From Erysipelotrichaceae bacterium (GTDB taxonomy: Bacteria > Bacillota_I > Bacilli_A > Erysipelotrichales > Erysipelotrichaceae): a DNA stretch of 64,000 nucleotides. The notes under the pieces are model-generated. The model did not search any database. It was not told the origin of the DNA and was given only the letters and a program-made list of their open reading frames with translations. The stretch lies in contig JAIKXJ010000063.1 of assembly GCA_024684175.1 (NCBI GenBank), forward strand, positions 186,001 to 250,000, given 5' to 3'. Position 1 is the first letter of the stretch, and each line of letters starts with the position of its first letter. Of this stretch, positions 1 through 64,000 are shown piece after piece. The position numbers were made by a program, and so were the translations under genes.

Positions 1-272
1 TCGGAGACCTGGTCGAGATTTGCGGCAGTTGCTGCGGCAAAGACCCTCTCCTTGTTTTCCAGATTCGAGATCTCATAGGTCAGAGACTGATTCTGACTCT
101 TCAAAGCGGAAAGCTCTTCGTTCATTGTCTGTATCTTCATCGTGAGCTTGGTGTTCATCGTATTTACGAGCAGACTGCTTGCCAGCCATGCAACCAAAGA
201 GAATGTGAAAAGAACGATCGCGATGCCGTTGAAACTGAGTCTTCTTCTTTTCTTCTTAACTATCTTTGCCAT
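1..272 (-). CDS. ftsL: FtsL-like cell-division protein, partial
   Basis: Only the first 90 or so codons are in the window; the C-terminus lies beyond base 1. The start is the ATG at 272, with GAGGGAT upstream, and it overlaps the end of rsmH by 17 bases. The translation begins MAKIVKKKRRR (basic, cytoplasmic), followed by one hydrophobic segment at about residues 14-36 and then a heptad-like stretch (MKIQTMNEELSALKSQNQSL) expected to be coiled coil. Small size, single-pass topology and position directly after mraZ-rsmH are those of FtsL, which joins DivIB/DivIC at the septum. Sequence identity in FtsL is low, so the call rests on topology and synteny. Confidence 0.75.
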   Translation of the reverse strand, partial: MAKIVKKKRRRLSFNGIAIVLFTFSLVAWLASSLLVNTMNTKLTMKIQTMNEELSALKSQNQSLTYEISNLENKERVFAAATAANLDQVS

Positions 273-1170
273 ATGCTTTCTTTATCCCTCTTAAAATCGC
301 ACTCTTTGAACGCCGGTTGTTTTCGACTTCTTCCGCAGTTGCCTTCGCACCGTGGTTCAGCAACACATAATCCGCTTTTTTGACCTCTTCCGGCCGCAAA
401 GCGATACGCTTGTCATCCTCGACCGTCGTCAATGCTTTGAACTTGTGCTTGACCAGCCTGTCTTCCAGCGAATGGAACGTGATGATGACGAGTCTGCCCC
501 CTGTCTTCAGGATCGGATCGAAGCTGTCCAGAAATTCCTTCAAGGAATCCAGTTCATGATTGACCTCGATACGGATGGCCTGAAAACTTTGTTTTGCCGG
601 ATGCCCCTTTTTGGAAAGGACCTTTGCCGGAAGTGCGCTTTTGATGACTTCCGCCAGCTGCAAAGTCGTTTCGATCGGTCGGCTTTCCACGATCTTGGAA
701 GCGATCCTGGAAGCATTCTTCTCCTCACCGTAGTTCCAAAGGACTCTCTGCAGATCTTCCTTTGAATAATGATTGACGACGTCGTAAGCGCTTAACTGAT
801 CGTCCTTATTCATGCGCATATCCAACGGTCCGTCATAGCGGTAGGAGAATCCCCTTTCCGCTTCATCGAACTGCGGCGAAGACACGCCCAGATCGAGTAA
901 TATCCCATCAGCTTCTTTGACATAGTTCCCCATGTTTTTGAAGTTGTCATGGATGAAAGTCACATTGTCAAATCCTTTGAGCAGTTTTTCGGACTCTTCG
1001 ATCGCTTCCTCATCAAGATCGAAACAATACAGATGACCGTTTTTCAGCTTTTCCAGGATCCTTCGGGTATGGCCGCCTCTGCCCAGCGTCCCATCGACAT
1101 AGATCCCGTCTTCTTTGACATCCAGAAGCTTTAACGTCTCTTCCGGCATGACGGAGATATGCTTAGTCAT
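256..1170 (-). CDS. rsmH: 16S rRNA (cytosine1402-N4)-methyltransferase
   Basis: RsmH (MraW) methylates N4 of C1402 in the P-site region of 16S rRNA using SAM. The 304-residue length is typical. The SAM-binding loop is GTLGRGGHT at residues 27-35, the family motif LLDLGVSSPQFD is at 91-102, and a C-terminal FHSLEDR motif is present. The start ATG at 1170 lies inside mraZ (8-base overlap), so the two are translationally coupled, and the end overlaps the FtsL-like gene. It is the second gene of the mraZ-rsmH-ftsL cell-wall and division cluster. Confidence 0.97.
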   Translation of the reverse strand: MTKHISVMPEETLKLLDVKEDGIYVDGTLGRGGHTRRILEKLKNGHLYCFDLDEEAIEESEKLLKGFDNVTFIHDNFKNMGNYVKEADGILLDLGVSSPQFDEAERGFSYRYDGPLDMRMNKDDQLSAYDVVNHYSKEDLQRVLWNYGEEKNASRIASKIVESRPIETTLQLAEVIKSALPAKVLSKKGHPAKQSFQAIRIEVNHELDSLKEFLDSFDPILKTGGRLVIITFHSLEDRLVKHKFKALTTVEDDKRIALRPEEVKKADYVLLNHGAKATAEEVENNRRSKSAILRGIKKAYGKDS

Positions 1171-1600
1171 TGTTCAGCAGATCGCTCAGATTCTCTGCCA
1201 CTTCCTCAAAATTCTCGGAAGCATCCAGATAATACGCATCCCAAGTCGCCTTGTCCCAGATCTCGATATGATCATTGGCACCGATCACGACACATTCCTT
1301 GGCGATATTGACAGGTCTTGCCAGGAACGAAGGGATCTGTATCCTTCCCTGATTGTCAAGCGTACATTCGCTGGCGGTGCTTGTCAGCATACGGATATAC
1401 TGACGGGCAGCCTTCTTGGTCGTCGGAAGCTTGTTGACTTCCTCAAATAGTTTTTCCCACTGCTGCAAAGAGTAGATGGTCAGACAGCCATCGAGACCTC
1501 TGGCCAGGATAAAAGATGTATGAAGTTCATCTCTGAACTTGCCGGGAATGACGATCCTTCCTTTTGCATCCAGATTATGCTGGTACTCACCTATGAACAT
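1163..1600 (-). CDS. mraZ: Transcriptional regulator MraZ
   Basis: MraZ binds the promoter region of the division and cell-wall cluster and controls its own operon. The protein has 145 residues, the usual size, with two SpoVT/AbrB-like swapped-hairpin halves (about 5-50 and 75-125). It opens with the diagnostic MFIGEYQHNLDAKGR. The start at 1600 matches family alignments, but GGGAG directly abuts the ATG with no spacer, and an in-frame TAA lies ten bases upstream, so no earlier start exists. Translation may rely on another signal. Four operator repeats lie immediately upstream. Confidence 0.96.
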   Translation of the reverse strand: MFIGEYQHNLDAKGRIVIPGKFRDELHTSFILARGLDGCLTIYSLQQWEKLFEEVNKLPTTKKAARQYIRMLTSTASECTLDNQGRIQIPSFLARPVNIAKECVVIGANDHIEIWDKATWDAYYLDASENFEEVAENLSDLLNND

Positions 1601-1602
1601 CT

Positions 1603-1637
1603 CCCACTTTTACCCACATTAAGCCACTTTCTACCAC
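1603..1637 (-). promoter_or_regulatory. MraZ operator: four GTGG repeats
   Basis: On the minus strand GTGG occurs four times at exactly 10-base intervals (plus-strand CCAC at 1604, 1614, 1624 and 1634), just upstream of mraZ. MraZ proteins are known to bind arrays of GTGG/TGGG repeats with about one helical turn spacing, so this should be the autoregulatory site. Confidence 0.88.
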
Positions 1638-1638
1638 T

Positions 1639-1667
1639 ATTATTTCATTTCACGGGTCAAAAGTAAA
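1639..1667 (-). promoter_or_regulatory. Candidate mraZ promoter
   Basis: Minus strand TTTACT (1667-1662), 17-base spacer, AATAAT (1644-1639). The predicted transcript would begin about 1632, placing the MraZ repeats across and just downstream of the start. Hexamers are imperfect. Confidence 0.45.
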
Positions 1668-1680
1668 GGATTTATGAACG

Positions 1681-1718
1681 AAAAAACAAAGAAAAAAGCG
1701 CAGGAAATCCCTGCGCTT
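1681..1718 (-). terminator. Rho-independent terminator upstream of mraZ
   Basis: Stem AAGCGCAGG (1696-1704) with CCTGCGCTT (1710-1718); the minus strand continues into two T tracts. It is a second terminator behind rpmF and insulates mraZ. Confidence 0.85.
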
Positions 1719-1781
1719 CGATCAGCTTGAAATCAATTAAAATGTATTCGGAACGATGCCGTCTTCCAGCTTCAAAACGAT

Positions 1782-1808
1782 AAAAAAAGAAGAATAAGCT
1801 TCTTCTTT
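1782..1808 (-). terminator. Rho-independent terminator of yceD-rpmF
   Basis: Stem AAAGAAGAA (1786-1794) with TTCTTCTTT (1800-1808), loop of five, followed on the minus strand by seven T residues. Lies seven bases past the rpmF stop. Confidence 0.82.
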
Positions 1809-1814
1809 GTTTAA

Positions 1815-1964
1815 CTACTTCGCGCCGCAGTTAGGGCAAACACGATGAGCCAGCTTGTATTCACCGCAAGATGGGCATTTGACCATCGTCGGTGGCATTA
1901 ATTTATAATGTGTTCTTCTTTTTGCTTTACGTGTCTTAGAATTTCTTCTCTGTTGAACAGCCAT
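1815..1964 (-). CDS. rpmF: 50S ribosomal protein L32
   Basis: A 49-residue protein, [17 protein letters not shown]..., with a zinc-ribbon pair CPSC (30-33) and CPNC (43-46), the C+ form of L32. ATG at 1964 has GAGGAGG about ten bases upstream, located within the end of yceD, whose stop is two bases away. The yceD-rpmF pairing is conserved widely in bacteria. A terminator follows directly. Confidence 0.97.
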
Positions 1965-1966
1965 TT

Positions 1967-2461
1967 CTAATCATCCTCCTCGAATCTGTACTCTTTCAGC
2001 TTCTGTAAGCGCGGATCTATCTCGTCTTTTCGGGACGCTTCATAGTCCTCTTCAGATACGAAAGACCAACCATCCCCTCTAGAATACTCTATTTTTTCCG
2101 TTTTGACAACTTTTATCGGAACTTCCGGCATGACGATATAAAGCAGGATATCTTCGATCTGCCGGTCAGCGTCCAGAAGGAAGCCTTCCTCTTGCGGATC
2201 ATTGACCACCTTATCGTCATCGTTCAGATCGAAAGGCACATAAACATCTTCCAGCGAGATCGCACAAGGACACACCATATCCCCTTCAATATGATAGCTG
2301 ACCCGTAATTCATCGGCGGCATCATAATAGAACACGATCTCTCCCGTCACGTTTTCTAGTCTACGCAAAAAAACATTATCCTGTACTTCGTAGGAAACGA
2401 TGTTGACAGGATAGCATTTCTCGTCGGCAATGTTGAACAGATCTTTGAGATAGATTTTCAC
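1967..2461 (-). CDS. yceD: YceD family protein (DUF177), L32-linked
   Basis: A 164-residue DUF177 protein, normally encoded just before rpmF and linked to 23S rRNA accumulation and ribosome assembly; molecular activity not settled. Visible family signs are the CPC pair (C64, C66) followed by [11 protein letters not shown], the acidic middle, and [10 protein letters not shown] near the C-terminus. The start is GTG at 2461; a TATAAT on the minus strand ends six bases upstream, so the message is predicted to begin at the start codon (AGGA two bases away is too close to be a normal ribosome site). Divergent from tmcAL with only 22 bases between. Confidence 0.9.
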
Positions 2462-2467
2462 AGTCCT

Positions 2468-2477
2468 ATTATATAAT
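2468..2477. promoter_or_regulatory. Palindromic shared -10 of yceD and tmcAL
   Basis: ATTATATAAT is its own reverse complement and contains TATAAT on both strands (plus 2472-2477, minus 2473-2468). Each copy ends exactly six bases from a GTG start, so both mRNAs are predicted to be leaderless. A weak -35 (TTGAGA, 2445-2450) exists for tmcAL; none is clear for yceD. Confidence 0.65.
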
Positions 2478-2483
2478 AATCAT

Positions 2484-3584
2484 GTGAAAAGAACAGGTAT
2501 AATCGTCGAATACAATCCGTTCCATAACGGCCACAAATATCATATCGAAAAGACCAAGGAGATCTCTCATCCCGATGTGCTGATCGCCTGTATGTCAGGC
2601 AACTTCAACCAGCGCGGAGATATCTCGGTCATCAATAAATATGAGAAGACGCAAGCCGCCCTGAAACACGGCGTGGACCTCGTCATCGAACTTCCGTTCT
2701 TGTGTACCTGCCAGAATGCCTACGTCTTCGGCAAAAGCGCCGTCCGGCTTTTGAATAAGCTGGGCATCGATGAACTTGTCTTCGGTTCCGAGACCGGCAA
2801 TATCGAAGAGCTGAAAAAATATGCCGAACTGGAGATCGACATCACCAGGCTCAAAGAACTGATGCATGACGGCAATTCCTATCCCAAGTCCTACGGTCTG
2901 CTTGCCGGCTCGTTATATCCCAACGACATGCTGGCAGTGACCTACCTCAAGGCTTTGAAAGGCACCTCCATAAAGCCGCTGTGCATTCAGCGCACCAACG
3001 ATTATCACTCCGATGATCTTCAGGTCATCGCTTCCGCCACCGCGATCCGGACTGCCTTGCTCAACGGCAAGGACGTATCGATGGCGACCGATATCGAATT
3101 CAAAGAGCCTTTGTTCAACAAAGACTTATATCCTTATATACGCAAGCTCCTGTTCACGATGGATAAGGAAGAACTCTCAAAGATCTTCCTGATGTCGGAA
3201 GGCATCGAGAATCGGCTGAAACAAAACGCACTGCACTATGACCGGTACGAAGACTTCATGAACGCTTCGGTGTCCCGCCGTTATACCCGCTCCCGCATTC
3301 AGCGGATCCTCTTGCAGCTGTGTCTTCACATCACGAAAGAAGAAGCCGCAGGCCTTGAAGAACCGGATCACATCCGCGTCTTGGGTTTCAACAGCAAAGG
3401 CAGAGATCTGCTCAAAGATCTCAAAGGAGATCTTGATATCGTCACTTTGTTCAAAAACATCCCCGAGCCATATAAACAGATCGAACTCAAAAGCGATCTG
3501 CTCTACGCCTCGCTTTTGAAGGAGCCGAGCGCTTATATCAAGCGGCAGTTACAGGGACCGGACATTTTTGAAGAAGAGCCGTGA
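2484..3584 (+). CDS. tmcAL: tRNA(Met) cytidine acetate ligase TmcAL
   Basis: TmcAL (YlbM) uses acetate and ATP to make N4-acetylcytidine at the wobble position of elongator tRNA-Met. The 366 residues begin MKRTGIIVEYNPFHNGHKYH, with the HIGH-like nucleotidyltransferase motif HNGH; GSETGNIEEL and SATAIR follow as in the family. Start is GTG at 2484; family alignment supports it. No Shine-Dalgarno is present and a TATAAT ends six bases before it, so a leaderless transcript is likely. Divergent from yceD. Confidence 0.94.
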   Translation: MKRTGIIVEYNPFHNGHKYHIEKTKEISHPDVLIACMSGNFNQRGDISVINKYEKTQAALKHGVDLVIELPFLCTCQNAYVFGKSAVRLLNKLGIDELVFGSETGNIEELKKYAELEIDITRLKELMHDGNSYPKSYGLLAGSLYPNDMLAVTYLKALKGTSIKPLCIQRTNDYHSDDLQVIASATAIRTALLNGKDVSMATDIEFKEPLFNKDLYPYIRKLLFTMDKEELSKIFLMSEGIENRLKQNALHYDRYEDFMNASVSRRYTRSRIQRILLQLCLHITKEEAAGLEEPDHIRVLGFNSKGRDLLKDLKGDLDIVTLFKNIPEPYKQIELKSDLLYASLLKEPSAYIKRQLQGPDIFEEEP

Positions 3585-3631
3585 CCTTCCTTAAGGATCT
3601 TTCGAGATGATATTTAAAGGAGAGAAACTCT

Positions 3632-4216
3632 ATGAAAAAGATCATCATCCTGTTCATCCTGCTCATGAGCCTTTCGGGTTGCAGCAAAGACGAACTCGCC
3701 GAGATCATACAAGACAAGATACCTTCCCCCGAAGAAGACCATGAAGATCTCTTTGCCTCCCTGCCCGATGACCCGCGTTCACGCGAAGACATCTTTGTCA
3801 TCACGAACGGCGGGATCTTGCACGAAGAAGTCTGGGACAGTTTCTACGACCGTGTTTCCAACGAAGAAAACGACCAGATCCTCATCGCCCGCTACACGAT
3901 CGAAGGCGACGTGATCTATGAACTGCTGATCTGCGAAAACGGCGGATTCGCCTTATACTGTGACAACAGCCGGGATGCCTATGCATCCGCAAAGATACCG
4001 GATATTTTCAAGAAGTATCTGTACTATTATGAAACACAGTTCACGGAAACGGCAGATGCCTCAGATCGGTCCTTCTTACGGCGCTTCTGTTTTCTGAGCG
4101 ATACTCATTTCGAAACAGAAGATGAATTCGAAAAAGCTTTTGAAGAAAACCGGGAAGGCATACGATCCGACCTTTCTTTGGTCTGGTCCGCTGAAGAACT
4201 TCTCAAAAAAGAATGA
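3632..4216 (+). CDS. Lipoprotein, DUF4362-like
   Basis: A 194-residue predicted lipoprotein: signal peptide MKKIIILFILLMSLSGC with lipid-anchored C17, then an acidic linker. The central part (DIFVITNGGILHEEVWDSF ... RYTIEGDVIYELL) resembles the DUF4362 domain of Bacillus lipoproteins of unknown role; this is pattern recognition only. ATG has AAGGAGAG upstream. It is 47 bases behind tmcAL on the same strand, so co-transcription is possible, and ends at a bidirectional terminator. Confidence 0.75.
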   Translation: MKKIIILFILLMSLSGCSKDELAEIIQDKIPSPEEDHEDLFASLPDDPRSREDIFVITNGGILHEEVWDSFYDRVSNEENDQILIARYTIEGDVIYELLICENGGFALYCDNSRDAYASAKIPDIFKKYLYYYETQFTETADASDRSFLRRFCFLSDTHFETEDEFEKAFEENREGIRSDLSLVWSAEELLKKE

Positions 4217-4221
4217 GCATG

Positions 4222-4250
4222 ATAAAAGCGACGGGATCCCGTCGCTTTTT
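4222..4250. terminator. Bidirectional terminator
   Basis: Stem AAAGCGACGGG with CCCGTCGCTTT, two-base loop, T tracts on both sides. Separates the plus-strand lipoprotein from the convergent YebC-family gene. Confidence 0.88.
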
Positions 4251-4271
4251 GATCGATCTTATTTCGGTTGA

Positions 4272-4991
4272 TTACATCTCGACGTTATGGTAGACTTCCT
4301 GAACATCTTCGACCTGGTCGAGATTGTCGAGAAGCCTCTGCCACATTTCCCTGTCGTGTTCGTCGGTCAATGTGACATATTCCTGCGGCAGCATCTTGAT
4401 CGCACAGACGGAATACTCGCAATCCGGGATCAAAGCGTCGATCGCTTCCTGAGCTTTGTGAAGGTCGCTCGGAACGACATAGACCGTCATTTCGCCATCT
4501 TCAACTTCGATATCATTGACATCGACATCTGCATTGATCAGGGTATCCAGCATCGTATCTTCGTCTTCGTATTTGAAGCTCAATACACCAAGGTTATCGT
4601 AGTTGAAAGAGACCGAACCCTTGACGCCCATCTTGCAGTGAGACTTGTTGAAACACTGGTTCATCGCAGCAACCGTTCTGTTGGAATTGTCCGTCAGACA
4701 GTCGATGATGATCGTAGCGGCGCCCGGGCCGAAGCCTTCATATCTCAGAGAATCATAAGATTCGCCTGTTCCGCCTTTGGCCTTCTCGATCGCTCTTTTG
4801 ATGACATCAGCAGGGACCTGGTTGGCCTTGGCTTCTTTGATCTTGGATCTTAATGCGAGGTTCATGTCCGGATCAGGAACGCCGGATTTTGCGGCAATAT
4901 AGATCTCCTTGCCGTATCTTGAATAAACTTTCGATTTCATTGCGGCGGTCTTAGCCATTGCCGCAGCTCTTACTTCATGCGCTCTTCCCAT
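4272..4991 (-). CDS. yebC: YebC/PmpR family regulator (YeeN subfamily)
   Basis: A 239-residue YebC/TACO1 family protein. Motifs: MGRAHEVR at the start, YGKEIYIAAKSGVPDPDMN, IKRAIEKAKGG, YEGFGPG and DNSNRT. The MGR start and YGKEIY are the YeeN-type version. Family members act as transcription regulators or as translation factors easing ribosome stalling on proline-rich stretches; which applies here cannot be told. ATG at 4991 has GAGGTGA about six bases upstream. Stands alone between two terminators. Confidence 0.92.
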   Translation of the reverse strand: MGRAHEVRAAAMAKTAAMKSKVYSRYGKEIYIAAKSGVPDPDMNLALRSKIKEAKANQVPADVIKRAIEKAKGGTGESYDSLRYEGFGPGAATIIIDCLTDNSNRTVAAMNQCFNKSHCKMGVKGSVSFNYDNLGVLSFKYEDEDTMLDTLINADVDVNDIEVEDGEMTVYVVPSDLHKAQEAIDALIPDCEYSVCAIKMLPQEYVTLTDEHDREMWQRLLDNLDQVEDVQEVYHNVEM

Positions 4992-5068
4992 AAATTCACC
5001 TCATTCAATAATTTTTTACTTCTTTATTTTAATACGTTTCCCTGCATTTGCAAAATAATATGTTCATG

Positions 5069-5093
5069 AAAAAAGGCGTCTTTTCAGACGCCT
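5069..5093 (-). terminator. Terminator of ptsI
   Basis: Stem AGGCGTC (5074-5080) with GACGCCT (5087-5093), minus-strand T tract beyond. Directly after the ptsI stop. Confidence 0.85.
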
Positions 5094-5100
5094 GTATCGC

Positions 5101-6810
5101 TTATTGGTTGAGGGCTTCTTTGACTAAAGCCGTGACCTCAGACTCGGTATGGCATTTGACTGCCTTGCCGGCGAGTTCTTCCATTTCCTTCTTGTTGAGG
5201 GAAGTGATGATCTTTCTGGTAGGAAGGATCTTGGAAGCGGACATGGAGAATTCATCCAGGCCCAGACCGAGCAGTACCGGAGCAGCCATCGGATCGCCGC
5301 CCATCTCACCGCACATACCGCACCATCTGCCTTGCGAATGCGCGCCGTCGATCGTCATCTTGATCAGTCTCAGGATCGACGGGTTCAGCGGCTGATAGAG
5401 GTATGCGACCTTCTCGGACATTCTGTCGGCAGCCATAGAATACTGGATCAAGTCATTGGTACCGATGGAGAAGAAGTCGGCATATTTAGCGAATTCATCT
5501 GCCAGGACTGCAGAAGCCGGGATCTCGACCATCATGCCGATCTCGATATTGTCGGAAACGGCAATGCCTTCCGCCTTGAGTTCTTCCTTCGTTTCCAGGA
5601 CGAACTGTTTTGCGGATCTGAACTCATCGACCGTCGCGATCATCGGGAACATGATCGCCAGCTTACCGTAAACGGAAGCTCTCAGCAATGCTCTGACCTG
5701 TGTCTTGAAAATGTCTTTCCTGTCCAGGCACAGACGGATCGCACGGTAGCCCAGGAACGGATTCATTTCAGGATCGAATTCGAAGTAAGGAAGTTTCTTG
5801 TCACCGCCGATATCCAAAGTTCTGACGACGACTCTCTTGCCTTCCGCTCTTTCCAGAACGACTTTGTATGCATTATACTGATCTTCCTCGCTTGGGAAAT
5901 CATCCGTGGATTCCATGTAAAGGAATTCCGTACGGTACAAACCGACACCTTCCGCGCCGTTGGCAACGACGTTGTCCATGTCTTTCGGAGAACCGATGTT
6001 GGCGACCAGTTCGACCTGATGACCGTCGACCGTGATCGAAGGCTTGTCAAGAAGTACCTGCAAAGCAGCCTTTTCCTCAAGGAACTTCACGCGCTTCTCT
6101 TCATATTCTCTGAGCTCTTCTTCCGTCGGATTGATGATGACATCGCCTTCTTTGGCATCCAGGACGATCTTGTCACCGTGTTTGCAGGACGACATGATGC
6201 CTGTGCAGCCGACGACGGCCGGAAGACCTAAAGCGACTGCCATGATCGCTGCATGGGAAGTCTTACCGCCGATCTCCGTAACGAAACCGAGCGAGTATTT
6301 TTTGTTCAGCTGAGCCGTATCGGACGGAGTCATCTCTTCTGCGACGATGATGACTTCCTCGTCGATCGCTGTCAGATCAGGAATAGTCAGACCGAGGATA
6401 TTGCATAAAAGTCTGAAGGAAACATCCTTGATATCGGCGGCTCTTTCCTTGAAGTAGGCATCATCCATCGATTCGAACATGCCGACCATCATATCGGAGA
6501 CCGTTTTGGTCGCCTGATCCGCATTGGAACCGTCTTTGATCATGTTGATGATCTGATCCTTGTATTCCGGGTCTTGTACCATCATCAGGTGGGCGTCAAA
6601 GATCGCCAGTTCTTCCGGAGCCAAAGTTGCGCTGGCTCTTTCCTTGATCTGTTCGATATCGCTGATCGTCTTATTCAGTGCATCTTCAAAAACCTTAAGT
6701 TCAGCTTCCGTATCTTTCTTTTCCGTAGAAATGACGATATTTGGCTGTTCAAGCTTGTAGACTTTACCTATGGCAATACCGGCTGAAGTAGCTATTCCTT
6801 TTAGAAACAT
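5101..6810 (-). CDS. ptsI: PTS enzyme I (phosphoenolpyruvate-protein phosphotransferase)
   Basis: Enzyme I takes phosphate from PEP and passes it to HPr, energising all PTS sugar uptake and feeding carbon regulation. Length (569) is standard. The phosphohistidine motif GGKTSHAAIM places the active His at 186; LYRTEFLYM, GTNDLIQYSMAADR and CGMCGEMGGDP mark the PEP barrel with the catalytic Cys. ATG at 6810 follows GAGAGGG. A TATAAT lies about 30 bases upstream. No ptsH is near, unlike the usual ptsHI operon. Confidence 0.97.
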   Translation of the reverse strand: MFLKGIATSAGIAIGKVYKLEQPNIVISTEKKDTEAELKVFEDALNKTISDIEQIKERASATLAPEELAIFDAHLMMVQDPEYKDQIINMIKDGSNADQATKTVSDMMVGMFESMDDAYFKERAADIKDVSFRLLCNILGLTIPDLTAIDEEVIIVAEEMTPSDTAQLNKKYSLGFVTEIGGKTSHAAIMAVALGLPAVVGCTGIMSSCKHGDKIVLDAKEGDVIINPTEEELREYEEKRVKFLEEKAALQVLLDKPSITVDGHQVELVANIGSPKDMDNVVANGAEGVGLYRTEFLYMESTDDFPSEEDQYNAYKVVLERAEGKRVVVRTLDIGGDKKLPYFEFDPEMNPFLGYRAIRLCLDRKDIFKTQVRALLRASVYGKLAIMFPMIATVDEFRSAKQFVLETKEELKAEGIAVSDNIEIGMMVEIPASAVLADEFAKYADFFSIGTNDLIQYSMAADRMSEKVAYLYQPLNPSILRLIKMTIDGAHSQGRWCGMCGEMGGDPMAAPVLLGLGLDEFSMSASKILPTRKIITSLNKKEMEELAGKAVKCHTESEVTALVKEALNQ

Positions 6811-6858
6811 ATTTTATTACCCTCTCTTTATCTAGTTTTATTATACTTCCGTAAACAA

Positions 6859-7173
6859 TTACAGACAACGCAGAAAGTTCATATACGCGCGGTTTCTGTG
6901 TCTGTAGTATGAGGACGCGGAGAAGTAATCCAGATACCAGTTCCCGCGTTTTCCTTCGATGACTTCTTTCTCAATGATGAAACGGTCATCTTCCTCGAGA
7001 CTTTCTATGACGTTCTCGATATGGCTGATGATCTTGATGCCCGACTCGATCTTCCGATAGTCGTGGCTGGCAACGTTTCCCTGGACTTCTTCCAGCAAAA
7101 GCTTGAAATCCCGGTAATTCCTCGATAATAATTCAATGTCACGTCTTTGATTTCTGTTTCCGATCTCTTTCAT
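6859..7173 (-). CDS. Small sigma-region-4-like HTH protein
   Basis: A 104-residue protein of unknown function. The C-terminal half (IESLEEDDRFIIEKEVIEG ... SASSYYRHRNRAYMNFL) has the layout of a sigma-70 region 4 or ArpU-type helix-turn-helix: acidic helix, short aromatic turn and a basic recognition helix. The N-terminal half is helical and charged. ATG at 7173 has AGAAGGGAG upstream. It lies 73 bases behind hpf with a strong hairpin between. It could be a sigma-like accessory factor, but nothing shows its target. Confidence 0.6.
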   Translation of the reverse strand: MKEIGNRNQRRDIELLSRNYRDFKLLLEEVQGNVASHDYRKIESGIKIISHIENVIESLEEDDRFIIEKEVIEGKRGNWYLDYFSASSYYRHRNRAYMNFLRCL

Positions 7174-7188
7174 ATGCTCCCTTCTAGA

Positions 7189-7212
7189 TCAAAGGTGCCG
7201 AAGCACCTTTGA
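7189..7212 (-). terminator. Hairpin between hpf and the HTH gene
   Basis: Perfect 10-bp stem TCAAAGGTGC / GCACCTTTGA with a CGAA tetraloop. No T tract follows on either strand, so it may be a partial terminator, processing site or stabiliser. Confidence 0.5.
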
Positions 7213-7246
7213 CCGGATGATACGTGATACTAAATATGCAATTGAC

Positions 7247-7768
7247 TTATTCGCTGATCTCGATCAGGCCGTAGCCTCCGTCGTTCCTCTTGTAAACGAC
7301 GGCCAGTTTCTCGGATTCGGCATCCTTGTAAATGAAGAAGGAATGTGACAGCATCTCCATGCGCATGATCGCTTCGTCCAGGATCATCTCATCGGCATAG
7401 ATCGTTTTCGTTCTGACCGGTGTATCGTTTTCTTCCTGCCCGGCTTCATAGAAATTCTCCGCAAGAGAATCCTTGTGCCTTCTGGAAAGTCTGCCCTTCT
7501 GTCTTCTGATCTGATCTTCCAGTTTATCGATCGCCAGATCAACGGCCGTCGAGAAGTCCTGATGTACGACTTCCGACCTCATCAATCCGAGTTTGGTAGG
7601 AACGTTCACCTCAACTTTCAATGCATCTCCGTGGATCTTTACGGTGACACGGGCACTCTGTGCCTCGTCAATGACAACGTATTTGTTGAGCTCGGAAAGT
7701 CTCTGTTCGATCTTTTCCCTCATCGTGTCATTCACAGTTACATTTTCACCATAAATAGCGAATTTCAT
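7247..7768 (-). CDS. hpf: Long-form ribosome hibernation promoting factor
   Basis: 173 residues, the long form. An S30AE fold occupies about 1-100 (MKFAIYGENVTVNDTMREKIEQ...), a charged linker follows, and the C-terminal dimerisation domain (about 117-173: VRTKTIYADEMILDEAIMRM ... SHSFFIYKDAES) is intact. It should pair 70S ribosomes into inactive 100S dimers in starvation. ATG has AGGAGGAAG upstream. It lies 23 bases after the DUF2779 gene and may be co-transcribed with it. Confidence 0.96.
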   Translation of the reverse strand: MKFAIYGENVTVNDTMREKIEQRLSELNKYVVIDEAQSARVTVKIHGDALKVEVNVPTKLGLMRSEVVHQDFSTAVDLAIDKLEDQIRRQKGRLSRRHKDSLAENFYEAGQEENDTPVRTKTIYADEMILDEAIMRMEMLSHSFFIYKDAESEKLAVVYKRNDGGYGLIEISE

Positions 7769-7791
7769 AAGTCTTCCTCCTTTATATTTTA

Positions 7792-9240
7792 TTAAGACTC
7801 AAGCATGAGTTGAATCAGCCAACGGTAGACAAGAAACAATCCGTAAGCATCCAGGGAACAGTATTCCTTGAGATTCTCCACGATCTGTTTCCCCTTTTCC
7901 GCATCGGCACCTGCAATGTCGCGCCAATTGAAGACCGCTTCCATTCCGTCATAGATATCCAGGTCTTTATAAGAATAATCCGAACAGATATCCACGAGTT
8001 TCTTCAAAGAGAAGTTGCCCTGCATCCGGACGTCATAGACCAGACCGTCCGTGAACGGGACAGCCAGATCGACGAAACGGTCGACGATCTTCAGCAATGC
8101 GTCCCGGTATTCCGGGAAGATCTGCGAAAGCTCGATCAGCCGCAGGCATTCCGCACCTTGCGCGTTATAAGCCAGGATCGGACCGGAATCCGGAAGATAT
8201 TCCAACAAGGCTTCGACAAACTGTCTCCGGCAATCCTGGGTACCGACGAAAGTCCTATGCTCCATGTGCCCTGCCTCATCGATGTAGTACAAGGCAAATT
8301 CGAAGCAGACCACATCCATCGGATGCATCTTTTCATATACAGGGATCAGATAGCGGTCCCATTCGAAATCAATGAACGAGATCGGCCGTCCGGAGATCTT
8401 ATTGAGCCAGGAACCCAGAGAATACCGGTCGACGAAGATCCCGCCGTTCCTCGACGCCATGACTTGTGCATATTGCGTCCTTGAACCTTCCAACAGCTGC
8501 GGATCCGCATCTTTCAAGTAACGTATCCCCTCTTCATACATCCGGTTCTTGTGCTGAGAAGAGACCAGTGTCAGTATGGAATCGTCCTCCTGCGCTTCTT
8601 CCTGAGGGAAGCAGCGATCATAGTATTCACACAAGCCGTTGAGCTTGCAGAAACGGCATTTGCGTGCCGGTATCTTTTCGGGGTCGTAAGCCTCCATATC
8701 CGCGATATACCGCTTGAAATCTACGTCGACTTCCTCAACGACCGCTTTGATGGAACGCCGTCCGAAGCGGTTCTCGCAAAGGAACAGTTTCTTAGGATCG
8801 AGCTTGCCTTCGTTGACATAATCCGGATCCAGACGGATCACGTAGATCTCGCCGATCTTGATGCCGAGATCTTTCAGGACCTTCACGCTGATCCGATAGC
8901 CCAGCGTATCCAGATCCTTGATCACAGTACCGTAATATATGAAATAAAGGTCGAATCCATCGCCTTTTTTGTGCATGAAAGGAATATTCACGCGCATCTC
9001 ACCATCAACGAAACGCGGATGAACGAACCATTCATATTGATCTATATTTGAGAAGAACCTTTCACCGGGATCGTTTCTGACCCCTTCATAACATTCTTCG
9101 ATACCGAAATAGCCCTTCAGCAATTCAACGATGTTCTCATCAGAACGAAGATATGGTTTAAAAACGTTATTTTCGTCTTTACCGTAAAAGTAAAGCCGTT
9201 CACAACGCAGAAACTTTTTGATATCACTGATATGATACAT
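7792..9240 (-). CDS. DUF2779 protein: Cas4-like domain plus DEDD exonuclease
   Basis: A 482-residue DUF2779-type protein. The N-terminal half carries the four cysteines of a Cas4/AddB-like Fe-S nuclease (C13 in FLRCERLYFY, and CRFCKLNGLC plus a fourth in YDRCF). The C-terminal half looks like a DnaQ-type 3'-5' exonuclease: FIDFEW (motif I), LAYNAQGAE (motif II) and YCSLDAYGL (motif III). The usual EVK of the Cas4-like active site is not evident where expected (GDGFDLYFIYYG), so that domain may be structural only. Start ATG 9240 has AGAGGTAG upstream and a TATAAT behind it. Role unknown, presumably nucleic-acid processing. Confidence 0.8.
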   Translation of the reverse strand: MYHISDIKKFLRCERLYFYGKDENNVFKPYLRSDENIVELLKGYFGIEECYEGVRNDPGERFFSNIDQYEWFVHPRFVDGEMRVNIPFMHKKGDGFDLYFIYYGTVIKDLDTLGYRISVKVLKDLGIKIGEIYVIRLDPDYVNEGKLDPKKLFLCENRFGRRSIKAVVEEVDVDFKRYIADMEAYDPEKIPARKCRFCKLNGLCEYYDRCFPQEEAQEDDSILTLVSSQHKNRMYEEGIRYLKDADPQLLEGSRTQYAQVMASRNGGIFVDRYSLGSWLNKISGRPISFIDFEWDRYLIPVYEKMHPMDVVCFEFALYYIDEAGHMEHRTFVGTQDCRRQFVEALLEYLPDSGPILAYNAQGAECLRLIELSQIFPEYRDALLKIVDRFVDLAVPFTDGLVYDVRMQGNFSLKKLVDICSDYSYKDLDIYDGMEAVFNWRDIAGADAEKGKQIVENLKEYCSLDAYGLFLVYRWLIQLMLES

Positions 9241-9285
9241 ATCTACCTCTGTTTATATTATATCGTATTTCCACCGGTCTGTGTA

Positions 9286-9304
9286 ACTTGTATCTCTAAC
9301 AAGT
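9286..9304. repeat. Inverted repeat between divergent genes
   Basis: ACTTGT (9286-9291), seven bases, ACAAGT (9299-9304), lying between the divergent promoters of the DUF2779 gene and the zinc-ribbon gene. Could be an operator or chance. Confidence 0.35.
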
Positions 9305-9315
9305 GTACTTGCGAT

Positions 9316-9344
9316 TTGAAGAAAAACAGTTCCGCCCATATAAT
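9316..9344 (+). promoter_or_regulatory. Promoter of zinc-ribbon membrane gene
   Basis: TTGAAG (9316-9321), 17-base spacer, TATAAT (9339-9344). The -10 ends six bases before ATG 9351, predicting a leaderless mRNA. Confidence 0.8.
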
Positions 9345-9350
9345 TGAACT

Positions 9351-9875
9351 ATGAAGATCTATTGTGAAAAGTGCCATCAGGACATCAGCGGCGAATGCAA
9401 CAAAAGCATCGAAAGCTATAAAGTAGGAAAAGTGATCTGCCCGCATTGTCATCATGAACAAAGAAGATATATCTCCGAAGCGGACATCCTGCTCTTCTTT
9501 GGCGTCAGTGAAGTCTTCTACATCCTTTTAAGCCTTGCGGCAGTATACATATTCGGCCGCTTCGGTGTAAGCAGCGTCTCCATCCTGATCCTGCTGGTCT
9601 TGCTGGTCATCTCCTTCTTTGCCTCAAAAGCCTTCTCTTCTTCGATCTATGAAAAAGCCTATTTCAAAAGCGAAGTAAAATACAAAGTCTTCGATGAAGA
9701 TGCGGAAGTGATACAAAAAAGCATCAGCTGGCAGTTTATATTATTCTTTGCGATCACGATCACTTTCATCAACGTCAGCGAAGGAAAGATCTTCTTTGCG
9801 ATCGCGATGCCCCTGGCCGCAGCGTTGACCTTCGCCAAACTCTATCTGCAGCTGAGATATGAAAAGAGACAATAA
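9351..9875 (+). CDS. Zinc-ribbon membrane protein, unknown function
   Basis: 174 residues. The N-terminus holds CEKC (5-8) and CPHC (30-33) with a further C16, so a small cytoplasmic zinc ribbon is likely. It is followed by two hydrophobic hairpins (about 47-90 and 124-163), giving four predicted membrane helices, and a basic C-terminus. No family recognised. The ATG has no Shine-Dalgarno and lies six bases past a consensus -10. Divergent from the DUF2779 gene, convergent with the cyclophilin. Confidence 0.72.
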   Translation: MKIYCEKCHQDISGECNKSIESYKVGKVICPHCHHEQRRYISEADILLFFGVSEVFYILLSLAAVYIFGRFGVSSVSILILLVLLVISFFASKAFSSSIYEKAYFKSEVKYKVFDEDAEVIQKSISWQFILFFAITITFINVSEGKIFFAIAMPLAAALTFAKLYLQLRYEKRQ

Positions 9876-9895
9876 AAGCCATTTACATGGCTTTT
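9874..9895. terminator. Short bidirectional terminator
   Basis: Stem AAAAGCCAT / ATGGCTTTT with a four-base loop between two convergent genes; T residues come mainly from the stem ends. Confidence 0.6.
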
Positions 9896-9898
9896 CGT

Positions 9899-10495
9899 TT
9901 ATTCTGTGATCCTGATATATTCGATGACCGGCTGCTCTTCTTCGGCGATCGTGCCGTTGTTGTCTATCGGCCTGGCATCCTTGGCGATCTTTTCCGCGAC
10001 TTCATAGCCTTCCGTCACTTTTCCGAAAGCCGCATATTCACCATCCAGCCATTCAGCGTCACCGACCATGATGAAGAACTGAGAACTCGCTGAATCCGGA
10101 TCGGTGGCTCTGGCCATTGAGATGACCCCTTTGGTGTGTTTCAGTTCGTTTTCAAATCCATTGGAATCGAATTCTCCTTTGATCTTTCCTACCGTACCGT
10201 AGAGATCTTTTCCGCCCTGTATCATGAATCCGTCGATGATCCTGTGGAACCGGTTTCCGTCATAGAAACCGTCATTTGCGAGTTTCACAAAATTCTCTAC
10301 CGTCTGCGGTGCGACCTCCGGATAAAGTTCAAGTTTGATGACACCGTAGTTCTCTATGCTGAGTTCGGCATGAACGATCTCAGACGGGATCGGCTCATTA
10401 AGTCCTGAAGTCTCGATGAGATCTTCTTCCTTTTTTGCACAGGCGCTCATACCGATGACCAGCAGAAGCATTGCCAATATTCTAACTGTTTTCAT
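9899..10495 (-). CDS. Lipoprotein peptidyl-prolyl isomerase (cyclophilin type)
   Basis: I choose the internal Met that opens a lipoprotein signal, MKTVRILAMLLLVIGMSAC (C19), preceded by AGAAGGG; the longer reading would put 31 charged residues before the signal and run through a terminator. The mature part is a cyclophilin domain: FVKLANDGFYDGNRFHRIIDGFMIQGG, then SASSQFFIMVGD. It should assist folding of exported proteins on the outer membrane face. 198 residues. Single gene. Confidence 0.93.
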   Translation of the reverse strand: MKTVRILAMLLLVIGMSACAKKEEDLIETSGLNEPIPSEIVHAELSIENYGVIKLELYPEVAPQTVENFVKLANDGFYDGNRFHRIIDGFMIQGGKDLYGTVGKIKGEFDSNGFENELKHTKGVISMARATDPDSASSQFFIMVGDAEWLDGEYAAFGKVTEGYEVAEKIAKDARPIDNNGTIAEEEQPVIEYIRITE

Positions 10496-10551
10496 ATAAA
10501 AAACCCTTCTTTTTTTCTTCAGTAAGATTATATCAGGAAAAGTCCAATGAA

Positions 10552-10624
10552 AAAGAGGCTGTCGTCCCAGGATCCGACGATGTTTCATAATGAAACAATC
10601 GTTCGGTCCTCACGCAGCCTCTTT
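10552..10624 (-). terminator. Long-hairpin terminator of mgl operon
   Basis: Outer stem AAAGAGGCTG / CAGCCTCTTT encloses a second near-perfect stem (about 10569-10608); the minus strand continues into T residues. Follows mglC. Confidence 0.8.
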
Positions 10625-10647
10625 GTGATCGATGATGATCCGATGCC

Positions 10648-11664
10648 TTATTTCTTGGCGATGTACTTTCTGATATCCAGAGCGATCGCGACGACGATGA
10701 CGATACCCTGAACGATATAAGTCCAAGCCGTATCGATGCCTAAGAATGTCATTTCGATCTTCAGGATCTCGAAGACAAGAACACCCATCAGGATACCGGA
10801 GACCTTGCCGGTACCGCCGTTGACGGAGACACCGCCGATCGTACATCCGGCGATGGCGAACAGCTCATAGCCGTTTGCCAGGTTGGATGAAGTACCGCCG
10901 GCTTTTGCCGCAAGCATGAAACCTGCCAGAGCAAACATCGAAGCGGCGATCATGTAGGAAGCGATGGTCATTCTTGTAGTGTTGATACCGGAGACTTCTG
11001 CAGCATCCGGGTTGCCGCCGATCGCATACATCTTTTTGCCGTATGGCGTATGGTTATATAAGAACCACATGACCAGCATGACGATGGCTGTTACGATCGC
11101 CAGATTCGGAATGAGCGGAATGCCCATAAATGATCCGGAAGCCCATTCGGTATACTGAGGGATCAGACCGCCGATCGGCTGTGCGCCTGTATAGATCAGC
11201 GCGATACCGTAAACGATCGTCTGCATGCCATAGGAACCGATGAACGCCGGAACATGGAGTTTGGAAACGACAAGGCCGTTGACCAGACCGATCGTTACCG
11301 CAAAGCCGATCATGACGAGGATGCAGACGACCCACATATTCATCGGCTGCATGTTCGGATAGACCTTGCTTGCATAGTCGGCTCTCTGCAGCAGTGTTGC
11401 GCAGATACATCCGGCAAGACCAACCTGACGGCCTGCGGAAAGGTCGTTGTTCCTCATGATCAGAACACCGGAAATACCTAAGGCAATGACCATACGAACG
11501 GATGTGTTTGCCAGAAGGTTCTTGATGTTAGCCATCGAGAAGAAACGCGGATTCTGTAAACCGACGAAGACTGCAGAAGCGATGATCAGAATGATCAGCG
11601 CATTATTTAATATGAATTGAACGACATCAAATTTTTTATTTGATTTATTAGTTTTCTCGGACAT
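10648..11664 (-). CDS. mglC: Galactose/methyl-galactoside ABC permease
   Basis: Membrane subunit of a ribose/galactose-class (CUT2) sugar importer; 338 residues with about ten hydrophobic segments. Family motifs include LGISGVLIMRNNDLSAGRQ near residues 58-76 and GGTSSNLANGYELFAIAGC with GGVSVNGGTGKV in the second half. Starts 13 bases after mglA. Substrate follows from the MglB-like binding protein at the head of the operon; no galT or galE is in the window, although a galactokinase is 6 kb away. Confidence 0.93.
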   Translation of the reverse strand: MSEKTNKSNKKFDVVQFILNNALIILIIASAVFVGLQNPRFFSMANIKNLLANTSVRMVIALGISGVLIMRNNDLSAGRQVGLAGCICATLLQRADYASKVYPNMQPMNMWVVCILVMIGFAVTIGLVNGLVVSKLHVPAFIGSYGMQTIVYGIALIYTGAQPIGGLIPQYTEWASGSFMGIPLIPNLAIVTAIVMLVMWFLYNHTPYGKKMYAIGGNPDAAEVSGINTTRMTIASYMIAASMFALAGFMLAAKAGGTSSNLANGYELFAIAGCTIGGVSVNGGTGKVSGILMGVLVFEILKIEMTFLGIDTAWTYIVQGIVIVVAIALDIRKYIAKK

Positions 11665-11677
11665 AACTTATTCTCCC

Positions 11678-13189
11678 TTAGTTTACAAATGCAGTGGAAA
11701 GTTCCATGATCTTTTCCTGATTCATATCTTTACCTTCGACGACACCGGTGATCCTTCCTTCGCACATGACCATGATACGGTCACAGATGCCGATCAGTTC
11801 AGGCATTTCGGAAGAAACGACGATGATCGTCTTGCCTTCTTTAGCCAGTCTGCCGATGATCGAATAGATCTCGTATTTTGCACCGACATCGATACCTCTG
11901 GTCGGCTCATCCATGATCAGTACTTCCGGTTCTTTGGCCAGCCATCTGGAAATAATGACTTTCTGCTGATTACCGCCGGAAAGATTTTTGATCTGTTCTT
12001 TCTCACTCGGTGTCTTGATCGAAAGTTCATTGATCGATTTCTGAACGACCTCGTTGATCGCTTTGTGATCCAGCATGACTCTGTATTTAAGGTAGTCATT
12101 CAATGATGCAACAGCGACATTGTCGGTGATCGACAGAACACCGAAGATACCTCTTGCACGGCGGTCTTCCGTGATCAGGGCAATACCGTTTTTAATGGCA
12201 TCTTCCGGACATTTGATATTCAGTTCTTTCCCTTCGAACGTGACTGTTCCGGATACTTTTCCGCGAAGTCCGTAGATCGCTTCCATCAGCTCTGTCCTTT
12301 GAGCGCCTACCAGACCGGCGAGTCCGTAGATCTCGCCTTTTTTGACCGAGAACGAACAGTTCTTGAAAGAATTATCGAGGATCGATGTGAAGTCTTTGAC
12401 TTCAAACACGACCTCTCCCGGTGTGTTGACTTTCGGCGGATAAAGATCAGTCAGCTCACGCCCGACTTCCTTTGCGATGATGAAATCCGTCGTCAGACCC
12501 TCTGCAGGCCAGGTACCAATGTACTGGCCGTCGCGCATGATCGTGACCTCATCCGAGATCTTCAGAATCTCATCCATTTTATGAGAAATATAAATAACAC
12601 CGCATCCTCCGGAAGTTAAACGCTTTACGATCTCAAAAAGCTTATCGACTTCTTTCTGTGTGAGCGATGATGTTGGCTCATCCAAAATGACGATCTTAGC
12701 ATTGGCACTCATTGCCTTGGCGATTTCGACCAATTGCATCTGCGAGGTCGAAAGAATACCCAACTTATCGGTGGCCTTAAAATTCAAGCCCAGGTCATCA
12801 AGAAGCTTCTGTGTATCTTCGTTCATCTTCTGATGATCGACGACTTTGATCGGGCCAAAAGACTTCGTCGGATATCTTCCGCAATAGATATTCTCAGCTA
12901 TAGATCTGTCGCGAATCGGCATCAGCTCCTGATGAACCATGGCGATTCCTCTGTTCAACGCATCAAATGGGTCGGTGATATTCACTTCCTCGCCATCATA
13001 GATAACTTTACCCTCATCTTTTTTGTAAATACCGAACAGGCATTTCATCAAAGTCGATTTGCCGGCACCGTTCTCACCCATCAGGGAATGGACATGTCCC
13101 GGTTTCAATTGCAAAGAAACATGGTCTAAAGCTCTTACACCAGGGAAGGATTTACAAATATCTTTCATTTCAAGAATATATTCTGACAT
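11678..13189 (-). CDS. mglA: Galactose/methyl-galactoside ABC ATPase
   Basis: 503 residues with two fused nucleotide-binding domains, as in MglA/RbsA. NBD1 has Walker A GENGAGKSTLMK and Walker B KIVILDEPTSSL; its signature (LSTSQMQLVEIAKAMS) is the usual degenerate form. NBD2 has the typical degraded Walker A (GLVGAQRTELMEAIYG) but a full LSGGNQQK signature and LIMDEPTRGIDVG. So one composite ATP site is active, as known for this family. ATG 13189 follows AGGAGGAA; separated from mglB by a hairpin attenuator. Confidence 0.95.
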   Translation of the reverse strand: MSEYILEMKDICKSFPGVRALDHVSLQLKPGHVHSLMGENGAGKSTLMKCLFGIYKKDEGKVIYDGEEVNITDPFDALNRGIAMVHQELMPIRDRSIAENIYCGRYPTKSFGPIKVVDHQKMNEDTQKLLDDLGLNFKATDKLGILSTSQMQLVEIAKAMSANAKIVILDEPTSSLTQKEVDKLFEIVKRLTSGGCGVIYISHKMDEILKISDEVTIMRDGQYIGTWPAEGLTTDFIIAKEVGRELTDLYPPKVNTPGEVVFEVKDFTSILDNSFKNCSFSVKKGEIYGLAGLVGAQRTELMEAIYGLRGKVSGTVTFEGKELNIKCPEDAIKNGIALITEDRRARGIFGVLSITDNVAVASLNDYLKYRVMLDHKAINEVVQKSINELSIKTPSEKEQIKNLSGGNQQKVIISRWLAKEPEVLIMDEPTRGIDVGAKYEIYSIIGRLAKEGKTIIVVSSEMPELIGICDRIMVMCEGRITGVVEGKDMNQEKIMELSTAFVN

Positions 13190-13202
13190 AGTATTCCTCC
13201 TT

Positions 13203-13250
13203 CAAATCAAAAAAATAAAGAAGAGTCATATGCATCAGCATACGACTCTT
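13203..13250 (-). terminator. mglB-mglA intercistronic attenuator
   Basis: 13-bp stem (13221-13233 with 13238-13250, one mismatch) and a T-rich minus-strand tail. Partial termination here would give more binding protein than transporter. Confidence 0.82.
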
Positions 13251-13268
13251 CCGAACAAATCAAACGAA

Positions 13269-14279
13269 TTATTTGATGTACTGATCAACGTTAGCGGAAG
13301 TGACCATGACGTAAGGAACATAGTTGACCTTATTCGTGATCGTTTCGCCGCCCAGCATCTTCAGTAATGATTCGCAAGCTGCAGTTGCCTGACCTAAATC
13401 ATCGTTCAAAACAGTACCGGTCATTTCACCGTTCTTGACTGCTTCGCATGCTTCAGGAATAGCATCAACACCGACAAGATAAATGTCTGTACCGACAGTT
13501 CTGCCTGCACCCTTGATCGCTTCAAGAGCACCCATAGCCATACCGTCATTGTTGCAGAATACGACTTCGATGTCAGCACCTTCCTTGGAAAGTTCAGAAG
13601 CAACGAGTTCCTGGCCCTGAGCCTGTGCCCAGTTACCTGTCTGTTCGAATAACTTGTTGACCTCAACACCATTGTCAGTCAGATACTTGATAGAGTATTC
13701 AGTTCTGAACTGAGCATCGGAGTTCTCCGGGTCACCCATGATCATGATATAGCTGACTTTGCCGTCGCCGTTCAGGTCGCCATGAGCCGGCTGATCGAAA
13801 ATGATCTGGCCCTGGTAAGTACCGGAATCTCTTGCATCAGCACCGACGTAGCAAGTCTTGTCACCGTAGCTGTAATCAGCGATCTCACGGTTGATGAATA
13901 CTGTAGGGATACCTGAATCTTCAACTGCCTTTGCCAGAGCATCGGAAGAAGTCTGGACCAGGTTGACGATCATGCCATCAACACCCTGTGAAATGAAGGT
14001 ATTGACCTGTTCTGTCTGAGTAGCAGCATCGTTAGCACCATCAACGATCGTTAATTCATACTGTGTGCCGCCTTTAGCGTTGAGATCATCGAAGTATTTC
14101 TGGATATCCTGACGATAAAGAGTCATGAAGTTATCATCGAACTGATAAATCGCAACACCGATTTTGACTGTTTCAGGAGCAGCTTCGCCGCCTTCAGCCG
14201 GAGTTTCGTTCTTCTGAGAACAACCGACAAGAGCGAAAACCATCAAAACAGCCAATAAAACACTTAAAAGCTTTTTCAT
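13269..14279 (-). CDS. mglB: Galactose-binding lipoprotein
   Basis: Periplasmic-binding-protein type I lipoprotein, 336 residues; lipobox at ALVGC, C20. The mature protein shows the galactose/glucose-binding MglB pattern: VKIGVAIYQFDDNFMTLYRQDI, VDGANDAATQTEQVNTFISQGVDG split over two motifs, INREI, VGADARDSG and FCNNDGMAMGA. It captures sugar outside the membrane for MglAC. ATG follows GGAGGAAAA. Expression should be carbon-regulated through the operator at 14325-14338. Confidence 0.94.
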   Translation of the reverse strand: MKKLLSVLLAVLMVFALVGCSQKNETPAEGGEAAPETVKIGVAIYQFDDNFMTLYRQDIQKYFDDLNAKGGTQYELTIVDGANDAATQTEQVNTFISQGVDGMIVNLVQTSSDALAKAVEDSGIPTVFINREIADYSYGDKTCYVGADARDSGTYQGQIIFDQPAHGDLNGDGKVSYIMIMGDPENSDAQFRTEYSIKYLTDNGVEVNKLFEQTGNWAQAQGQELVASELSKEGADIEVVFCNNDGMAMGALEAIKGAGRTVGTDIYLVGVDAIPEACEAVKNGEMTGTVLNDDLGQATAACESLLKMLGGETITNKVNYVPYVMVTSANVDQYIK

Positions 14280-14311
14280 TTTTTCCTCCTTGGGTTTTTA
14301 CCCATACTTTT

Positions 14312-14339
14312 ATTATAGAACAAATGTAACCGATTACAA
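14312..14339 (-). promoter_or_regulatory. mgl promoter
   Basis: Minus strand TTGTAA (14339-14334), 16-base spacer, TATAAT (14317-14312), ending 32 bases before mglB. Confidence 0.8.
14325..14338. promoter_or_regulatory. cre-type LacI-family operator over mgl promoter
   Basis: TGTAACCGATTACA matches the LacI/CcpA consensus TGNAANCGNWNNCA at every fixed position and overlaps the -35 and spacer of the mgl promoter, so repression by CcpA (a candidate is encoded at 28039-29031) or a galactose repressor is expected. Confidence 0.8.
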
Positions 14340-14417
14340 TCCAAAAACACTCAAATAAACAAGCGAAGAAGAATCATGCCTTTCGACATAAAAGAATAGA
14401 AAGCTTGTTTATTTTGC

Positions 14418-14447
14418 TTGACGTTTCGTGTAAAAATGTTGTATTAG
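14418..14447 (+). promoter_or_regulatory. Promoter of the trp T-box transcript
   Basis: TTGACG (14418-14423), 18-base spacer, TATTAG (14442-14447); transcript start predicted near 14454. Confidence 0.65.
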
Positions 14448-14453
14448 TTAATA

Positions 14454-14714
14454 AACCGATGCGAAAGAGTAAGTAAGACCGGACATTTCTTTCAAAGAGA
14501 GTCACAGAATGGTGAAATGTGATAAAGGATGCCGATCCGAATGGACTTTCAAGGGCAAACAGAAACGTTGAGGAGTATGGGCGACGAACCGATCCTTCGT
14601 AAGAGGATCCGCATATGATGGTATGCATGAGAGGATACGCGAAGCCGTATCAAGCCGGGTGGCACCGCAGGAAAAATACATCCTGTCCCAGCAATCAAGG
14701 GACAGGATTTTTTT
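14454..14714 (+). ncRNA. Tryptophan T-box riboswitch
   Basis: Stem I closes with GAAAG (14463-14467) against CTTTC (14546-14550 region); an AGTAAGTA S-turn lies on its 5' side and an AGAGAG-type distal motif in its head. The specifier loop reads GAA-TGG-AC with TGG (Trp) at 14542-14544. The T-box GGGTGGCACCGC is at 14657-14668; its TGGC bulge pairs with a GCCA tRNA end, fitting the G discriminator of tRNA-Trp. The terminator TCCTGTCCC / GGGACAGGA (14681-14707) with seven T follows. Uncharged tRNA-Trp should allow readthrough into trpXYZ. Confidence 0.95.
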
Positions 14715-14731
14715 GTCCCGGGAGGTGAACG

Positions 14732-14764
14732 ATGAAAACAAACAAACTATGGCGTCCTTTCTGA
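14732..14764 (+). CDS. Ten-codon leader ORF with a Trp codon
   Basis: Reads MKTNKLWRPF and stops at TGA. Its ribosome site GGGAGGTG (14720-14727) is stronger than that of trpX and well spaced. It lies 17 bases after the T-box terminator and 46 before trpX. Whether it is translated, and whether the single TGG matters, is unknown. Confidence 0.45.
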   Translation: MKTNKLWRPF

Positions 14765-14810
14765 AAAAAACGATAAAAACGCAAAACAAAAAAGAAAGGA
14801 AAAACAAAAA

Positions 14811-15851
14811 ATGAAAAAAGCATTAACGCTCATCGCATGTCTGACTCTTCTTATCTGCCTGTGTGCCTGCAATGCACAACCCGAAGAACAAGGATCTTCC
14901 GAAGAAACAAAGACTTCCTATACGATCGGCATCTGCAATTATGTCGATGATGCCTCACTCAATCAGATCGTCAACAACATCCTCGCCGGACTCAAAGAAG
15001 CAGGTGAAGCAAACGATGTGCAGATCGATATCTTATATGACAACGCCAATGCCGATGCCAACGTCATGGCACAGATCATTTCCAATTTCATTTCAAAAGA
15101 TGTGGACCTGATGGTCGGTATCGCCACACCGGTCGCGCTGAATATGCAGGCGATGACGATAGACGATCCGATCCCGGTCATCTTCGCTGCCGTCTCCGAC
15201 CCTTTGTCCTGCGGACTGGTCGAAAGCCTTGAAAAGCCCGGTGCCAACATCTCGGGAACATCCGATTTCCTCAACACGAAAAACGTCCTGCAGCTGATGA
15301 TCGAACAAGATCCCGAGATCAAGAAAGTCGGTCTTTTATACGACGCTTCGCAAGATGCCTCGATCGGACCGATCAAACAAGCCAAGGAATTCTTCCCTCA
15401 GTCAAACATCACCTATGTCGAAAAGACCGGGACCAACGTCGATGAGATCAAACTGGCAGCAGCCTCTTTGATCGCCGAAGGTGTGCAGGCCGTCTTCACG
15501 CCGACCGACAATACTGTCATGACGGCGGAGCTGTCGATCTATGAACAGTTCCTGGATGCGGGCATCTTACACTATGCCGGAGCGGATTCCTTTGCCTTGA
15601 ACGGTGCTTTTTTGGGCTATGGCGTCGACTATGCGCAGTTAGGCAGACAGACAGCGGAAATGGTCTATGAAGTCCTTTCCGGAAAAACGGACATCTCCGA
15701 TCTCCCGGTCAGGACCTTCGACAACGGTACCGCGACGATCAATGAAGATGTGATCGAGGCTTTAGGCATGGACCTGGATGTCCTGAAAGAAGCCTTCGGT
15801 CCTCTCTGTTCCGACATCAAGACCATCAAGACGGCAGAAGAGTTCGAATGA
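14811..15851 (+). CDS. trpX: Tryptophan ABC transporter substrate-binding lipoprotein
   Basis: 346-residue lipoprotein of the ABC_sub_bind (PF04392) family, C20 in LCLCAC. Family marks are TIGICNYVDDASLNQIVNN, a VGIATPVA loop, PVIFAAVSDP, GTSDFLN and FTPTDNTVM. It captures substrate for TrpYZ. The tryptophan assignment rests on the Trp-specific T-box directly upstream, which matches the TrpXYZ systems described in Firmicutes. AAAGGA lies 12 bases before ATG. Downstream genes follow with 1-base spacing and overlap. Confidence 0.92.
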   Translation: MKKALTLIACLTLLICLCACNAQPEEQGSSEETKTSYTIGICNYVDDASLNQIVNNILAGLKEAGEANDVQIDILYDNANADANVMAQIISNFISKDVDLMVGIATPVALNMQAMTIDDPIPVIFAAVSDPLSCGLVESLEKPGANISGTSDFLNTKNVLQLMIEQDPEIKKVGLLYDASQDASIGPIKQAKEFFPQSNITYVEKTGTNVDEIKLAAASLIAEGVQAVFTPTDNTVMTAELSIYEQFLDAGILHYAGADSFALNGAFLGYGVDYAQLGRQTAEMVYEVLSGKTDISDLPVRTFDNGTATINEDVIEALGMDLDVLKEAFGPLCSDIKTIKTAEEFE

Positions 15852-15852
15852 T

Positions 15853-16764
15853 ATGTCTGCGCTGATCCTTACCACGATCGAGCTTTCCCTGATCGGTTCC
15901 CTGACCGTCCTTGGATTATACCTCAGCTATACGGTCTTGAACATCTGCGATCTTTCTACGGACGGCTGTTTCACTTTGGGCGCCTGCGTCGGAGCCATGG
16001 TCGCTTTGTCGGGACACCCCTTCCTGGCCGTCATCGCAGCGATGGCCGCCGGTTTTTTCTCAGGACTGATCGTCTCGATCTTACAGTGTTATTTCGGCAT
16101 CAATTCACTGCTGTCCGGGATCATCGTCAATACGGCTCTGTATTCGGTCGATATCGCGGTCATGGGAAATTCTTCCCTGGTCAATCTGAATAAAACGGTG
16201 ACGGTCTTTTTGATCGCAAAAGATCTTCTGCGTGAGACCCCGTTCTCCGCTTTCAGTCCTCTCTTGATCGAGATCTTCTTCGTCCTGATGCTGATCGGCT
16301 TCCTGACCTTCTTTTTAAAGACCCGCATCGGCCTGGCCGTCAAGGCGACCGGTGACAACCGTGTGATGGTCGAAGCCTCTTCTATCGATCCGCGTATCAT
16401 CACGCTGATCGGATTGAGCATTTCCAACAGCTTCACCGCCTTATCCGGCTGTATGCTGGCCTTGTCACAGAGATCCTGCAACATCGATATCGGCAGCGGC
16501 ATGGTCACGATCGCTCTCGCGTCTTTATTGATCGGAAGGATCTTCTCCAAAGAAAGAAAACTCACCGTTCAGCTGTTCTGCGCAGTCCTTGGTGCTTTCA
16601 TCTTCCGCAGCATCTATGCGATCGCTTTGCGCCTGAACATGCCGGCCTTCATGCTGAAGCTGGTCTCCGCCTGCATTGTCGCTTTAGCGATCAGTATCCC
16701 CTATCTGAAGACCAGGCTGCCGCTGATCAGACGAAGAAGGATGCTGAAAAAGGAGGCCTCATGA
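15853..16764 (+). CDS. trpY: Tryptophan ABC transporter permease
   Basis: 303 residues with eight or nine predicted membrane helices, of the branched-chain-like permease family used by TrpXYZ systems. Recognisable pieces are LSTDGCFTLGACVGA, FGINSLLSGIIVNTALYS, KATGDNRVMVEASSID and the LSNSFTALSGCMLALSQ-like segment. Starts one base past the trpX stop and overlaps trpZ by four bases (ATGA). Confidence 0.92.
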   Translation: MSALILTTIELSLIGSLTVLGLYLSYTVLNICDLSTDGCFTLGACVGAMVALSGHPFLAVIAAMAAGFFSGLIVSILQCYFGINSLLSGIIVNTALYSVDIAVMGNSSLVNLNKTVTVFLIAKDLLRETPFSAFSPLLIEIFFVLMLIGFLTFFLKTRIGLAVKATGDNRVMVEASSIDPRIITLIGLSISNSFTALSGCMLALSQRSCNIDIGSGMVTIALASLLIGRIFSKERKLTVQLFCAVLGAFIFRSIYAIALRLNMPAFMLKLVSACIVALAISIPYLKTRLPLIRRRRMLKKEAS

Positions 16765-17546
16765 TCCAGATAAGACATCTCAACAAGATCTTCAATGAGA
16801 AGACGGTCAATGAAAAAAGAGCGATCGACGATCTTTCGCTCACGGTCAATGACGGTGACTTCATCTGTATGATCGGCGCCAACGGATCGGGCAAGTCGAC
16901 CCTGTTGCAGTGTCTCTCCGGCGCCTTGATCAGCGAATCGGGCAGTATCCTGATGGATGGAAAAGACATCACGCTGCATTCCCAGCATCAGCGGGCTGAC
17001 CAGATCGGCCACCTGTTTCAGGATCCGCTGGCCGGAACGGCTCCGCACATGAGTGTTGAAGAAAATCTGGCGCTGGCTGCCAAGACCGGCGGCTGGTTCT
17101 CTTTGATTGGCAAAAACGACAGAAAACTTTTCAGAGAAAAGCTGGCAAGCCTGGATATGGGTCTGGAAGACAAACTGGATGTCAATGTCGGTACCCTGTC
17201 CGGCGGTATGCGCCAGGCTCTGGCTCTGGTCATGAATACGATACGAAGGCCGAAGCTTCTCCTGCTGGATGAACATACGGCTGCCCTGGATCCGCAAAGT
17301 GCCGCAAAAGTACTGGAACTGACGAAAAAAGCCGTTGACGAAGGCAAACTGACCTGTATCATGGTCACGCACGATATGCAGACCGCATTGGATCTCGGAA
17401 ACCGGCTGATCATGATGCATGAAGGAAAGATCATCCTGGATCTGAACAAGGAAGAAAAAGAAAAACTGAGTGTCGAAGACCTGATCGCAATGTTCCGCTC
17501 CAAAACAAAGGAAGATCTGCTCAGCGACCGGATGCTGCTGTCATAA
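16761..17546 (+). CDS. trpZ: Tryptophan ABC transporter ATPase
   Basis: 261-residue ABC ATPase: Walker A GANGSGKSTLLQ (about 37-48), Q-loop LFQDPLAG, signature LSGGMRQALAL, Walker B LLLLDEHTAALDP. The Walker B glutamate is present, but the canonical DEPT is DEHT, as is common in this subfamily. Drives import with TrpXY. Ends at a bidirectional terminator. Confidence 0.93.
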   Translation: MIQIRHLNKIFNEKTVNEKRAIDDLSLTVNDGDFICMIGANGSGKSTLLQCLSGALISESGSILMDGKDITLHSQHQRADQIGHLFQDPLAGTAPHMSVEENLALAAKTGGWFSLIGKNDRKLFREKLASLDMGLEDKLDVNVGTLSGGMRQALALVMNTIRRPKLLLLDEHTAALDPQSAAKVLELTKKAVDEGKLTCIMVTHDMQTALDLGNRLIMMHEGKIILDLNKEEKEKLSVEDLIAMFRSKTKEDLLSDRMLLS

Positions 17547-17572
17547 AAAAACTTCGGGACCGAAGTTTTTTT
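17545..17572. terminator. Bidirectional terminator trpZ/galK
   Basis: Stem ACTTCGG / CCGAAGT, extended by A and T runs on both sides, between convergent trpZ and galK. Confidence 0.9.
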
Positions 17573-17574
17573 GA

Positions 17575-18852
17575 TCAGATCAGAGTTTTTGTACCGAACG
17601 GCCGGACCCTTACCTGCAACAGGCAGTCTTCACCGAAGACCGAAGCCATCAGTCTGGAGATGCCCTCGACTTTATCTTTCGGTACGATCAGCTGTATCGT
17701 TCCTTCGAAACCGCCGCCGTGGACACGGTATGCCCCTTCGCTTCCCAGATGCATGTCCGCCAGTGCAAGGCCGATCGACAGAGACTGGGAATTGACGCGG
17801 GAAGCCGGGTAGACGTTCTGCAGATATTCAAAGGATGACCTGCCGGATTCTTTCATCAGATAAAGAAGCTGATCGATATCATCATTGCGGATCGCTTCCC
17901 TTTCCCGGACCGCTCTTGCATCTTCATTGTAGAAATGAAGGGCACGAAGCATCGCCCGGTCGTTTTTGACTTTTTCACGGATCTCTTTGAAATCCGCAAG
18001 CAGTTTCTCCAAAGAAGAATCCGCCAGATAATCGACACCGAGTTCTTTGGCGACGCTTTTGATCTCATTGGGAACTGCGGCATACTCATGTGACAGATCG
18101 GAATGATCGCCCTTGGTGTTGACTAGGATCAGTTCATAGCCATGATCCGAGAACGAGAAATCGAAGTTTTCGATGACCGGATCCTCCGGTTTACGGAAAT
18201 CGATCGTCACGAAACCGCCGACCGAGATCGCCATCTGGTCGAGCAGACCGCTCGGTTTGCCGAAGTAGACGTTTTCGGCGAACTGGCCGATCTTTGCCCG
18301 CAGGATCGGATCGATCCTTCCTTCGTTGTATAAGGCATTGAAGATCTCCACCAACATCACTTCAAAACAAGCCGAAGAAGAGATGCCTGAGCCGACCAGG
18401 ACCCGCGATTCACATAAGGCATCGAAACCGCCGTATCTGTAACCCAGATTGTTCAGACGGAATGCGACACCGCGGATCAGAGCTTCCGAAGTGTTGGTTT
18501 CTTCTTCCCGGACGGAAAGATCGTTCAGATCGACCGGTGCGATCTTGAAATCACCGTCCCGATAATGGACCATGTTCTTGTCGTTAGCTTTGACGACCGC
18601 AAGATTGTCGATGCTGAGTCCGGCTGCCACGACATGACCGTGCTGATGATCGGTGTGATTGCCGCCGATCTCGGAACGGCCGGGCGAAGAGACGAAATGA
18701 TAGTCTCCGTCGCCGTATAATTCATACGCCTTGTCCAAAAGGCGCAGATATCTTTGTTTTTCCGAAGAAAGATCATCTTCACAGATGATCTTTTTCATTA
18801 GAGGATCGATCTCAGAGGAAACGATATACGCTTTCAGGTCTGCATAATTCAT
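17575..18852 (-). CDS. galK: Galactokinase
   Basis: GHMP kinase that makes galactose-1-phosphate. 425 residues. Motif 1 is SPGRSEIGGNHTDHQHG (56-72), a variant of the common PGRVNLIGEHTDYN: the Glu before HTD is Asn here. Motif 2 VLVGSGISSSA (151-161), catalytic region PSGLLDQMA with D205, and motif 3 VHGGGFEG are intact. The variant motif occurs in a distinct Firmicutes branch, as I recall it, so substrate range could differ. Four bases behind the ROK kinase, at the end of a unit that begins upstream with rimO. Confidence 0.92.
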   Translation of the reverse strand: MNYADLKAYIVSSEIDPLMKKIICEDDLSSEKQRYLRLLDKAYELYGDGDYHFVSSPGRSEIGGNHTDHQHGHVVAAGLSIDNLAVVKANDKNMVHYRDGDFKIAPVDLNDLSVREEETNTSEALIRGVAFRLNNLGYRYGGFDALCESRVLVGSGISSSACFEVMLVEIFNALYNEGRIDPILRAKIGQFAENVYFGKPSGLLDQMAISVGGFVTIDFRKPEDPVIENFDFSFSDHGYELILVNTKGDHSDLSHEYAAVPNEIKSVAKELGVDYLADSSLEKLLADFKEIREKVKNDRAMLRALHFYNEDARAVREREAIRNDDIDQLLYLMKESGRSSFEYLQNVYPASRVNSQSLSIGLALADMHLGSEGAYRVHGGGFEGTIQLIVPKDKVEGISRLMASVFGEDCLLQVRVRPFGTKTLI

Positions 18853-18856
18853 AAGC

Positions 18857-19762
18857 TTAACCTAAATGTGATTTTCCGATCATCGCTGCACCAAGAACGC
18901 CCGGTTCCGCAAGCTGTGCTTTCAGGATCGGAACATCGCGCATGGCTTCGTGTGCCATGGAACGGAAATACTCTTTTACTTTGGAGAAATAGATCGCCGA
19001 AGAATGAGAACAGCCGCCGCCGATGACGAAGCAATCCGGAGCACAGATCGCCGAGATCGCAGCCAGGCAAGTCGCAAAGTCTTTCGACATCTTGTCGACG
19101 ATCGCCATCGCCACTTCATTGCCTTCTCCCGCCAGCAGGAAGACCTTCCTTGCGGAATCGCCCTTCTCACCGATCAGGTCTTTGCCGATCAATCCGAGCG
19201 CTGTACCGGAAGCAACGGATTCGACACCGCCTCTGTTGAGGTGGGAATAGACCGGATACTGCTTGGCATCCGGATCGACGATGACATTGGCGACTTCACC
19301 TGCATAGCCTTTGTGACCCGAGATGACTTTTCCGTCGATCACCAGAGCTCCGCCGATACCGGTCGAATGGGTCAGGAAGTAGACTTCATGATAACCTCTG
19401 CCGGCACCCAGAACGGCTTCCGCCAGGCCTGCTGCATTGGCATCGTTGTCAAGGAATACAGGAATACCGGTCACCTTCTGCATGTTGTCCGCAAACGGAT
19501 AACCTTCACAGCCCGGGATATTGGTCGCCTGTGTGATGACGTTGCGTTCGCCATCTACCGGTCCCGGGATCGCCAGACCGATCGATCTGACATCGGAAAG
19601 ATCGAACTGTTTCAGAAGGTCGAGAATGTTTTCCTCGATCTTTTCCGGCCCTTCCAGACCATGAGACTGTGCGATGACATCCTGAACGATCCTGCCCTCA
19701 TCATCCACTTTGGCGATCCTGACGTTCGTACCGCCTAAATCGATTCCTACATAATAATTCAT
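18857..19762 (-). CDS. ROK-family sugar kinase, zinc motif absent
   Basis: 301 residues. The ATP site DLGGTN is at the N-terminus and the catalytic LDNDANAAGLAE and STGIGGALVIDG follow. The ROK zinc motif is gone: where family members have GH then CxCGxxGCxE, this protein has AGEVANV and NRGGVES. Sugar specificity (glucose, N-acetylmannosamine or other) cannot be read from sequence. Paired with galK four bases downstream, and five bases after rimO. ATG has GAGGTAA upstream. Confidence 0.88.
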   Translation of the reverse strand: MNYYVGIDLGGTNVRIAKVDDEGRIVQDVIAQSHGLEGPEKIEENILDLLKQFDLSDVRSIGLAIPGPVDGERNVITQATNIPGCEGYPFADNMQKVTGIPVFLDNDANAAGLAEAVLGAGRGYHEVYFLTHSTGIGGALVIDGKVISGHKGYAGEVANVIVDPDAKQYPVYSHLNRGGVESVASGTALGLIGKDLIGEKGDSARKVFLLAGEGNEVAMAIVDKMSKDFATCLAAISAICAPDCFVIGGGCSHSSAIYFSKVKEYFRSMAHEAMRDVPILKAQLAEPGVLGAAMIGKSHLG

Positions 19763-19767
19763 TATAT

Positions 19768-21069
19768 TTACCTCTTTTTTTTCATTATACCAAGCAGGTC
19801 GTAGTTTTGATACCCATTGATCTCAACTTCATAAAATTCTCCGATCTTGACTTCCTCATCGGTCTTTATGTAGATGATGCCGTCGATCCCATCAGGAGCT
19901 GACATATAGCTTCTTGCCACATAGCGGTCGAACAGCGATTCGTAGCGTTCGATCAAAGCCGTATAGGTCTTGCCTACTCGGCTTTCGTTCTTCTTTCTGA
20001 CGATCTCCTGCTGTAAAGCCATGAGCTTTTCGTAACGCTCCTGTTTGATTTCTTCTTCGATCTGTCCGTCCATATCGTAAGCTTTAGTGTCTTCTTCCGG
20101 CGAATACGTGAACGCGCCTAAAGAATCGAAACCGATCTGCTCAACGAGATCGAGCGTATCGTTAAACGTCTGTTCTGTTTCGTGCGGGAAACCGACGATC
20201 AGCGTCGTACGGATATAGGCATCCTTGAAGTACTTGCGTATCAAAGCGATCTTGTCTTTGATCAGCTGCACGCTGCCGCGGCGGTTCATCAGTTTCAAGA
20301 TCTCATCGTTGCCGTATTGGATCGGGATATCGAAATACGGAAGTACTCTCTTGCACCGTGCTATCTGCTGCAGCAGATCTTCTTCGATCTCATCGGGATA
20401 CATATAGAGGATACGGATCCAGGTGAACGGAAGTTCGTCGAGCTCTTTGATCAAGTCTTTCAAAGCGAAACGTCCGTAGAGATCATGACCGTAATAGGTC
20501 GTGTCCTGCGCCACCACATTTAGCTCTTTCACGCCGGAAGCAAGAAGCTGCTTTGCTTGCGCAACGTTGTCTTCGATCGGATAAGAGCGGCAATTCCCTC
20601 TGATCAAAGGGATCGCGCAATAGGAACAGCGGTTGTCACAGCCGTCCGAGATCTTCAGATAGGCAGTGTAGGAACTGTTGGCCAGTTTGCGGTTTTTGCC
20701 GTACATGTGAAGGAAACGGTGTCCGAGCAGATCTGACAGAAGTTCCGGCAGTTTCGGATAGTCTTCGATCGGAACGAAAAGATCGACTTCCGGAAACTCT
20801 TCCCGGCATTCTTTCAGATAACGCTGCACGAAACAGCCGGTCACGATCAGTTTTTTCAGATTGTCTTTCTTATATTCGGCGATCTCCAGGATCGTATCGA
20901 TCGCTTCTTCTTTCGCCGACAAGATGAAACCGCAGGTATTGATCAGGATCACATCGCACCGTTTCAGGTCATATTCATACTCAAAAAACGGATCCTCAAA
21001 AAGACCGATGATGTTTTCGCTGTCGACCAGATTCTTGGCACAGCCAAGTGAAATAAAGCCTACTTTCAT
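19768..21069 (-). CDS. rimO: Ribosomal protein S12 methylthiotransferase RimO
   Basis: Radical-SAM methylthiotransferase acting on Asp of ribosomal protein S12. 433 residues: N-terminal UPF0004 domain with three cluster cysteines (SLGCAKN, NTCGF, TGCF), radical-SAM CxxxCxxC in DGCDNRCSYCAIP, and a C-terminal TRAM-like domain. The CAKNLVDSE sequence fits RimO rather than MiaB. Starts one base after the MATE gene stop. Confidence 0.95.
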   Translation of the reverse strand: MKVGFISLGCAKNLVDSENIIGLFEDPFFEYEYDLKRCDVILINTCGFILSAKEEAIDTILEIAEYKKDNLKKLIVTGCFVQRYLKECREEFPEVDLFVPIEDYPKLPELLSDLLGHRFLHMYGKNRKLANSSYTAYLKISDGCDNRCSYCAIPLIRGNCRSYPIEDNVAQAKQLLASGVKELNVVAQDTTYYGHDLYGRFALKDLIKELDELPFTWIRILYMYPDEIEEDLLQQIARCKRVLPYFDIPIQYGNDEILKLMNRRGSVQLIKDKIALIRKYFKDAYIRTTLIVGFPHETEQTFNDTLDLVEQIGFDSLGAFTYSPEEDTKAYDMDGQIEEEIKQERYEKLMALQQEIVRKKNESRVGKTYTALIERYESLFDRYVARSYMSAPDGIDGIIYIKTDEEVKIGEFYEVEINGYQNYDLLGIMKKKR

Positions 21070-21070
21070 A

Positions 21071-22420
21071 TCAATTCACCAATTCCGTTAAATTATTCGC
21101 CCACTTATAACTATTGTATCGTTTTAAGGTCAGGATGAAACGAACGACCTGTTCCATCTGACAGAAAAGCACCAGCAAGACCACATCTTTCATACCGAGA
21201 TATACTCCGGCAAAAGCGATCGGGATCCCGACGGCATACATGATCCCGGAGTCCAGCAGGTTGTAGATCTTCGAATCTCCGCCCGCCTTCAAAGTACAGA
21301 ACATGACATAAGTGAAGACGCGCAGGAACGCCTTGAAGCCGTAGACCGCCAGCATTTTCGTACATTGCGCGTGGATCAAGGGATCTGAAATGTGGTAAAG
21401 GCGCAAGAAGACCGGCGACATGGCGACCATGAAGACCCATAAAGCCGCACCGACCGCAAAAGACAGGCCGAGATGATATCTCGACTCTTCTTTCGCCTGT
21501 TCGATCCTGCCCTCGCCCAGAAGCGTTCCGACGATGATCGAAACCGCCTCGCCATAGCCCCATACGGCAAACAAAGCCAGCGAAAGGATCTCCGAGCTGA
21601 CATAGATGACTTCCATCGAAGAAGATCCCAACATCCCGTAAGCCTTATTGAACAAAGACTGTCCGAAACCGAACAACATCTCATTGAACGCGATCGGAAG
21701 GACTTTTCCGATGAACGGGATGACGAAACCTGAACGGAAAGAAAACATCTCCCGGATGCCGGCCAGGAAGACCGGACGGTCATGCAAGGCATAGGCGACC
21801 GTCACGATGCAGCAGATCATCTCGCTGAGCAGAACCGCCATGCCCGCACCGGCCACGCCTTTGTGTAAGATATAGATGAACACGTAATTGCACAAGATAT
21901 TCAGCGCGACATAGAACGTCGAGACGGCAAAAGCGACTCGGGTCCTGTGCATCGCCTGATACATACTGCGAAAGGAAGTCGTGATGCACATGAAGATCAG
22001 CGAGATCATCACATAACGCAGATACGTCCAGGAATACGGCATCAGGACTTCATCGTTGAGATAAAACAATAAGAGTTTATCGCCGAACAAAAAGACCACA
22101 GCGATCCAGAAAAACGCGTTCAGCAAGGAGGACACGAGAAAAAGACCCTGCGTCCTGGCCATGTTCTTATAGTTTCCGGCACCGAAGAACTGTGCACCGA
22201 ACAAAGCCGCACCGGCCTCGAAGCCCCAAAGCAGATAATCATGGAGATATACGATGTTGTTGGCATTGCCAACGGCAGTGACCATGCCGATCGAAGAGAC
22301 CATGATCGAACAGATGATCGAACGGCACGACAAAAGAAGCTGTGACAAAGCGCATGGCAGTGCGATCCGATATACTTTTTTATAAAAATCCCCATCGCCG
22401 ATATAAGACCTGATGTTCAT
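21071..22420 (-). CDS. MATE family efflux transporter
   Basis: 449 residues with about twelve membrane helices in two halves, the multidrug and toxin extrusion fold (DinF/NorM class) driven by Na+ or H+. Substrate not predictable. Start ATG 22420; a TATAAT on the minus strand ends nine bases upstream and there is no Shine-Dalgarno, so the leader would be only a few bases. Followed by rimO, the ROK kinase and galK with minimal gaps. Confidence 0.88.
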   Translation of the reverse strand: MNIRSYIGDGDFYKKVYRIALPCALSQLLLSCRSIICSIMVSSIGMVTAVGNANNIVYLHDYLLWGFEAGAALFGAQFFGAGNYKNMARTQGLFLVSSLLNAFFWIAVVFLFGDKLLLFYLNDEVLMPYSWTYLRYVMISLIFMCITTSFRSMYQAMHRTRVAFAVSTFYVALNILCNYVFIYILHKGVAGAGMAVLLSEMICCIVTVAYALHDRPVFLAGIREMFSFRSGFVIPFIGKVLPIAFNEMLFGFGQSLFNKAYGMLGSSSMEVIYVSSEILSLALFAVWGYGEAVSIIVGTLLGEGRIEQAKEESRYHLGLSFAVGAALWVFMVAMSPVFLRLYHISDPLIHAQCTKMLAVYGFKAFLRVFTYVMFCTLKAGGDSKIYNLLDSGIMYAVGIPIAFAGVYLGMKDVVLLVLFCQMEQVVRFILTLKRYNSYKWANNLTELVN

Positions 22421-22429
22421 ACTGTCAAT

Positions 22430-22435
22430 ATTATA
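22430..22435 (-). promoter_or_regulatory. -10 element of the MATE-rimO-ROK-galK unit
   Basis: Minus-strand TATAAT ending nine bases before ATG 22420. No good -35; the region upstream is the helicase hairpin. Confidence 0.5.
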
Positions 22436-22437
22436 TA

Positions 22438-22465
22438 AGAAACAAGGCTATTCTGCCTTGTTTCT
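22438..22465 (-). terminator. Hairpin over the helicase stop codon
   Basis: 11-bp perfect stem AGAAACAAGGC / GCCTTGTTTCT, six-base loop, overlapping the helicase TAG. The tail is TATATAAT rather than a T run, so termination may be partial. Confidence 0.55.
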
Positions 22466-23785
22466 CTGCTTCTCTTTGTACCGTTCGAGACGTTCTTCCT
22501 TGATCTTGGACTGGATGAATTCTCTTCTTTTTCTGCGCTTGATCTTTTCGACCTGCGCTGTCTTCTTTTTCTTATAATTCGGTTTTACTTTCTCGTTTTT
22601 GCGGTAAAGGGTCTTGACGATCGCCTTCTCATCCGCATCGGGCTTGCTTTGTTTCTTTGCCGTCGGATTGTTGGCTTCCTTCCATGCCCCGCGCTTGAAT
22701 TCCTTTGCCAGGAAGTTGACGCCCTTCTTGTTCAAAGTGCGGATGGCATCCAGGTCGCTTTCCTTATAAAGCAGGTAACAGGTGCCGTCTTTCTCGTTGC
22801 GTCCGGTACGGCCTGCCCTGTGCATGTAAAACTGCAGCTGTTTGGGAAGACCCATCGAAATGACATGAGAGATGCCGTCGATATCGATGCCGCGGGAAGC
22901 GACGTCCGATGCAACGACATAAGTATATTTCTTGGCCTGCAGATCCTTGATCGCCTTCTGCCGGCTGCGGGAATCTAGACCTCCGTGCAGCAATAAGACT
23001 TTGACGCCCTTTTCTTTCAGATATTCATAAGTCTCATCCGCCTCATCTTTGGAATTGGCGAAGATCAGACAGACATAAGGCTTGAAACCCGGCAGGATAT
23101 CGTAAACGACTTCCTTATAATCCTTGTGCTTGCAGTTGACAAGGACATGACTGATCCGCGGATCGCGCTTGCTGTCATCCACCCGTACGATCTTCGGACT
23201 GTTCAGATACTTCTTTACGAAGACATTGAGCTCTTCCGGGAAAGTCGCCGAAAAACACAGGACCTGAGGATCCTTCACCATATGGGAGAAGACGATGTCG
23301 ATGTCTTCCAGAAAACCGTATTCCAGCGTCATATCCGCTTCGTCGATGACGAACATCTGCACGAAATCCACACGCAGAGCATTGGAAACGAAAAGGTCTT
23401 TGATCCTGCCCGGCGTGCCGATGACGATGTGCGGCGTATTCTCCATCTTCGAGATCGATTTTTTCTTGTCCGTACCGCCGGCCAGCAGCTGGATGCGCAG
23501 GTCTTCATAGACTTCCTTCATCAGCAGGCAGTTCTGATAGACCTGATAAGCCAGTTCCCTGGTCGGCAGAGAGATCAGCACCTGTGTCTTGTCGGAAACG
23601 GGATTGATCATTTCCATGATCGGGATCAGATAGGCATGCGTCTTTCCGGTGCCGGTCTTTGATAAAGCGATCACATCCTTGTTGGACGAGGTGTATTTCA
23701 GTACTTCTTCCTGCACCTTCGTGAGCTCTTCAAAACCGTTGAGTTCGATAAATCTTTTTGTCGTTTCTTTAAGCTTTCTGTTCAT
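22448..23785 (-). CDS. DEAD-box ATP-dependent RNA helicase
   Basis: 445 residues. Q-motif region, motif I SKTGTGKTHAYLIP, GTPGR, motif II DEAD (VIDEADMTLEYG), SAT, then ASDVASRGIDI and HRAGRTGR in the second RecA domain, ending in a lysine-rich tail that should bind RNA (CshB/RhlE-like). I prefer ATG 23785 (MNRKLKETT); ATG 23791 is the alternative. Both lie just past an extended -10 (TGCTAAAAT) and have no Shine-Dalgarno. Divergent from ispH. Confidence 0.92.
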   Translation of the reverse strand: MNRKLKETTKRFIELNGFEELTKVQEEVLKYTSSNKDVIALSKTGTGKTHAYLIPIMEMINPVSDKTQVLISLPTRELAYQVYQNCLLMKEVYEDLRIQLLAGGTDKKKSISKMENTPHIVIGTPGRIKDLFVSNALRVDFVQMFVIDEADMTLEYGFLEDIDIVFSHMVKDPQVLCFSATFPEELNVFVKKYLNSPKIVRVDDSKRDPRISHVLVNCKHKDYKEVVYDILPGFKPYVCLIFANSKDEADETYEYLKEKGVKVLLLHGGLDSRSRQKAIKDLQAKKYTYVVASDVASRGIDIDGISHVISMGLPKQLQFYMHRAGRTGRNEKDGTCYLLYKESDLDAIRTLNKKGVNFLAKEFKRGAWKEANNPTAKKQSKPDADEKAIVKTLYRKNEKVKPNYKKKKTAQVEKIKRRKRREFIQSKIKEERLERYKEKQRNKAE

Positions 23786-23793
23786 ACGCATAT

Positions 23794-23813
23794 ATTTTAG
23801 CATACGATATAAT
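23794..23813. promoter_or_regulatory. Divergent -10 elements of helicase and ispH
   Basis: Minus strand extended -10 TG-C-TAAAAT (hexamer 23799-23794) points to the helicase; plus strand TATAAT (23808-23813) ends six bases before ispH ATG. Both predict almost no 5' leader. Confidence 0.65.
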
Positions 23814-23819
23814 GAACTT

Positions 23820-24686
23820 ATGGAAATAAAAAAAGTCATTCCCAGCGGCTATTGCAAAGGCGTCGTCAACGCCATCCGTCTGGCCAAAAAGACAAAACAA
23901 GACAATCCGGACCGTGACGTCTATATCTTAGGCATGCTGGTGCACAACTCCTTCGTCACCATGGAGCTCTCACAGCTCGGCATCATCACCCTTGACGATT
24001 CCAAGACTTCCAAATCCGAACTCCTGGATCAGATCGATCAGGGCATCGTGATCTTTACGGCACACGGCATTTCCGATGCGATCAAGGCCAAGGCAGTCGC
24101 AAAAGGACTGACTTATGTCGATGCGACCTGCGTCGATGTCTTGAAGACCCAGAACATCATCCGCAGCTATCTTGATAAAGGCTATGACATCATCTACTTC
24201 GGCAAGCAGAAGCATCCGGAAGCGGAAGCTGTCTTATCCATCTCAGAAAAGATCCACCTGGTCTGCAACGAAACGATGCTCGATGAGCTGAATATAGATA
24301 ACGACAAGATCTTTCTGACCAATCAGACGACGATGTCTTATCTCGAACTGCACGATCTGTTCGAACTGGTCCGCAAAAAATATCCCGGCGTCATCGTCCA
24401 AGAAGAGATCTGCAATGCCACTTCCTCCAGGCAGCAGGCCATTTCCGAACTCAAAGACTGCGATGTCTTATATGTCGTCGGCGATGTCAAATCCAACAAT
24501 ACCGCCAAACTCGTCGATATCGGAAAGAAACACGGCATCAAAAAAGTCCTGTTGATACAGGACTATAAGGATATCGATCTCAAAGATACGGACGGCGCAA
24601 GCCATGTCTATGTGACTGCCGGAGCTTCGACTCCGCCCAAACTGATCGAAGAAGTGATCGCCTATCTAAGGACGCAGCACGCTTAA
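23820..24686 (+). CDS. ispH: 4-hydroxy-3-methylbut-2-enyl diphosphate reductase
   Basis: IspH is the last step of the MEP isoprenoid pathway, a 4Fe-4S enzyme giving IPP and DMAPP. 288 residues from ATG 23820; the longer upstream reading lies antisense to the helicase and is not conserved-looking. Cluster cysteines are in PSGYCKGV, VDATCVDV and EEICNATS; substrate-binding His residues in VHNSF and TAHGI. No Shine-Dalgarno; TATAAT ends six bases before the start. The end overlaps the convergent flippase gene by 21 bases. Confidence 0.95.
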   Translation: MEIKKVIPSGYCKGVVNAIRLAKKTKQDNPDRDVYILGMLVHNSFVTMELSQLGIITLDDSKTSKSELLDQIDQGIVIFTAHGISDAIKAKAVAKGLTYVDATCVDVLKTQNIIRSYLDKGYDIIYFGKQKHPEAEAVLSISEKIHLVCNETMLDELNIDNDKIFLTNQTTMSYLELHDLFELVRKKYPGVIVQEEICNATSSRQQAISELKDCDVLYVVGDVKSNNTAKLVDIGKKHGIKKVLLIQDYKDIDLKDTDGASHVYVTAGASTPPKLIEEVIAYLRTQHA

Positions 24687-26312
24687 CAGTTTGCGCAAAG
24701 AGATGTCCTTGATACCGAAGATCTTCTGCGGCAGCCGCATCTTCACGGTGATCGCATAGTAGATCCCCAGCATGATCAATCCCAAGACGCCCATGATCAT
24801 GATGTCGGCGATCCGCGAACTGTAATCGAACGGGATGAGGCTGTGCAAAGCGTAAGCCGGTAGGACCATGATCACAGAAGCGATGAGCGTTTTGATGAAA
24901 CGCCTCGTCGATCCTTTGACATTGATCCCGAAATTCCTTCGCAAGGAAAGAAAATACATGACGATCTGCATCAGATAATAGATTCCGGAAGAATAGATCA
25001 TCCCGTAAGCGCCGAACAGCGCCACCAGCGGGAAGAATGTGATCAGTTTTGCGATAAAGGAGACGATCAGCGTAATGATCGCCTCTTTTCTTAATTTCAG
25101 CGACATCATCATCGAAGAGAAGATCGGCGCAAGTGTCCCTAAGAAGATCTGGATGTTCGACACGGCAAACAGCGATGCGCCAAGATCGAGATTGTGATTT
25201 CCATACATGATGTAATAGATATCTCTGGCAAAAAAGATGAAGATCATGATCATCGGCACGAGGATGAAGATGACGGTATCCAGGATCTGATTGATCTGTC
25301 TTGTGATCTTCTTGTTGTTTCTGGCTTCCAGCGATTCACTCAGATACGGAACCATGCCCGATCCGAAGCCCAGAGCCAGGACCGACGGGATATTGGAGAT
25401 CTTGGCGACGTTCGCCTGAAGGATACCGGACGCCAGTTTGGCCGATTCGTAGACTTCAGCCCCTCTGACTCTGGTCATATGGTCCAGGAAGAATGTCGTA
25501 TTGATCAAAGGACCCGCCGTTCCTAAAAAAGAGATGATCACATACGGGATGCCCAGCATCAGGATCTCTTTGACGATCTCCTTTTCGCTCATCAAAGAAT
25601 CTTCCTCCTGTTTCTTTGCCAGAAGCACGACACTTTTCTCGTCCTGTCTGCCCAGGATCTTTGTATAGAACAAAGCGGCAAGTGCGCCTAAAGAAGCGGC
25701 AGCAATCGCAATGAAGATCGCCCAGATGTTCTTGAAACGCAGGATGACGACGAACAGATAGCCGAGCAGGATGATCGAAAAGACGCGGACGAACTGTTCC
25801 AGGACCTGTGAAGAAGCATAGAGGTCCAGACGCTTGAGACCCTGGATATAGCCGCGGAACGAGCTCAACAGCGGCACCAGGATGACGGCAACGATCAGTA
25901 TGTCGAACATAATCTTCAGATTGGCGATGTCTTCTTTCGGTGCGGAAGCGCCTAAGGACTGTCTGGCGATCGGTTCCGCCGCCAGAAGCAGGAAAAGACC
26001 GGTAAAAAACGACAGACCGAGGACGATCGACGTCCCCATCTTTTTCACCAGCAAAACGCTTTTGAAGTCATTTTTCGAATAATACTTGGCGACCAGAGCA
26101 GCGATCGCAAACGGGATGCCTGCCTGCGAGATCTGCAGCAGCAGGTCGTAGTAAGTATAGACGATCGAGTAAAAAGCCATATTGGCTTCTCCGGCGATCG
26201 CCGAAAGAGGAGAATAATATAAAAGACCCAAAAGTTTGGACACAAAAATACCAAAGGAGCTCGTTAAAGCTCCGATCAGTAAAGATTGTTTCATCTTTTC
26301 TTTATTCATCAT
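24666..26312 (-). CDS. MurJ/SpoVB-like lipid flippase
   Basis: 548 residues and about fourteen membrane helices of the MOP exporter superfamily. It looks like the B. subtilis SpoVB/YtgP branch (lipid II or polysaccharide-lipid flipping), with an enlarged cytoplasmic loop around residues 225-250. Whether lipid II is the substrate cannot be told from sequence. The start overlaps the preceding lipoprotein gene (ATGA), and GAGGAAGA serves as ribosome site. Confidence 0.85.
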   Translation of the reverse strand: MMNKEKMKQSLLIGALTSSFGIFVSKLLGLLYYSPLSAIAGEANMAFYSIVYTYYDLLLQISQAGIPFAIAALVAKYYSKNDFKSVLLVKKMGTSIVLGLSFFTGLFLLLAAEPIARQSLGASAPKEDIANLKIMFDILIVAVILVPLLSSFRGYIQGLKRLDLYASSQVLEQFVRVFSIILLGYLFVVILRFKNIWAIFIAIAAASLGALAALFYTKILGRQDEKSVVLLAKKQEEDSLMSEKEIVKEILMLGIPYVIISFLGTAGPLINTTFFLDHMTRVRGAEVYESAKLASGILQANVAKISNIPSVLALGFGSGMVPYLSESLEARNNKKITRQINQILDTVIFILVPMIMIFIFFARDIYYIMYGNHNLDLGASLFAVSNIQIFLGTLAPIFSSMMMSLKLRKEAIITLIVSFIAKLITFFPLVALFGAYGMIYSSGIYYLMQIVMYFLSLRRNFGINVKGSTRRFIKTLIASVIMVLPAYALHSLIPFDYSSRIADIMIMGVLGLIMLGIYYAITVKMRLPQKIFGIKDISLRKLLSVLRP

Positions 26313-26806
26313 TCTTCCTCATAACTCACATCGAGCTTGAAATATTCGGAACGGACGATCGAATAATCCATGTTTTTGAACTGGACGAATACATACAACG
26401 TCGTCGAAGGCGATGCAGAGATGCCGGAAACGACGACCCCTTTGAAGAAGCCCTTGGAACTGTTGGCCTGATTGGGGACCATATTGTATTCCTTATCCTC
26501 AAAGATGCCGGCATTGGCCGCCATGTTGCTGCGGTAATCGACGTTCTTTTCGATCGCCAGGATCTCGATATCGTACATCGCGATGCGCGGGTTGTCGATC
26601 ATGATGTAATAGCGGTAGCCGTTTTCAATCTTCGCCATCTCGCTGCTGATATCAAAATAATTCGAGGTTTCCTGAAAGTTTTCATGCTCGTTGATCATTT
26701 CGATGATGTACATGTATCTCTCGTCGGGATCTGCTATCTGCTTGCCGTCTTCCTGACAGCCGCACAGACAAAGCAGCAGACTGAGTACGATCAGTAATTT
26801 CTTCAT
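26309..26806 (-). CDS. Lipoprotein of unknown function
   Basis: 165 residues from the Met that opens the signal peptide MKKLLIVLSLLLCLCGC (C17 lipidated). The mature part has a likely beta-rich fold (YRYYIMIDNPRIAMYDIEIL, TLYVFVQFKNMDYSIV). No family recognised. It starts one base after the tyrS stop and overlaps the flippase gene by four, so it belongs to the ccpA-tyrS-flippase unit. Confidence 0.78.
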   Translation of the reverse strand: MKKLLIVLSLLLCLCGCQEDGKQIADPDERYMYIIEMINEHENFQETSNYFDISSEMAKIENGYRYYIMIDNPRIAMYDIEILAIEKNVDYRSNMAANAGIFEDKEYNMVPNQANSSKGFFKGVVVSGISASPSTTLYVFVQFKNMDYSIVRSEYFKLDVSYEEE

Positions 26807-26807
26807 C

Positions 26808-28031
26808 TTAAAATTCGACGGCGTAATAGAACTTCTTGCCTTTCTTGATGATGGTAAGTTCTTTGTTGAATGCATCTTCCCTGTTCAAAGCGAAGGAGAG
26901 ATCCGTGACCTTCTCGCCGTTGACGCTGATCGAAGAACCCTTGATCAGGTCTCTGGCTTCACGGTTGGACTTGCAGGCGCCGATCTGAACAAGAGCGTTG
27001 ATCAAAGGAAGCCCGTCTTCGACGCGGGTGCGTTCCAGATCCGAAGTGCCCTGTTTCAGTTCTTCGTACGTCAGCTCTTTCAGATTGCCCTTGAAGAATG
27101 TTTCGGCAATCTTGACGGCGGAATCGTAAGCCTGTCTTCCGTGCAAGAAGGTGATGACTTCTCTGGCCAGTGCCTTGTGGGCTTCTCTCAGCTCCGGATG
27201 TTCTCTGTTGGAGACTTCCAAAGCTTCGATCTCTTCTCTTGACAGGAAAGTCAGGAATTTGAGATAGTCGATGACCTTGCTGTCTTCGGAATTGACGAAG
27301 AACTGGTACATCTCGTAAGCGGACGTCTTATTGATATCCAGCCAGATGGCCTTGCCATTCGTCTTGCCGAACTTCTGTCCGTCGGATTTCGTCAGCAAAG
27401 GCATCGTGAAACCGTAAGCTTCCTTGCCCAGTTTTTTACGGATGAGCTCGATGCCGGCCGTGATATTGCCCCACTGGTCCTGTCCGGCGACCTGCATCAC
27501 GCAGTTGCGTTCTTTGAAAAGATGGAGGAAGTCGTATGCCTGCATCGTCATATAAGAGAATTCGGTATAAGTGATGCCTTCATCCAGTCTTCTTCTGACG
27601 ATGTCTTTGTTGAGCATATAACCGACATTGAAATATTTGCCGACATCTCTGAGCCACTCGATATAACTGAAATCTTTGAGCCAGTCATAGTTGTTGACGA
27701 CTTCAAAGCCAAAGACCTGTTCCGCCTGCTTTTTCAGACACTCGAAGTTGTGGCTGACTTCTTCGACAGTGATCATCGGACGCTCGGCATCCGGTTTCGG
27801 ATCGCCGATCAGGCCTGTACCGCCGCCGACCAAAAGGATCGGATTGTGTCCCGCATCCTTCAGTCTTTTGGAAATCAGGAATGAGGAAAAATGTCCGATA
27901 TGCAGTGAATCACCGGTCGGATCCGTGCCGATATAAAAGGTGAGACCGCCTTTGTTGAGGAGGTCCCTGATCTCAGGGGAAGACTCATCTTTGATGAGCC
28001 CGCGCCATACTAAATCTTCATAAATACCCAT
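26808..28031 (-). CDS. tyrS: Tyrosyl-tRNA synthetase
   Basis: 407 residues. HIGH motif in DSLHIGHFSSF, tyrosine-binding GGGTGLIGDPK and QVAGQDQWGN, class I KMSKS variant KFGKT, and a C-terminal S4 RNA-binding domain. Start ATG 28031 (MGIYEDLVWRG) chosen over an upstream Met 45 bases earlier because it matches the family and AAAGGA precedes it. No T-box seen before it, unlike many Firmicutes tyrS genes; it follows ccpA by 7 bases. Confidence 0.96.
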   Translation of the reverse strand: MGIYEDLVWRGLIKDESSPEIRDLLNKGGLTFYIGTDPTGDSLHIGHFSSFLISKRLKDAGHNPILLVGGGTGLIGDPKPDAERPMITVEEVSHNFECLKKQAEQVFGFEVVNNYDWLKDFSYIEWLRDVGKYFNVGYMLNKDIVRRRLDEGITYTEFSYMTMQAYDFLHLFKERNCVMQVAGQDQWGNITAGIELIRKKLGKEAYGFTMPLLTKSDGQKFGKTNGKAIWLDINKTSAYEMYQFFVNSEDSKVIDYLKFLTFLSREEIEALEVSNREHPELREAHKALAREVITFLHGRQAYDSAVKIAETFFKGNLKELTYEELKQGTSDLERTRVEDGLPLINALVQIGACKSNREARDLIKGSSISVNGEKVTDLSFALNREDAFNKELTIIKKGKKFYYAVEF

Positions 28032-28038
28032 AATCTTC

Positions 28039-29031
28039 TTATTCCTTTGTAGTTTGTTTCGGAGAGAACAGCGCATTGAGGTGTTTCTCCTTTTCTTCGA
28101 CCTGTTCGTCTTTCAGCATCTTAGTCATCAGACGCATCGAGATCGCGCCGAGGTCATAAGCCGGAACGGCGAACGAAGAGATCTCCGGCCTTACAGATGA
28201 AGTATACTTGCTTTCGTTCATGCAGACAAGTTCCATGTCCTCCGGAACGGCGATACCGCAGCCCTGCGATGCATTGAGGGCAGCCATGGCTTGCGAGTCG
28301 CGATTGGCCACGAAGACCTGATGCTTGTGGGTCTTGAAATAGGATTTCAGAAATTTATAGGTGGAACGGTTGTCTTTGGAGACTTCAATGTAACCGTGAT
28401 ACTGTTTTCCGTGCTTTTCAAATGCTTCTTCCGCACCGGACTTCATCAGCCGTGAAACGACATCGTTGCGGTGGTCCTGCAGGATCGCGATATCTTCGAT
28501 CCCCTTCTGCAGATAAGAATCGCAAAGTTCGAAGACAGCTTTCTTGTAATCGACATAAACGGAACAGATATTGTCTGCCGAGATCTGTGAGCACATCACG
28601 ACCATCGGTATGTTGTATTCTTCAAGAAGCTTGAGCGAATCATCGAGATCCTTGTCGGCATAAATGATGACACCGTCGACTCTTGCCTTGATGACATCGT
28701 CGATGATCTCCTTGATATCGGTGACCCCTTCCGTGATGGTGTGCAGATAGACGGAATAGTCATAGATCTTCGCAACATCGCAAAGACCGTTGATGACCCG
28801 ACCGGAAAAAGAGACCGATGTGGAAGGAATGATCAGTCCGACCGTCGTGGTGCGTGACAAAGCCAGCCCCTGTGCGATCGCGTTCGGCCTGTAGCCGAGC
28901 TTATTGATGGCTTCCTCGACTCTTCTGCGGGTATCTTCCTTAACGACGGTCGAGCCGTTGATGACTCGGGAGACCGTTGCCAGTGAAACGTTGGATTCTT
29001 TTGCTACTTCATAGATCGTGACTTTTTTCAT
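28039..29031 (-). CDS. ccpA: LacI-family regulator, probable catabolite control protein CcpA
   Basis: 330 residues. The HTH and hinge (VTIYEVAKESNVSLATVSRV ... RPNAIAQGLA) match CcpA closely, followed by a periplasmic-binding-like core. The location after DUF948-like and YtxH-like genes and near murC and tyrS resembles the B. subtilis ccpA neighbourhood, which supports CcpA over a sugar-specific repressor. The cre-type site over the mgl promoter is a plausible target. Start overlaps the previous gene by four bases (ATGA). Confidence 0.85.
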   Translation of the reverse strand: MKKVTIYEVAKESNVSLATVSRVINGSTVVKEDTRRRVEEAINKLGYRPNAIAQGLALSRTTTVGLIIPSTSVSFSGRVINGLCDVAKIYDYSVYLHTITEGVTDIKEIIDDVIKARVDGVIIYADKDLDDSLKLLEEYNIPMVVMCSQISADNICSVYVDYKKAVFELCDSYLQKGIEDIAILQDHRNDVVSRLMKSGAEEAFEKHGKQYHGYIEVSKDNRSTYKFLKSYFKTHKHQVFVANRDSQAMAALNASQGCGIAVPEDMELVCMNESKYTSSVRPEISSFAVPAYDLGAISMRLMTKMLKDEQVEEKEKHLNALFSPKQTTKE

Positions 29032-29558
29032 TTATCTTCTCTTTCCGGTGCCAGCCACCCTTTCAGGATCTCCAAGGCCTTTTCCGCAACATCGACGACA
29101 CCTTCCTTGGTCTTTTCGACGGCAGCCTTGACATCTTCTCTGTTCATAAAGTTATTGATCTCTTGCGATACATTGCCGATCATCTCTTCGAACCCGCTTT
29201 TCTCTTCCGCAGCAGGTCCGTTCTCATCTTTGGGCTCTTCCTCAGTCTCTTCTTTGACTGCTCTGTCCGCTTTCAGCTGATCGATCTTATGCAATGCATT
29301 TTCATAAAGATCCTTCGATCTGGTCTTGACGGTCTGAATGACTTTGGAAACTTCTTCTTCGTTGACCGTTTCCTCCATCATCGTCCTGAGCTTGTCGGAA
29401 GCTTCGTTAAAGACTTTGACCGCCTTGTTTTTGATCATTTCCGCTTTGCGGGCGATATCCTCGTCATCATCTGCAGCATTCTGACTGAGCGTATCGACTT
29501 TTTCCTTGAGGTCTTCAATGAGCTCTTTCAATGATTCTACGATATCTTTCTCTTCCAT
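29028..29558 (-). CDS. YtxH-like helical protein
   Basis: 176 residues, highly charged and helical throughout, with no membrane segment. Heptad-like segments at 1-30 and 60-95, an acidic low-complexity stretch (EETEEEPKDENG), and an amphipathic C-terminal part (AVEKTKEGVVDVAEKALEIL). Similar in place and style to YtxH stress proteins, though homology is not certain. Shares one base with the DUF948-like gene (TAATG) and overlaps ccpA. Confidence 0.7.
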   Translation of the reverse strand: MEEKDIVESLKELIEDLKEKVDTLSQNAADDDEDIARKAEMIKNKAVKVFNEASDKLRTMMEETVNEEEVSKVIQTVKTRSKDLYENALHKIDQLKADRAVKEETEEEPKDENGPAAEEKSGFEEMIGNVSQEINNFMNREDVKAAVEKTKEGVVDVAEKALEILKGWLAPEREDK

Positions 29559-29950
29559 TATCGGCCTCCTATGATGTCCTCGGGACTTGGTTCTTTGAGC
29601 TCATCCGCCTTCTCATCATCTCTGACGAAAGCGACGACTCTTTCTTTGATATCACCGGCATTCTTGACGACGAAATCCTTCGCTTCTCTGACAGCGACCA
29701 AAGTCGCATCATGCGCCTTGTCGACGGTCCCGGATACTTTGGCGACCGTATCCAAAGGAGCCTGGACTTTTTCGATCGAACGATCGACGAGATCGATCGT
29801 TCCGTGAGTCTTCAGCAATGTGGAATCCACACTGGACATGACTTTGATCAGTTTTATAAGCAATATGATAACGCAGACCAGGCAGACTGCTCCGAGTATA
29901 GGAATGAGATCCTTGCACAGATCTCTGAATGCAATGATAAAAGCGTCCAT
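29558..29950 (-). CDS. DUF948-like (YtxG) membrane-anchored protein
   Basis: 130 residues with one N-terminal membrane helix (about 15-36) and a methyl-accepting-like helical tail (STLLKTHGTIDLVDRSIEKV), the layout of DUF948/YtxG. Unknown function. ATG 29950 has AAGGAAGG upstream. It is the first gene of the unit running through ccpA, tyrS and the flippase. Confidence 0.75.
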   Translation of the reverse strand: MDAFIIAFRDLCKDLIPILGAVCLVCVIILLIKLIKVMSSVDSTLLKTHGTIDLVDRSIEKVQAPLDTVAKVSGTVDKAHDATLVAVREAKDFVVKNAGDIKERVVAFVRDDEKADELKEPSPEDIIGGR

Positions 29951-30023
29951 AATATATACCTTCCTTATTATGTATTCTAATCCATTATGAAAATATTTTC
30001 AATTGTTTGTATGCCTTTACAAC

Positions 30024-30049
30024 AAAAAAGGAACTACAAGAGTTCCTTT
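30024..30049 (-). terminator. Terminator overlapping end of murC
   Basis: Stem AAAGGAACT / AGTTCCTTT with a five-base loop; minus-strand T tract follows. The murC stop lies in the stem. Confidence 0.82.
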
Positions 30050-31329
30050 ACCATTTCCGCTATATTGTAGATATCTTTGCTCGACATGAACACGAGACAT
30101 TCACCTTTGTGTTTTGCCAGGATCTGAGCTCCGGCCTCATCTTCGCTGAGCACCTTGCTGCCGGGGATCCTGTCGGCAAGATATGTGATATCGATGTCTG
30201 TCCCGTCCTGTTTGTCATCGATCGAAGTGAAGTCGAGCAGATAGATCTCGTCCGCTTTCATCAGAGCGTCTTTGAACTGATCTGCAAAATACAAGACTCT
30301 TGAAGCGCGGTGCGGTTTGAAGATCGCGATGATCTTTCTGTCCGGGAAGCGCCTGCGGGAAGCTTCGATCGTCACTTTCACTTCCGTCGGATGGTGGGCA
30401 TAGTCATCGACAAAGATCGTACCTTTGTACTCTTCGACCACATAACGGCGTTTCGGACCGACATAAGAATTCAAAGCCTCTTCAACTCTTGCGGGATCGA
30501 AGCCCATGTAGTGAGCTAAAGACAGAACACCCAGGATATCGATCATCAGATGATCGCCGACGAACGGCACATCGTAGTGAGCGATCTTTTCTCCTCTGAA
30601 CATCAGATCGAACGCCGACCTTGCAGTATCGGAAGAAAGACCTTCGATATAATAGTCATTTTCTCTGCTCAGACCGAAGGAAAAAGCTTCCTGCGGAAAG
30701 ACGAGTTTTCTGCACCAGGGGTCATCTCCGTAATAGAAGACCGCCTTAGAGACGTTGCGTACGAATTCCTGGTAGGCATCGAAATAATCCTGTTCATTCT
30801 TGAAATAGTCGACATGATCGATCTCGATATTGGTGATGATCGCATATTCCGGATGGTAAGCCAGGAAATGCCTGCGGAACTCACAGGACTCCACACAAAG
30901 ATATTGAGCATCCTGACTCAGGAATCCTTCGCCGTCACCGATCAGATAACCTGTCGGACCGAATTCCGAGAATACCGTTTTGGCGATCGTCGTCGTCGTC
31001 GTTTTACCGTGAGACCCGCAGACGGAGATCGACGAATAATCCTTCATCAATTCTCCCAGGAACTCGTGATAGCGGTAGCACTTACACAGTTTTCTTGCCT
31101 GAACGACTTCCGGAAAATCCTCCAAAAAGGCGTTGCCGATGATGACGGTGTATTCCGGCCGGATATTGTTTTCGTCAAAAGGAAAGATCTCGATCCCCCT
31201 TTTTACCAGTTCATCTTCCGTAAAAAAGTGCTTGGTCAGATCGGAACCGCAGACTTCATAGCCCAGATCATAAAGCATCGCTGCCAGCGATGCCATGCCT
31301 GTCCCTTTGATGCCGATAAAATAATACAT
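30034..31329 (-). CDS. murC: UDP-N-acetylmuramate-alanine ligase
   Basis: MurC adds L-Ala to UDP-MurNAc, first step of the peptidoglycan stem peptide. 431 residues: Rossmann-like GIKGTGMASLA at the N-terminus, ATP loop GSHGKTT at 105-111, central NIEIDHVDYF and C-terminal VDDYAHHPTEV. Stop/start fused with the upstream acidic-protein gene (TAATG), so coupled. Short for MurC, whose usual length is about 440-460. Confidence 0.95.
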   Translation of the reverse strand: MYYFIGIKGTGMASLAAMLYDLGYEVCGSDLTKHFFTEDELVKRGIEIFPFDENNIRPEYTVIIGNAFLEDFPEVVQARKLCKCYRYHEFLGELMKDYSSISVCGSHGKTTTTTIAKTVFSEFGPTGYLIGDGEGFLSQDAQYLCVESCEFRRHFLAYHPEYAIITNIEIDHVDYFKNEQDYFDAYQEFVRNVSKAVFYYGDDPWCRKLVFPQEAFSFGLSRENDYYIEGLSSDTARSAFDLMFRGEKIAHYDVPFVGDHLMIDILGVLSLAHYMGFDPARVEEALNSYVGPKRRYVVEEYKGTIFVDDYAHHPTEVKVTIEASRRRFPDRKIIAIFKPHRASRVLYFADQFKDALMKADEIYLLDFTSIDDKQDGTDIDITYLADRIPGSKVLSEDEAGAQILAKHKGECLVFMSSKDIYNIAEMVKELL

Positions 31330-31895
31330 TATTCTTCTTCCTCGTAAGAATCGAACAGGTTGATCTCCTGATCATCCTTATCGTCGATGTCATCGTATGT
31401 ATGATCGTCATAACCGTAGTCTTCGTCGATCAGTCTGTGAAGTTCTTCCTCATCCTCATCGACAAGTCCGGCGAAAAGATCGGGGTGGTCTTTTTCATAA
31501 TCTTCTCTGCTTCCGTAACCGTAGATCGGTGATGTGATGATCTCGAGATGAGAAGAATCCGGACGGTTGGTCAGAGATTCGTTGACGGAAACGGAAGCTG
31601 TGATCTCCGGTTTGTTTTCCTTGATCACGCCAAAGATCGGCGAGATCTGCGAAGAGAACTCATAATCACCGTAGACATTTTCCGGTTCTTTCTTCTCCGG
31701 TTTCTTCTTCGGATCATCCAGATCGATGAAAGCGGATTTTTCCGGCTTACGATATAAAATATCTGCCGCCCTGACAGTCTTTCCCTGTTTCTTTGCCGGC
31801 TTCGGCTCAACTTTCGGTTTGACGTAGACTTCTTCTTCGTCTTCTTCCGGTTCAAACAGGATATCGATGAATTTCTTCTTTATATCGCTTCTCAT
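31329..31895 (-). CDS. Acidic, disordered protein with repeated SPI(F/Y)G motif
   Basis: 188 residues, no recognised domain. It starts with a short basic helix (MRSDIKKKFIDILF), followed by Pro/Lys/Glu-rich linkers, and ends in a strongly acidic tail. Two short conserved-looking motifs stand out in the disordered background: ISPIFGV (84-90) and TSPIYGYG (121-128). Such repeated short motifs often dock partner proteins. Translationally coupled to murC, so a role in wall synthesis or division is possible. ATG has GAGGTGGGAA upstream. Confidence 0.65.
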   Translation of the reverse strand: MRSDIKKKFIDILFEPEEDEEEVYVKPKVEPKPAKKQGKTVRAADILYRKPEKSAFIDLDDPKKKPEKKEPENVYGDYEFSSQISPIFGVIKENKPEITASVSVNESLTNRPDSSHLEIITSPIYGYGSREDYEKDHPDLFAGLVDEDEEELHRLIDEDYGYDDHTYDDIDDKDDQEINLFDSYEEEE

Positions 31896-31948
31896 TTCCC
31901 ACCTCTTCTTTTTTACATTCTACAACATTTTATTCACGCACAGACGCA

Positions 31949-32611
31949 CTATTGAGAATCACCGCTCTCCCGTCCGTCGATCATGAAATCATTGACGTTG
32001 CCGTTGACCGGCATGATCGTTTCAAACAGATTCACCTGTTTCTTCTCGTAGTCCACTTCCGTCTTTGACGAATATGCGCTGATGACTTCGTTATGACGGA
32101 TCGCAGCGCTCTTGGCGATCATCAGGATGCGCGAAGTCATATCAACAAGATCCGACAGCGAAGCATAGCCGTAAAACAACAATTCTCTGGAGCGGAAATA
32201 GGTCAGATACTGCCGGTCATAAGAATAGACACGGTAAGAGTATTCGCGTGAGACGCCATCTGCATCGACGAACGTACTGTTTCTTTCATAAATGAGTCTG
32301 GAAGGATCGAAAAAACCTTCATCCGTCATCCCCTGATCCTTATAATAATGCTCATTGATGATCCCGGAAATATTGATATCCATGACGAAGTTTGAAGAAT
32401 TATAAGAAAAACGGCTGCTGAGCATGTCGCCCTCAAGCTCTCCGGTACCGCTTGGCAGATAGTAATCGATATATCGGGAATAGCTGTTGCGTCGTATCCG
32501 TTCTGTCGACTGTTCCGAAGCGAAGACATTATCGAGCCTCTTGCTCAGATCATCTTGTGCTACACAGCCGCTCAACAGGATACAAATAAAAAACACTATG
32601 ATCTTTTTCAC
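31949..32611 (-). CDS. Lipoprotein of unknown function
   Basis: 220 residues. Signal peptide MKKIIVFFICILLSGC with C16 as anchor. Mature protein rich in Tyr/Ser with likely beta structure (SRYIDYYLPSGTGELEGDML). No family recognised. Starts with GTG at 32611; an extended -10 (TG-T-TAGAAT) ends six bases before it, inside the 3' end of radC, predicting a leaderless message of its own. Confidence 0.75.
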   Translation of the reverse strand: MKKIIVFFICILLSGCVAQDDLSKRLDNVFASEQSTERIRRNSYSRYIDYYLPSGTGELEGDMLSSRFSYNSSNFVMDINISGIINEHYYKDQGMTDEGFFDPSRLIYERNSTFVDADGVSREYSYRVYSYDRQYLTYFRSRELLFYGYASLSDLVDMTSRILMIAKSAAIRHNEVISAYSSKTEVDYEKKQVNLFETIMPVNGNVNDFMIDGRESGDSQ

Positions 32612-32615
32612 AACC

Positions 32616-33275
32616 CTATTCTAACATACTATGATTCTTAAAACTAAAATAGCCGCTTTTCGAAACGATGATATGATCGACCAGAGGAATGGACACCAGT
32701 TCGCAAGCCCGATAGAGTCTTTGCGTCAGCTCGATGTCTGCGTGAGAAGGCTTCAGATTGTCACTGGGGTGATTGTGAGCGACCAGGATCCCGGAAGCTT
32801 TCATCAGTATCGCCTTGCGCAAGATCTCATCCACACCGACTGTCGCCATGTTCTTGTTGCCTTTGTACATGACTTCGGAACGGATGATACGGTTACGGCC
32901 GTTGAGATAGATGACGAAAAACTGTTCCTGACTGCAGAAACCCAGGTTGAAACGCAACCATTCCACCACCTTGTTCGGTGAAGAGAGCTCCGCCTCCGAA
33001 ACATGGTCGACCCGGCTCAGCCGCTTTGCGACTTCCAGGATCGCCAGGATCTCCAGGGCTTTAGCTTGTTTTATCCCCTTGACGGAGATCAGTTCCTCAT
33101 ATGTCAGAGCCAGCAGATTCTCGAAGCCGTTGGCAAGTTCGATCACTTCTTCCGCCAGACCGAAGACGTTTTTATCTTTGCAGGCGCTTTTGATGATCAG
33201 CGCCAGAAGCTCTTTGTTGCTTAAAGAGGCGATCCCCGTCTGAAGTGCTTTTTCTCTCGGCATCAGTTCATTCAT
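32616..33275 (-). CDS. radC: RadC-type JAB/MPN domain protein
   Basis: 219 residues. N-terminal helix-hairpin-helix part (LSNKELLALIIK ... SVKGIKQAKALE) and a C-terminal JAMM metalloprotease-like domain with HNHPSD and the following Asp (SHAD). The name reflects history; the DNA-repair role of RadC is disputed. Starts inside the upstream lipoprotein gene (8-base overlap). Confidence 0.92.
   Translation of the reverse strand: MNELMPREKALQTGIASLSNKELLALIIKSACKDKNVFGLAEEVIELANGFENLLALTYEELISVKGIKQAKALEILAILEVAKRLSRVDHVSEAELSSPNKVVEWLRFNLGFCSQEQFFVIYLNGRNRIIRSEVMYKGNKNMATVGVDEILRKAILMKASGILVAHNHPSDNLKPSHADIELTQRLYRACELVSIPLVDHIIVSKSGYFSFKNHSMLE
32618..32626 (-). promoter_or_regulatory. Extended -10 for the lipoprotein at 31949-32611
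   Basis: Minus strand TGTTAGAAT, hexamer 32623-32618, six bases before the GTG start. Confidence 0.6.
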
Positions 33276-33615
33276 CGCACTGAAACCTCTTTGTTTTCAG
33301 GGATTCGACCGTCCTGGAAAATGAACAGCCCTTTTCAACCGGAAGACCGTAACGGCGGATCAAAGTGTTTTCTTCCAGCTGCACAGACTTGTCGAACTGC
33401 CGTTTCAGATCATTATAAAACGTCTTATCAGCCAGAACATTTTCCGGCAGGAAATATGTCTCCTGAACTTCGATGCTCAGCAGTGCGTCGTTGACGCCTT
33501 TCAATGACAAGGCCAGGGTATCGTTTGAATCATAGGTGATACAGGATACGCTGCGCTGTCTGGCACATCCGCATAATAAAAACAAAAGGATCAGACATTC
33601 TCTTTTCTTTTCCAT
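33268..33615 (-). CDS. Small lipoprotein of unknown function
   Basis: 115 residues from ATG 33615: a short signal MEKKRECLILLFLLCGC (C17), then a small charged domain with no family match. Longer upstream reading would be antisense-like sequence inside the VanZ gene. Overlaps VanZ by 25 bases at its start and radC by 8 at its end, so it depends on that unit. Two further Cys occur in the mature part. Confidence 0.62.
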   Translation of the reverse strand: MEKKRECLILLFLLCGCARQRSVSCITYDSNDTLALSLKGVNDALLSIEVQETYFLPENVLADKTFYNDLKRQFDKSVQLEENTLIRRYGLPVEKGCSFSRTVESLKTKRFQCDE

Positions 33616-34049
33616 CTCTTCTTGATCAGACGACAGATTAAGATCCCGAGGAAAGCACCGGAAGAATCGATGAGGACATCCTTGAAAGAACAATAACGTC
33701 CCTGCACGAACAGCTGGTGGAACTCATCGCTTGCGGCATAGGCCACCGCATAAAGAAGCGGCAGCAGGAACGTATGATCTTTGCTGTATCCTTCGTAATT
33801 CACCTTGATCAGTATGCCAAGGATCATGAACTCGGTAAAATGCGCGAGCTTGCGGATGAACTGCCCGTAGCGGGCGAAGAATTCTTCGATCTCCATGCCG
33901 GATGATGCCGTCAGAAAATGATAGACTTTGTAGATCAGTTCCGTCGCAAGATTCGACGTCGCTTCCGATTCCATCTGCGGCTGTGCCGACATATAAAAGA
34001 TAAGTGCCATCCACAGGATCAGCAGGATGGCTTTGATCGCTTTTTTCAC
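33591..34049 (-). CDS. VanZ family membrane protein
   Basis: 152 residues with four predicted helices and the VanZ pattern: ALIFYMSAQPQ near the N-terminus, RKLAHFTEFMILGIL, SDEFHQLFVQGRYCSFKDVLID. VanZ-like proteins affect glycopeptide tolerance in some hosts, but most members are uncharacterised. GTG start at 34049; an extended -10 (TG-G-TATGAT) ends six bases before it, no Shine-Dalgarno. Confidence 0.85.
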   Translation of the reverse strand: MKKAIKAILLILWMALIFYMSAQPQMESEATSNLATELIYKVYHFLTASSGMEIEEFFARYGQFIRKLAHFTEFMILGILIKVNYEGYSKDHTFLLPLLYAVAYAASDEFHQLFVQGRYCSFKDVLIDSSGAFLGILICRLIKKRWKRKENV

Positions 34050-34055
34050 GATATC

Positions 34056-34064
34056 ATCATACCA
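34056..34064 (-). promoter_or_regulatory. Extended -10 for VanZ gene
   Basis: Minus strand TGGTATGAT, hexamer 34061-34056, six bases before GTG 34049. Confidence 0.55.
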
Positions 34065-34760
34065 TCATTGCAGATAAGACAATACCTCGGCATCTTCATT
34101 GAGTTTTGAACGCGCGTTCACCGCATAGCTGTGATCGGATGTGAAAACACTGAGACTTCCGACCATCAGCGCCTTGTTGAGCAGCTTCACATGTTCTTTT
34201 TCCACGGCGATACAGACCGCCAGGATGCGCGGATCCTCCTCAAAATCTCTGATCATCCTTCCCTGCGGGTCATACAAGCCGATCACGCGGCAGTCTTCCA
34301 GCAGCAGATCGGAAAATGCACCATCGCTGTTCTTGACGGTCAGATAGATGTTCACGCTCATATTGACCGCCAGGCTTCCGGTGTTGATCTTGACTTCGTT
34401 TGCATACAGATCATAGCTCACTTCTCCGTCATTCAGCAGCGTCGAAGGAAGATCGCCGATGTCTTCTTCCAAAGCGCCTTTATAGATCAGGGAACCTTTT
34501 GCCAGAGAGTAGGAAAGCCGGACATACTTGTCCAAGATCTCCTTCGGATCGGTACATACATCTTGGGTCAGATAAGCTCTCGGTACCTCGATCATCGTCA
34601 GATCTTCCTTGTTCAGTTTCGTTCTTTGAAACAGCTGATGGGAAGCTACGGGCACTTTCACATAGTCTTCCCGGTACTTCACATAGGCGCTCAAAGAGAA
34701 AAACAGGCACAAGCCCAGACAAAGCAGATCGAAAACGATCAACAGGACCTTTTTTATCAT
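34065..34760 (-). CDS. SAF-domain protein, CpaB-like
   Basis: 231 residues: one N-terminal membrane helix (5-27), then a SAF domain (VKVPVASHQLFQRTKLNKED through SLAKGSLIYKGAL, about 34-95) of the type in CpaB/RcpC and FlgA. CpaB proteins help assemble Flp/Tad pili, but no pilus gene is in the window, so this copy may be an orphan or have another role. ATG has GGAGGTTTATC upstream. Confidence 0.75.
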   Translation of the reverse strand: MIKKVLLIVFDLLCLGLCLFFSLSAYVKYREDYVKVPVASHQLFQRTKLNKEDLTMIEVPRAYLTQDVCTDPKEILDKYVRLSYSLAKGSLIYKGALEEDIGDLPSTLLNDGEVSYDLYANEVKINTGSLAVNMSVNIYLTVKNSDGAFSDLLLEDCRVIGLYDPQGRMIRDFEEDPRILAVCIAVEKEHVKLLNKALMVGSLSVFTSDHSYAVNARSKLNEDAEVLSYLQ

Positions 34761-34821
34761 CTGATAAACCTCCTAATCATTATTTGAAAAAAGAAGCCCC
34801 GATACCTAAAAAAGAATAAAA

Positions 34822-34850
34822 CAAAATAAAAAAGAGATCATTCCGATCTC
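34822..34850 (-). terminator. Terminator of the S1-domain gene
   Basis: Stem GAGATC / GATCTC with five-base loop and long minus-strand T-rich tail; overlaps the stop of the S1 gene. Confidence 0.8.
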
Positions 34851-35209
34851 CTCTTCTCATTGTCGATCCATTCGTCCATGTGATCGCGGATGGTACCGAA
34901 GCCTCTGATCGACTCCGGCATCCCTTGAAATCTGACTCGTTTGGTATAACGCCGAGTATTCTGCGACAGTGCCTTGAACGACAGTCTGAGCTGTTTGTGT
35001 TCATAATCGATATCGATGACCTTGACCATCACATATTCATCGACCTGTACGAAATTATCGATGTTCCTGACGAAGCCGTTGGAGATCTCCGAGATATGGA
35101 TCAGTCCCGTAACGCCGTCATCGAACTTGACGAAAGCACCGTACGGCTTGATGCCGGTGATCTTCCCATATACGGTCATTCCTACTTTATAATCTTTGAT
35201 AGAGCTCAT
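34838..35209 (-). CDS. S1 RNA-binding protein, CvfD/YugI-like
   Basis: 123 residues: a single S1 domain at about 8-76 (GMTVYGKITGIKPYGAFVKF, GLIHISEIS, VKVIDIDYEHKQLRLS) plus a basic tail. Similar to the YugI/CvfD group of ribosome-associated regulators. The start ATG 35209 is nine bases past an extended -10 (TG-G-TATAAT) and lacks a normally spaced Shine-Dalgarno (CAGGT directly abuts it). Divergent from the PAP2-like gene 35 bases away. Confidence 0.88.
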   Translation of the reverse strand: MSSIKDYKVGMTVYGKITGIKPYGAFVKFDDGVTGLIHISEISNGFVRNIDNFVQVDEYVMVKVIDIDYEHKQLRLSFKALSQNTRRYTKRVRFQGMPESIRGFGTIRDHMDEWIDNEKRRSE

Positions 35210-35218
35210 ACCTGAACA

Positions 35219-35236
35219 ATTATACCATGATATAAT
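35219..35236. promoter_or_regulatory. Back-to-back extended -10 elements
   Basis: Minus TG-G-TATAAT (35224-35219) for the S1 gene and plus TG-A-TATAAT (35231-35236) for the PAP2-like gene; the hexamers end nine and eight bases from their start codons. Confidence 0.7.
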
Positions 35237-35244
35237 ATTTCAGT

Positions 35245-35697
35245 ATGTTAAAGAATTACTATCCGCTGATATCCTTTCTTATCGCCGTGATCATCGCTCA
35301 AGGAGTCAAACCTATCATCATGCTGGTGAAGACCGGTGATTTCCGCCTGAAATACCTGATCGCCTCAGGCGGCTATCCAAGTTCTCACTCTGCCGGAGTC
35401 GTTGCCCTGTGCCTTTCCATCGGACTGAAGGATGGTTTTGATTCGTCCTTGTTTGCGATCGCCTTTGCGATCATGACCATAACGATGTTCGATGCCGTCA
35501 ATGTCCGCTATTACTCCGGGCGAAATATCTCATTGACCCAGCAGCTGATCGAAGATCTGCGCTATATCATCGAGATGAAAGATCCGATCTACGATGAAAA
35601 GTTCAAAGAAGTCCTCGGACACACCAAACTCGAACTGATCGCGGGCGTTTTTCTTGGAATTCTGGTAAGTATAGTGCTATATTTTTTATGGAGATGA
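35245..35697 (+). CDS. Divergent PAP2 family membrane protein (DUF212)
   Basis: 150 residues, four or five membrane helices, with the family motif GGYPSSHSAGV and FDAVNVRYYSGRN. Related to acid phosphatase/vanadium-peroxidase fold proteins (YuiD), possible lipid phosphatase; substrate unknown. ATG 35245 has no Shine-Dalgarno and starts eight bases past the -10. Followed after ten bases by the NifU-like gene. Confidence 0.88.
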   Translation: MLKNYYPLISFLIAVIIAQGVKPIIMLVKTGDFRLKYLIASGGYPSSHSAGVVALCLSIGLKDGFDSSLFAIAFAIMTITMFDAVNVRYYSGRNISLTQQLIEDLRYIIEMKDPIYDEKFKEVLGHTKLELIAGVFLGILVSIVLYFLWR

Positions 35698-35707
35698 AAC
35701 AAGTCAT

Positions 35708-35941
35708 ATGAACAGAGAAGAAAAGATCAGACAGATCGAAAAGACGATCGAAAAAGTCAGACCATACATTCAAAACGACGGCGGCGATGTCCAGTTCGTC
35801 AAACTCGAAGACGATATCGTCTATGTCAGCGTCCATGGCGCCTGCGTCGGCTGCATGGCTCTGGACTATACCCTCAAAGAGGGCGTCGAAGCTTTGATCC
35901 TGGATGAAGTCGAAGGGATCAAGGAAGTAAGGCTAGCTTAA
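35708..35941 (+). CDS. NifU-like Fe-S scaffold
   Basis: 77 residues, a stand-alone NifU C-terminal domain: IQNDGGDVQFV and the cluster-binding CVGC at 46-49. Small Nfu proteins carry Fe-S clusters to apoproteins such as IspH, RimO and TldD-family partners elsewhere in the cell. Ten bases after the PAP2-like gene; ends at a terminator. Confidence 0.92.
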   Translation: MNREEKIRQIEKTIEKVRPYIQNDGGDVQFVKLEDDIVYVSVHGACVGCMALDYTLKEGVEALILDEVEGIKEVRLA

Positions 35942-35968
35942 AAAAGATGGAAGCTTCCATCTTTTTTT
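35939..35968. terminator. Bidirectional terminator
   Basis: Near-perfect palindrome AAAAAGATGGAAGCTTCCAT continuing into a T run, between the convergent NifU-like and methyltransferase genes. Confidence 0.88.
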
Positions 35969-35970
35969 CT

Positions 35971-37158
35971 TTATCTGTTATTTACCTGGACGATCACACA
36001 CTTCAGATAATCCGAAACATTGCTTCCGAGCAGGATCGGATGATCCGGAGCCTGTGCGCGGTTCTCAACGAGCCTAAGACGTTTATGCGAATCGTTGGCT
36101 GCTGACAGGATGATCTTCATGAACAGGTCTCTCGGCATATATTCACTGCAGGAGCAGCTGACCAGGAAGCCGCCCGGACGCAAAAGTTTCATCGCCCGGT
36201 AATTGATCTCTTTATAGCCCTTGGACGCATTCTTGACGGAATTCTTTGACTTGGTGAATGCCGGCGGATCGAGGATGATCACATCAAAACGCTTCTTCTG
36301 CCTCTCCGCTTCGATCAGATAATCAAAGACGTCCGCAACGATGAACTCCGTATTGTTGAATCCGTTGAGCCCGCTGTTTTCCTTGGCCTGATCGATCGCC
36401 AGCTGCGAAGCATCGATACCGATGACGCTCTTGGCGACCTTCGCCGCACTCAGGGCAAAACCGCCTGTATGGGTGCAACAATCCAGGACTTCCTTGCCGA
36501 CACATAATCTGCGTATGGCCAGATGATTGTATTTCTGATCGAGGAAATAGCCGGTCTTCTGCCCTTCGGCAATGTTGACCTTCAGTCTGACGCCGTTTTC
36601 ATCGACTTCGATCAAAGTCGGAAACTCTTCCGATAAAAAGCCTTTGACCCGCTCAAGTCCTTCCAGAGTCCTGACCCGGGCATCACTGCGCTCATAGATA
36701 CCGCGGATCTTTATACCATCCTCTTCCAGGACTTTGCGCATCATCCTGACCAGGACATCTTTCCTGGCCTCCATGCCCAGCGTGTCGATCTCGAAAACGA
36801 GACAGTCGTTGAATTTGTCGATGATGAGCCCGGGCAGCCGGTCGGAATCCGAGAACACGATACGGCAGCAGCCGGTCTCGACGACTGCTTTGCGGTATTC
36901 CCAGGCATCTTTGAAGCGTTCGTAAAAGAACGCATCATCGATGATCTCCCCTTTCCTTCTTGAAAGGATGCGGATGCGGATCTTGGAATGATCGTTGATA
37001 TAACCAAAGCCGATGAAATCATCTTTATAGGAGACGACTTCCACGATATCGCCGTTCTCATACGGACCGGAGATCTGATCGATCTCGTTATCGAAGATCC
37101 ACAGACCGCCCGCAGAGATCGTCCTTCCTTCATTTCTTTTTAATGTAACTTTGACCAT
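35971..37158 (-). CDS. RlmI/RlmK-like 23S rRNA methyltransferase
   Basis: 395 residues: N-terminal PUA domain (about 1-75, VTLKRNEGRTISAGGLWIFDNEI), then a class I SAM fold with VLDCCTHTGGFALSAAK, a LDPPAFTKSK motif and VSCSCSEYM with the catalytic Cys of m5C enzymes. Related to RlmI, which methylates 23S rRNA; the exact base is not shown. ATG 37158 lies six bases past TACAAT with no Shine-Dalgarno. Confidence 0.88.
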   Translation of the reverse strand: MVKVTLKRNEGRTISAGGLWIFDNEIDQISGPYENGDIVEVVSYKDDFIGFGYINDHSKIRIRILSRRKGEIIDDAFFYERFKDAWEYRKAVVETGCCRIVFSDSDRLPGLIIDKFNDCLVFEIDTLGMEARKDVLVRMMRKVLEEDGIKIRGIYERSDARVRTLEGLERVKGFLSEEFPTLIEVDENGVRLKVNIAEGQKTGYFLDQKYNHLAIRRLCVGKEVLDCCTHTGGFALSAAKVAKSVIGIDASQLAIDQAKENSGLNGFNNTEFIVADVFDYLIEAERQKKRFDVIILDPPAFTKSKNSVKNASKGYKEINYRAMKLLRPGGFLVSCSCSEYMPRDLFMKIILSAANDSHKRLRLVENRAQAPDHPILLGSNVSDYLKCVIVQVNNR

Positions 37159-37164
37159 ACACTT

Positions 37165-37170
37165 ATTGTA
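37165..37170 (-). promoter_or_regulatory. -10 of the RlmI-like gene
   Basis: Minus strand TACAAT, six bases before ATG 37158; no clear -35 because the ileS terminator lies there. Confidence 0.5.
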
Positions 37171-37176
37171 CTACAC

Positions 37177-37202
37177 AAAGAAAAAGGATCCCGCAGGATC
37201 CT
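37177..37202 (-). terminator. Terminator of ileS
   Basis: Stem AGGATCC (37185-37191) with GGATCCT (37196-37202), then minus-strand T-rich tail. Directly behind ileS. Confidence 0.82.
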
Positions 37203-37209
37203 GATTTTC

Positions 37210-39939
37210 TTATTTCAGTGCATCGGCGCATCTGTTGCACAGACCGTCTTCGTTCTCTTCCTCGACGACGTTCCAGCAGCGCGGACAGACATGACCTTTT
37301 GCCATTTCGATCTTCACTTCACTGCTGTCATACTTCGTCAGTTCTTCTTCAACGAAGGAGACTTTTGCAACGATCAGCCACTGGTTGATCTTGTCGCCGA
37401 ACGCATCGCACAGAAGCTTCTTGTCCTCTTCACTTACATGAAGCAGGACATGAGCCTGCATCGGCTTTTCGATGATCTTCTCGTTGATCGCTTCTTCTCT
37501 GGCTTTGAAGATATCCGTACGGATCGCATGCAGTCTTGCGAAATTGCTGCGGATGAGATCTTCGCCTTCGAATCTGACGACCTTCGGGAAGTGGACATAA
37601 TGAACGCTGGATGCTTCTTTGTTTCCGAAATGCTTCCAGACTTCATCACAGGTGTAGACCAGGACCGGTGACCAGAGACGGACCAGATAGTCGACAGCCG
37701 TATAAAGGACGGTCTGGACCTTCCTTCTTCTCGGTGAATCGAGCTTATCGCAATACAGGATATCTTTTGCGAAATCACAGTAATAGCTCGACAGCTCGTT
37801 GGTCATGAAGTTGGTCATAGCTGAAGTCGCCGCCACGAACTCGTAGTTGTCGTAAGCTGTCTCGACTTTTTCCGCCATGTCATTGAGAGCGATCATCATG
37901 TATCTGTCGACGGCTTCGAGCTGTTCGTAAGGAACCAACTGATCGGCACGGAAATCGTCGGGATTGATGTTGCCCAGCATGAAACGGAAGGTATTCCGGA
38001 TCTTACGGTACTGATCGGAGACCTGTTTCAGGTTGGAATCGCCGATCCTCATATCGGCCTTGAAGTCTTCGGAAGACGCCCAGAGCCTCAGGATATCGGC
38101 ACCGTATTGTTTGATGATATCCAGCGGATTGACGACATTGCCGACCGACTTGTGCATCGCCTCGCCCTTGGAGTCACAGACATAACCGTGAGATAAGACG
38201 GACTTATACGGAGCTACGCCGTGATTTGCGACCGAGACGATCAAAGAGGAGTTGAACCATCCGCGGTACTGGTCGGAACCTTCGAAATACAGATCGCACG
38301 GATAAGAATGACCACGGGCGATCAGTTCGTTCCAGGAAGAACCGGAATCGAACCAGACATCCATGATGTCGGTCTCTTTGGTAAACTTGCCGTTAGGCGA
38401 AGCAGGATTACTGTAACCTTCCGGAAGCAGATCTTTGGCTTCGTACGCAAACCAGATATTGGAACCGTGCTCATCGAAAAGTTTGGCGATGTGTTCAAAG
38501 ACATCCGCATCGATGATCGGAGACTTGTCCTCGTTATAGATGATCGGGATCGGAACGCCCCAGAGCCTCTGACGGGAGATACACCAGTCTTTTCTGTCTT
38601 TGACCATGTTGGTCAGACGCAGCTCACCGAAGGAGTTGATCCATTTGACGCTCTTGATCGCTTCCAGAAGCTGCGGTTTGATCTTTTCGATCGAAGCGAA
38701 CCACTGTGTCGTGGCACGGAAGATGACCGGCTTTTTGAGTCTGTCATCATGCGGATAGGAGTGGGTCACCCATTCCAGCTTCAGCAAGTGCCCTTCTGCA
38801 TCCAGCTTCTCAGTGATGGTCTTGTTGGCATCGAAGACGAACTGTCCCTGCAGCCAGTCACCGGCTTCCTTGGTCATGCAGCCTTTTTCATCGACCGGGC
38901 AGACCGTCGGCAGACCGTATCTTTGTGTCGTATAGAAGTCATCGAGACCGTGGCCGCCGGCCGTATGGACACAGCCCGTACCGTCTTCATCCGTAACATA
39001 GTCTGCCAGACAGATGAGCGATTCTCTTTCTTCCGGATATAAGACCTGTTTACAGACGAGACCTTCGAGCTGTCTTCCTTTGAAGGTCTTTAAGACTTCG
39101 TGTTCTGCAAGCCCGAATTTCTCCATCAGTGCATCGACCAGGTTCTCCAGCATGATCAGTTTGCCTTTTTCCGTTTTGACGACTGCATAAGTCAGATCCG
39201 GATGAAGAGTGATGGCGACGTTGGCCGGTAAAGTCCAAGGCGTCGTCGTCCAGATGACGAACTTTTCATCGCCGTCCAATACGTCCTTGCCGTCTTTGAC
39301 ATCGAATGTGACGAAGATCGTCGGATCTTTGCGGTCAAAATATACGATCTCGGAATCGGCGATCGCTGTCTCCTGATACGGAGACCAGTAGATCGGCTTG
39401 AGGCCCTGGAAGATCATGCCGTCCAATGCCATCTTGGCAAAGGAACGGATCTGTCTTCCTTCGAAATCCTTTGTCAGAGTGATATACGGATGTTCGTAAT
39501 CGGCGACCTGTCCCAGACGCTTCTCCGTTTCCATCTGCTGTGCGATCTGTTTGTGCGCATATTCCTCACACTTTTCCCTGAATTCCTTGGCAGAAACTTC
39601 TTTACGGTTCACACCGAGCTTCTGGACGGCATTCTCGATCGGCAGACCATGCGTATCCCAACCCGGGAAAAACGGCGTGTAATAACCTTCCATGGCCTTA
39701 GAACGGACGATGATGTCCTTGATGATGCGGTTCATTGCCGTGCCGGCATGGAGATTGCCATTGGCGTATGGCGGACCGTCATGAAGCACGAATTCCGTGT
39801 GCCCTTCATTCTTGGCCAGGATCTTGTGATAATGATCCTCTTCTTCCCACCTCTTTAAGATGTCCGGCTCTTTTTTCGGAAGATTGCCGCGCATCTCAAA
39901 ATCAGTCTTGGGCATGTGCAATGTGTCTTTGTATTCCAT
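37210..39939 (-). CDS. ileS: Isoleucyl-tRNA synthetase
   Basis: 909 residues from ATG 39939 (MEYKDTLHMPKTDFEMRGNL), the family start, with GAGGAGA upstream; a further upstream Met would read into the T-box. Class I motifs: GPPYANGNLHAGT, editing domain GTGCVHTAGGHGLDD, WFDSGSSWNE, and KMSKS in the form AMHKSVGN. A C-terminal zinc site CPRC ... CNRC is present. Controlled by an isoleucine T-box. Confidence 0.97.
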   Translation of the reverse strand: MEYKDTLHMPKTDFEMRGNLPKKEPDILKRWEEEDHYHKILAKNEGHTEFVLHDGPPYANGNLHAGTAMNRIIKDIIVRSKAMEGYYTPFFPGWDTHGLPIENAVQKLGVNRKEVSAKEFREKCEEYAHKQIAQQMETEKRLGQVADYEHPYITLTKDFEGRQIRSFAKMALDGMIFQGLKPIYWSPYQETAIADSEIVYFDRKDPTIFVTFDVKDGKDVLDGDEKFVIWTTTPWTLPANVAITLHPDLTYAVVKTEKGKLIMLENLVDALMEKFGLAEHEVLKTFKGRQLEGLVCKQVLYPEERESLICLADYVTDEDGTGCVHTAGGHGLDDFYTTQRYGLPTVCPVDEKGCMTKEAGDWLQGQFVFDANKTITEKLDAEGHLLKLEWVTHSYPHDDRLKKPVIFRATTQWFASIEKIKPQLLEAIKSVKWINSFGELRLTNMVKDRKDWCISRQRLWGVPIPIIYNEDKSPIIDADVFEHIAKLFDEHGSNIWFAYEAKDLLPEGYSNPASPNGKFTKETDIMDVWFDSGSSWNELIARGHSYPCDLYFEGSDQYRGWFNSSLIVSVANHGVAPYKSVLSHGYVCDSKGEAMHKSVGNVVNPLDIIKQYGADILRLWASSEDFKADMRIGDSNLKQVSDQYRKIRNTFRFMLGNINPDDFRADQLVPYEQLEAVDRYMMIALNDMAEKVETAYDNYEFVAATSAMTNFMTNELSSYYCDFAKDILYCDKLDSPRRRKVQTVLYTAVDYLVRLWSPVLVYTCDEVWKHFGNKEASSVHYVHFPKVVRFEGEDLIRSNFARLHAIRTDIFKAREEAINEKIIEKPMQAHVLLHVSEEDKKLLCDAFGDKINQWLIVAKVSFVEEELTKYDSSEVKIEMAKGHVCPRCWNVVEEENEDGLCNRCADALK

Positions 39940-39956
39940 CTCATTCTCCTCTTTAA

Positions 39957-40140
39957 AATAAAAAGGTGCTACCAAAGGTCGCTTATAAAAGCGAGGTACC
40001 ACCTTCATTTGTTTCTCTGACTCTTAACGCGAGCAACGCCGGCAATTTTGTTGCCGGAGCTCATAAGTGATTCCCGTATGTGCACACCCCGGCTTGCACC
40101 GACCGCCGGTTCTCTACGCTGTCACATCATACGAACATGT
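39957..40140 (-). ncRNA. Isoleucine T-box riboswitch of ileS
   Basis: Reading on the minus strand: stem I closes GTTCGTA (40136-40130) with TATGAGC (40065-40059); AGAGAA and a GGTCGGTGCAA loop form its head; the specifier loop reads GA-ATC-AC with ATC (Ile) at 40071-40069. Stem III is CCGGCAA / TTGCCGG (40057-40039), then the T-box AAGGTGGTACCTCGC (40005-39991), whose TGGT bulge pairs with ACCA of tRNA-Ile, and a terminator with T tract to 39957. No stem II is visible between stems I and III. Confidence 0.93.
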
Positions 40141-40152
40141 CTTAATCCTAGC

Positions 40153-40554
40153 TTAATCTTCGTCTGAATTTAAATTGATATCGCCGCCGACCTGTAAGTT
40201 CTTCGGAGAACATAAGATGACGTTCTCTCCGACCTTCTTGATCGAACCGTCGACACCGTAAACGACACCGGAAAGGAAGTCGATGATCCTCTGGCGGTAT
40301 TCGGAAGGCATCCTGTGCAAGTTGACACAGCAGGCTCTCTTGGACTTGATATGATGGCCGATCTCCTCGGCTTCATCAAAGTTTCTCGGTTCAAATAATA
40401 CGATATTGGTATTTGCGGTGATGTTGGAAGAACCGGACAGTGTGCTCTTCTCGTAAGGAGAGACGGCTTCTGCTTCTTCTTTGGACAGCTCGAGCTGTTC
40501 TTCATCATCTTCTTCAGGCGCAATAAACTCTTTTAATTTATCACCAAATCCCAT
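40153..40554 (-). CDS. sepF: Cell division protein SepF
   Basis: SepF rings bundle FtsZ and tether it to the membrane. 133 residues: N-terminal amphipathic helix (MGFGDKLKEFI), acidic linker, and the core from about 48 (NIVLFEPRNFDEAEEIGHHI, HRMPSEYRQRIIDFLSGVVYGVDG). Located apart from the ylm/ftsZ cluster, which is not in this window. ATG has AAGGAGTAA upstream. 37 bases after the HAD gene. Confidence 0.93.
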   Translation of the reverse strand: MGFGDKLKEFIAPEEDDEEQLELSKEEAEAVSPYEKSTLSGSSNITANTNIVLFEPRNFDEAEEIGHHIKSKRACCVNLHRMPSEYRQRIIDFLSGVVYGVDGSIKKVGENVILCSPKNLQVGGDINLNSDED

Positions 40555-40591
40555 ATTTTTACTCCTTTAACTCCATATCATTTTAACAAAA

Positions 40592-41386
40592 TCACATCGC
40601 TTTAATCAACTTGTTGGCAGTCAAATAATTGTAAAAGCCGTCTTCCAGGACATCGTCCGTCTCTTCGAATCCCCTGCCCCTCAGTGCATCCACGCAATTG
40701 GCCACGATGACCGGATGGCCGACACATTCGAGCATCTCAAGATCGTTGATGCCGTCCCCGAAACAATAAGTATCCTCTAACGGAACGCCGAGATAGTCGA
40801 TGATCTTTTTCACGCCGGTCGCCTTGTTGACGCCTTTGATGTTGACGTCACAGGAAGAAAACTGCTTATGGTCGAAAATATCGACATAAGGCTCCAGTTC
40901 CTTTCCCGCCTTACGCAATGCTTCTCGGTCAAGGAAACCGATCATCGCGATCATATAGTCGGCAGTGTCGCTGTCTTCTTCCCGGAAGCCTTCCAAGACC
41001 CTTCCCCAGCCATTCAGAAAAGCGGAGAACGAAGCGGAAGTCAGAGAGTCCACATACATATGATCGAGGGTCTCCATGATATAGAAACCGTTATATTTCA
41101 ACGTGATCTCACGGATCTTGGAAGACGCCTCTTTGGAAAAATAGACCTCATGGATCGCCAGTCCGTCCAATTCCGCATAAGCGCCGTTGCACAAGACATA
41201 GCCGCTGGGGCCCAGATCGATGATCTTCTGATCGAGCAGTCCCTTGCAGCGGCCGGAGGCGACGACCACATAATCTTCCTTTTTGAGCTGTTCAAAAGCA
41301 TATCTCGTCTTTTCGGAGAACTCATTCATTCCTCTTGAACCGTCAAGGATCGTTCCGTCGATGTCACAAAAAACCAGTTTTTTCAT
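40592..41386 (-). CDS. Cof-type HAD-IIB phosphatase
   Basis: 264 residues: catalytic DIDGTILDGSRG at the N-terminus, C2B-type cap, and FGDGINDLEML near the C-terminus. Family members dephosphorylate sugar phosphates or flavin-type compounds; substrate unknown. ATG 41386 lies eight bases past TATAAT without a usual Shine-Dalgarno (AGG is one base away). Confidence 0.9.
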   Translation of the reverse strand: MKKLVFCDIDGTILDGSRGMNEFSEKTRYAFEQLKKEDYVVVASGRCKGLLDQKIIDLGPSGYVLCNGAYAELDGLAIHEVYFSKEASSKIREITLKYNGFYIMETLDHMYVDSLTSASFSAFLNGWGRVLEGFREEDSDTADYMIAMIGFLDREALRKAGKELEPYVDIFDHKQFSSCDVNIKGVNKATGVKKIIDYLGVPLEDTYCFGDGINDLEMLECVGHPVIVANCVDALRGRGFEETDDVLEDGFYNYLTANKLIKAM

Positions 41387-41394
41387 ACCTGTTC

Positions 41395-41400
41395 ATTATA
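41395..41400 (-). promoter_or_regulatory. -10 of the HAD gene
   Basis: Minus strand TATAAT, eight bases before ATG 41386. Confidence 0.6.
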
Positions 41401-41404
41401 CATG

Positions 41405-41432
41405 AAAAAAGTGAAGATCCTAAGATCCTCAC
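41405..41432 (-). terminator. Terminator of the liv operon
   Basis: Stem GTGAAGATC / GATCCTCAC with one G-U pair and a minus-strand T6 tract, right after the CBS-ACT gene. Confidence 0.85.
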
Positions 41433-42083
41433 TCAATACTTTTCATGAAGCTTCAATACGCCGGTCACCTTGTATCCGGCATCCTTCAGCTTGTCGCTGA
41501 TGTCTTTGTAACCGTAGACGATGACCACTACCTCGATACCTCGGCTGTTATTGTAAACGGCCAGATTGGATATGGAGATATCATCCTCTTTGAAGATGCG
41601 GCAGATATCTTCCATGATGCCCGGATGATCTTCCGGAATGGAAATGACATAACGGATGCCGTTGTGATTGTATCCGAGCAGATCGATGAACGCGGTAAAG
41701 ATATCGTTGTGCGTGATGATGCCGATCAGCTTGTCATCTTCATCCACGACCGGCAGACAGCCGATGTCGTGTTTTCTCAGCAAAGTCGCCGCTTCTTCCA
41801 GGAGCGCTTCCTTGCCGATGGTGATGACTTCTTTGATCATGATATCGGCGATCGTCAGTTTGTTGAGCAGATAATTGACTTCAAATACCGAGAGCGAAGT
41901 CGCATTGTTCGGCGTATTGGAAGTGACCACCGATTCCGTGACCAGACCGACCAGTTTGCCTTGCCCATCCACGACCGGCAGACGGTGCAGATGATTTTCC
42001 GACATCAGATCGACAGCTTCCGAAACCGACCGGTCGGGTCCGATGGTAATCGGGCTCGACACCATATTGTCTTTTACGTACAT
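41433..42083 (-). CDS. CBS-pair and ACT domain protein (AcuB-like)
   Basis: 216 residues: two CBS motifs (about 1-60 with MVSSPITIGPDRSVSEAVDL; 73-130 with IMIKEVITIGKEALLEEAA) and a C-terminal ACT-like domain (140-215). CBS pairs bind adenosyl ligands and ACT domains bind amino acids, so it is a candidate sensor. It begins two bases after livF with a good ribosome site (GGGAGGATAA), making it the sixth gene of the liv operon. Similar to AcuB in architecture; role here unknown. Confidence 0.88.
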   Translation of the reverse strand: MYVKDNMVSSPITIGPDRSVSEAVDLMSENHLHRLPVVDGQGKLVGLVTESVVTSNTPNNATSLSVFEVNYLLNKLTIADIMIKEVITIGKEALLEEAATLLRKHDIGCLPVVDEDDKLIGIITHNDIFTAFIDLLGYNHNGIRYVISIPEDHPGIMEDICRIFKEDDISISNLAVYNNSRGIEVVVIVYGYKDISDKLKDAGYKVTGVLKLHEKY

Positions 42084-42085
42084 GA

Positions 42086-42796
42086 TTATCCTCCCAGGTA
42101 AGCTTTCTTGATATCTTCGCTGTTGAGCAGCTCTTTACCTGTCCCGCTCATCACGATCCGGCCTGTCTCGATGACATAGGCGCGGTTTGCGATCGATAAG
42201 GCCATCTTGGCATTCTGCTCCACCAGCAAGATCGTCACACCCTGACTGTTTATATTCTTTATTATATCGAATATTTCACGGACAAGTAACGGGGACAATC
42301 CCATGGACGGCTCATCCAGCAGCATGATCTTCGGCTTTGCCATCAGAGCTCTGCCCATCGCCAGCATCTGTTGCTCACCGCCGGATAATGTTCCGGCCAT
42401 CTGTGTGCTTCTTTCTTTCAGACGCGGAAACAGTTCGTAGACGTTTTCCAGATCCTTGCGGATCTCGTCTTTGTCTTTTCTTGTATAAGCACCGAGAAAC
42501 AGGTTATCCTCGACCGACTGCTGCGCAAAGACCCTTCTTCTTTCCGGACACTGGGCAATGCCCATTTCCACGATCTTGTGGGCAGGCATCTTCGTGATGT
42601 CCTTGCCGTCGAGCTCGATATTTCCGGAAGCCGCCCTGATCAGGCCGGAGATCGTGTGCATCGTCGTCGTCTTGCCGGCACCGTTGGCACCGATCAGCGT
42701 GACGATCTCAGAGTCATCGACTTCAAAACTGATCCCCTTGATCGCTTCGATCATGCCGTATCGTACTTTCAGATCATTTACTCTCAACATAATCAA
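42086..42796 (-). CDS. livF: Branched-chain amino-acid ABC ATPase LivF
   Basis: 236 residues: GANGAGKTTTMH (Walker A), LSGGEQQMLAMGRALM (signature), MLLLDEPSMGLSP (Walker B) and the LivF-type C-terminus. Starts within the end of livG (4-base overlap). One of two ATPases energising the importer. Confidence 0.95.
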   Translation of the reverse strand: MIMLRVNDLKVRYGMIEAIKGISFEVDDSEIVTLIGANGAGKTTTMHTISGLIRAASGNIELDGKDITKMPAHKIVEMGIAQCPERRRVFAQQSVEDNLFLGAYTRKDKDEIRKDLENVYELFPRLKERSTQMAGTLSGGEQQMLAMGRALMAKPKIMLLDEPSMGLSPLLVREIFDIIKNINSQGVTILLVEQNAKMALSIANRAYVIETGRIVMSGTGKELLNSEDIKKAYLGG

Positions 42797-43560
42797 TCAC
42801 CCAGATAAGCCTTGATGACCTTTTCATTGTTTTTGATCTCATCAGGGCTTCCTTTCGCCAGCAAAGTACCGTAATTCAAAACATAGATCCTCTCGCAGAT
42901 ATTCATGACCAGAGACATATCGTGTTCGATCAGTAAGATCGAGATCGCAAATTTATCCCGGACGAAACGGATCGTATTCATGAGCTCTTCCGTCTCCTGC
43001 GGATTCATGCCCGCCGCCGGCTCATCCAGCAGCAGAAGCTTCGGCTCGGTCGCCAGCGCTCTGGCGATCTCCAGCCTTCTTTGAGCACCGTAAGGAAGAG
43101 AATCGGCTTCGATATCCTTCGAATCATAAAGATTGAAGATCTTCAGAAGTTCTTCCGACTTTTCGGTGATCTGTTTTTCGCATTCATTTCTCTTCTTTGT
43201 ATGGAAGATCACATCGGCTACGGAGTAAGCATGATGATTGTTCATGCCGGTCTTGACATTGTCGATGACACTGATCTTGCCGAACAGACGGATATTCTGG
43301 AACGTCCTGGCAATGCCGGCTTTGTTCACATCCTCCGTCGTCATCTTGGCGATGTCTTTCCCGTCGAGGCAGATCGAGCCCCTGGAAGGATCATAGACTT
43401 TCGTCAGCAAGTTGAAGACTGTCGTCTTGCCGGCACCGTTGGGGCCGATCAGACCGACGATCTCGCCTTCATTGACTTCCATATTCAGATTATTGACGGC
43501 TGTCAGACCGCCGAAATCGATACCCAGATTTTTTACTTCAAGAACAGGGTTTGCCATCAT
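42793..43560 (-). CDS. livG: Branched-chain amino-acid ABC ATPase LivG
   Basis: 255 residues: GPNGAGKTTVFN, FQNIRLFGKISVIDNV, LPYGAQRRLEIARALA in place of LSGGQ as usual in LivG, and LLLDEPAAGMNPQE. Overlaps livM and livF by four bases each. Confidence 0.95.
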   Translation of the reverse strand: MMANPVLEVKNLGIDFGGLTAVNNLNMEVNEGEIVGLIGPNGAGKTTVFNLLTKVYDPSRGSICLDGKDIAKMTTEDVNKAGIARTFQNIRLFGKISVIDNVKTGMNNHHAYSVADVIFHTKKRNECEKQITEKSEELLKIFNLYDSKDIEADSLPYGAQRRLEIARALATEPKLLLLDEPAAGMNPQETEELMNTIRFVRDKFAISILLIEHDMSLVMNICERIYVLNYGTLLAKGSPDEIKNNEKVIKAYLGD

Positions 43561-44612
43561 GCCTCTCCTTTCTTGTGAAAAGAATCCGTGATCCGGTCAA
43601 CGAACTGACGGACCCTGGATGAGTTGGTCAGCTGCATCACGACGATCAGGACCACCGCATAGATCAGCATTCGATAATCCTGCAGAGATCTGAGCATTTC
43701 CGGAAGGACATACAGAAGCGTCGTGGAGATCATCGTGCCGTTGATATTGCCTAAACCGCCGAAGACCACATAGACCAGGATGAGGATCGACGTGTTGAAA
43801 TCAAACTTCGCCGGCTGCAATGTCGAATAATTGAGGGCATATAAGGCACCCGCCATGCCGGCCAAAGCAGCCGAGATGACGAAAGCCAGCGTCTTGGTCT
43901 TGGAGATATTGATGCCGATGGACTCCGCAGCGATGCGGTTGTCCCTGGCAGCCATGATCGCACAGCCGTACTTGGAGTTGATCAAAGAATAGATGACGAA
44001 CAGCGTGATCAGGATCAGGATGATCCCGGCTGTGAAATTGGAGATCTTTGCCGTATCCGTTGCCCCCATCGGTCCGGACAGCAGCATCTTGCCGTTTTCC
44101 AGACTGACCTCATTGGTCACGAAGGAAAAATGCAGACCGTTTTTGTCGTAGCCGAGAAACATATTGTTGATCAAAGACTTAATGATCTGACCGAACGCCA
44201 GCGTGACGATCGCCAGATAGTCACCGGACAGCTTCAGGACCGGCACTGAGATCAGCAGACCGAAAAGACCGGAAACGATACAACCCGCAACGACCGAAAG
44301 CAGAAGCCTGAGCATGTTGTTTGAAACGAAGGAAGCACTCATGCCGCTGACACAGACCGCCGTAAACGCACCGATCGCCATGAAACCGGCATGTCCCAGA
44401 GACAGTTCTCCGGAAAAACCGACGACAAGATTCAAAGCCAATGCGACGATGATGTAGCAGCATACCGGAACAAGAAGGCTCGTAAAAAGACGCGACATGC
44501 GGACCGTATGCGTCAGGATCTCGATGACGATGTAAACAAGGATCACCATGGAAAAGCTGATGGTCCTGGATCGGTTTTTCTTACCGAACAGTGTATTCAT
44601 GATCCCCTTCAT
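43557..44612 (-). CDS. livM: Branched-chain amino-acid ABC permease LivM
   Basis: 351 residues with about ten membrane helices. LivM pattern: FSGELSLGHAGFMAIGAF, LSGDYLAIVTLAFGQIIKSL, AARDNRIAAESIGINI and YVVFGGLGNINGTM. Second permease half of the heterodimer, one base after livH. Confidence 0.94.
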   Translation of the reverse strand: MKGIMNTLFGKKNRSRTISFSMVILVYIVIEILTHTVRMSRLFTSLLVPVCCYIIVALALNLVVGFSGELSLGHAGFMAIGAFTAVCVSGMSASFVSNNMLRLLLSVVAGCIVSGLFGLLISVPVLKLSGDYLAIVTLAFGQIIKSLINNMFLGYDKNGLHFSFVTNEVSLENGKMLLSGPMGATDTAKISNFTAGIILILITLFVIYSLINSKYGCAIMAARDNRIAAESIGINISKTKTLAFVISAALAGMAGALYALNYSTLQPAKFDFNTSILILVYVVFGGLGNINGTMISTTLLYVLPEMLRSLQDYRMLIYAVVLIVVMQLTNSSRVRQFVDRITDSFHKKGEA

Positions 44613-44613
44613 A

Positions 44614-45495
44614 CTACACCTTCACATTCTCTTTCTTGCCCAGCAGACCGGTCGGCTTGATCAGTAAAACGATGATCAGCACGGTAAAAACGATCGCATC
44701 GGAAAGCTGCGTCGAAAGATACGCTTTTGTCAGGTTCTCGATGATCCCCAAAAGCAGGCCACCGAGCAAAGCGCCCGGGATGGAACCGATACCGCCGAAG
44801 ACCGCTGCCGTAAATGCCTTGATGCCGGGCATCGACCCTAACGTCGGTGACAGGGAGGGATACGTCGAACAAAGTAAGATCGCCGCGATCGCCGCCAGGC
44901 CTGAACCGATCGCAAATGTGATCGAGATCGTCGTATCGATGTTGATGCCCATCAGCTGGGCAGCGCCTTTGTCTTCCGCGCAGGCGCGCATCGCCTTGCC
45001 GATCTTGGTCTTGTTGATGAACAAAGTCAAAGCAGTCATGATGATCACGCAGGTAAAGATCGTTAACAGCGTCAGATACGAGATCATCAGCCTGCCGTCA
45101 AATAATTTCAAAGATCCTTCCATCAGCATCGCAGGAAAGATCTTCGTATCCGAACCAAACAGAAGCTGTGCGCCATTCTGTAAGAAATAGCTGACACCGA
45201 TCGCCGTGATCAGAACGGAAAGCGAACTTGCCTGCCGCAAAGGCTTATAAGCAAGGCGTTCGATGATGACGCCTAAAGCCGTACAGACAAGGATCGAAGC
45301 AAGGATCGAAACAGCAGGAGAAAGACCGAACTTATTGAATGCAAAAAAAGCAGCATAGCCTCCCACCATGATGATGTCACCATGCGCAAAATTAAGCATC
45401 TTGGCGATACCGTAGACCATCGTATAACCCAAGGCGATGATCGCATAGACACTGCCTAACGCCAATCCCGATATAAGATAAGTCAAAAAAGTCAT
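44614..45495 (-). CDS. livH: Branched-chain amino-acid ABC permease LivH
   Basis: 293 residues, about eight helices. YGIAKMLNFAHGDIIMVGGY, ERLAYKPLRQASSLSVLI and the exit-loop FTAAVFGGIGSIPGALLGG are the LivH signatures. Separated from the binding-protein gene by a strong hairpin. Confidence 0.95.
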   Translation of the reverse strand: MTFLTYLISGLALGSVYAIIALGYTMVYGIAKMLNFAHGDIIMVGGYAAFFAFNKFGLSPAVSILASILVCTALGVIIERLAYKPLRQASSLSVLITAIGVSYFLQNGAQLLFGSDTKIFPAMLMEGSLKLFDGRLMISYLTLLTIFTCVIIMTALTLFINKTKIGKAMRACAEDKGAAQLMGINIDTTISITFAIGSGLAAIAAILLCSTYPSLSPTLGSMPGIKAFTAAVFGGIGSIPGALLGGLLLGIIENLTKAYLSTQLSDAIVFTVLIIVLLIKPTGLLGKKENVKV

Positions 45496-45518
45496 AAACT
45501 CTCCAATGAAAATGCAGG

Positions 45519-45547
45519 AAAGGCCGTCGAAAGACTCGGCGGCCTTT
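45519..45547 (-). terminator. livK-livH intercistronic hairpin
   Basis: Stem GGCCGTCGA (45522-45530) / TCGGCGGCC (45536-45544) with one G-U pair. The minus-strand tail is TTTCCTGC, so partial termination or 3'-end protection of the binding-protein mRNA is likely. Confidence 0.7.
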
Positions 45548-45568
45548 TTTTAATTATAATGCTAAAGC

Positions 45569-46768
45569 TTATTGATCAACGGAAACGTAAACGCCGTTTT
45601 CGATGATGACGGCTTTCGGAGCCTTGGAAACTTCACCGTTTTCCGCCCAAGTCATGTTCTGACCGGTCAGACCGTTGAACGTCATCGTTGTGAACTGCTT
45701 CGCCAGATCTTCGTTCAAACCATTGGTCGCATAGCCGGCTTTATAGCCGATATTCTCCAATGCCTGGTGGATCGCATAGACACAGTCATATGCATCTGCA
45801 GCGAACTGATTCGGAGTCTCGCCGAATCTTGACTCATATGAAGCAACGAAGTTCTTCGTGAGCTCGTCATCCGCATCCGAAGCGAACGGAGTGATCAGGT
45901 ATAAGCCTTCCGCAAGAGATTTATCAAAACCTTCCAAAGTCAGGATGCCGTCCATGCCGTCAACACCGAAGAAAGTCGGTGCATAGCCCATATCCTTTGC
46001 CTGTTTCAGGATGATAGAAGCCGGCTGGTAGTAGATCGGTAAAAAGACCAGATCCGCACCGGCATCTTTGGCAGCTGTCAGCTGCGTTGAGAAATCGGTG
46101 GAAGAATCGTTCGTGAAGGAACCAGTATAAGCGACATTGAGTCCCTTCTCGGTTGCTTCGGCATTGAACCTCTCATAAACGCCTGCAGAGTAGACATCAT
46201 CGTTCTTGTAGATGACGGCGATCGTTTTGTCGGCAAATCCCTGTGCGATATAGTCCGCTGCGGCAACGCCCTGGTTCGGATCGGTAAAACACATCTGGAA
46301 GTTGCTCGGGAAGTTCTTTTCTTCCGTGTAGACTAAAGCAGTCGCCGAGCCGGAAGGTGTGATCGCAAAGATACCGTCTTCATCGTAATAGGAAGCAACA
46401 GCAGCTCCGGAACCGGAAGTAACTGTGAATAAAGATACCTGCATGCCCCAGTCGAAGAGCGTGGAATAAGCAGAGACTGCCTTTTCGCCATCCGCTTCAT
46501 CATCTGCCATGTTGAATTCGAACTTGATATGCGAGTCGGAAGCATTGATCTCGTCAACAGCGATCTGTGCTGCGTTTCTTACAGCTTCGCCATAGACCTT
46601 GGCGTCGCCGCTCAAAGGACCGGAGCCGCCCAGTTTGACATAAACTGTCTCATCTGCCGCAGGAGCATCGTCGCCGCTGTTTCCGCCTTCATTGCCGCCG
46701 CCGTTGGTGCAGCCGGCCAGAGACAGAACGCAGAGGATGCTGAGTAATACTACGAATAATTTTTTCAT
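45569..46768 (-). CDS. livK: Branched-chain amino-acid binding lipoprotein
   Basis: 399 residues, periplasmic-binding fold type I; lipobox SLAGC with C20, then a Gly/Ser-rich linker. VKLGGSGPLSGDAKVYGEAV, AYSTLFDWG, and a FFGVDGMDGILTLEG segment fit the LivJ/LivK family. Leu/Ile/Val specificity is supported by the leader peptide upstream, though relatives bind other amino acids. AAAGGGG precedes ATG. Confidence 0.92.
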   Translation of the reverse strand: MKKLFVVLLSILCVLSLAGCTNGGGNEGGNSGDDAPAADETVYVKLGGSGPLSGDAKVYGEAVRNAAQIAVDEINASDSHIKFEFNMADDEADGEKAVSAYSTLFDWGMQVSLFTVTSGSGAAVASYYDEDGIFAITPSGSATALVYTEEKNFPSNFQMCFTDPNQGVAAADYIAQGFADKTIAVIYKNDDVYSAGVYERFNAEATEKGLNVAYTGSFTNDSSTDFSTQLTAAKDAGADLVFLPIYYQPASIILKQAKDMGYAPTFFGVDGMDGILTLEGFDKSLAEGLYLITPFASDADDELTKNFVASYESRFGETPNQFAADAYDCVYAIHQALENIGYKAGYATNGLNEDLAKQFTTMTFNGLTGQNMTWAENGEVSKAPKAVIIENGVYVSVDQ

Positions 46769-46820
46769 TTCAATTCCCCTTTCAGAATCGTTTTATAGAT
46801 ACAGCGTCAACTGTTTCTAA

Positions 46821-46860
46821 CAATAAAAGGATGAGCATCCGATAACGGCAAGCTCATCCA
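46821..46860 (-). terminator. Attenuator terminator of the liv operon
   Basis: Minus strand GGATGAGC (46859-46852), 15-base loop, GCTCATCC (46836-46829), then TTTTATTG. It lies between the leader peptide and livK, 53 bases before the livK start, exactly as in translation-coupled attenuators. Confidence 0.85.
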
Positions 46861-46893
46861 TGCAGAACAATTCAGCTTTCCATTACCGACATA

Positions 46894-47007
46894 TCAGCAC
46901 ATTTGCATAATAATAATGCCACGTAAACCGCGTAGTACCAATACATCGATAATGACAAGTAAGTCATCAACAAAGGAGGTCATCTTGGAATGCATACATC
47001 GTTTCAT
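46894..47007 (-). CDS. BCAA-rich leader peptide of the liv operon
   Basis: A 37-codon ORF too small for usual gene finders. ATG 47007 has a near-ideal AAGGAGGT seven bases upstream and the stop is TGA at 46894. It begins MKRCMHSKMTSF; residues 16-33 hold LLVIIDVLVL and IIII-like runs, with 5 Leu, 4 Val and 5 Ile in total, including a CTA codon. Composition, length and placement before a terminator match leader peptides of ilv/leu-type attenuation. Ribosome stalling when charged Leu, Val or Ile tRNA is scarce would be expected to prevent the terminator. Confidence 0.88.
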   Translation of the reverse strand: MKRCMHSKMTSFVDDLLVIIDVLVLRGLRGIIIMQMC

Positions 47008-47021
47008 ACAGTACCTCCTTT
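46972..47021 (-). promoter_or_regulatory. Hairpin sequestering leader-peptide ribosome site
   Basis: AAAGGAGGT (47021-47013) is exactly complementary to ACCTCCTTT (46980-46972), which is part of leader codons 10-12. A 9-bp stem with a 32-base loop holding the start codon would hide the Shine-Dalgarno. Confidence 0.6.
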
Positions 47022-47034
47022 TCTTTATGTGTTT

Positions 47035-47063
47035 ATCTTAAATGAAGCAAAAAGACAAGTCAA
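47035..47063 (-). promoter_or_regulatory. liv operon promoter
   Basis: Minus strand TTGACT (47063-47058), 17-base spacer, TAAGAT (47040-47035); predicted start about 47028, giving a leader of about 200 nt up to the attenuator terminator. Confidence 0.85.
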
Positions 47064-47136
47064 TGATTTTGTTGACTTTATTTCAGAATGTGATATATAT
47101 TTTCATAATTTTATGTAAATTTTTTCAATATTATTG

Positions 47137-47145
47137 TGCTAGAAT
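47137..47145 (+). promoter_or_regulatory. Extended -10 of asnA
   Basis: TG-C-TAGAAT, hexamer 47140-47145, ending six bases before ATG 47152. Confidence 0.7.
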
Positions 47146-47151
47146 GTATTC

Positions 47152-48156
47152 ATGACTATAAGACTACCGGACGGATATAAGTCCTCACTCGATCTGTATG
47201 AAACGCAGTCATCGATCAGCTTCATAAAAAAGACTTTCGAAGAAAAACTCACGAAAGCCCTCAATCTCAAACGCGTTTCCGCTCCTCTTTTCGTTTTGAA
47301 AAGCACCGGTCTCAACGATGATCTTGACGGCAAGGCGCAAGCCGTGAATTTCACCGCTCCTTTCATCGACAAAGAATGCGTCATCGTCCATTCCCTCGCC
47401 AAATGGAAGAGAATGGCCCTCCATGATTATGTCTTTTATGAAGGGAACGGTCTGTACACCGATATGAATGCGATCCGCAAAGATGAAAAGATCGACAATC
47501 TGCATTCGATCTATGTCGACCAATGGGACTGGGAAAAAGTCATCAATAAAGATCATAGAAATCTTCAATATCTCTACGACACCGTCTCCAAGATACATGA
47601 ATGCATCCTGGAGACCCTGGATGCCTTGAAAGCCAAGCATCCTTCGATCAGCACGGTATTGCAGAAAGAGCTTTACTTCTTCGATGCACAGGAAGTCTTA
47701 AACATGTATCCCGGTCTTGACAGCAAACAAAGAGAACACGAACTACTCAAGAAATACAAGTCCGTCTTCATCAAAGGCATCGGTCATAAACTCTCCGATG
47801 GGCAGCCGCACGACGACCGTGCTGCAGACTATGATGACTGGGATCTCAACGGCGACTTGTTATATTACAACGAACTGCTGGACTGCGCCTTCGAAGTCTC
47901 CTCCATGGGCATCCGTGTCGATGAAAACTCTCTGTTATCTCAGCTGAAACTCAAAAATGAGGAATACAAGCTGCAATATAAGTATCACCAGATGATCCTG
48001 AACAAAGAACTGCCCTACACCATCGGCGGCGGCATCGGCGAAAGCAGACTGTGCATGCTGCTGATGAACAAAGCACATATCGGTGAAGTTCAGTCTTCCA
48101 TCTGGGACGACGAGACGCTCAATTACTGCAAAGAAAAAGAAGTCATCATCTTATAG
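47152..48156 (+). CDS. asnA: Aspartate-ammonia ligase (asparagine synthetase A)
   Basis: AsnA makes asparagine from aspartate, ammonia and ATP; class II synthetase fold. 334 residues, typical length. Motifs: ETQSSISFIKKTFEEKL, FVLKSTGLNDDLDG, HSLAKWKRMAL, VDQWDWEKVI and C-terminal GGGIGESRLCMLLMNKAHIGEVQ split over two motifs. No Shine-Dalgarno before ATG 47152; the extended -10 predicts a leaderless transcript. Divergent from the liv operon. Confidence 0.96.
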   Translation: MTIRLPDGYKSSLDLYETQSSISFIKKTFEEKLTKALNLKRVSAPLFVLKSTGLNDDLDGKAQAVNFTAPFIDKECVIVHSLAKWKRMALHDYVFYEGNGLYTDMNAIRKDEKIDNLHSIYVDQWDWEKVINKDHRNLQYLYDTVSKIHECILETLDALKAKHPSISTVLQKELYFFDAQEVLNMYPGLDSKQREHELLKKYKSVFIKGIGHKLSDGQPHDDRAADYDDWDLNGDLLYYNELLDCAFEVSSMGIRVDENSLLSQLKLKNEEYKLQYKYHQMILNKELPYTIGGGIGESRLCMLLMNKAHIGEVQSSIWDDETLNYCKEKEVIIL

Positions 48157-48159
48157 AAA

Positions 48160-48196
48160 AAATGGTTCAGACCGAAGTCTGAACCATTTGTTTTTT
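48160..48196. terminator. Bidirectional terminator asnA/pfp
   Basis: 13-bp perfect stem (48160-48172 with 48177-48189), CGAA loop, T7 on the plus side and T-rich on the minus side. Confidence 0.92.
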
Positions 48197-49860
48197 TACA
48201 TCGTACCTTTTTCCAAAGCCAATGTTCTGGTCGTGAGGTTGCAGACCTCATCCGGTCCGTAATACTGGATGGCACCCGGATAAGTGTAGCAAGTCTCGAC
48301 CGCCCATGTTGCTCTGTGTTCTTCAAAGTACTTAAACGGTCTACCTTCGAGTTCGACCAATGCCTTGCGGATGACCGGCTTGTCTTCGCCGTGTCTTCTT
48401 TCCATGTTCATCATCTTGGTGATCGGCATACCGCCGGCGACCCATTCTTCGGCAGGTCTGGACAAATTGGAGATCTTTGACAGATATCCGTTGTAACCGT
48501 ACTGGATCAGCATGAAGGCATTGTAACCTAAGGAATAGCAGTAATCCGCGTCGAAGTTGGACGGGAAAGCGCATCTTCCTTCGTAACCGAAGAAGTGATG
48601 CAGAGCGGAGAATTTACCTTTATATGTTCCGTTCTTTCTTCTCTCTTCAAGATTCGCCTTGACTAAAGCAGAGAAGAGTTTTTCGGATTCGATCAGAGAG
48701 ACCTGAACATTGCCGTGCGGATCTCTTTCCAGGAACAGTTGCTGCTGGACCGACTCAGGAAGCGTTGCAAAGACGGAGAAAGAGTCCTTGCTTAGGCCAT
48801 TCTCGATGAACGCGTATTTTTCTTTCCAGGAAGCCAAAGCATTGAATTCTTCCGCCTTTGCCCCTGCCAGCATCTCGTTGATCTCTTTGATCAAAGCAGA
48901 GAATTCAGGAACGAATTCGACGACGCCTTCAGGAATGATCGCGACACCGAAGTTCATGCCTTTTGCCGCACGTGCAGCGACAGAGTCAGCGATATAATCG
49001 GCGATCTGGGCCAAAGACATCTTCTTTTCCGCGACTTCTTCAGAGACCAGACAGATGTTCGGCTGTGTCTCCAGTGCGCATTCCAATGCAACATGAGAAG
49101 CGGAACGGCCCATGACCTTGATGAAATGCCAGTACTTCTTCGCGGAGTTGGCATCTCTTTCGATATTACCGATCAGTTCGGAATATGTCTTGGTCGCCGT
49201 ATCGAAACCGAAGGAACATTCGATATCTTCGTTCTTGAGGTCACCGTCGATCGTCTTCGGACAGCCGATGACCTGAACGCCGGTCTCATGTGCGGCAAAA
49301 TATTCCGCCAGGACTGCAGCATTGGTGTTGGAATCATCGCCGCCGATGATGACGATGGCTGTGATACCGTGTTTTTTGCAGACTTCCGCAGCTACCGCAA
49401 ACTGTTCTTCCGTTTCCAGTTTCGTTCTGCCGGAACCGATGATATCGAAACCGCCGGTATTTCTGAACTGATCGATATACTCGTCATCGAATACGAGACA
49501 ATTATCTTCGATCAGACCGCTCGGTCCGCCCTTGAAGCCATATAAAACATTTTCCTTGTTCGTTGCCTTCAAAGCATCATATAAACCGCAGACGACGTTG
49601 TGCCCGCCCGGAGCTTGTCCGCCGGAGAGGATGACACCGACAACTTGCTTCTTGGCAGCGGAAGTATTCGTGCCTTTTTCAAAAGTGATCTCTTTTTTAC
49701 CGTACGTGTTCGGGAATAAAGCCTTGATCTGTTCCTGATCGGCTACAGACTTGGTCTCTTCCCCTTCTTTGACGCTGATCTCAGAGATGCCGTGTCTCAG
49801 CATCCCAGGAAGTTTCGGCGTATATTTCAGTCTTTGAACCTGAAGTGGCGAAATATTCAT
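48196..49860 (-). CDS. pfp: Diphosphate-fructose-6-phosphate 1-phosphotransferase
   Basis: PPi-dependent PFK of the long (plant/spirochaete-like) class, 554 residues from ATG 49860, which has CAGGAGGAAA upstream; an earlier Met would lack a ribosome site. [21 protein letters not shown] (the second Asp in GGDDS marks PPi rather than ATP use), [10 protein letters not shown] and MGRSASH are the catalytic motifs. Works reversibly in glycolysis and saves ATP. Single gene. Confidence 0.95.
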
Positions 49861-49925
49861 GATTTTTCCTCCTGTATTTCTTTCAGACAACTTTATTATA
49901 AACGATATGATAAGTCTTTTTCATA

Positions 49926-49958
49926 AGAAAAGCCGAAGCTTTCCTTTTAAGCTCCGGC
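49926..49958 (-). terminator. Terminator of the VanZ-like gene
   Basis: Stem GCCGAAGCTT / AAGCTCCGGC with a G-U pair and seven-base loop, minus-strand T tail. Confidence 0.8.
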
Positions 49959-49971
49959 CGTGTCAGACGGT

Positions 49972-50370
49972 TCAACTATCTTTGCGCATGGCACCGGCGA
50001 TCCCCCGGTACATGAGATAACCGATCAGATAGATTCCGAAAAAGACGAAGAATCCCAAGATCCCGGAAGCGATATCATAGAAATCCATGTCACCGGTCCC
50101 AGAATACGCTTGACCGATCTCGATCGCAAAACTGACCACGACGACGATGGTAAACACGTATAAGAACGTGATCATCAGTTCGGCATGATGCTTGCTCAGC
50201 CAGCGGAAGATCGGCTGTATAACCAGCAGCATACAGAAGCCGAAGACACCGATGATCAGAAAATGCAGCTGCTTATCGCTCAAATCCAGACCGTGATTGT
50301 CGTTTATCGATAAAAACTTCGCATGAAGCTTGGTGATCAAAGTTATGAAATAGTATATGATCCTGTACAT
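49972..50370 (-). CDS. VanZ-like membrane protein
   Basis: 132 residues, four predicted helices; DKQLHFLIIGVFGF, the conserved Glu in FAIEIGQAYSGTGDMDFYD and ASGILGF fit the VanZ-like fold. Unknown function. ATG follows AAGGAGGTAAGG. Stands alone between terminators. The 157-base gap upstream is AT-rich and shows nothing else I can name. Confidence 0.78.
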   Translation of the reverse strand: MYRIIYYFITLITKLHAKFLSINDNHGLDLSDKQLHFLIIGVFGFCMLLVIQPIFRWLSKHHAELMITFLYVFTIVVVVSFAIEIGQAYSGTGDMDFYDIASGILGFFVFFGIYLIGYLMYRGIAGAMRKDS

Positions 50371-50494
50371 ACCTTACCTCCTTGCATAACATTACTAATA
50401 TTAAACTACCCTATTTTAAAAGTAAAATTGCAAGACGATGTGAAATGATGGGAAAAGTCTGACTCTCAAAATCATTTTCCATCAAACCGGGAAA

Positions 50495-50520
50495 CAAAAA
50501 GAAGCGGCAATGCCGCTTCT
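50495..50520 (-). terminator. Terminator of the opp operon
   Basis: Stem AGAAGCGGCA / TGCCGCTTCT with a very short loop and minus-strand T5. Confidence 0.88.
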
Positions 50521-50527
50521 AATAGAT

Positions 50528-50764
50528 CTATAGTATGTGAAGAAATGCCATTCCGATGAATACGATCAACAGCAGCAGCAGAGTCACGATCGGAAGGATC
50601 GTAACGATCCCCGAGATCATCATTGCCAGCATATCTCCCTTTTCCATGATATCTTCGGGAGAAACTTCATAGCCTTTATTTTGGCTCTGACGGGACTCTC
50701 TTTTTTCTTTCTGTTCGAGCTGCCACTTTTTTGCGCGGTCGTATTTGTCTTTGAACATCATCAT
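50528..50764 (-). CDS. Small membrane protein at end of opp operon
   Basis: 78 residues: a charged N-terminal half (FKDKYDRAKKWQLEQKEKRE) and one C-terminal membrane helix (about 50-76). Overlaps the oppF stop by four bases, so it is co-translated with the importer. No family recognised; could be an accessory or regulator of the ABC complex. Confidence 0.7.
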   Translation of the reverse strand: MMMFKDKYDRAKKWQLEQKEKRESRQSQNKGYEVSPEDIMEKGDMLAMMISGIVTILPIVTLLLLLIVFIGMAFLHIL

Positions 50765-52272
50765 TGTTTCTTATCGTTTTCGATCAGCGGATGATGGCAG
50801 GCAACGAAGTGATCCTTGCCGATCTCACGCCATTCAGGAACGACCTGTTTGCAGATCTCCGTGCAATACTGGCATCGGGTGTGGAACTTACAGCCGGCCG
50901 GCGGATTGACAGGCGACGGGATATCACCTTCCAAAATATGCAGTTCCTTCTGGCCGTCAGGATCCGTTGTCGGGATCGCATTGATCAGCGCCAGCGTATA
51001 AGGATGGACCGGATTTTTGAAGATCTCTTCCGACTGCGCCAGTTCGACCATGTTGCCCAGATACATGACGCCGATACGGTCGGAAATATATTTGACGACC
51101 GATAAGTCATGCGTGATGAACAAATATGTCAGATCCTGCTTTTCACGCAGATCCTGCAGCAGGTTGATGATCTGTGACTGAATGGAAACATCCAATGCCG
51201 AGACCGCTTCGTCGCAGACGACGAATTTCGGATTCACAGCGAGCGCTCTGGCGATGGAGATACGCTGTCTCTGACCGCCGGAGAACTGGTGAGGGAAACG
51301 ATGCAGGAAGTAAGCCTGCAAGCCGCAGTCATCCATGACCTTCAGGATATACTCCTGCATACGCGGAGAGTTCTTTCCGAAGATATTGTGTGCCATCAGA
51401 CCTTCGGCAATGATCTGGCCGATGGTCAGTCTCGGGTTGAGTGAAGAATACGGATCCTGGAAGACGATCTGCAGATCTCTCCTCAGAAGACGCATTTCAC
51501 TGTAATTCAGTCTTGCCAGGTCGATACCGTCGTCGAGCATCTCATCATACTTCTTGAATTCTTCGTTCTCGAGGTATGGTCTTCTGAGCTCTTCGATCTC
51601 TTCCTTGATCTTCGAGAGCTGAACATTATAAGAATCGATCTCTTTGTTCAGATTCTCGATCGACTTGTCAACGGAATCCGTCTTCTTTTCGTCCGCCAGC
51701 AAGTCATCTCTTTTTGCGTTGAGTTCCGCAAGCTTTTCAACAGCCTCACGTCTCTTCAAAGCGACTGCATAATCCTTCTCATAGACCGGAGCGATCTTGG
51801 AAAAATCATCCAGGATATAAAGACCGCCGATCAGGTTGCAGATATCGAGCAGATCATCGTTCGCTTTTTTCTTGGCTGCGTCGAGTGCCGCGTGTTTGGC
51901 ATACTGCTGCTCAATCGGCAGGGAATCGTATTCGCTCTGCAGTTTTTCGTATTCGGCAAGTGCTTTTTTCTGTTCCTGTTTCAGTCTGGAAAGTTTTTTG
52001 ATCGTATCGATATAGTATTTTGGAGCGATATCATCCAAAGTCTTTCCATAATACATCGTACGGCCGTCGGTCTGTTTGTACAGCTGCAGCAGAGTCCTGC
52101 CGAACGTCGATTTGCCGCAGCCCGATTCACCGACCAGACCGAAGACTTCGCCTTCGTAGATGTCCAGATCGATACCGTCATTCGCTTTAACATAAAGACC
52201 CTTTTTCTTCAAAGGGAAGTATTGCTTCAGATTGCGGATACGGAGTAATACCTTCTTATTTGTTTGTGACAT
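50761..52272 (-). CDS. oppF: Oligopeptide ABC ATPase OppF with coiled-coil insert
   Basis: 503 residues, versus about 310-330 for usual OppF. Walker A GESGCGKST at 48-56, Q-loop FQDPYSSLNP at 271-280, signature FSGGQRQRISIARAL, Walker B FVVCDEAVSALDVS and the C-terminal zinc-like CKFHTRCQYC motif. Residues about 81-255 are an insert rich in Lys/Glu/Leu with heptads (KKLSRLKQEQKKALAEYEKL; KSIENLNKEIDSYNVQLSKI) predicted to form a coiled coil, placed between the Walker A lobe and the Q-loop. ATP motifs are intact, so it should be functional. Overlaps oppD by 17 bases. Confidence 0.93.
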   Translation of the reverse strand: MSQTNKKVLLRIRNLKQYFPLKKKGLYVKANDGIDLDIYEGEVFGLVGESGCGKSTFGRTLLQLYKQTDGRTMYYGKTLDDIAPKYYIDTIKKLSRLKQEQKKALAEYEKLQSEYDSLPIEQQYAKHAALDAAKKKANDDLLDICNLIGGLYILDDFSKIAPVYEKDYAVALKRREAVEKLAELNAKRDDLLADEKKTDSVDKSIENLNKEIDSYNVQLSKIKEEIEELRRPYLENEEFKKYDEMLDDGIDLARLNYSEMRLLRRDLQIVFQDPYSSLNPRLTIGQIIAEGLMAHNIFGKNSPRMQEYILKVMDDCGLQAYFLHRFPHQFSGGQRQRISIARALAVNPKFVVCDEAVSALDVSIQSQIINLLQDLREKQDLTYLFITHDLSVVKYISDRIGVMYLGNMVELAQSEEIFKNPVHPYTLALINAIPTTDPDGQKELHILEGDIPSPVNPPAGCKFHTRCQYCTEICKQVVPEWREIGKDHFVACHHPLIENDKKQ

Positions 52273-53251
52273 GACGGTCCTCCTTCCTCGGATAGAAGCA
52301 ACGGATCTGTTGTTCTTCGTTCACCTGAACAAGATCCGGTTCTTCTTCCAGGCAGCGTTGCGTGCAATACTTGCACCGAGGTGCGAATTTGCAGCCTTTC
52401 GGCAGATCCAAAGGATGCGGAACGGCGCCTGGGATCGATTCCAGTCTTGTATTGGCATCCGTATCCAGACGCGGAATGGAATTGAACAGTCCTTCCGTGT
52501 ATGGATGCATATATTCCGGATCGGAGAAGATCGTCCTTCGCGGAGACATCTCAACGATCTGGCCGCAGTACATGACCGCGACATCGTCCGCCATCTGGTT
52601 GATGACGCCTAAGTCGTGCGTGATGAATAAGATCGAAGTTCCGAGCTCCCTCTTGAGTTCGTTCATCAGATAAAGGATCTGCGCCTGGATCGTGACATCA
52701 AGCGCGGTCGTCGGCTCATCGGCGATCAGCAGTTTCGGTTTGCAAGCCAAAGCCATGGCGATCATGACACGCTGGCGCATACCGCCGGAAAGCTGATGCG
52801 GATACTGTTTCGCAACGACTTCCGGATTCGGGATCTTGACATCGGAAAGGATCTCGACGACTTTTGCCAAAGCTTCTTTTTCGCTCATGCCCTGGTGCAG
52901 CATATAGGTCTCGGCGATCTGCTTTTCGATCGAAAAGACCGGATTCAAAGAAGTCATCGGTTCCTGGAAAATGACGGAGATCTCGTTGCCGCGGATCTTA
53001 TACATGTCACTCAGGGACATGTTGATCAAATCCTGTCCGTCAAACGTGACCTCACCGGAATCGATATAGCCGTTGGAATCCAACAGCTTGATGATGCTCA
53101 TTGCAGAAACGGACTTGCCCGAACCGGATTCACCGACCAGACCTAAAGTCTTTCCTGCGTCTACGGAATACGAAACGTCATTGACTGCTTTGACGATGCC
53201 TCTTTTTGTCGTAAAGAAGGTATGCAAATGTTTTACTTCTAATAGTGCCAT
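52256..53251 (-). CDS. oppD: Oligopeptide ABC ATPase OppD
   Basis: 331 residues, normal length. Walker [16 protein letters not shown]-loop [12 protein letters not shown], signature [15 protein letters not shown], Walker [14 protein letters not shown] and the C-terminal Cys cluster ([13 protein letters not shown]). No insert, in contrast to OppF. ATG follows AGGAGAG, eight bases after oppC. Confidence 0.96.
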
Positions 53252-53259
53252 ATTCTCTC

Positions 53260-55083
53260 CTACCTTCCTAACGATTTCGGGTCGACGGCATCTCGTACGG
53301 CGTCACCGACCAGGTTGATGCAGATCGTACAGATACCGAAAATAAATGATACGAATACCCATTGCCACCAGTACTGCTGGATGACGATGGAGTTGTTAGC
53401 GCCATTGAGCATATTGCCCCAAGTCGGCGTCGGAGGTGAAATACCAAAGCCCAGGTAACTCAGGGAAGACTCCGTAAGCATACAAGTCGCAAAGCCGAGT
53501 GTCGCTTCGACCAACAGGATGGATAAGACGTTCGGAAGGATGTGCTTGAAGATGATGCTTCCCTCTTTGACGCCCATCGCCTGCGCCGCCAATACGAATT
53601 CTTTTTCTCTTTCCGCGAGGATCTGTGCTCTGACCAGACGGCAGATACCGGTCCACGAAAGCAAGCCTAAGACGACCATGATCAGGTACATCCTCAGCTG
53701 TACATCGATCGTAGAACCGATGATCGCCGACAGCAGCAGTGCAAACGGAAGGAACGGCAGAGAACCGATGACTTCCGCAACTCTCATGATGAGCAAGTCG
53801 ACGGTGCCGCCGAAATATCCTGCCAGACCGCCGGCGATGATACCGATGAGTAAGGCGATGACTTCGGCGATGAAACCGACGGTCATCGTGGTCTTACCGC
53901 CGTGGACGAGCCTTGTCAGAATGTCTCTTCCTAAATTATCGGTACCTAATGTATATCCTTTCAGACCCCAAGTCAGGATCTTTCCTTCCTTGGTGACTGC
54001 ATAATTCTGAAAATAACCGGAGAAGATCGTATCGATCTGTGCGTTGTTGACGGCATCCGGGACTTTGGTCTCGCCGTGCGAATTGTTGCCCCAGGAAACG
54101 ACGTCGCCGTTCTCCAGAAGAGCCGAATAATGCCATCTGCCGCCGTAGATCTCGACCGGCTTGGAACTGAGTTCCGGAGCGTTGTTTTCGCCATGCGTTC
54201 CGTTGCCCCAGAAGATCAGAGTGCCGTCATCTTTTAAGCCGCACATCGTATCGGAAGATGCGGCGATATCGACGACATGAGATTTCAGCGTCGAAGGAAC
54301 ATTGGAGAACGCATTGTTCTTGACGCCGCCGTAAACGACAGAGCCGTTATCCAGCAGCAGACAGTAATAGGAATTGGTGATAGCGATCTTTTTGATATGT
54401 CCCTGATATTCACTATGGACAGAGAGGTCCGACATGTTTTCATTTCCCCAAAGATACGCTTCGCCATCCGCCGTGACTGCACCGGAGATCTGATAACCGG
54501 TCTCCAGCTGAACGATCTCTTTCGTGCCTCTGGTCCGGGAAGGAACCAGTTCGCTCGGGACATTGTCCTGTCCTAAACGGGTGTTGCCCCAGACATAGAC
54601 GTTGTTGTCTTCGTCGACTGCCGTGATATGGTCATAGCCGCAGGAAAGCATGACGATCTTTGCGCGCTGCACTTCCATCGGCACATTGGCAACATCGATG
54701 ACTTTGGTGATCTTGGTGTGACCCCAGGTATAAACTTTTCCGTCAGTATCGACACCGGCACCGAAAGTCGGGCCGTTGGAGATATCCGCAACATGGCCTT
54801 CAAGTTCCTTCGGGAACGCCATCATCGACAAGCCCGGAGGCGTGTTGGTCTGCGTATTGTCGGATTCACCGAGATTGATCGGTACGAACAGCGGAATGAT
54901 CGAAACGATCATAAGGATCACAAAGAAGCCGATCAGACCGGTCATACCCAAACGGTTATGTAAAAAGTTGTCGAGCATCATTTTGGAAGGAGACTGGATC
55001 TGTTCTTCTAAAAGGATATCAACTTCTTCATTTCGATTGCCAAACAGTTTTTGGATCAAAGAAGGTTTTTTTCTTTCAGACAT
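53260..55083 (-). CDS. oppC: Oligopeptide permease OppC with RCC1-like propeller insert
   Basis: 607 residues, about twice normal. I prefer the second Met (MSERKKPS), seven bases after GGAG. TM1 is at about 48-68. From about 95 to 378 there are seven RCC1-type repeats, each with a V-x-x-WG-like strand: VYTWG, VYVWG, AYLWG, VVYGG, LIFWG, VVSWG and ILTWG, spaced 39-47 residues. The canonical OppC sequence then resumes at LGTDNLGRDILTRLVHGG, followed by five helices and the EAA loop. The insert lies in the first extracytoplasmic loop, so a seven-bladed propeller should face OppA. Confidence 0.93.
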   Translation of the reverse strand: MSERKKPSLIQKLFGNRNEEVDILLEEQIQSPSKMMLDNFLHNRLGMTGLIGFFVILMIVSIIPLFVPINLGESDNTQTNTPPGLSMMAFPKELEGHVADISNGPTFGAGVDTDGKVYTWGHTKITKVIDVANVPMEVQRAKIVMLSCGYDHITAVDEDNNVYVWGNTRLGQDNVPSELVPSRTRGTKEIVQLETGYQISGAVTADGEAYLWGNENMSDLSVHSEYQGHIKKIAITNSYYCLLLDNGSVVYGGVKNNAFSNVPSTLKSHVVDIAASSDTMCGLKDDGTLIFWGNGTHGENNAPELSSKPVEIYGGRWHYSALLENGDVVSWGNNSHGETKVPDAVNNAQIDTIFSGYFQNYAVTKEGKILTWGLKGYTLGTDNLGRDILTRLVHGGKTTMTVGFIAEVIALLIGIIAGGLAGYFGGTVDLLIMRVAEVIGSLPFLPFALLLSAIIGSTIDVQLRMYLIMVVLGLLSWTGICRLVRAQILAEREKEFVLAAQAMGVKEGSIIFKHILPNVLSILLVEATLGFATCMLTESSLSYLGFGISPPTPTWGNMLNGANNSIVIQQYWWQWVFVSFIFGICTICINLVGDAVRDAVDPKSLGR

Positions 55084-55097
55084 CTTCATTCTCCTTT

Positions 55098-56114
55098 CTA
55101 CTTATCGATCCTGACACGCGGATCAACGAAACCGTAACTGAGGTCAGTGATCAAAGCACCGACAAGAGATACGACGGTATAGAACATCTGCATCGCCAAA
55201 GCCAGATCGTAGTCGTGGTTGTTCAATGCTTTGATATATAAGGAACCCATACCGTTAAGACCGAAAGTATTTTCAATGATCAGGGAACCGGAGAAGATTC
55301 CTAAGAACCAACCGATGACGATGCCGATGATCGGCAGCAGCGCATTTCTCCAGGCATGGGAATAAATGACTGTCTTTTCGTGAACACCTTTCGCTCTGGC
55401 GGTCTTGATATGATCCATCGACAAAGCATCGATCATTGCGGCTCTGACATATCTGGTCATGCCGCCTAACGATCCGAAGGTCATGACCATCAGAGGGAGG
55501 CACAGATAATACAATTTATCGATATAATACTTCAGACCTGTATAAGTCGCACCCGGCGTACCGATACCGGAGACCGGGAACCATCTGAGAATAACGGCAA
55601 AAACATAGATGAAAAGGAGCGCAATGATATAAGTTGGGATCGAATAGCCGACGATCGTCAGGACCTGTGTAAAGTTATCAAACTTCCCTCCTTTATGCAC
55701 CGCACAATAGATACCTAACGGTATTGTTATGCCTAATGCAAGTATCGTGGCAAAGATATTGATGAAGATCGTATTTACCGCCGGATCTTTGACGACAGTG
55801 ACGATATCTTTTTTGAAATACCTGGAATAACCGAAATAACCTTCCAGGATACCGTTCAGATTGCCTTTTCTGTCTTTCGCAAGTCCCATCCATCTGGCAT
55901 AGCGGATGACGATCGGATCATCGAGACCCATCTCCTCACGAAGAGCCTGATATCTGGCTTCATATTCTGCCGGTTTCAAAGATGTCTTGATGCCTTCCAG
56001 TTCCAATCTTGCAGGATCCTGCGGAATGAGATTATAAAGACAATACATCAAAAAAGAGACCGTAAAGAATACGACCACCATGTATCCTAATCTTTTTAAA
56101 ATATATTTTGTCAT
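55098..56114 (-). CDS. oppB: Oligopeptide permease OppB
   Basis: 338 residues, six helices; YILKRLGYMVVVFFTVSFLM at the start, LNNHDYDLALAMQMFYTV and FVDPRVRI at the end are the OppB/DppB pattern. Loop 1 is moderately long (about 90 residues) but has no propeller. Follows oppA after a hairpin; AAGGGGC precedes ATG. Confidence 0.95.
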   Translation of the reverse strand: MTKYILKRLGYMVVVFFTVSFLMYCLYNLIPQDPARLELEGIKTSLKPAEYEARYQALREEMGLDDPIVIRYARWMGLAKDRKGNLNGILEGYFGYSRYFKKDIVTVVKDPAVNTIFINIFATILALGITIPLGIYCAVHKGGKFDNFTQVLTIVGYSIPTYIIALLFIYVFAVILRWFPVSGIGTPGATYTGLKYYIDKLYYLCLPLMVMTFGSLGGMTRYVRAAMIDALSMDHIKTARAKGVHEKTVIYSHAWRNALLPIIGIVIGWFLGIFSGSLIIENTFGLNGMGSLYIKALNNHDYDLALAMQMFYTVVSLVGALITDLSYGFVDPRVRIDK

Positions 56115-56142
56115 AAACTGCCCCTTTCAACGGTATTTTTGC

Positions 56143-56224
56143 GCTGATGAATAAACATCTGCTGCAGATCGATCATTCATCAACACAAAAGAAGCAAACT
56201 AGCAGGGCTAAGCACCCTGCTAGT
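56143..56224 (-). terminator. oppA-oppB intercistronic attenuator
   Basis: 12-bp perfect stem AAACTAGCAGGG / CCCTGCTAGTTT (56194-56224) followed on the minus strand by GCTTCTTTTGTG; a second stem (about 56143-56150 with 56173-56180, TGATGAAT / ATTCATCA) lies before oppB. Expected to leave oppA mRNA in excess. Confidence 0.75.
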
Positions 56225-56250
56225 TTAAATCAGAATCTTATTACGAATGA

Positions 56251-58182
56251 TTACTCAACAGTTGCGTAAACAACAGCCTGCTGGAAGTCAAACAGAGAGT
56301 TGCACTCTAAGTTGTTGATCTTCGCATTCATTGCATCGTAATAAACATTTGAATAAAGAGGTACTGCCGGTAAATAGCTGTTCCATTCCTCGATGAATTT
56401 TACCCAAGTATCGAGGTAAGCCTTATCATCACCAGCTTCAACACCGTAGACCATATCCATAGACAGCTTGTCCAGAGTCGGGTTGTCGACTGAGAAGAAC
56501 GTGTTGTAACCCAGAGCTAAGAGTTCAGGATCAACAGTGTAGCTGTAAGACTGGTCATATAAAGCTGTGAAGTTTGTAGCCAAGTTGTACATGCCGTAAG
56601 TCTTGACACCGTACTTCGGATCAACGGTAGAATCACGGTAGTAGTAGTTCAGCAAGTCAGCAAATGACATGATGTTCTGGTTGATCTCCATGCCGGCTTC
56701 CTTAGTCTGATCACCGTTAGCAAGCATAACTGCTAAGAGTTCGGAGACAGAGTTGCCTTCAGAAGAAGACCATTCGATGTGTAACGGCATTAAGATTCTG
56801 CCGTCAGCCAGTGTTACGTTGTAAGCGTAGTCGCCAGCCTGTTCAGGAGTGACTTCCTTGTAACGTACTGCACCGGAACCATCGACATAGTCCGTACCAT
56901 CAGCATTCAGAGTCCAGCCACCGGCCTTGAGTTCTTCAACAGCAGACTCAACAGAGTAAGTGTAAGAATTCAGAGTCGAAGCTAAAATATCCTTGGAATC
57001 CTTGTACATCCACATAGCCAATCCGTAAGGACCATCAACGACGGAGCCGAAGCCCTGGCAGAATGTGTTAGCGAATTCGTTTCTGTCTAACAGATATGCA
57101 ACAGCATGTCTGACTTCCGGGAACTGCGTCGGACCGAAGTCGCACTGGAAGAAGATAGCGCCGTAACCATTTCTTTCATAATGAACAGTCTTGAACTTGC
57201 CTGTGTCTTCCATATCAAGAGCTCTCTGAACTTCGGAACCATCTGTCAATGCAGATAAGAAGTCGATAGCACCTGTGTCGAGCTGATCCATCATCGTTTC
57301 CTGGACAGCCTTGACGATTAAGATCTTTTCAACAGAAGGTTTCTGACCTTCGAAGTTGCCCGCATAGTTCGGGTTGATCGTCAATGTAGCAGTTAAGGAA
57401 CCTAAATCCAAGCTTTCCAGCTGGTAAGGGCCTGCAGAAACTCTGCCTTCGTAGATCGTTCTGGAAGCATCGAGTTCGCTTGCGACCAGAGAACCACCAT
57501 CGAGGTAAGCGCCTTCGCCGTCATCCTTGACTGTCAGTGCTGCAGAAGCATACATCGGCAGATACAGAGGAGACAAGCTTGCATAAGAAGCATCGAAGTA
57601 ATAAGGCAGGAAGTGAGTTTCAGGATCTGTCGGGTCATCCTTATTGATCGTGATCGAATAAGTGTGATCGTCTAAGAGTCTGATACCGGAGATGTAATTG
57701 ACTTCACCGTTCTGGTATTCCAAAGCACCCTTGACAGAGTTCGGAGTGACCTTACCGCCAGCTTCTTTCAGAGCCGGAGAATAAGCGACCAATGCATAAG
57801 CAACATAGTCAGCAGCCGTGATCGGCTCGCCGTTGTTGTACTTCAGGCCGTCTTTGATACCGACTGTGAAAGTCTTCGTGCCATCTTCGTTGACAACGGA
57901 AGTAACACCTGTTGTAACGGACTGGTTCTCAACAAGTTCACCACCCTGGTTCGTCGTGATGACACCATAGTCATTGATCAGTTCTCTGACTGTAGCGTCA
58001 GAAGCGTTGTTGCCCCACCAAGCATTACCTAAGTCACCGTTAAGTTCAGTCGTTGAACCATAGATGATCTGGTTAGTAACTTCTGCGTTACCGCTTGGCT
58101 GTTCGCCGCTTTCGTTACCGCCGCCATTAGTGCAGCCGGCTAATAACAGAAGGGCGAGCAATAAAGCAAATAATTTTTTCAT
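56251..58182 (-). CDS. oppA: Oligopeptide-binding lipoprotein OppA
   Basis: 643 residues; lipobox LLAGC with C17 and a Gly-rich linker. SBP_bac_5 (peptide-binding type II) fold: FTVGIKDGLKYNNGEPITAA and YLLDRNEFANTF are recognisable. Somewhat longer than typical OppA (about 540). Peptide preference cannot be deduced. ATG follows AAGGGAGAAA. Confidence 0.93.
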   Translation of the reverse strand: MKKLFALLLALLLLAGCTNGGGNESGEQPSGNAEVTNQIIYGSTTELNGDLGNAWWGNNASDATVRELINDYGVITTNQGGELVENQSVTTGVTSVVNEDGTKTFTVGIKDGLKYNNGEPITAADYVAYALVAYSPALKEAGGKVTPNSVKGALEYQNGEVNYISGIRLLDDHTYSITINKDDPTDPETHFLPYYFDASYASLSPLYLPMYASAALTVKDDGEGAYLDGGSLVASELDASRTIYEGRVSAGPYQLESLDLGSLTATLTINPNYAGNFEGQKPSVEKILIVKAVQETMMDQLDTGAIDFLSALTDGSEVQRALDMEDTGKFKTVHYERNGYGAIFFQCDFGPTQFPEVRHAVAYLLDRNEFANTFCQGFGSVVDGPYGLAMWMYKDSKDILASTLNSYTYSVESAVEELKAGGWTLNADGTDYVDGSGAVRYKEVTPEQAGDYAYNVTLADGRILMPLHIEWSSSEGNSVSELLAVMLANGDQTKEAGMEINQNIMSFADLLNYYYRDSTVDPKYGVKTYGMYNLATNFTALYDQSYSYTVDPELLALGYNTFFSVDNPTLDKLSMDMVYGVEAGDDKAYLDTWVKFIEEWNSYLPAVPLYSNVYYDAMNAKINNLECNSLFDFQQAVVYATVE

Positions 58183-58201
58183 TTGTTTCTCCCTTCATAT
58201 A

Positions 58202-58215
58202 TGGTTTTAAAACCA
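58202..58215. promoter_or_regulatory. 14-bp perfect palindrome in the oppA leader
   Basis: TGGTTTTAAAACCA, at about +3 to +16 of the predicted transcript, between -10 and the ribosome site. Operator or short RNA hairpin. Confidence 0.5.
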
Positions 58216-58224
58216 CATACAAAT

Positions 58225-58253
58225 ATTTTACATTAGGTACAATGCCGTTTCAA
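58225..58253 (-). promoter_or_regulatory. opp operon promoter
   Basis: Minus strand TTGAAA (58253-58248), 17-base spacer, TAAAAT (58230-58225) with TG directly before the hexamer. Confidence 0.82.
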
Positions 58254-58290
58254 CAAAACAAAAGCCTTTTTTTATAAAAAATTTCACTAT

Positions 58291-58361
58291 TCTTTCATTT
58301 TTGAAAGATTTTTCTGATACTAAATCACACTTTTTTCATAAACAAACTACAGTTTATTTAT
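58291..58361 (-). terminator. Probable terminator region behind tldE
   Basis: Two AT-rich hairpins: ATAAACAAACT / AGTTTATTTAT (58338-58361, one mismatch) and TCTTTCA / TGAAAGA (58291-58308), the second followed on the minus strand by a T6 run after ten bases. Weak but the only candidates between tldE and oppA. Confidence 0.4.
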
Positions 58362-58381
58362 CGTTATTCTTTTATTTTGTA

Positions 58382-59650
58382 TTACGAGATCTTCAATCCT
58401 TCAAAGATCAAATACTTCGGGCCTTTGTAACGGGAAGTCTGTCCTTCTTCCTTGGAAAACTTCACGTTCTTCATATCTTCATAGATATTGCCGGCGATCG
58501 AGAAACCGGTCAAAGGGATATATTTCTTTCCGTCGAAGTATCTGGCAAGCCGGACTTCCCCGCCCCAGTATCCGGAATCGGATTCCAGCTGCGGCGAAGA
58601 GAAGTTCTCGATGATCAGGTGCGGTTTCTTCTTGTATTCGATACCTTCCGCCTTGATCTGTGCCACCGGCAGATTGCCGGAGATCTTTTCTTCTTTATTG
58701 TAGTAGCCGAACTGTATATCGCCGTAGGTATTCTTTACGACACCGTTGCCGATCAGTTTCACCGGGCTCAAAAGTGTGCCATGGGAATCAAACTTCCTGG
58801 ATGCGCTGCAGCCGGCGATCGAAGGCTTCATGATCAGATCGAATGACGTATCGGAGACCTTGTCGCCTTTGCCATAATGGTTGTCATGCATGAATGCGGA
58901 ACGGTAATTCAGATCGGAAGCAAAACAACGGACGATGGATTCCAGCATATCGTTCTTGACTAAAACGTTCAGATCTTCCGGAAGTTTGACATCTTTCAAT
59001 GTTTTGGCAGCCGAACGCGCCTTGGCAAGATTCAATATCTCATCGATCTCTTCAGTGATCTTCTTATAATCTTCCTTATTGGATTCAAAGAATTTATAAA
59101 GTTCAAATTCTTCTTTCTTGTTGGACCATGTCGGGATGCATTCCACTTCGATCTTGAAACTGTTCGCAACATGATCGACGCCATTGGAATTGATGAACTC
59201 TTCCTTGAATTCCGACACGAAGATCTCGGTCGAATTGATCCAGCCATTCTTATATACATCTGCCTTAAAGACAGCCTTGGCGACCTTGGAAGCGATCTTG
59301 TTGAGATCTTTCTTATCCGTATTGATATCCTTCAGATTTTCTTTCTTTCCGGCAAGCGGATAGTAAGGATTCTTTGCCGCCTTGGCTTTGGTCACGGCCT
59401 TGGACAGTTTGGAAGCCAAAGACTTCGGGTCATCGGCTGCCGTAACGACGACCGTGGAAACGCCGGTCGACTTCGAATCGGACACATAGACCTTGACCGA
59501 TACCGTCTTCACTTTGACGGCACGGTTGATCTCAAGATGATCGAGAACATAGAACAGTTCCCGGGAATCCTTATCGAGGATGCTTAATTCGTAAGCACTG
59601 ATGCTTTTGTTTGCTTTCAGACAAGTCAATATCTCAGATCTCTTCATCAT
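58382..59650 (-). CDS. tldE: TldE/PmbA-like subunit
   Basis: 422 residues of the TldD/PmbA fold without an HExxxH motif, as expected for the inactive partner. Conserved-looking C-terminal elements: FGYYNKEEKISG, SPQLESDSGYWGGEVRLARY and PLTGFSIAGNIYEDM. In TldD-TldE heterodimers this subunit completes the chamber that degrades unfolded or modified peptides. Start overlaps tldD stop (ATGA). Confidence 0.9.
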   Translation of the reverse strand: MMKRSEILTCLKANKSISAYELSILDKDSRELFYVLDHLEINRAVKVKTVSVKVYVSDSKSTGVSTVVVTAADDPKSLASKLSKAVTKAKAAKNPYYPLAGKKENLKDINTDKKDLNKIASKVAKAVFKADVYKNGWINSTEIFVSEFKEEFINSNGVDHVANSFKIEVECIPTWSNKKEEFELYKFFESNKEDYKKITEEIDEILNLAKARSAAKTLKDVKLPEDLNVLVKNDMLESIVRCFASDLNYRSAFMHDNHYGKGDKVSDTSFDLIMKPSIAGCSASRKFDSHGTLLSPVKLIGNGVVKNTYGDIQFGYYNKEEKISGNLPVAQIKAEGIEYKKKPHLIIENFSSPQLESDSGYWGGEVRLARYFDGKKYIPLTGFSIAGNIYEDMKNVKFSKEEGQTSRYKGPKYLIFEGLKIS

Positions 59651-61029
59651 CCCAATTTCGCCTCCGCTTTCAGATAAGGTCCGCCGTCAGAAACGTAGAC
59701 CCATTCCTTATGGCCTTTGCCGCACATGCCGGATCCGTGGACCGTCACTTCATCCGAGACCATTGAGATCGAACTGAGCAAGTCGATGACATAGCCGGAA
59801 ATGACGACCGGTGCGATCATCTCGCCGGTGAATTCTCCGTCCTTGATCTCCAGGCCGTAGGAAGCCGTGCACTGGATCTGCCAGTTCTTCGGATCTTCCA
59901 TGCCGTTGTTGGTCTGACAAAGGAGATATCCGTGTTTCACGGATTTGATCATATCCTCATATTTATCTTTGCCCGGGCCGAACCATGTGTTGGTCATGCG
60001 GGTATAGACTTTACGCTGGTAATCCTGTCTCCTGCCGTTTCCCGTCGGCTCACTGCCGAGCTCCATGGCACTCAGACTGTCGGAGATGCCTGTCTGCAAG
60101 ATGCCCTTTTTGATGATCTGGGTATTGTGAGCTTCGACGCCGTCGTCATCGAAGAAATAAGATGCAGCCGAAAGACAGCTGGCAGCACCGTCGTACATAT
60201 CGACCAGCGGAGAAGCGACATACTTACCGACATAATCGATCGCTTTCGCTCTGTTTTTGACGAACATATCCATCTCCACGCCATGGCCGAACGCTTCATG
60301 GGCGATCAGCCCGGAGATCGAAGGATCGGTGATGATCGTATATTTGCCCGGCTTGACCGGCTTGGCATCCAGCATCTTCACGGCGATGTTCAAAACATCG
60401 TCTGCTTCCTTTGCGAATTTGTCCAGCGCCAGATCAGAATCCGCTTCGCCTTGCGCAGAGTAATTGGACTTGATGTTGTCTCCGTCTCTGACCACCGTCA
60501 TCAACATCACGTTGATCCAGTCATATTTCTGAGACAGACACTTTTTCTCAGAAACGAAGATCTTGGATATCTGACGCTTCACGTATGCCGTATTGACATT
60601 GATCAGACGGCTTTCTTTCTTGTGCAGCTCATCCTTGACAGCGGAAAGCTTATCGATGATCTGCTTATTGGACAGTTTGGAAGGATCTTCCCTCAGGAAA
60701 TCCTCAACATGCGGCTGTTCTTCCAGCATCCTGACTTTAAAATCTTTGGAATAGACTTCATCGAGCTTCACGGCATTTTTGACAGATGCAGCCTTGAGAC
60801 CGCGGATATCGTTACAGGAATACTCGCTGTAACGGCCGTCCTTATAGACCTTGATGACGAAACCGCACTCGTTGTCCACTTCATCGAGCGAATTGATCCT
60901 CGTCGAGACCGAGATCCGCTTGGTATTGACACAAGTACCCAGGATCGACACATAGTCGAACGACTTTCTTAAGTCTTCGACCAGCTTTTTGGCATCGGGG
61001 ATCCTTGATCTCAGATATTTATCAAGCAT
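59647..61029 (-). CDS. tldD: TldD zinc metalloprotease
   Basis: 460 residues from ATG 61029 (MLDKYLRSRIPD), with GGAGGAGTAA upstream; an earlier Met lacks such a site and lies inside the ABC-F gene. Catalytic HExxxH motif is HEAFGHGVEMD, with further ligands in CGKGHKEWV-like sequence near the C-terminus. Works with TldE. Related pairs mature peptide antibiotics or clear peptides; no RiPP genes are in view. Confidence 0.93.
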   Translation of the reverse strand: MLDKYLRSRIPDAKKLVEDLRKSFDYVSILGTCVNTKRISVSTRINSLDEVDNECGFVIKVYKDGRYSEYSCNDIRGLKAASVKNAVKLDEVYSKDFKVRMLEEQPHVEDFLREDPSKLSNKQIIDKLSAVKDELHKKESRLINVNTAYVKRQISKIFVSEKKCLSQKYDWINVMLMTVVRDGDNIKSNYSAQGEADSDLALDKFAKEADDVLNIAVKMLDAKPVKPGKYTIITDPSISGLIAHEAFGHGVEMDMFVKNRAKAIDYVGKYVASPLVDMYDGAASCLSAASYFFDDDGVEAHNTQIIKKGILQTGISDSLSAMELGSEPTGNGRRQDYQRKVYTRMTNTWFGPGKDKYEDMIKSVKHGYLLCQTNNGMEDPKNWQIQCTASYGLEIKDGEFTGEMIAPVVISGYVIDLLSSISMVSDEVTVHGSGMCGKGHKEWVYVSDGGPYLKAEAKLG

Positions 61030-61040
61030 TTTTACTCCTC

Positions 61041-62906
61041 CTACTTGTTCTTTTCTTCTTCCTGCAGCATCGCTTCTTCCCATTTCTCCTCCAAGGCATG
61101 GATCTGATTGTGGATCTCATCGATCTCATCGTCGAGTTCCGCCATCTTCTTCATGTCCTGGTAGTATTCCGGTTCGTAGCGAAGTGCCCGCTTGTCTTCC
61201 AATATGTCTTCCATCAAAGAGATCTCGTTCTCCAGACGCTTCAGATTGTATTTCGGCTTCTGTTTGATCTCTTTCAACGGTTTTTCATTCTTTTCCTGTT
61301 TAGGCTTGCTTGCCTCTTCCTTGACTTTGACATCGATATAATCCTTGTAGCCGTCAGGATAATAGGTCACCTTGTCTTCATCGATGACCAGGCAGGATGT
61401 CGCGATCTTTCTGATGAAATATCGGTCATGGGATACGAACAGGATCGTCCCATCATATTCGTTGAGGGCATTCTCCAAAGCTTCCTTAGAGATGATGTCA
61501 AGGTGATTAGTCGGCTCATCCAGGATGAGGAAGTTGGCTTTTTTCATCATCAGCTTGGCCAAAGACAGCCGGACTTTCTCCCCGCCCGATAAGACATTGA
61601 CCTCCTTGAAGACTTCATCGGAAGTGAACAGGAAGGCACCTAAAACGGACCGCACCTTATACATGTCAAGATCGGGGTAATCGTTCCAAAGTTCCTCCAG
61701 GACGGTATTGCCGCTATGGAAGTTCGCCAGGTTCTGATCGAAGTATCCGATCTGGATCTGATGTCCCAGCATCATGTAACCGCCTAAAGGTTCGACTTCA
61801 CCGATGATCGACTTCAGCAGTGTCGACTTTCCGGTGCCGTTATCGCCCATGACACAGATCCTTTCCCCTCTCTGGATCTCCAGGCTCACTTCGGCTAAGA
61901 GTTTGTCATAGCCGACTTGAAAATGGTCGAGACTCAGCACGTTCTTGCCGCCCCGGACACCGCAGGTGAACTTCGCCTTGAATGCCTTAGTGTCGGCTTT
62001 CTTGGGATCATCGATCTTATCCATCCGCTCAAGATATTTGATCTTGGATTGCGCGAAGGCGGCTTTATTCTTCTTGTAACGGAACTTTTCGATCAATTCC
62101 TCAAGACGCTTGATGTCCTTCTGCTGTCTGCGGTAGGCTGCTTCCTGGCGGATCAGATCGTTCTTCTTCTGTTCGACGAAACTGGAATAATTGCCGGCAT
62201 ACCGTTTGATACCGCCGTATTCGAGCTCATAGACCACGTTGACGCTGCGGTCAAGGAAGACACGGTCGTGAGAAACGATGACCATCGCTTTCTTATATTT
62301 GGCCAGATAATTCTCCAGCCATTCGATCGTCGAAAGATCGAGATGATTGGTCGGCTCATCCAACAGCAGCAGATCCGGTTTGGACAAAAGGAGGCCGGCA
62401 AAGGCGATCTTGGTCTTTTCGCCTCCCGAGAACGATGAGACTTTGCGGTCCAGATCCGCTTCCTTGAAACCGAAGCCGTTCAGCACCGACAGCATCTCCG
62501 AATGATAAGTATAGCCTCCGGCATACTTGTAGTCTTCTTCCAGCTTCGCGTATTTTTCGATCAGTTTCTCGTCATGATCGCTCTCCATCTGCTTTGAGAT
62601 CTCGTCGATCTGTTTCTCAAGATCCTTGATCTGACGGAAAACGCCGTCAAAGACTTCGCGCACGGTCTCTTCCGATAAGGCAAGCGCGTTCTGTTTCAGA
62701 TAAGAGATTGTCGTCTTATTGGCTTTGATCAGCTGACCGGAAGAAAGCTCACATTCTCCCGTGAGCACTTTTAAAAGAGTGGTCTTGCCACTCCCGTTGC
62801 GGCCTACCAGAGCGATCCTTTCGTTCTCGTTCACGGTAAAGTCGATATTTTCAAATACATCATTGGCACCGAAAAAAACGGTGCCGTCTGAAATCTGTAC
62901 GATCAT
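61041..62906 (-). CDS. ABC-F family ATPase
   Basis: 621 residues with two ATPase domains and no membrane part: GRNGSGKTTLLK ... SGGEKTKIA ... LDEPTNHLDLS, and GDNGTGKSTLLK ... SGGEKVRLS ... LDEPTNHLDI. A C-terminal helical extension from about 515 (KQKPKYNLKRLENEISLMED) suggests coiled coil. ABC-F proteins act on the ribosomal E site as translation factors or protect against antibiotics; the type here is unclear. Starts three bases after asnS. Confidence 0.93.
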   Translation of the reverse strand: MIVQISDGTVFFGANDVFENIDFTVNENERIALVGRNGSGKTTLLKVLTGECELSSGQLIKANKTTISYLKQNALALSEETVREVFDGVFRQIKDLEKQIDEISKQMESDHDEKLIEKYAKLEEDYKYAGGYTYHSEMLSVLNGFGFKEADLDRKVSSFSGGEKTKIAFAGLLLSKPDLLLLDEPTNHLDLSTIEWLENYLAKYKKAMVIVSHDRVFLDRSVNVVYELEYGGIKRYAGNYSSFVEQKKNDLIRQEAAYRRQQKDIKRLEELIEKFRYKKNKAAFAQSKIKYLERMDKIDDPKKADTKAFKAKFTCGVRGGKNVLSLDHFQVGYDKLLAEVSLEIQRGERICVMGDNGTGKSTLLKSIIGEVEPLGGYMMLGHQIQIGYFDQNLANFHSGNTVLEELWNDYPDLDMYKVRSVLGAFLFTSDEVFKEVNVLSGGEKVRLSLAKLMMKKANFLILDEPTNHLDIISKEALENALNEYDGTILFVSHDRYFIRKIATSCLVIDEDKVTYYPDGYKDYIDVKVKEEASKPKQEKNEKPLKEIKQKPKYNLKRLENEISLMEDILEDKRALRYEPEYYQDMKKMAELDDEIDEIHNQIHALEEKWEEAMLQEEEKNK

Positions 62907-62909
62907 TTA

Positions 62910-64000
62910 TCAATAAATAAGATTCTTCGGTGTACGCGGATAAGGAAGGACATCCCTGATGTTTTCCATACCGGTCAGATACATGACCATCCTCTCGAAG
63001 CCCAGACCGAAGCCTGCGTGTTTGCAGCCGCCGTATCTGCGCAGATCGAGATACCACTGATAACCGTCCTTGTCCATTCCGAGCTCATCCATCCTCTTTT
63101 CGAGAAGATCGAGACGCTCCTCACGCTGCGAACCGCCGACCAATTCACCGACATGCGGGACCAAAAGGTCGCAGGCAGCGACGGTCTTGCCGTCATCGTT
63201 GAGACGCATATAGAAGGCCTTGATGTCTTTCGGATAATCCGTCAGGAAGACCGGACCCTTGACGACCTGTTCCGACAGGTAGCGTTCATGTTCGGTATTG
63301 AGGTCCATGCCCCAGGAGACTTTGTTTTCAAATTGCACCGGTGCTTTCAATAAAATATCGATCGCTTCGGTATACGGCATGCGGCGGAACGTCGAATTGT
63401 AGACATGATCGAGCCTTTCCAATAAGGTCTTGTCGATCATATTATTGAAAAATTCGAGTTCTCTCGGGCACTCCTTGCGGACATACTCGATGCAATACTT
63501 GACCATATCTTCGATCAGCTGCATATCATCTTCCAGATCGGCAAAAGCGATCTCCGGTTCGATCATCCAGAATTCGGATGCGTGTGTCTTGGTGTTGGAA
63601 TTCTCCGAACGGAACGTCGGACCGAACGTGTAGACATCGCGGAACGCCATGGCAAAAGCTTCGACATGGAGCTGTCCGGACACCGTCAAAGAGGCGTGTT
63701 TGCCGAAGAAATCTTCTTCGTATTTATTGTCTTCTCTCGTCGTAACGGTAAAGACTTCGCCTGCACCTTCCGCATCGTTTCCGGTGATGATCGGTGTATG
63801 AACATAGACGAAACCCTGGCCCTGGAAGAATTCATGGATCGCCATCGCCAGTGCCGAACGGACTCTGAAGACTGCCATGAATGTGTTGGTACGCGGACGC
63901 AGGTGCGGGATCTCACGCAAGAATTCAAAAGAATGTCTCTTTTTCTGCAAAGGATATGTTTCCGAAGACGGACCTTCGACTTCGATCGAAGTTGCCTTGA
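62910..64000 (-). CDS. asnS: Asparaginyl-tRNA synthetase, 5' part missing
   Basis: About 363 codons to the window edge; the open frame continues past base 64000, so the N-terminal anticodon-binding domain is outside. Class II motifs: [35 protein letters not shown], and motif 3 [15 protein letters not shown] near the C-terminus. The THASEFWM and GSQREER sequences fit AsnRS rather than AspRS. Confidence 0.95.

Follow-up and report, generated by a model that had tools for sequence, protein, structure and literature searches.

Peptide importers supply nutrients to many anaerobes of the gut and rumen. To our knowledge, the way in which the membrane-tethered substrate-binding protein (SBP) of Gram-positive bacteria finds and engages its permease has been poorly seen. 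BLIP-II and RCC1 bind proteins through loops. In the solved E. coli OppBCDF (8z21), DppBCDF (8z1v) and M. tuberculosis OppABCD (8j5q), the OppC or DppC chain has 287-302 residues and no propeller, which agrees with the normal length of about 300 residues given for OppC in the earlier note. According to PMC3150292, MalF-P2 comprises residues 91-271 (about 180 residues) of a permease subunit, and a portion of it contacts MalE. The extract of PMC6121496 describes BLIP-II as built mainly of three-stranded blades and as binding beta-lactamases at picomolar strength. In the extract of the propeller survey PMC9218822, BLIP-II is a secreted binder and RCC1 is an interactor.

In the window (the whole stretch of 64,000 nucleotides that was analysed), one oppC-type gene encodes a permease with a propeller between its first two transmembrane helices. 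Its features are as follows.

53260..55083, minus strand: oppC-type permease gene with a propeller insert (open reading frame, Pfam, conservation of Met3, ribosome-binding site)
54886..54954, minus strand: first transmembrane helix, TM1, residues 46-68 (DSSP helix of the model, hydropathy peak at residues 51-69)
53959..54798, minus strand: seven-bladed propeller of RCC1/BLIP-II type, residues 98-377 (Pfam, predicted structure, superposition)
53263..53958, minus strand: permease core, residues 378-609, running from the LGTDNLGRD segment as far as the C-terminus (BPD_transp_1, alignment to E. coli OppC 8z21)

Positions 53260..55089 of the minus strand form one uninterrupted frame of 609 codons, with the first ATG at 55089. 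GGAG lies seven bases upstream of the second ATG (55083), whose Met (Met3) is conserved in at least 90% of the 94 sequences aligned. For both of these reasons 53260..55083 (607 aa), the extent given in the earlier note, is kept as the better coding sequence. Residue numbers follow the 609-aa frame.

The insert is flanked by OppC_N (residues 33-85, 28.1 bits against a cut-off of 23.9) and BPD_transp_1 (residues 416-605, 98.6 bits against 26.4). Two RCC1 profiles exceed their Pfam cut-offs in the insert, as had been expected from its letters: PF13540 RCC1_2 (E 2.3e-30, 104 bits, cut-off 22) and PF00415 RCC1 (23.6 bits, cut-off 21.7). Such a match to the repeat family lies well outside what chance would give. 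The RCC1-like domain profile PF25390 WD40_RLD has an E value of 2.9e-37, yet at 129.3 bits it falls under its own cut-off of 150. The best NCBIfam match, Opp4C, is likewise under its curated cut-off (300.4 bits against 350), and the protein is not filed as Opp4C. E. coli OppC aligns over 278 residues within the model range 31-604, which leaves about 296 extra residues; the earlier note had estimated about 290 between TM1 and LGTDNLGRD. The seven WG-type strands that it had read are present, with WG or GG at residues 122, 167, 214, 254, 294, 333 and 374 (spacings of 45, 47, 40, 40, 39 and 41 residues). In structure superposition, the propeller OppC shares the core fold of solved OppC and DppC.

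The predicted structure has seven blades over residues 100-375, with pLDDT of 91-97 in 10-residue blocks and 80 in one block. By DSSP of the model, six blades have three strands, and in blade 4 the third strand is only two residues long. Identity between blades is 12-38%, so the blades did not arise by a recent tandem duplication. Among solved structures, bacterial BLIP-II is the closest, at about 26% identity. The description of the insert as an RCC1-like seven-bladed propeller therefore stands as to profile and confident model, but its nearest solved relative is BLIP-II and not eukaryotic RCC1. The propeller is placed in the first extracytoplasmic loop of OppC. Judged by topology and by the fold of OppC, the N-terminus would be cytoplasmic, and so the propeller would lie outside the cell membrane, beside the landing site of the SBP.

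The propeller OppC is a large family and is not confined to this genome. In a search of 5.8 billion proteins, 4033 of the 7997 candidates scored have E <= 1e-3, and the best 120 of these 4033 all contain RCC1 and BPD_transp_1 and have 584-622 aa. When the query is L038, a relative from Tissierellia, 2683 of 7994 candidates reach the same threshold. The best 120 of these also all contain RCC1; one (428 aa) has no permease domain and covers 70% of the query. Guggenheimella bovis, Fusibacter sp. JL298sf-3, Tissierella creatinini, Proteiniborus and Solobacterium are among the matches listed. In genome contigs, 44 of 50 loci match over almost their full length at 46-94% identity. These loci come from Erysipelotrichaceae, Clostridia and one Tissierellia, together with some MAGs that are labelled Chloroflexi or Anaerolineaceae; by their record titles, many are from ruminants, and one is a strain record (NK3D112, L012).

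Genome scans score few candidates per genome, so carrier counts are lower bounds: at least 9 of 299 sampled genomes in the phylum of G007 (G007 counted), at least 1 of 201 in the phylum of G005 (G005 itself) and at least 25 of 145 in the family of G003 (G003 and G001 counted; 26 matches, two covering only part of the query). All eight genomes examined have exactly one propeller OppC, and seven of them also have an ordinary OppC; G006 shows none. In the G003 family scan, G611 is the only genome with two propeller OppC. RCC1_2 matches occur in 10 of 10 carrier genomes, mostly in this OppC gene, and in none of 14 control genomes. RCC1-repeat frames outside OppC are seen at G004:C66:16996-17850, G110:C33:9235-9450, G003:C17:37452-37526 and G001:C1:16327-16413. 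It is possible that these frames are kin or donors of the propeller.

The operon in the window also encodes an SBP, a second permease and two ATPases:

55098..56114, minus strand: OppB-type permease, 338 aa (BPD_transp_1; best model Opp4B, 250 bits, cut-off 450)
56251..58182, minus strand: OppA-type SBP, 643 aa (SBP_bac_5, E 1.3e-33; nearest solved structure 9p48, E 6.5e-31)
52256..53251, minus strand: OppD-type ATPase, 331 aa (best OppD model 393 bits, cut-off 575)
50761..52272, minus strand: OppF-type ATPase with an insert, 503 aa (best OppF model 368 bits, cut-off 540)
51541..51996, minus strand: OppF insert, about 150 residues (93-244), between Walker A and the Q-loop

By family, this operon would import peptides. 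The SBP is probably a lipoprotein (LPAM_1 17.7 bits, under its cut-off of 20), and the OppF insert is probably helical, judging by composition. In all, 72 distinct operons were assembled from the window and from 43, 8 and 20 loci of three collections. L105, a repeat of L038, was excluded from this set, as was L041, in which the propeller OppC is in two frames of 291 and 347 aa. All five genes A-B-C-D-F are present in 60 of the 72, and 11 of the 12 incomplete operons are cut by a contig end. In L044, upstream sequence is available and there is no SBP match. In the diverged operons L111, L114, L115 and L127, the gene order is A-B-C-F-D instead of A-B-C-D-F.

The propeller co-occurs with the OppF insert, a pairing for which the earlier note had proposed a survey: an insert of 103-169 residues is present in 67 of 69 propeller operons examined. 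L038 and L123 are the two whose OppF has none. At L099:7228-8782, OppF occupies two frames, of 101 and of 375 aa, which may reflect a frameshift; its insert is counted from the larger. Among the best 60 rows, the OppF of L038 is 64-73% identical to insert-bearing OppF over the shared part and 51-54% identical to the ordinary OppF of L106-L109; with L104 it is 55% identical, in an alignment that runs into the L104 insert. Being closer to insert-bearing than to ordinary OppF, it belongs to the propeller-operon family and has probably lost its insert. The OppC propeller and the OppF insert are thus linked but separable.

In the maximum-likelihood tree of the permease core, the 52 propeller rows form one clade against 30 other OppC, with support of 100/98. 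The gain of the propeller is one change on this tree and in 100% of 200 bootstrap trees. Because every sampled propeller permease falls in this clade, one insertion is the simplest history; the 30 non-propeller rows were fetched by similarity, which leaves room for a second gain elsewhere. It is virtually certain that these genes represent an SBP-OppB-OppC-OppD-OppF importer whose OppC carries a BLIP-II/RCC1-type propeller of single origin between TM1 and TM2. The propeller importer is real and widespread, a known importer type with a new outer domain and apparently one origin. Its permeases are present in public databases, where they are named as ABC transporter permease subunit, peptide/nickel permease or appC-type permease, but they are not discussed in the open-licence literature as far as searched. 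Among open-licence PMC papers, none was found on an RCC1 domain or propeller in an Opp permease. In the available parts of PMC10928387, PMC9218822, PMC10710014, PMC2394750 and PMC4158809, mentions of RCC1 concern other proteins; in that of PMC3482391, RCC1 is a strain name.

The role of the propeller is less firmly placed than its existence. The best explanation as a whole, which joins the propeller importer architecture to a role in docking the SBP, is given a probability of about 0.5. The role itself, docking or holding the SBP, is the leading but still tentative reading, held at slightly under even odds. It is favoured by the MalF-P2 precedent, by the binding activity of BLIP-II, by the place of the propeller beside the pore mouth and by the near-constant SBP gene. 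The propeller would act as a built-in receptor whose loops on the membrane-distal face catch and orient the peptide-loaded SBP. The SBP might thereby be kept over the OppBC pore during cycling of the ATPases, and the propeller would do the job of MalF-P2 with another fold.

Conservation was compared between two faces of the propeller, assigned from the strand order of the model and not from coordinates. Face X consists of the B-C turns, and face Y of the A-B loops and the loops after WG. Both the entry and the exit of the chain are at face X, which is therefore taken to be nearer the membrane; face Y would be distal. In 94 rows, mean JS is higher on face Y than on face X, both without G and P (0.510 vs 0.435, p 0.0015) and with them (0.512 vs 0.465, p 0.020), although the p values of all face comparisons are rough since alignment positions are not independent.

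The operons were also divided into a main subfamily (47) and a diverged one (25), a split made after the diverged members were seen to be about 40% identical to the window protein. For this comparison the loops were one residue wider than in the 94-row test. In the main subfamily, identity reaches 95% or more at 16 of 70 positions on face Y and at 9 of 101 on face X. Among these, the polar or aromatic ones number 12 of 70 on face Y and 0 of 101 on face X (p 1.2e-5): T108, D153, H154, R171, Q174, Q200, N216, D221, E301, R318, H320 and Q361. We take H154, H320 and Q174 to be ordinary RCC1 consensus, and the pairs D153-R171 and E301-R318 might form salt bridges within the propeller. In the diverged subfamily, the corresponding counts are 2 of 70 on face Y and 2 of 101 on face X, and the polar patch is absent. 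The main subfamily thus has a specific polar face that the diverged one has not kept. No position is fixed in both subfamilies with a different residue.

For docking of the SBP, these counts point in two directions. The conserved polar or aromatic positions on one face favour it in the main subfamily only, and the loss of the patch in the 25 diverged operons stands against it. The SBP frames, mostly of about 580-720 aa with no obvious enlargement, also count against it. Distance covariation (mirror tree) was measured in three samples, as the partial correlation between the distances of the propeller and those of the SBP. The partial r is -0.06 in 42 operons, +0.15 in 60 and +0.24 in 32 dereplicated operons, a value that is always under that between SBP and OppB (0.53-0.57) and whose sign shifts with the sample, so that it counts for neither side. 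The strongest partner of the propeller is the OppC core (0.38) in the 42 operons and OppD in the later samples (0.43 and 0.47); neither is predicted as top partner by a docking model.

A second, unrelated domain occupies the same loop in other importers. Matches confined to the core in the genome scans include OppC of 530-585 aa with an insert of about 200-250 residues that has no Pfam match.

L088:460-2214, L090:1495-3249, L091:517-2268 and L069:676-2265: OppC with an alpha/beta-repeat insert

Like the propeller OppC, these proteins have the insert at the same site and form a large family, but the insert is unrelated to the propeller in sequence and predicted fold. With such an OppC as query, all 8000 candidates scored have E <= 1e-3; the best 120 of these have 576-612 aa, and the named ones are from Brevefilum, Anaerolineaceae or other Chloroflexota. 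L069 is from the phylum of L038. Four alpha/beta repeats make up the insert in the model (pLDDT 76, pTM 0.49, insert blocks 79-92), and a whole-chain search of the PDB returns the permease core and weak matches. On the permease-core tree, the alpha/beta-insert OppC form a separate clade. The SBPs of the two such operons scanned have 866 and 766 aa (SBP_bac_5), OppD has 385-395 aa, and OppF has 324-349 aa without an insert. That a second, unrelated OppC-loop domain accompanies oversized SBPs favours docking in the propeller operons.

The two inserts also suggest a broader reading, which is doubtful. The first outer loop of OppC might be a general slot for receptor domains, filled at least twice: by the propeller in Bacillota and some rumen MAGs labelled Chloroflexi, and by the alpha/beta repeat mainly in Chloroflexota. 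The permease itself would then be a receptor for a partner or substrate. Propeller and OppF insert would perhaps couple outside events to ATPase control, in a two-sided, ligand-tuned importer.

A second substrate-recognition site is unlikely. The rim of the propeller would bind peptides, or one class of them, and pass them to the SBP or pore, or the propeller would act as a lid on the translocation path. The polar, charged face conserved in 47 operons would suit such a site, as would the direct run of the domain into the segment before TM2. Guggenheimella, Tissierella and Proteiniborus, among the carriers listed by name, are presumably peptide or amino-acid fermenters. Against this, an SBP gene belongs to the operon in every case where the contig extends far enough, except in L044. 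The loops of BLIP-II and RCC1 bind proteins, and the patch is lost in the diverged subfamily.

It is quite unlikely that the propeller ties the importer to a different partner on the cell surface (a cell wall polymer, a protease or a second lipoprotein) in a feeding complex. A domain that would lie outside the membrane is consistent with this, different faces in the two subfamilies would fit different partners, and PMC9218822 describes BLIP-II as a secreted binder and RCC1 as an interactor. Against it, no gene is constantly linked to the operon. Clustering of the ORFs of 44 loci, many of which end at contig ends, gives no constant extra neighbour; the largest cluster consists of antisense ORFs, and the next commonest is present in 8 of 44 loci. 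In the window, two TldE/TldD-like genes, the second with a HExxxH-type motif, lie directly upstream of the operon on the minus strand (58382-61083). TldE homologues are also upstream in L001, L002, L005 and L006, and TldD in L001, L002 and L005. Among the 44 loci, such genes are found upstream in the closest relatives only.

A rigid strut that binds no ligand, and that serves mainly to stabilise OppB/OppC or to raise the docking surface clear of the wall, is improbable. At 0.853, the mean distance of the propeller exceeds that of the OppC core (0.525) by a factor of about 1.6, though it is near that of the SBP (0.828), and the diverged subfamily lacks a conserved polar face. Both would fit a strut, whereas the polar residues that do not vary on one face across 47 operons, of which only the three named above are ordinary RCC1 consensus, would not.

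The idea that the frame joins two genes by an assembly or sequencing error is refuted by the 44 of 50 almost full-length matches, which include the strain record NK3D112, by matches in the named isolates Guggenheimella bovis, Fusibacter sp. JL298sf-3 and Tissierella creatinini, and by a domain order that is shared across the matches.

This conserved and confidently foldable outer domain is a removable module for the study of docking, selectivity and coupling. It is usually present once per genome, mostly beside ordinary OppC paralogues. It would also show a protein-binding propeller built permanently into a membrane pump, and it suggests that the TM1-TM2 loop of OppC is a site where domains can be added.

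Compared with known systems, the OppF of the propeller operon is long, with 503 residues against 334 positions in the E. coli-type model; the MMSYN1_0168 model, with 649 positions, indicates that long OppF occur elsewhere too. The RCC1-like domains of RCC1, UVR8 and HERC2 have the same repeat profile and closed seven-bladed fold as the OppC propeller, but they are eukaryotic, are in longer chains (mostly about 360-450 residues) and occur in other contexts. BLIP-II has mainly three-stranded blades, as the OppC propeller does. It is a secreted single domain, whereas the OppC propeller is held in a permease loop, and inhibition of beta-lactamase is not implied. MalF-P2 differs from the OppC propeller in fold and in the loop that holds it. 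Like the propeller, it is a large extracytoplasmic region inside a permease subunit.
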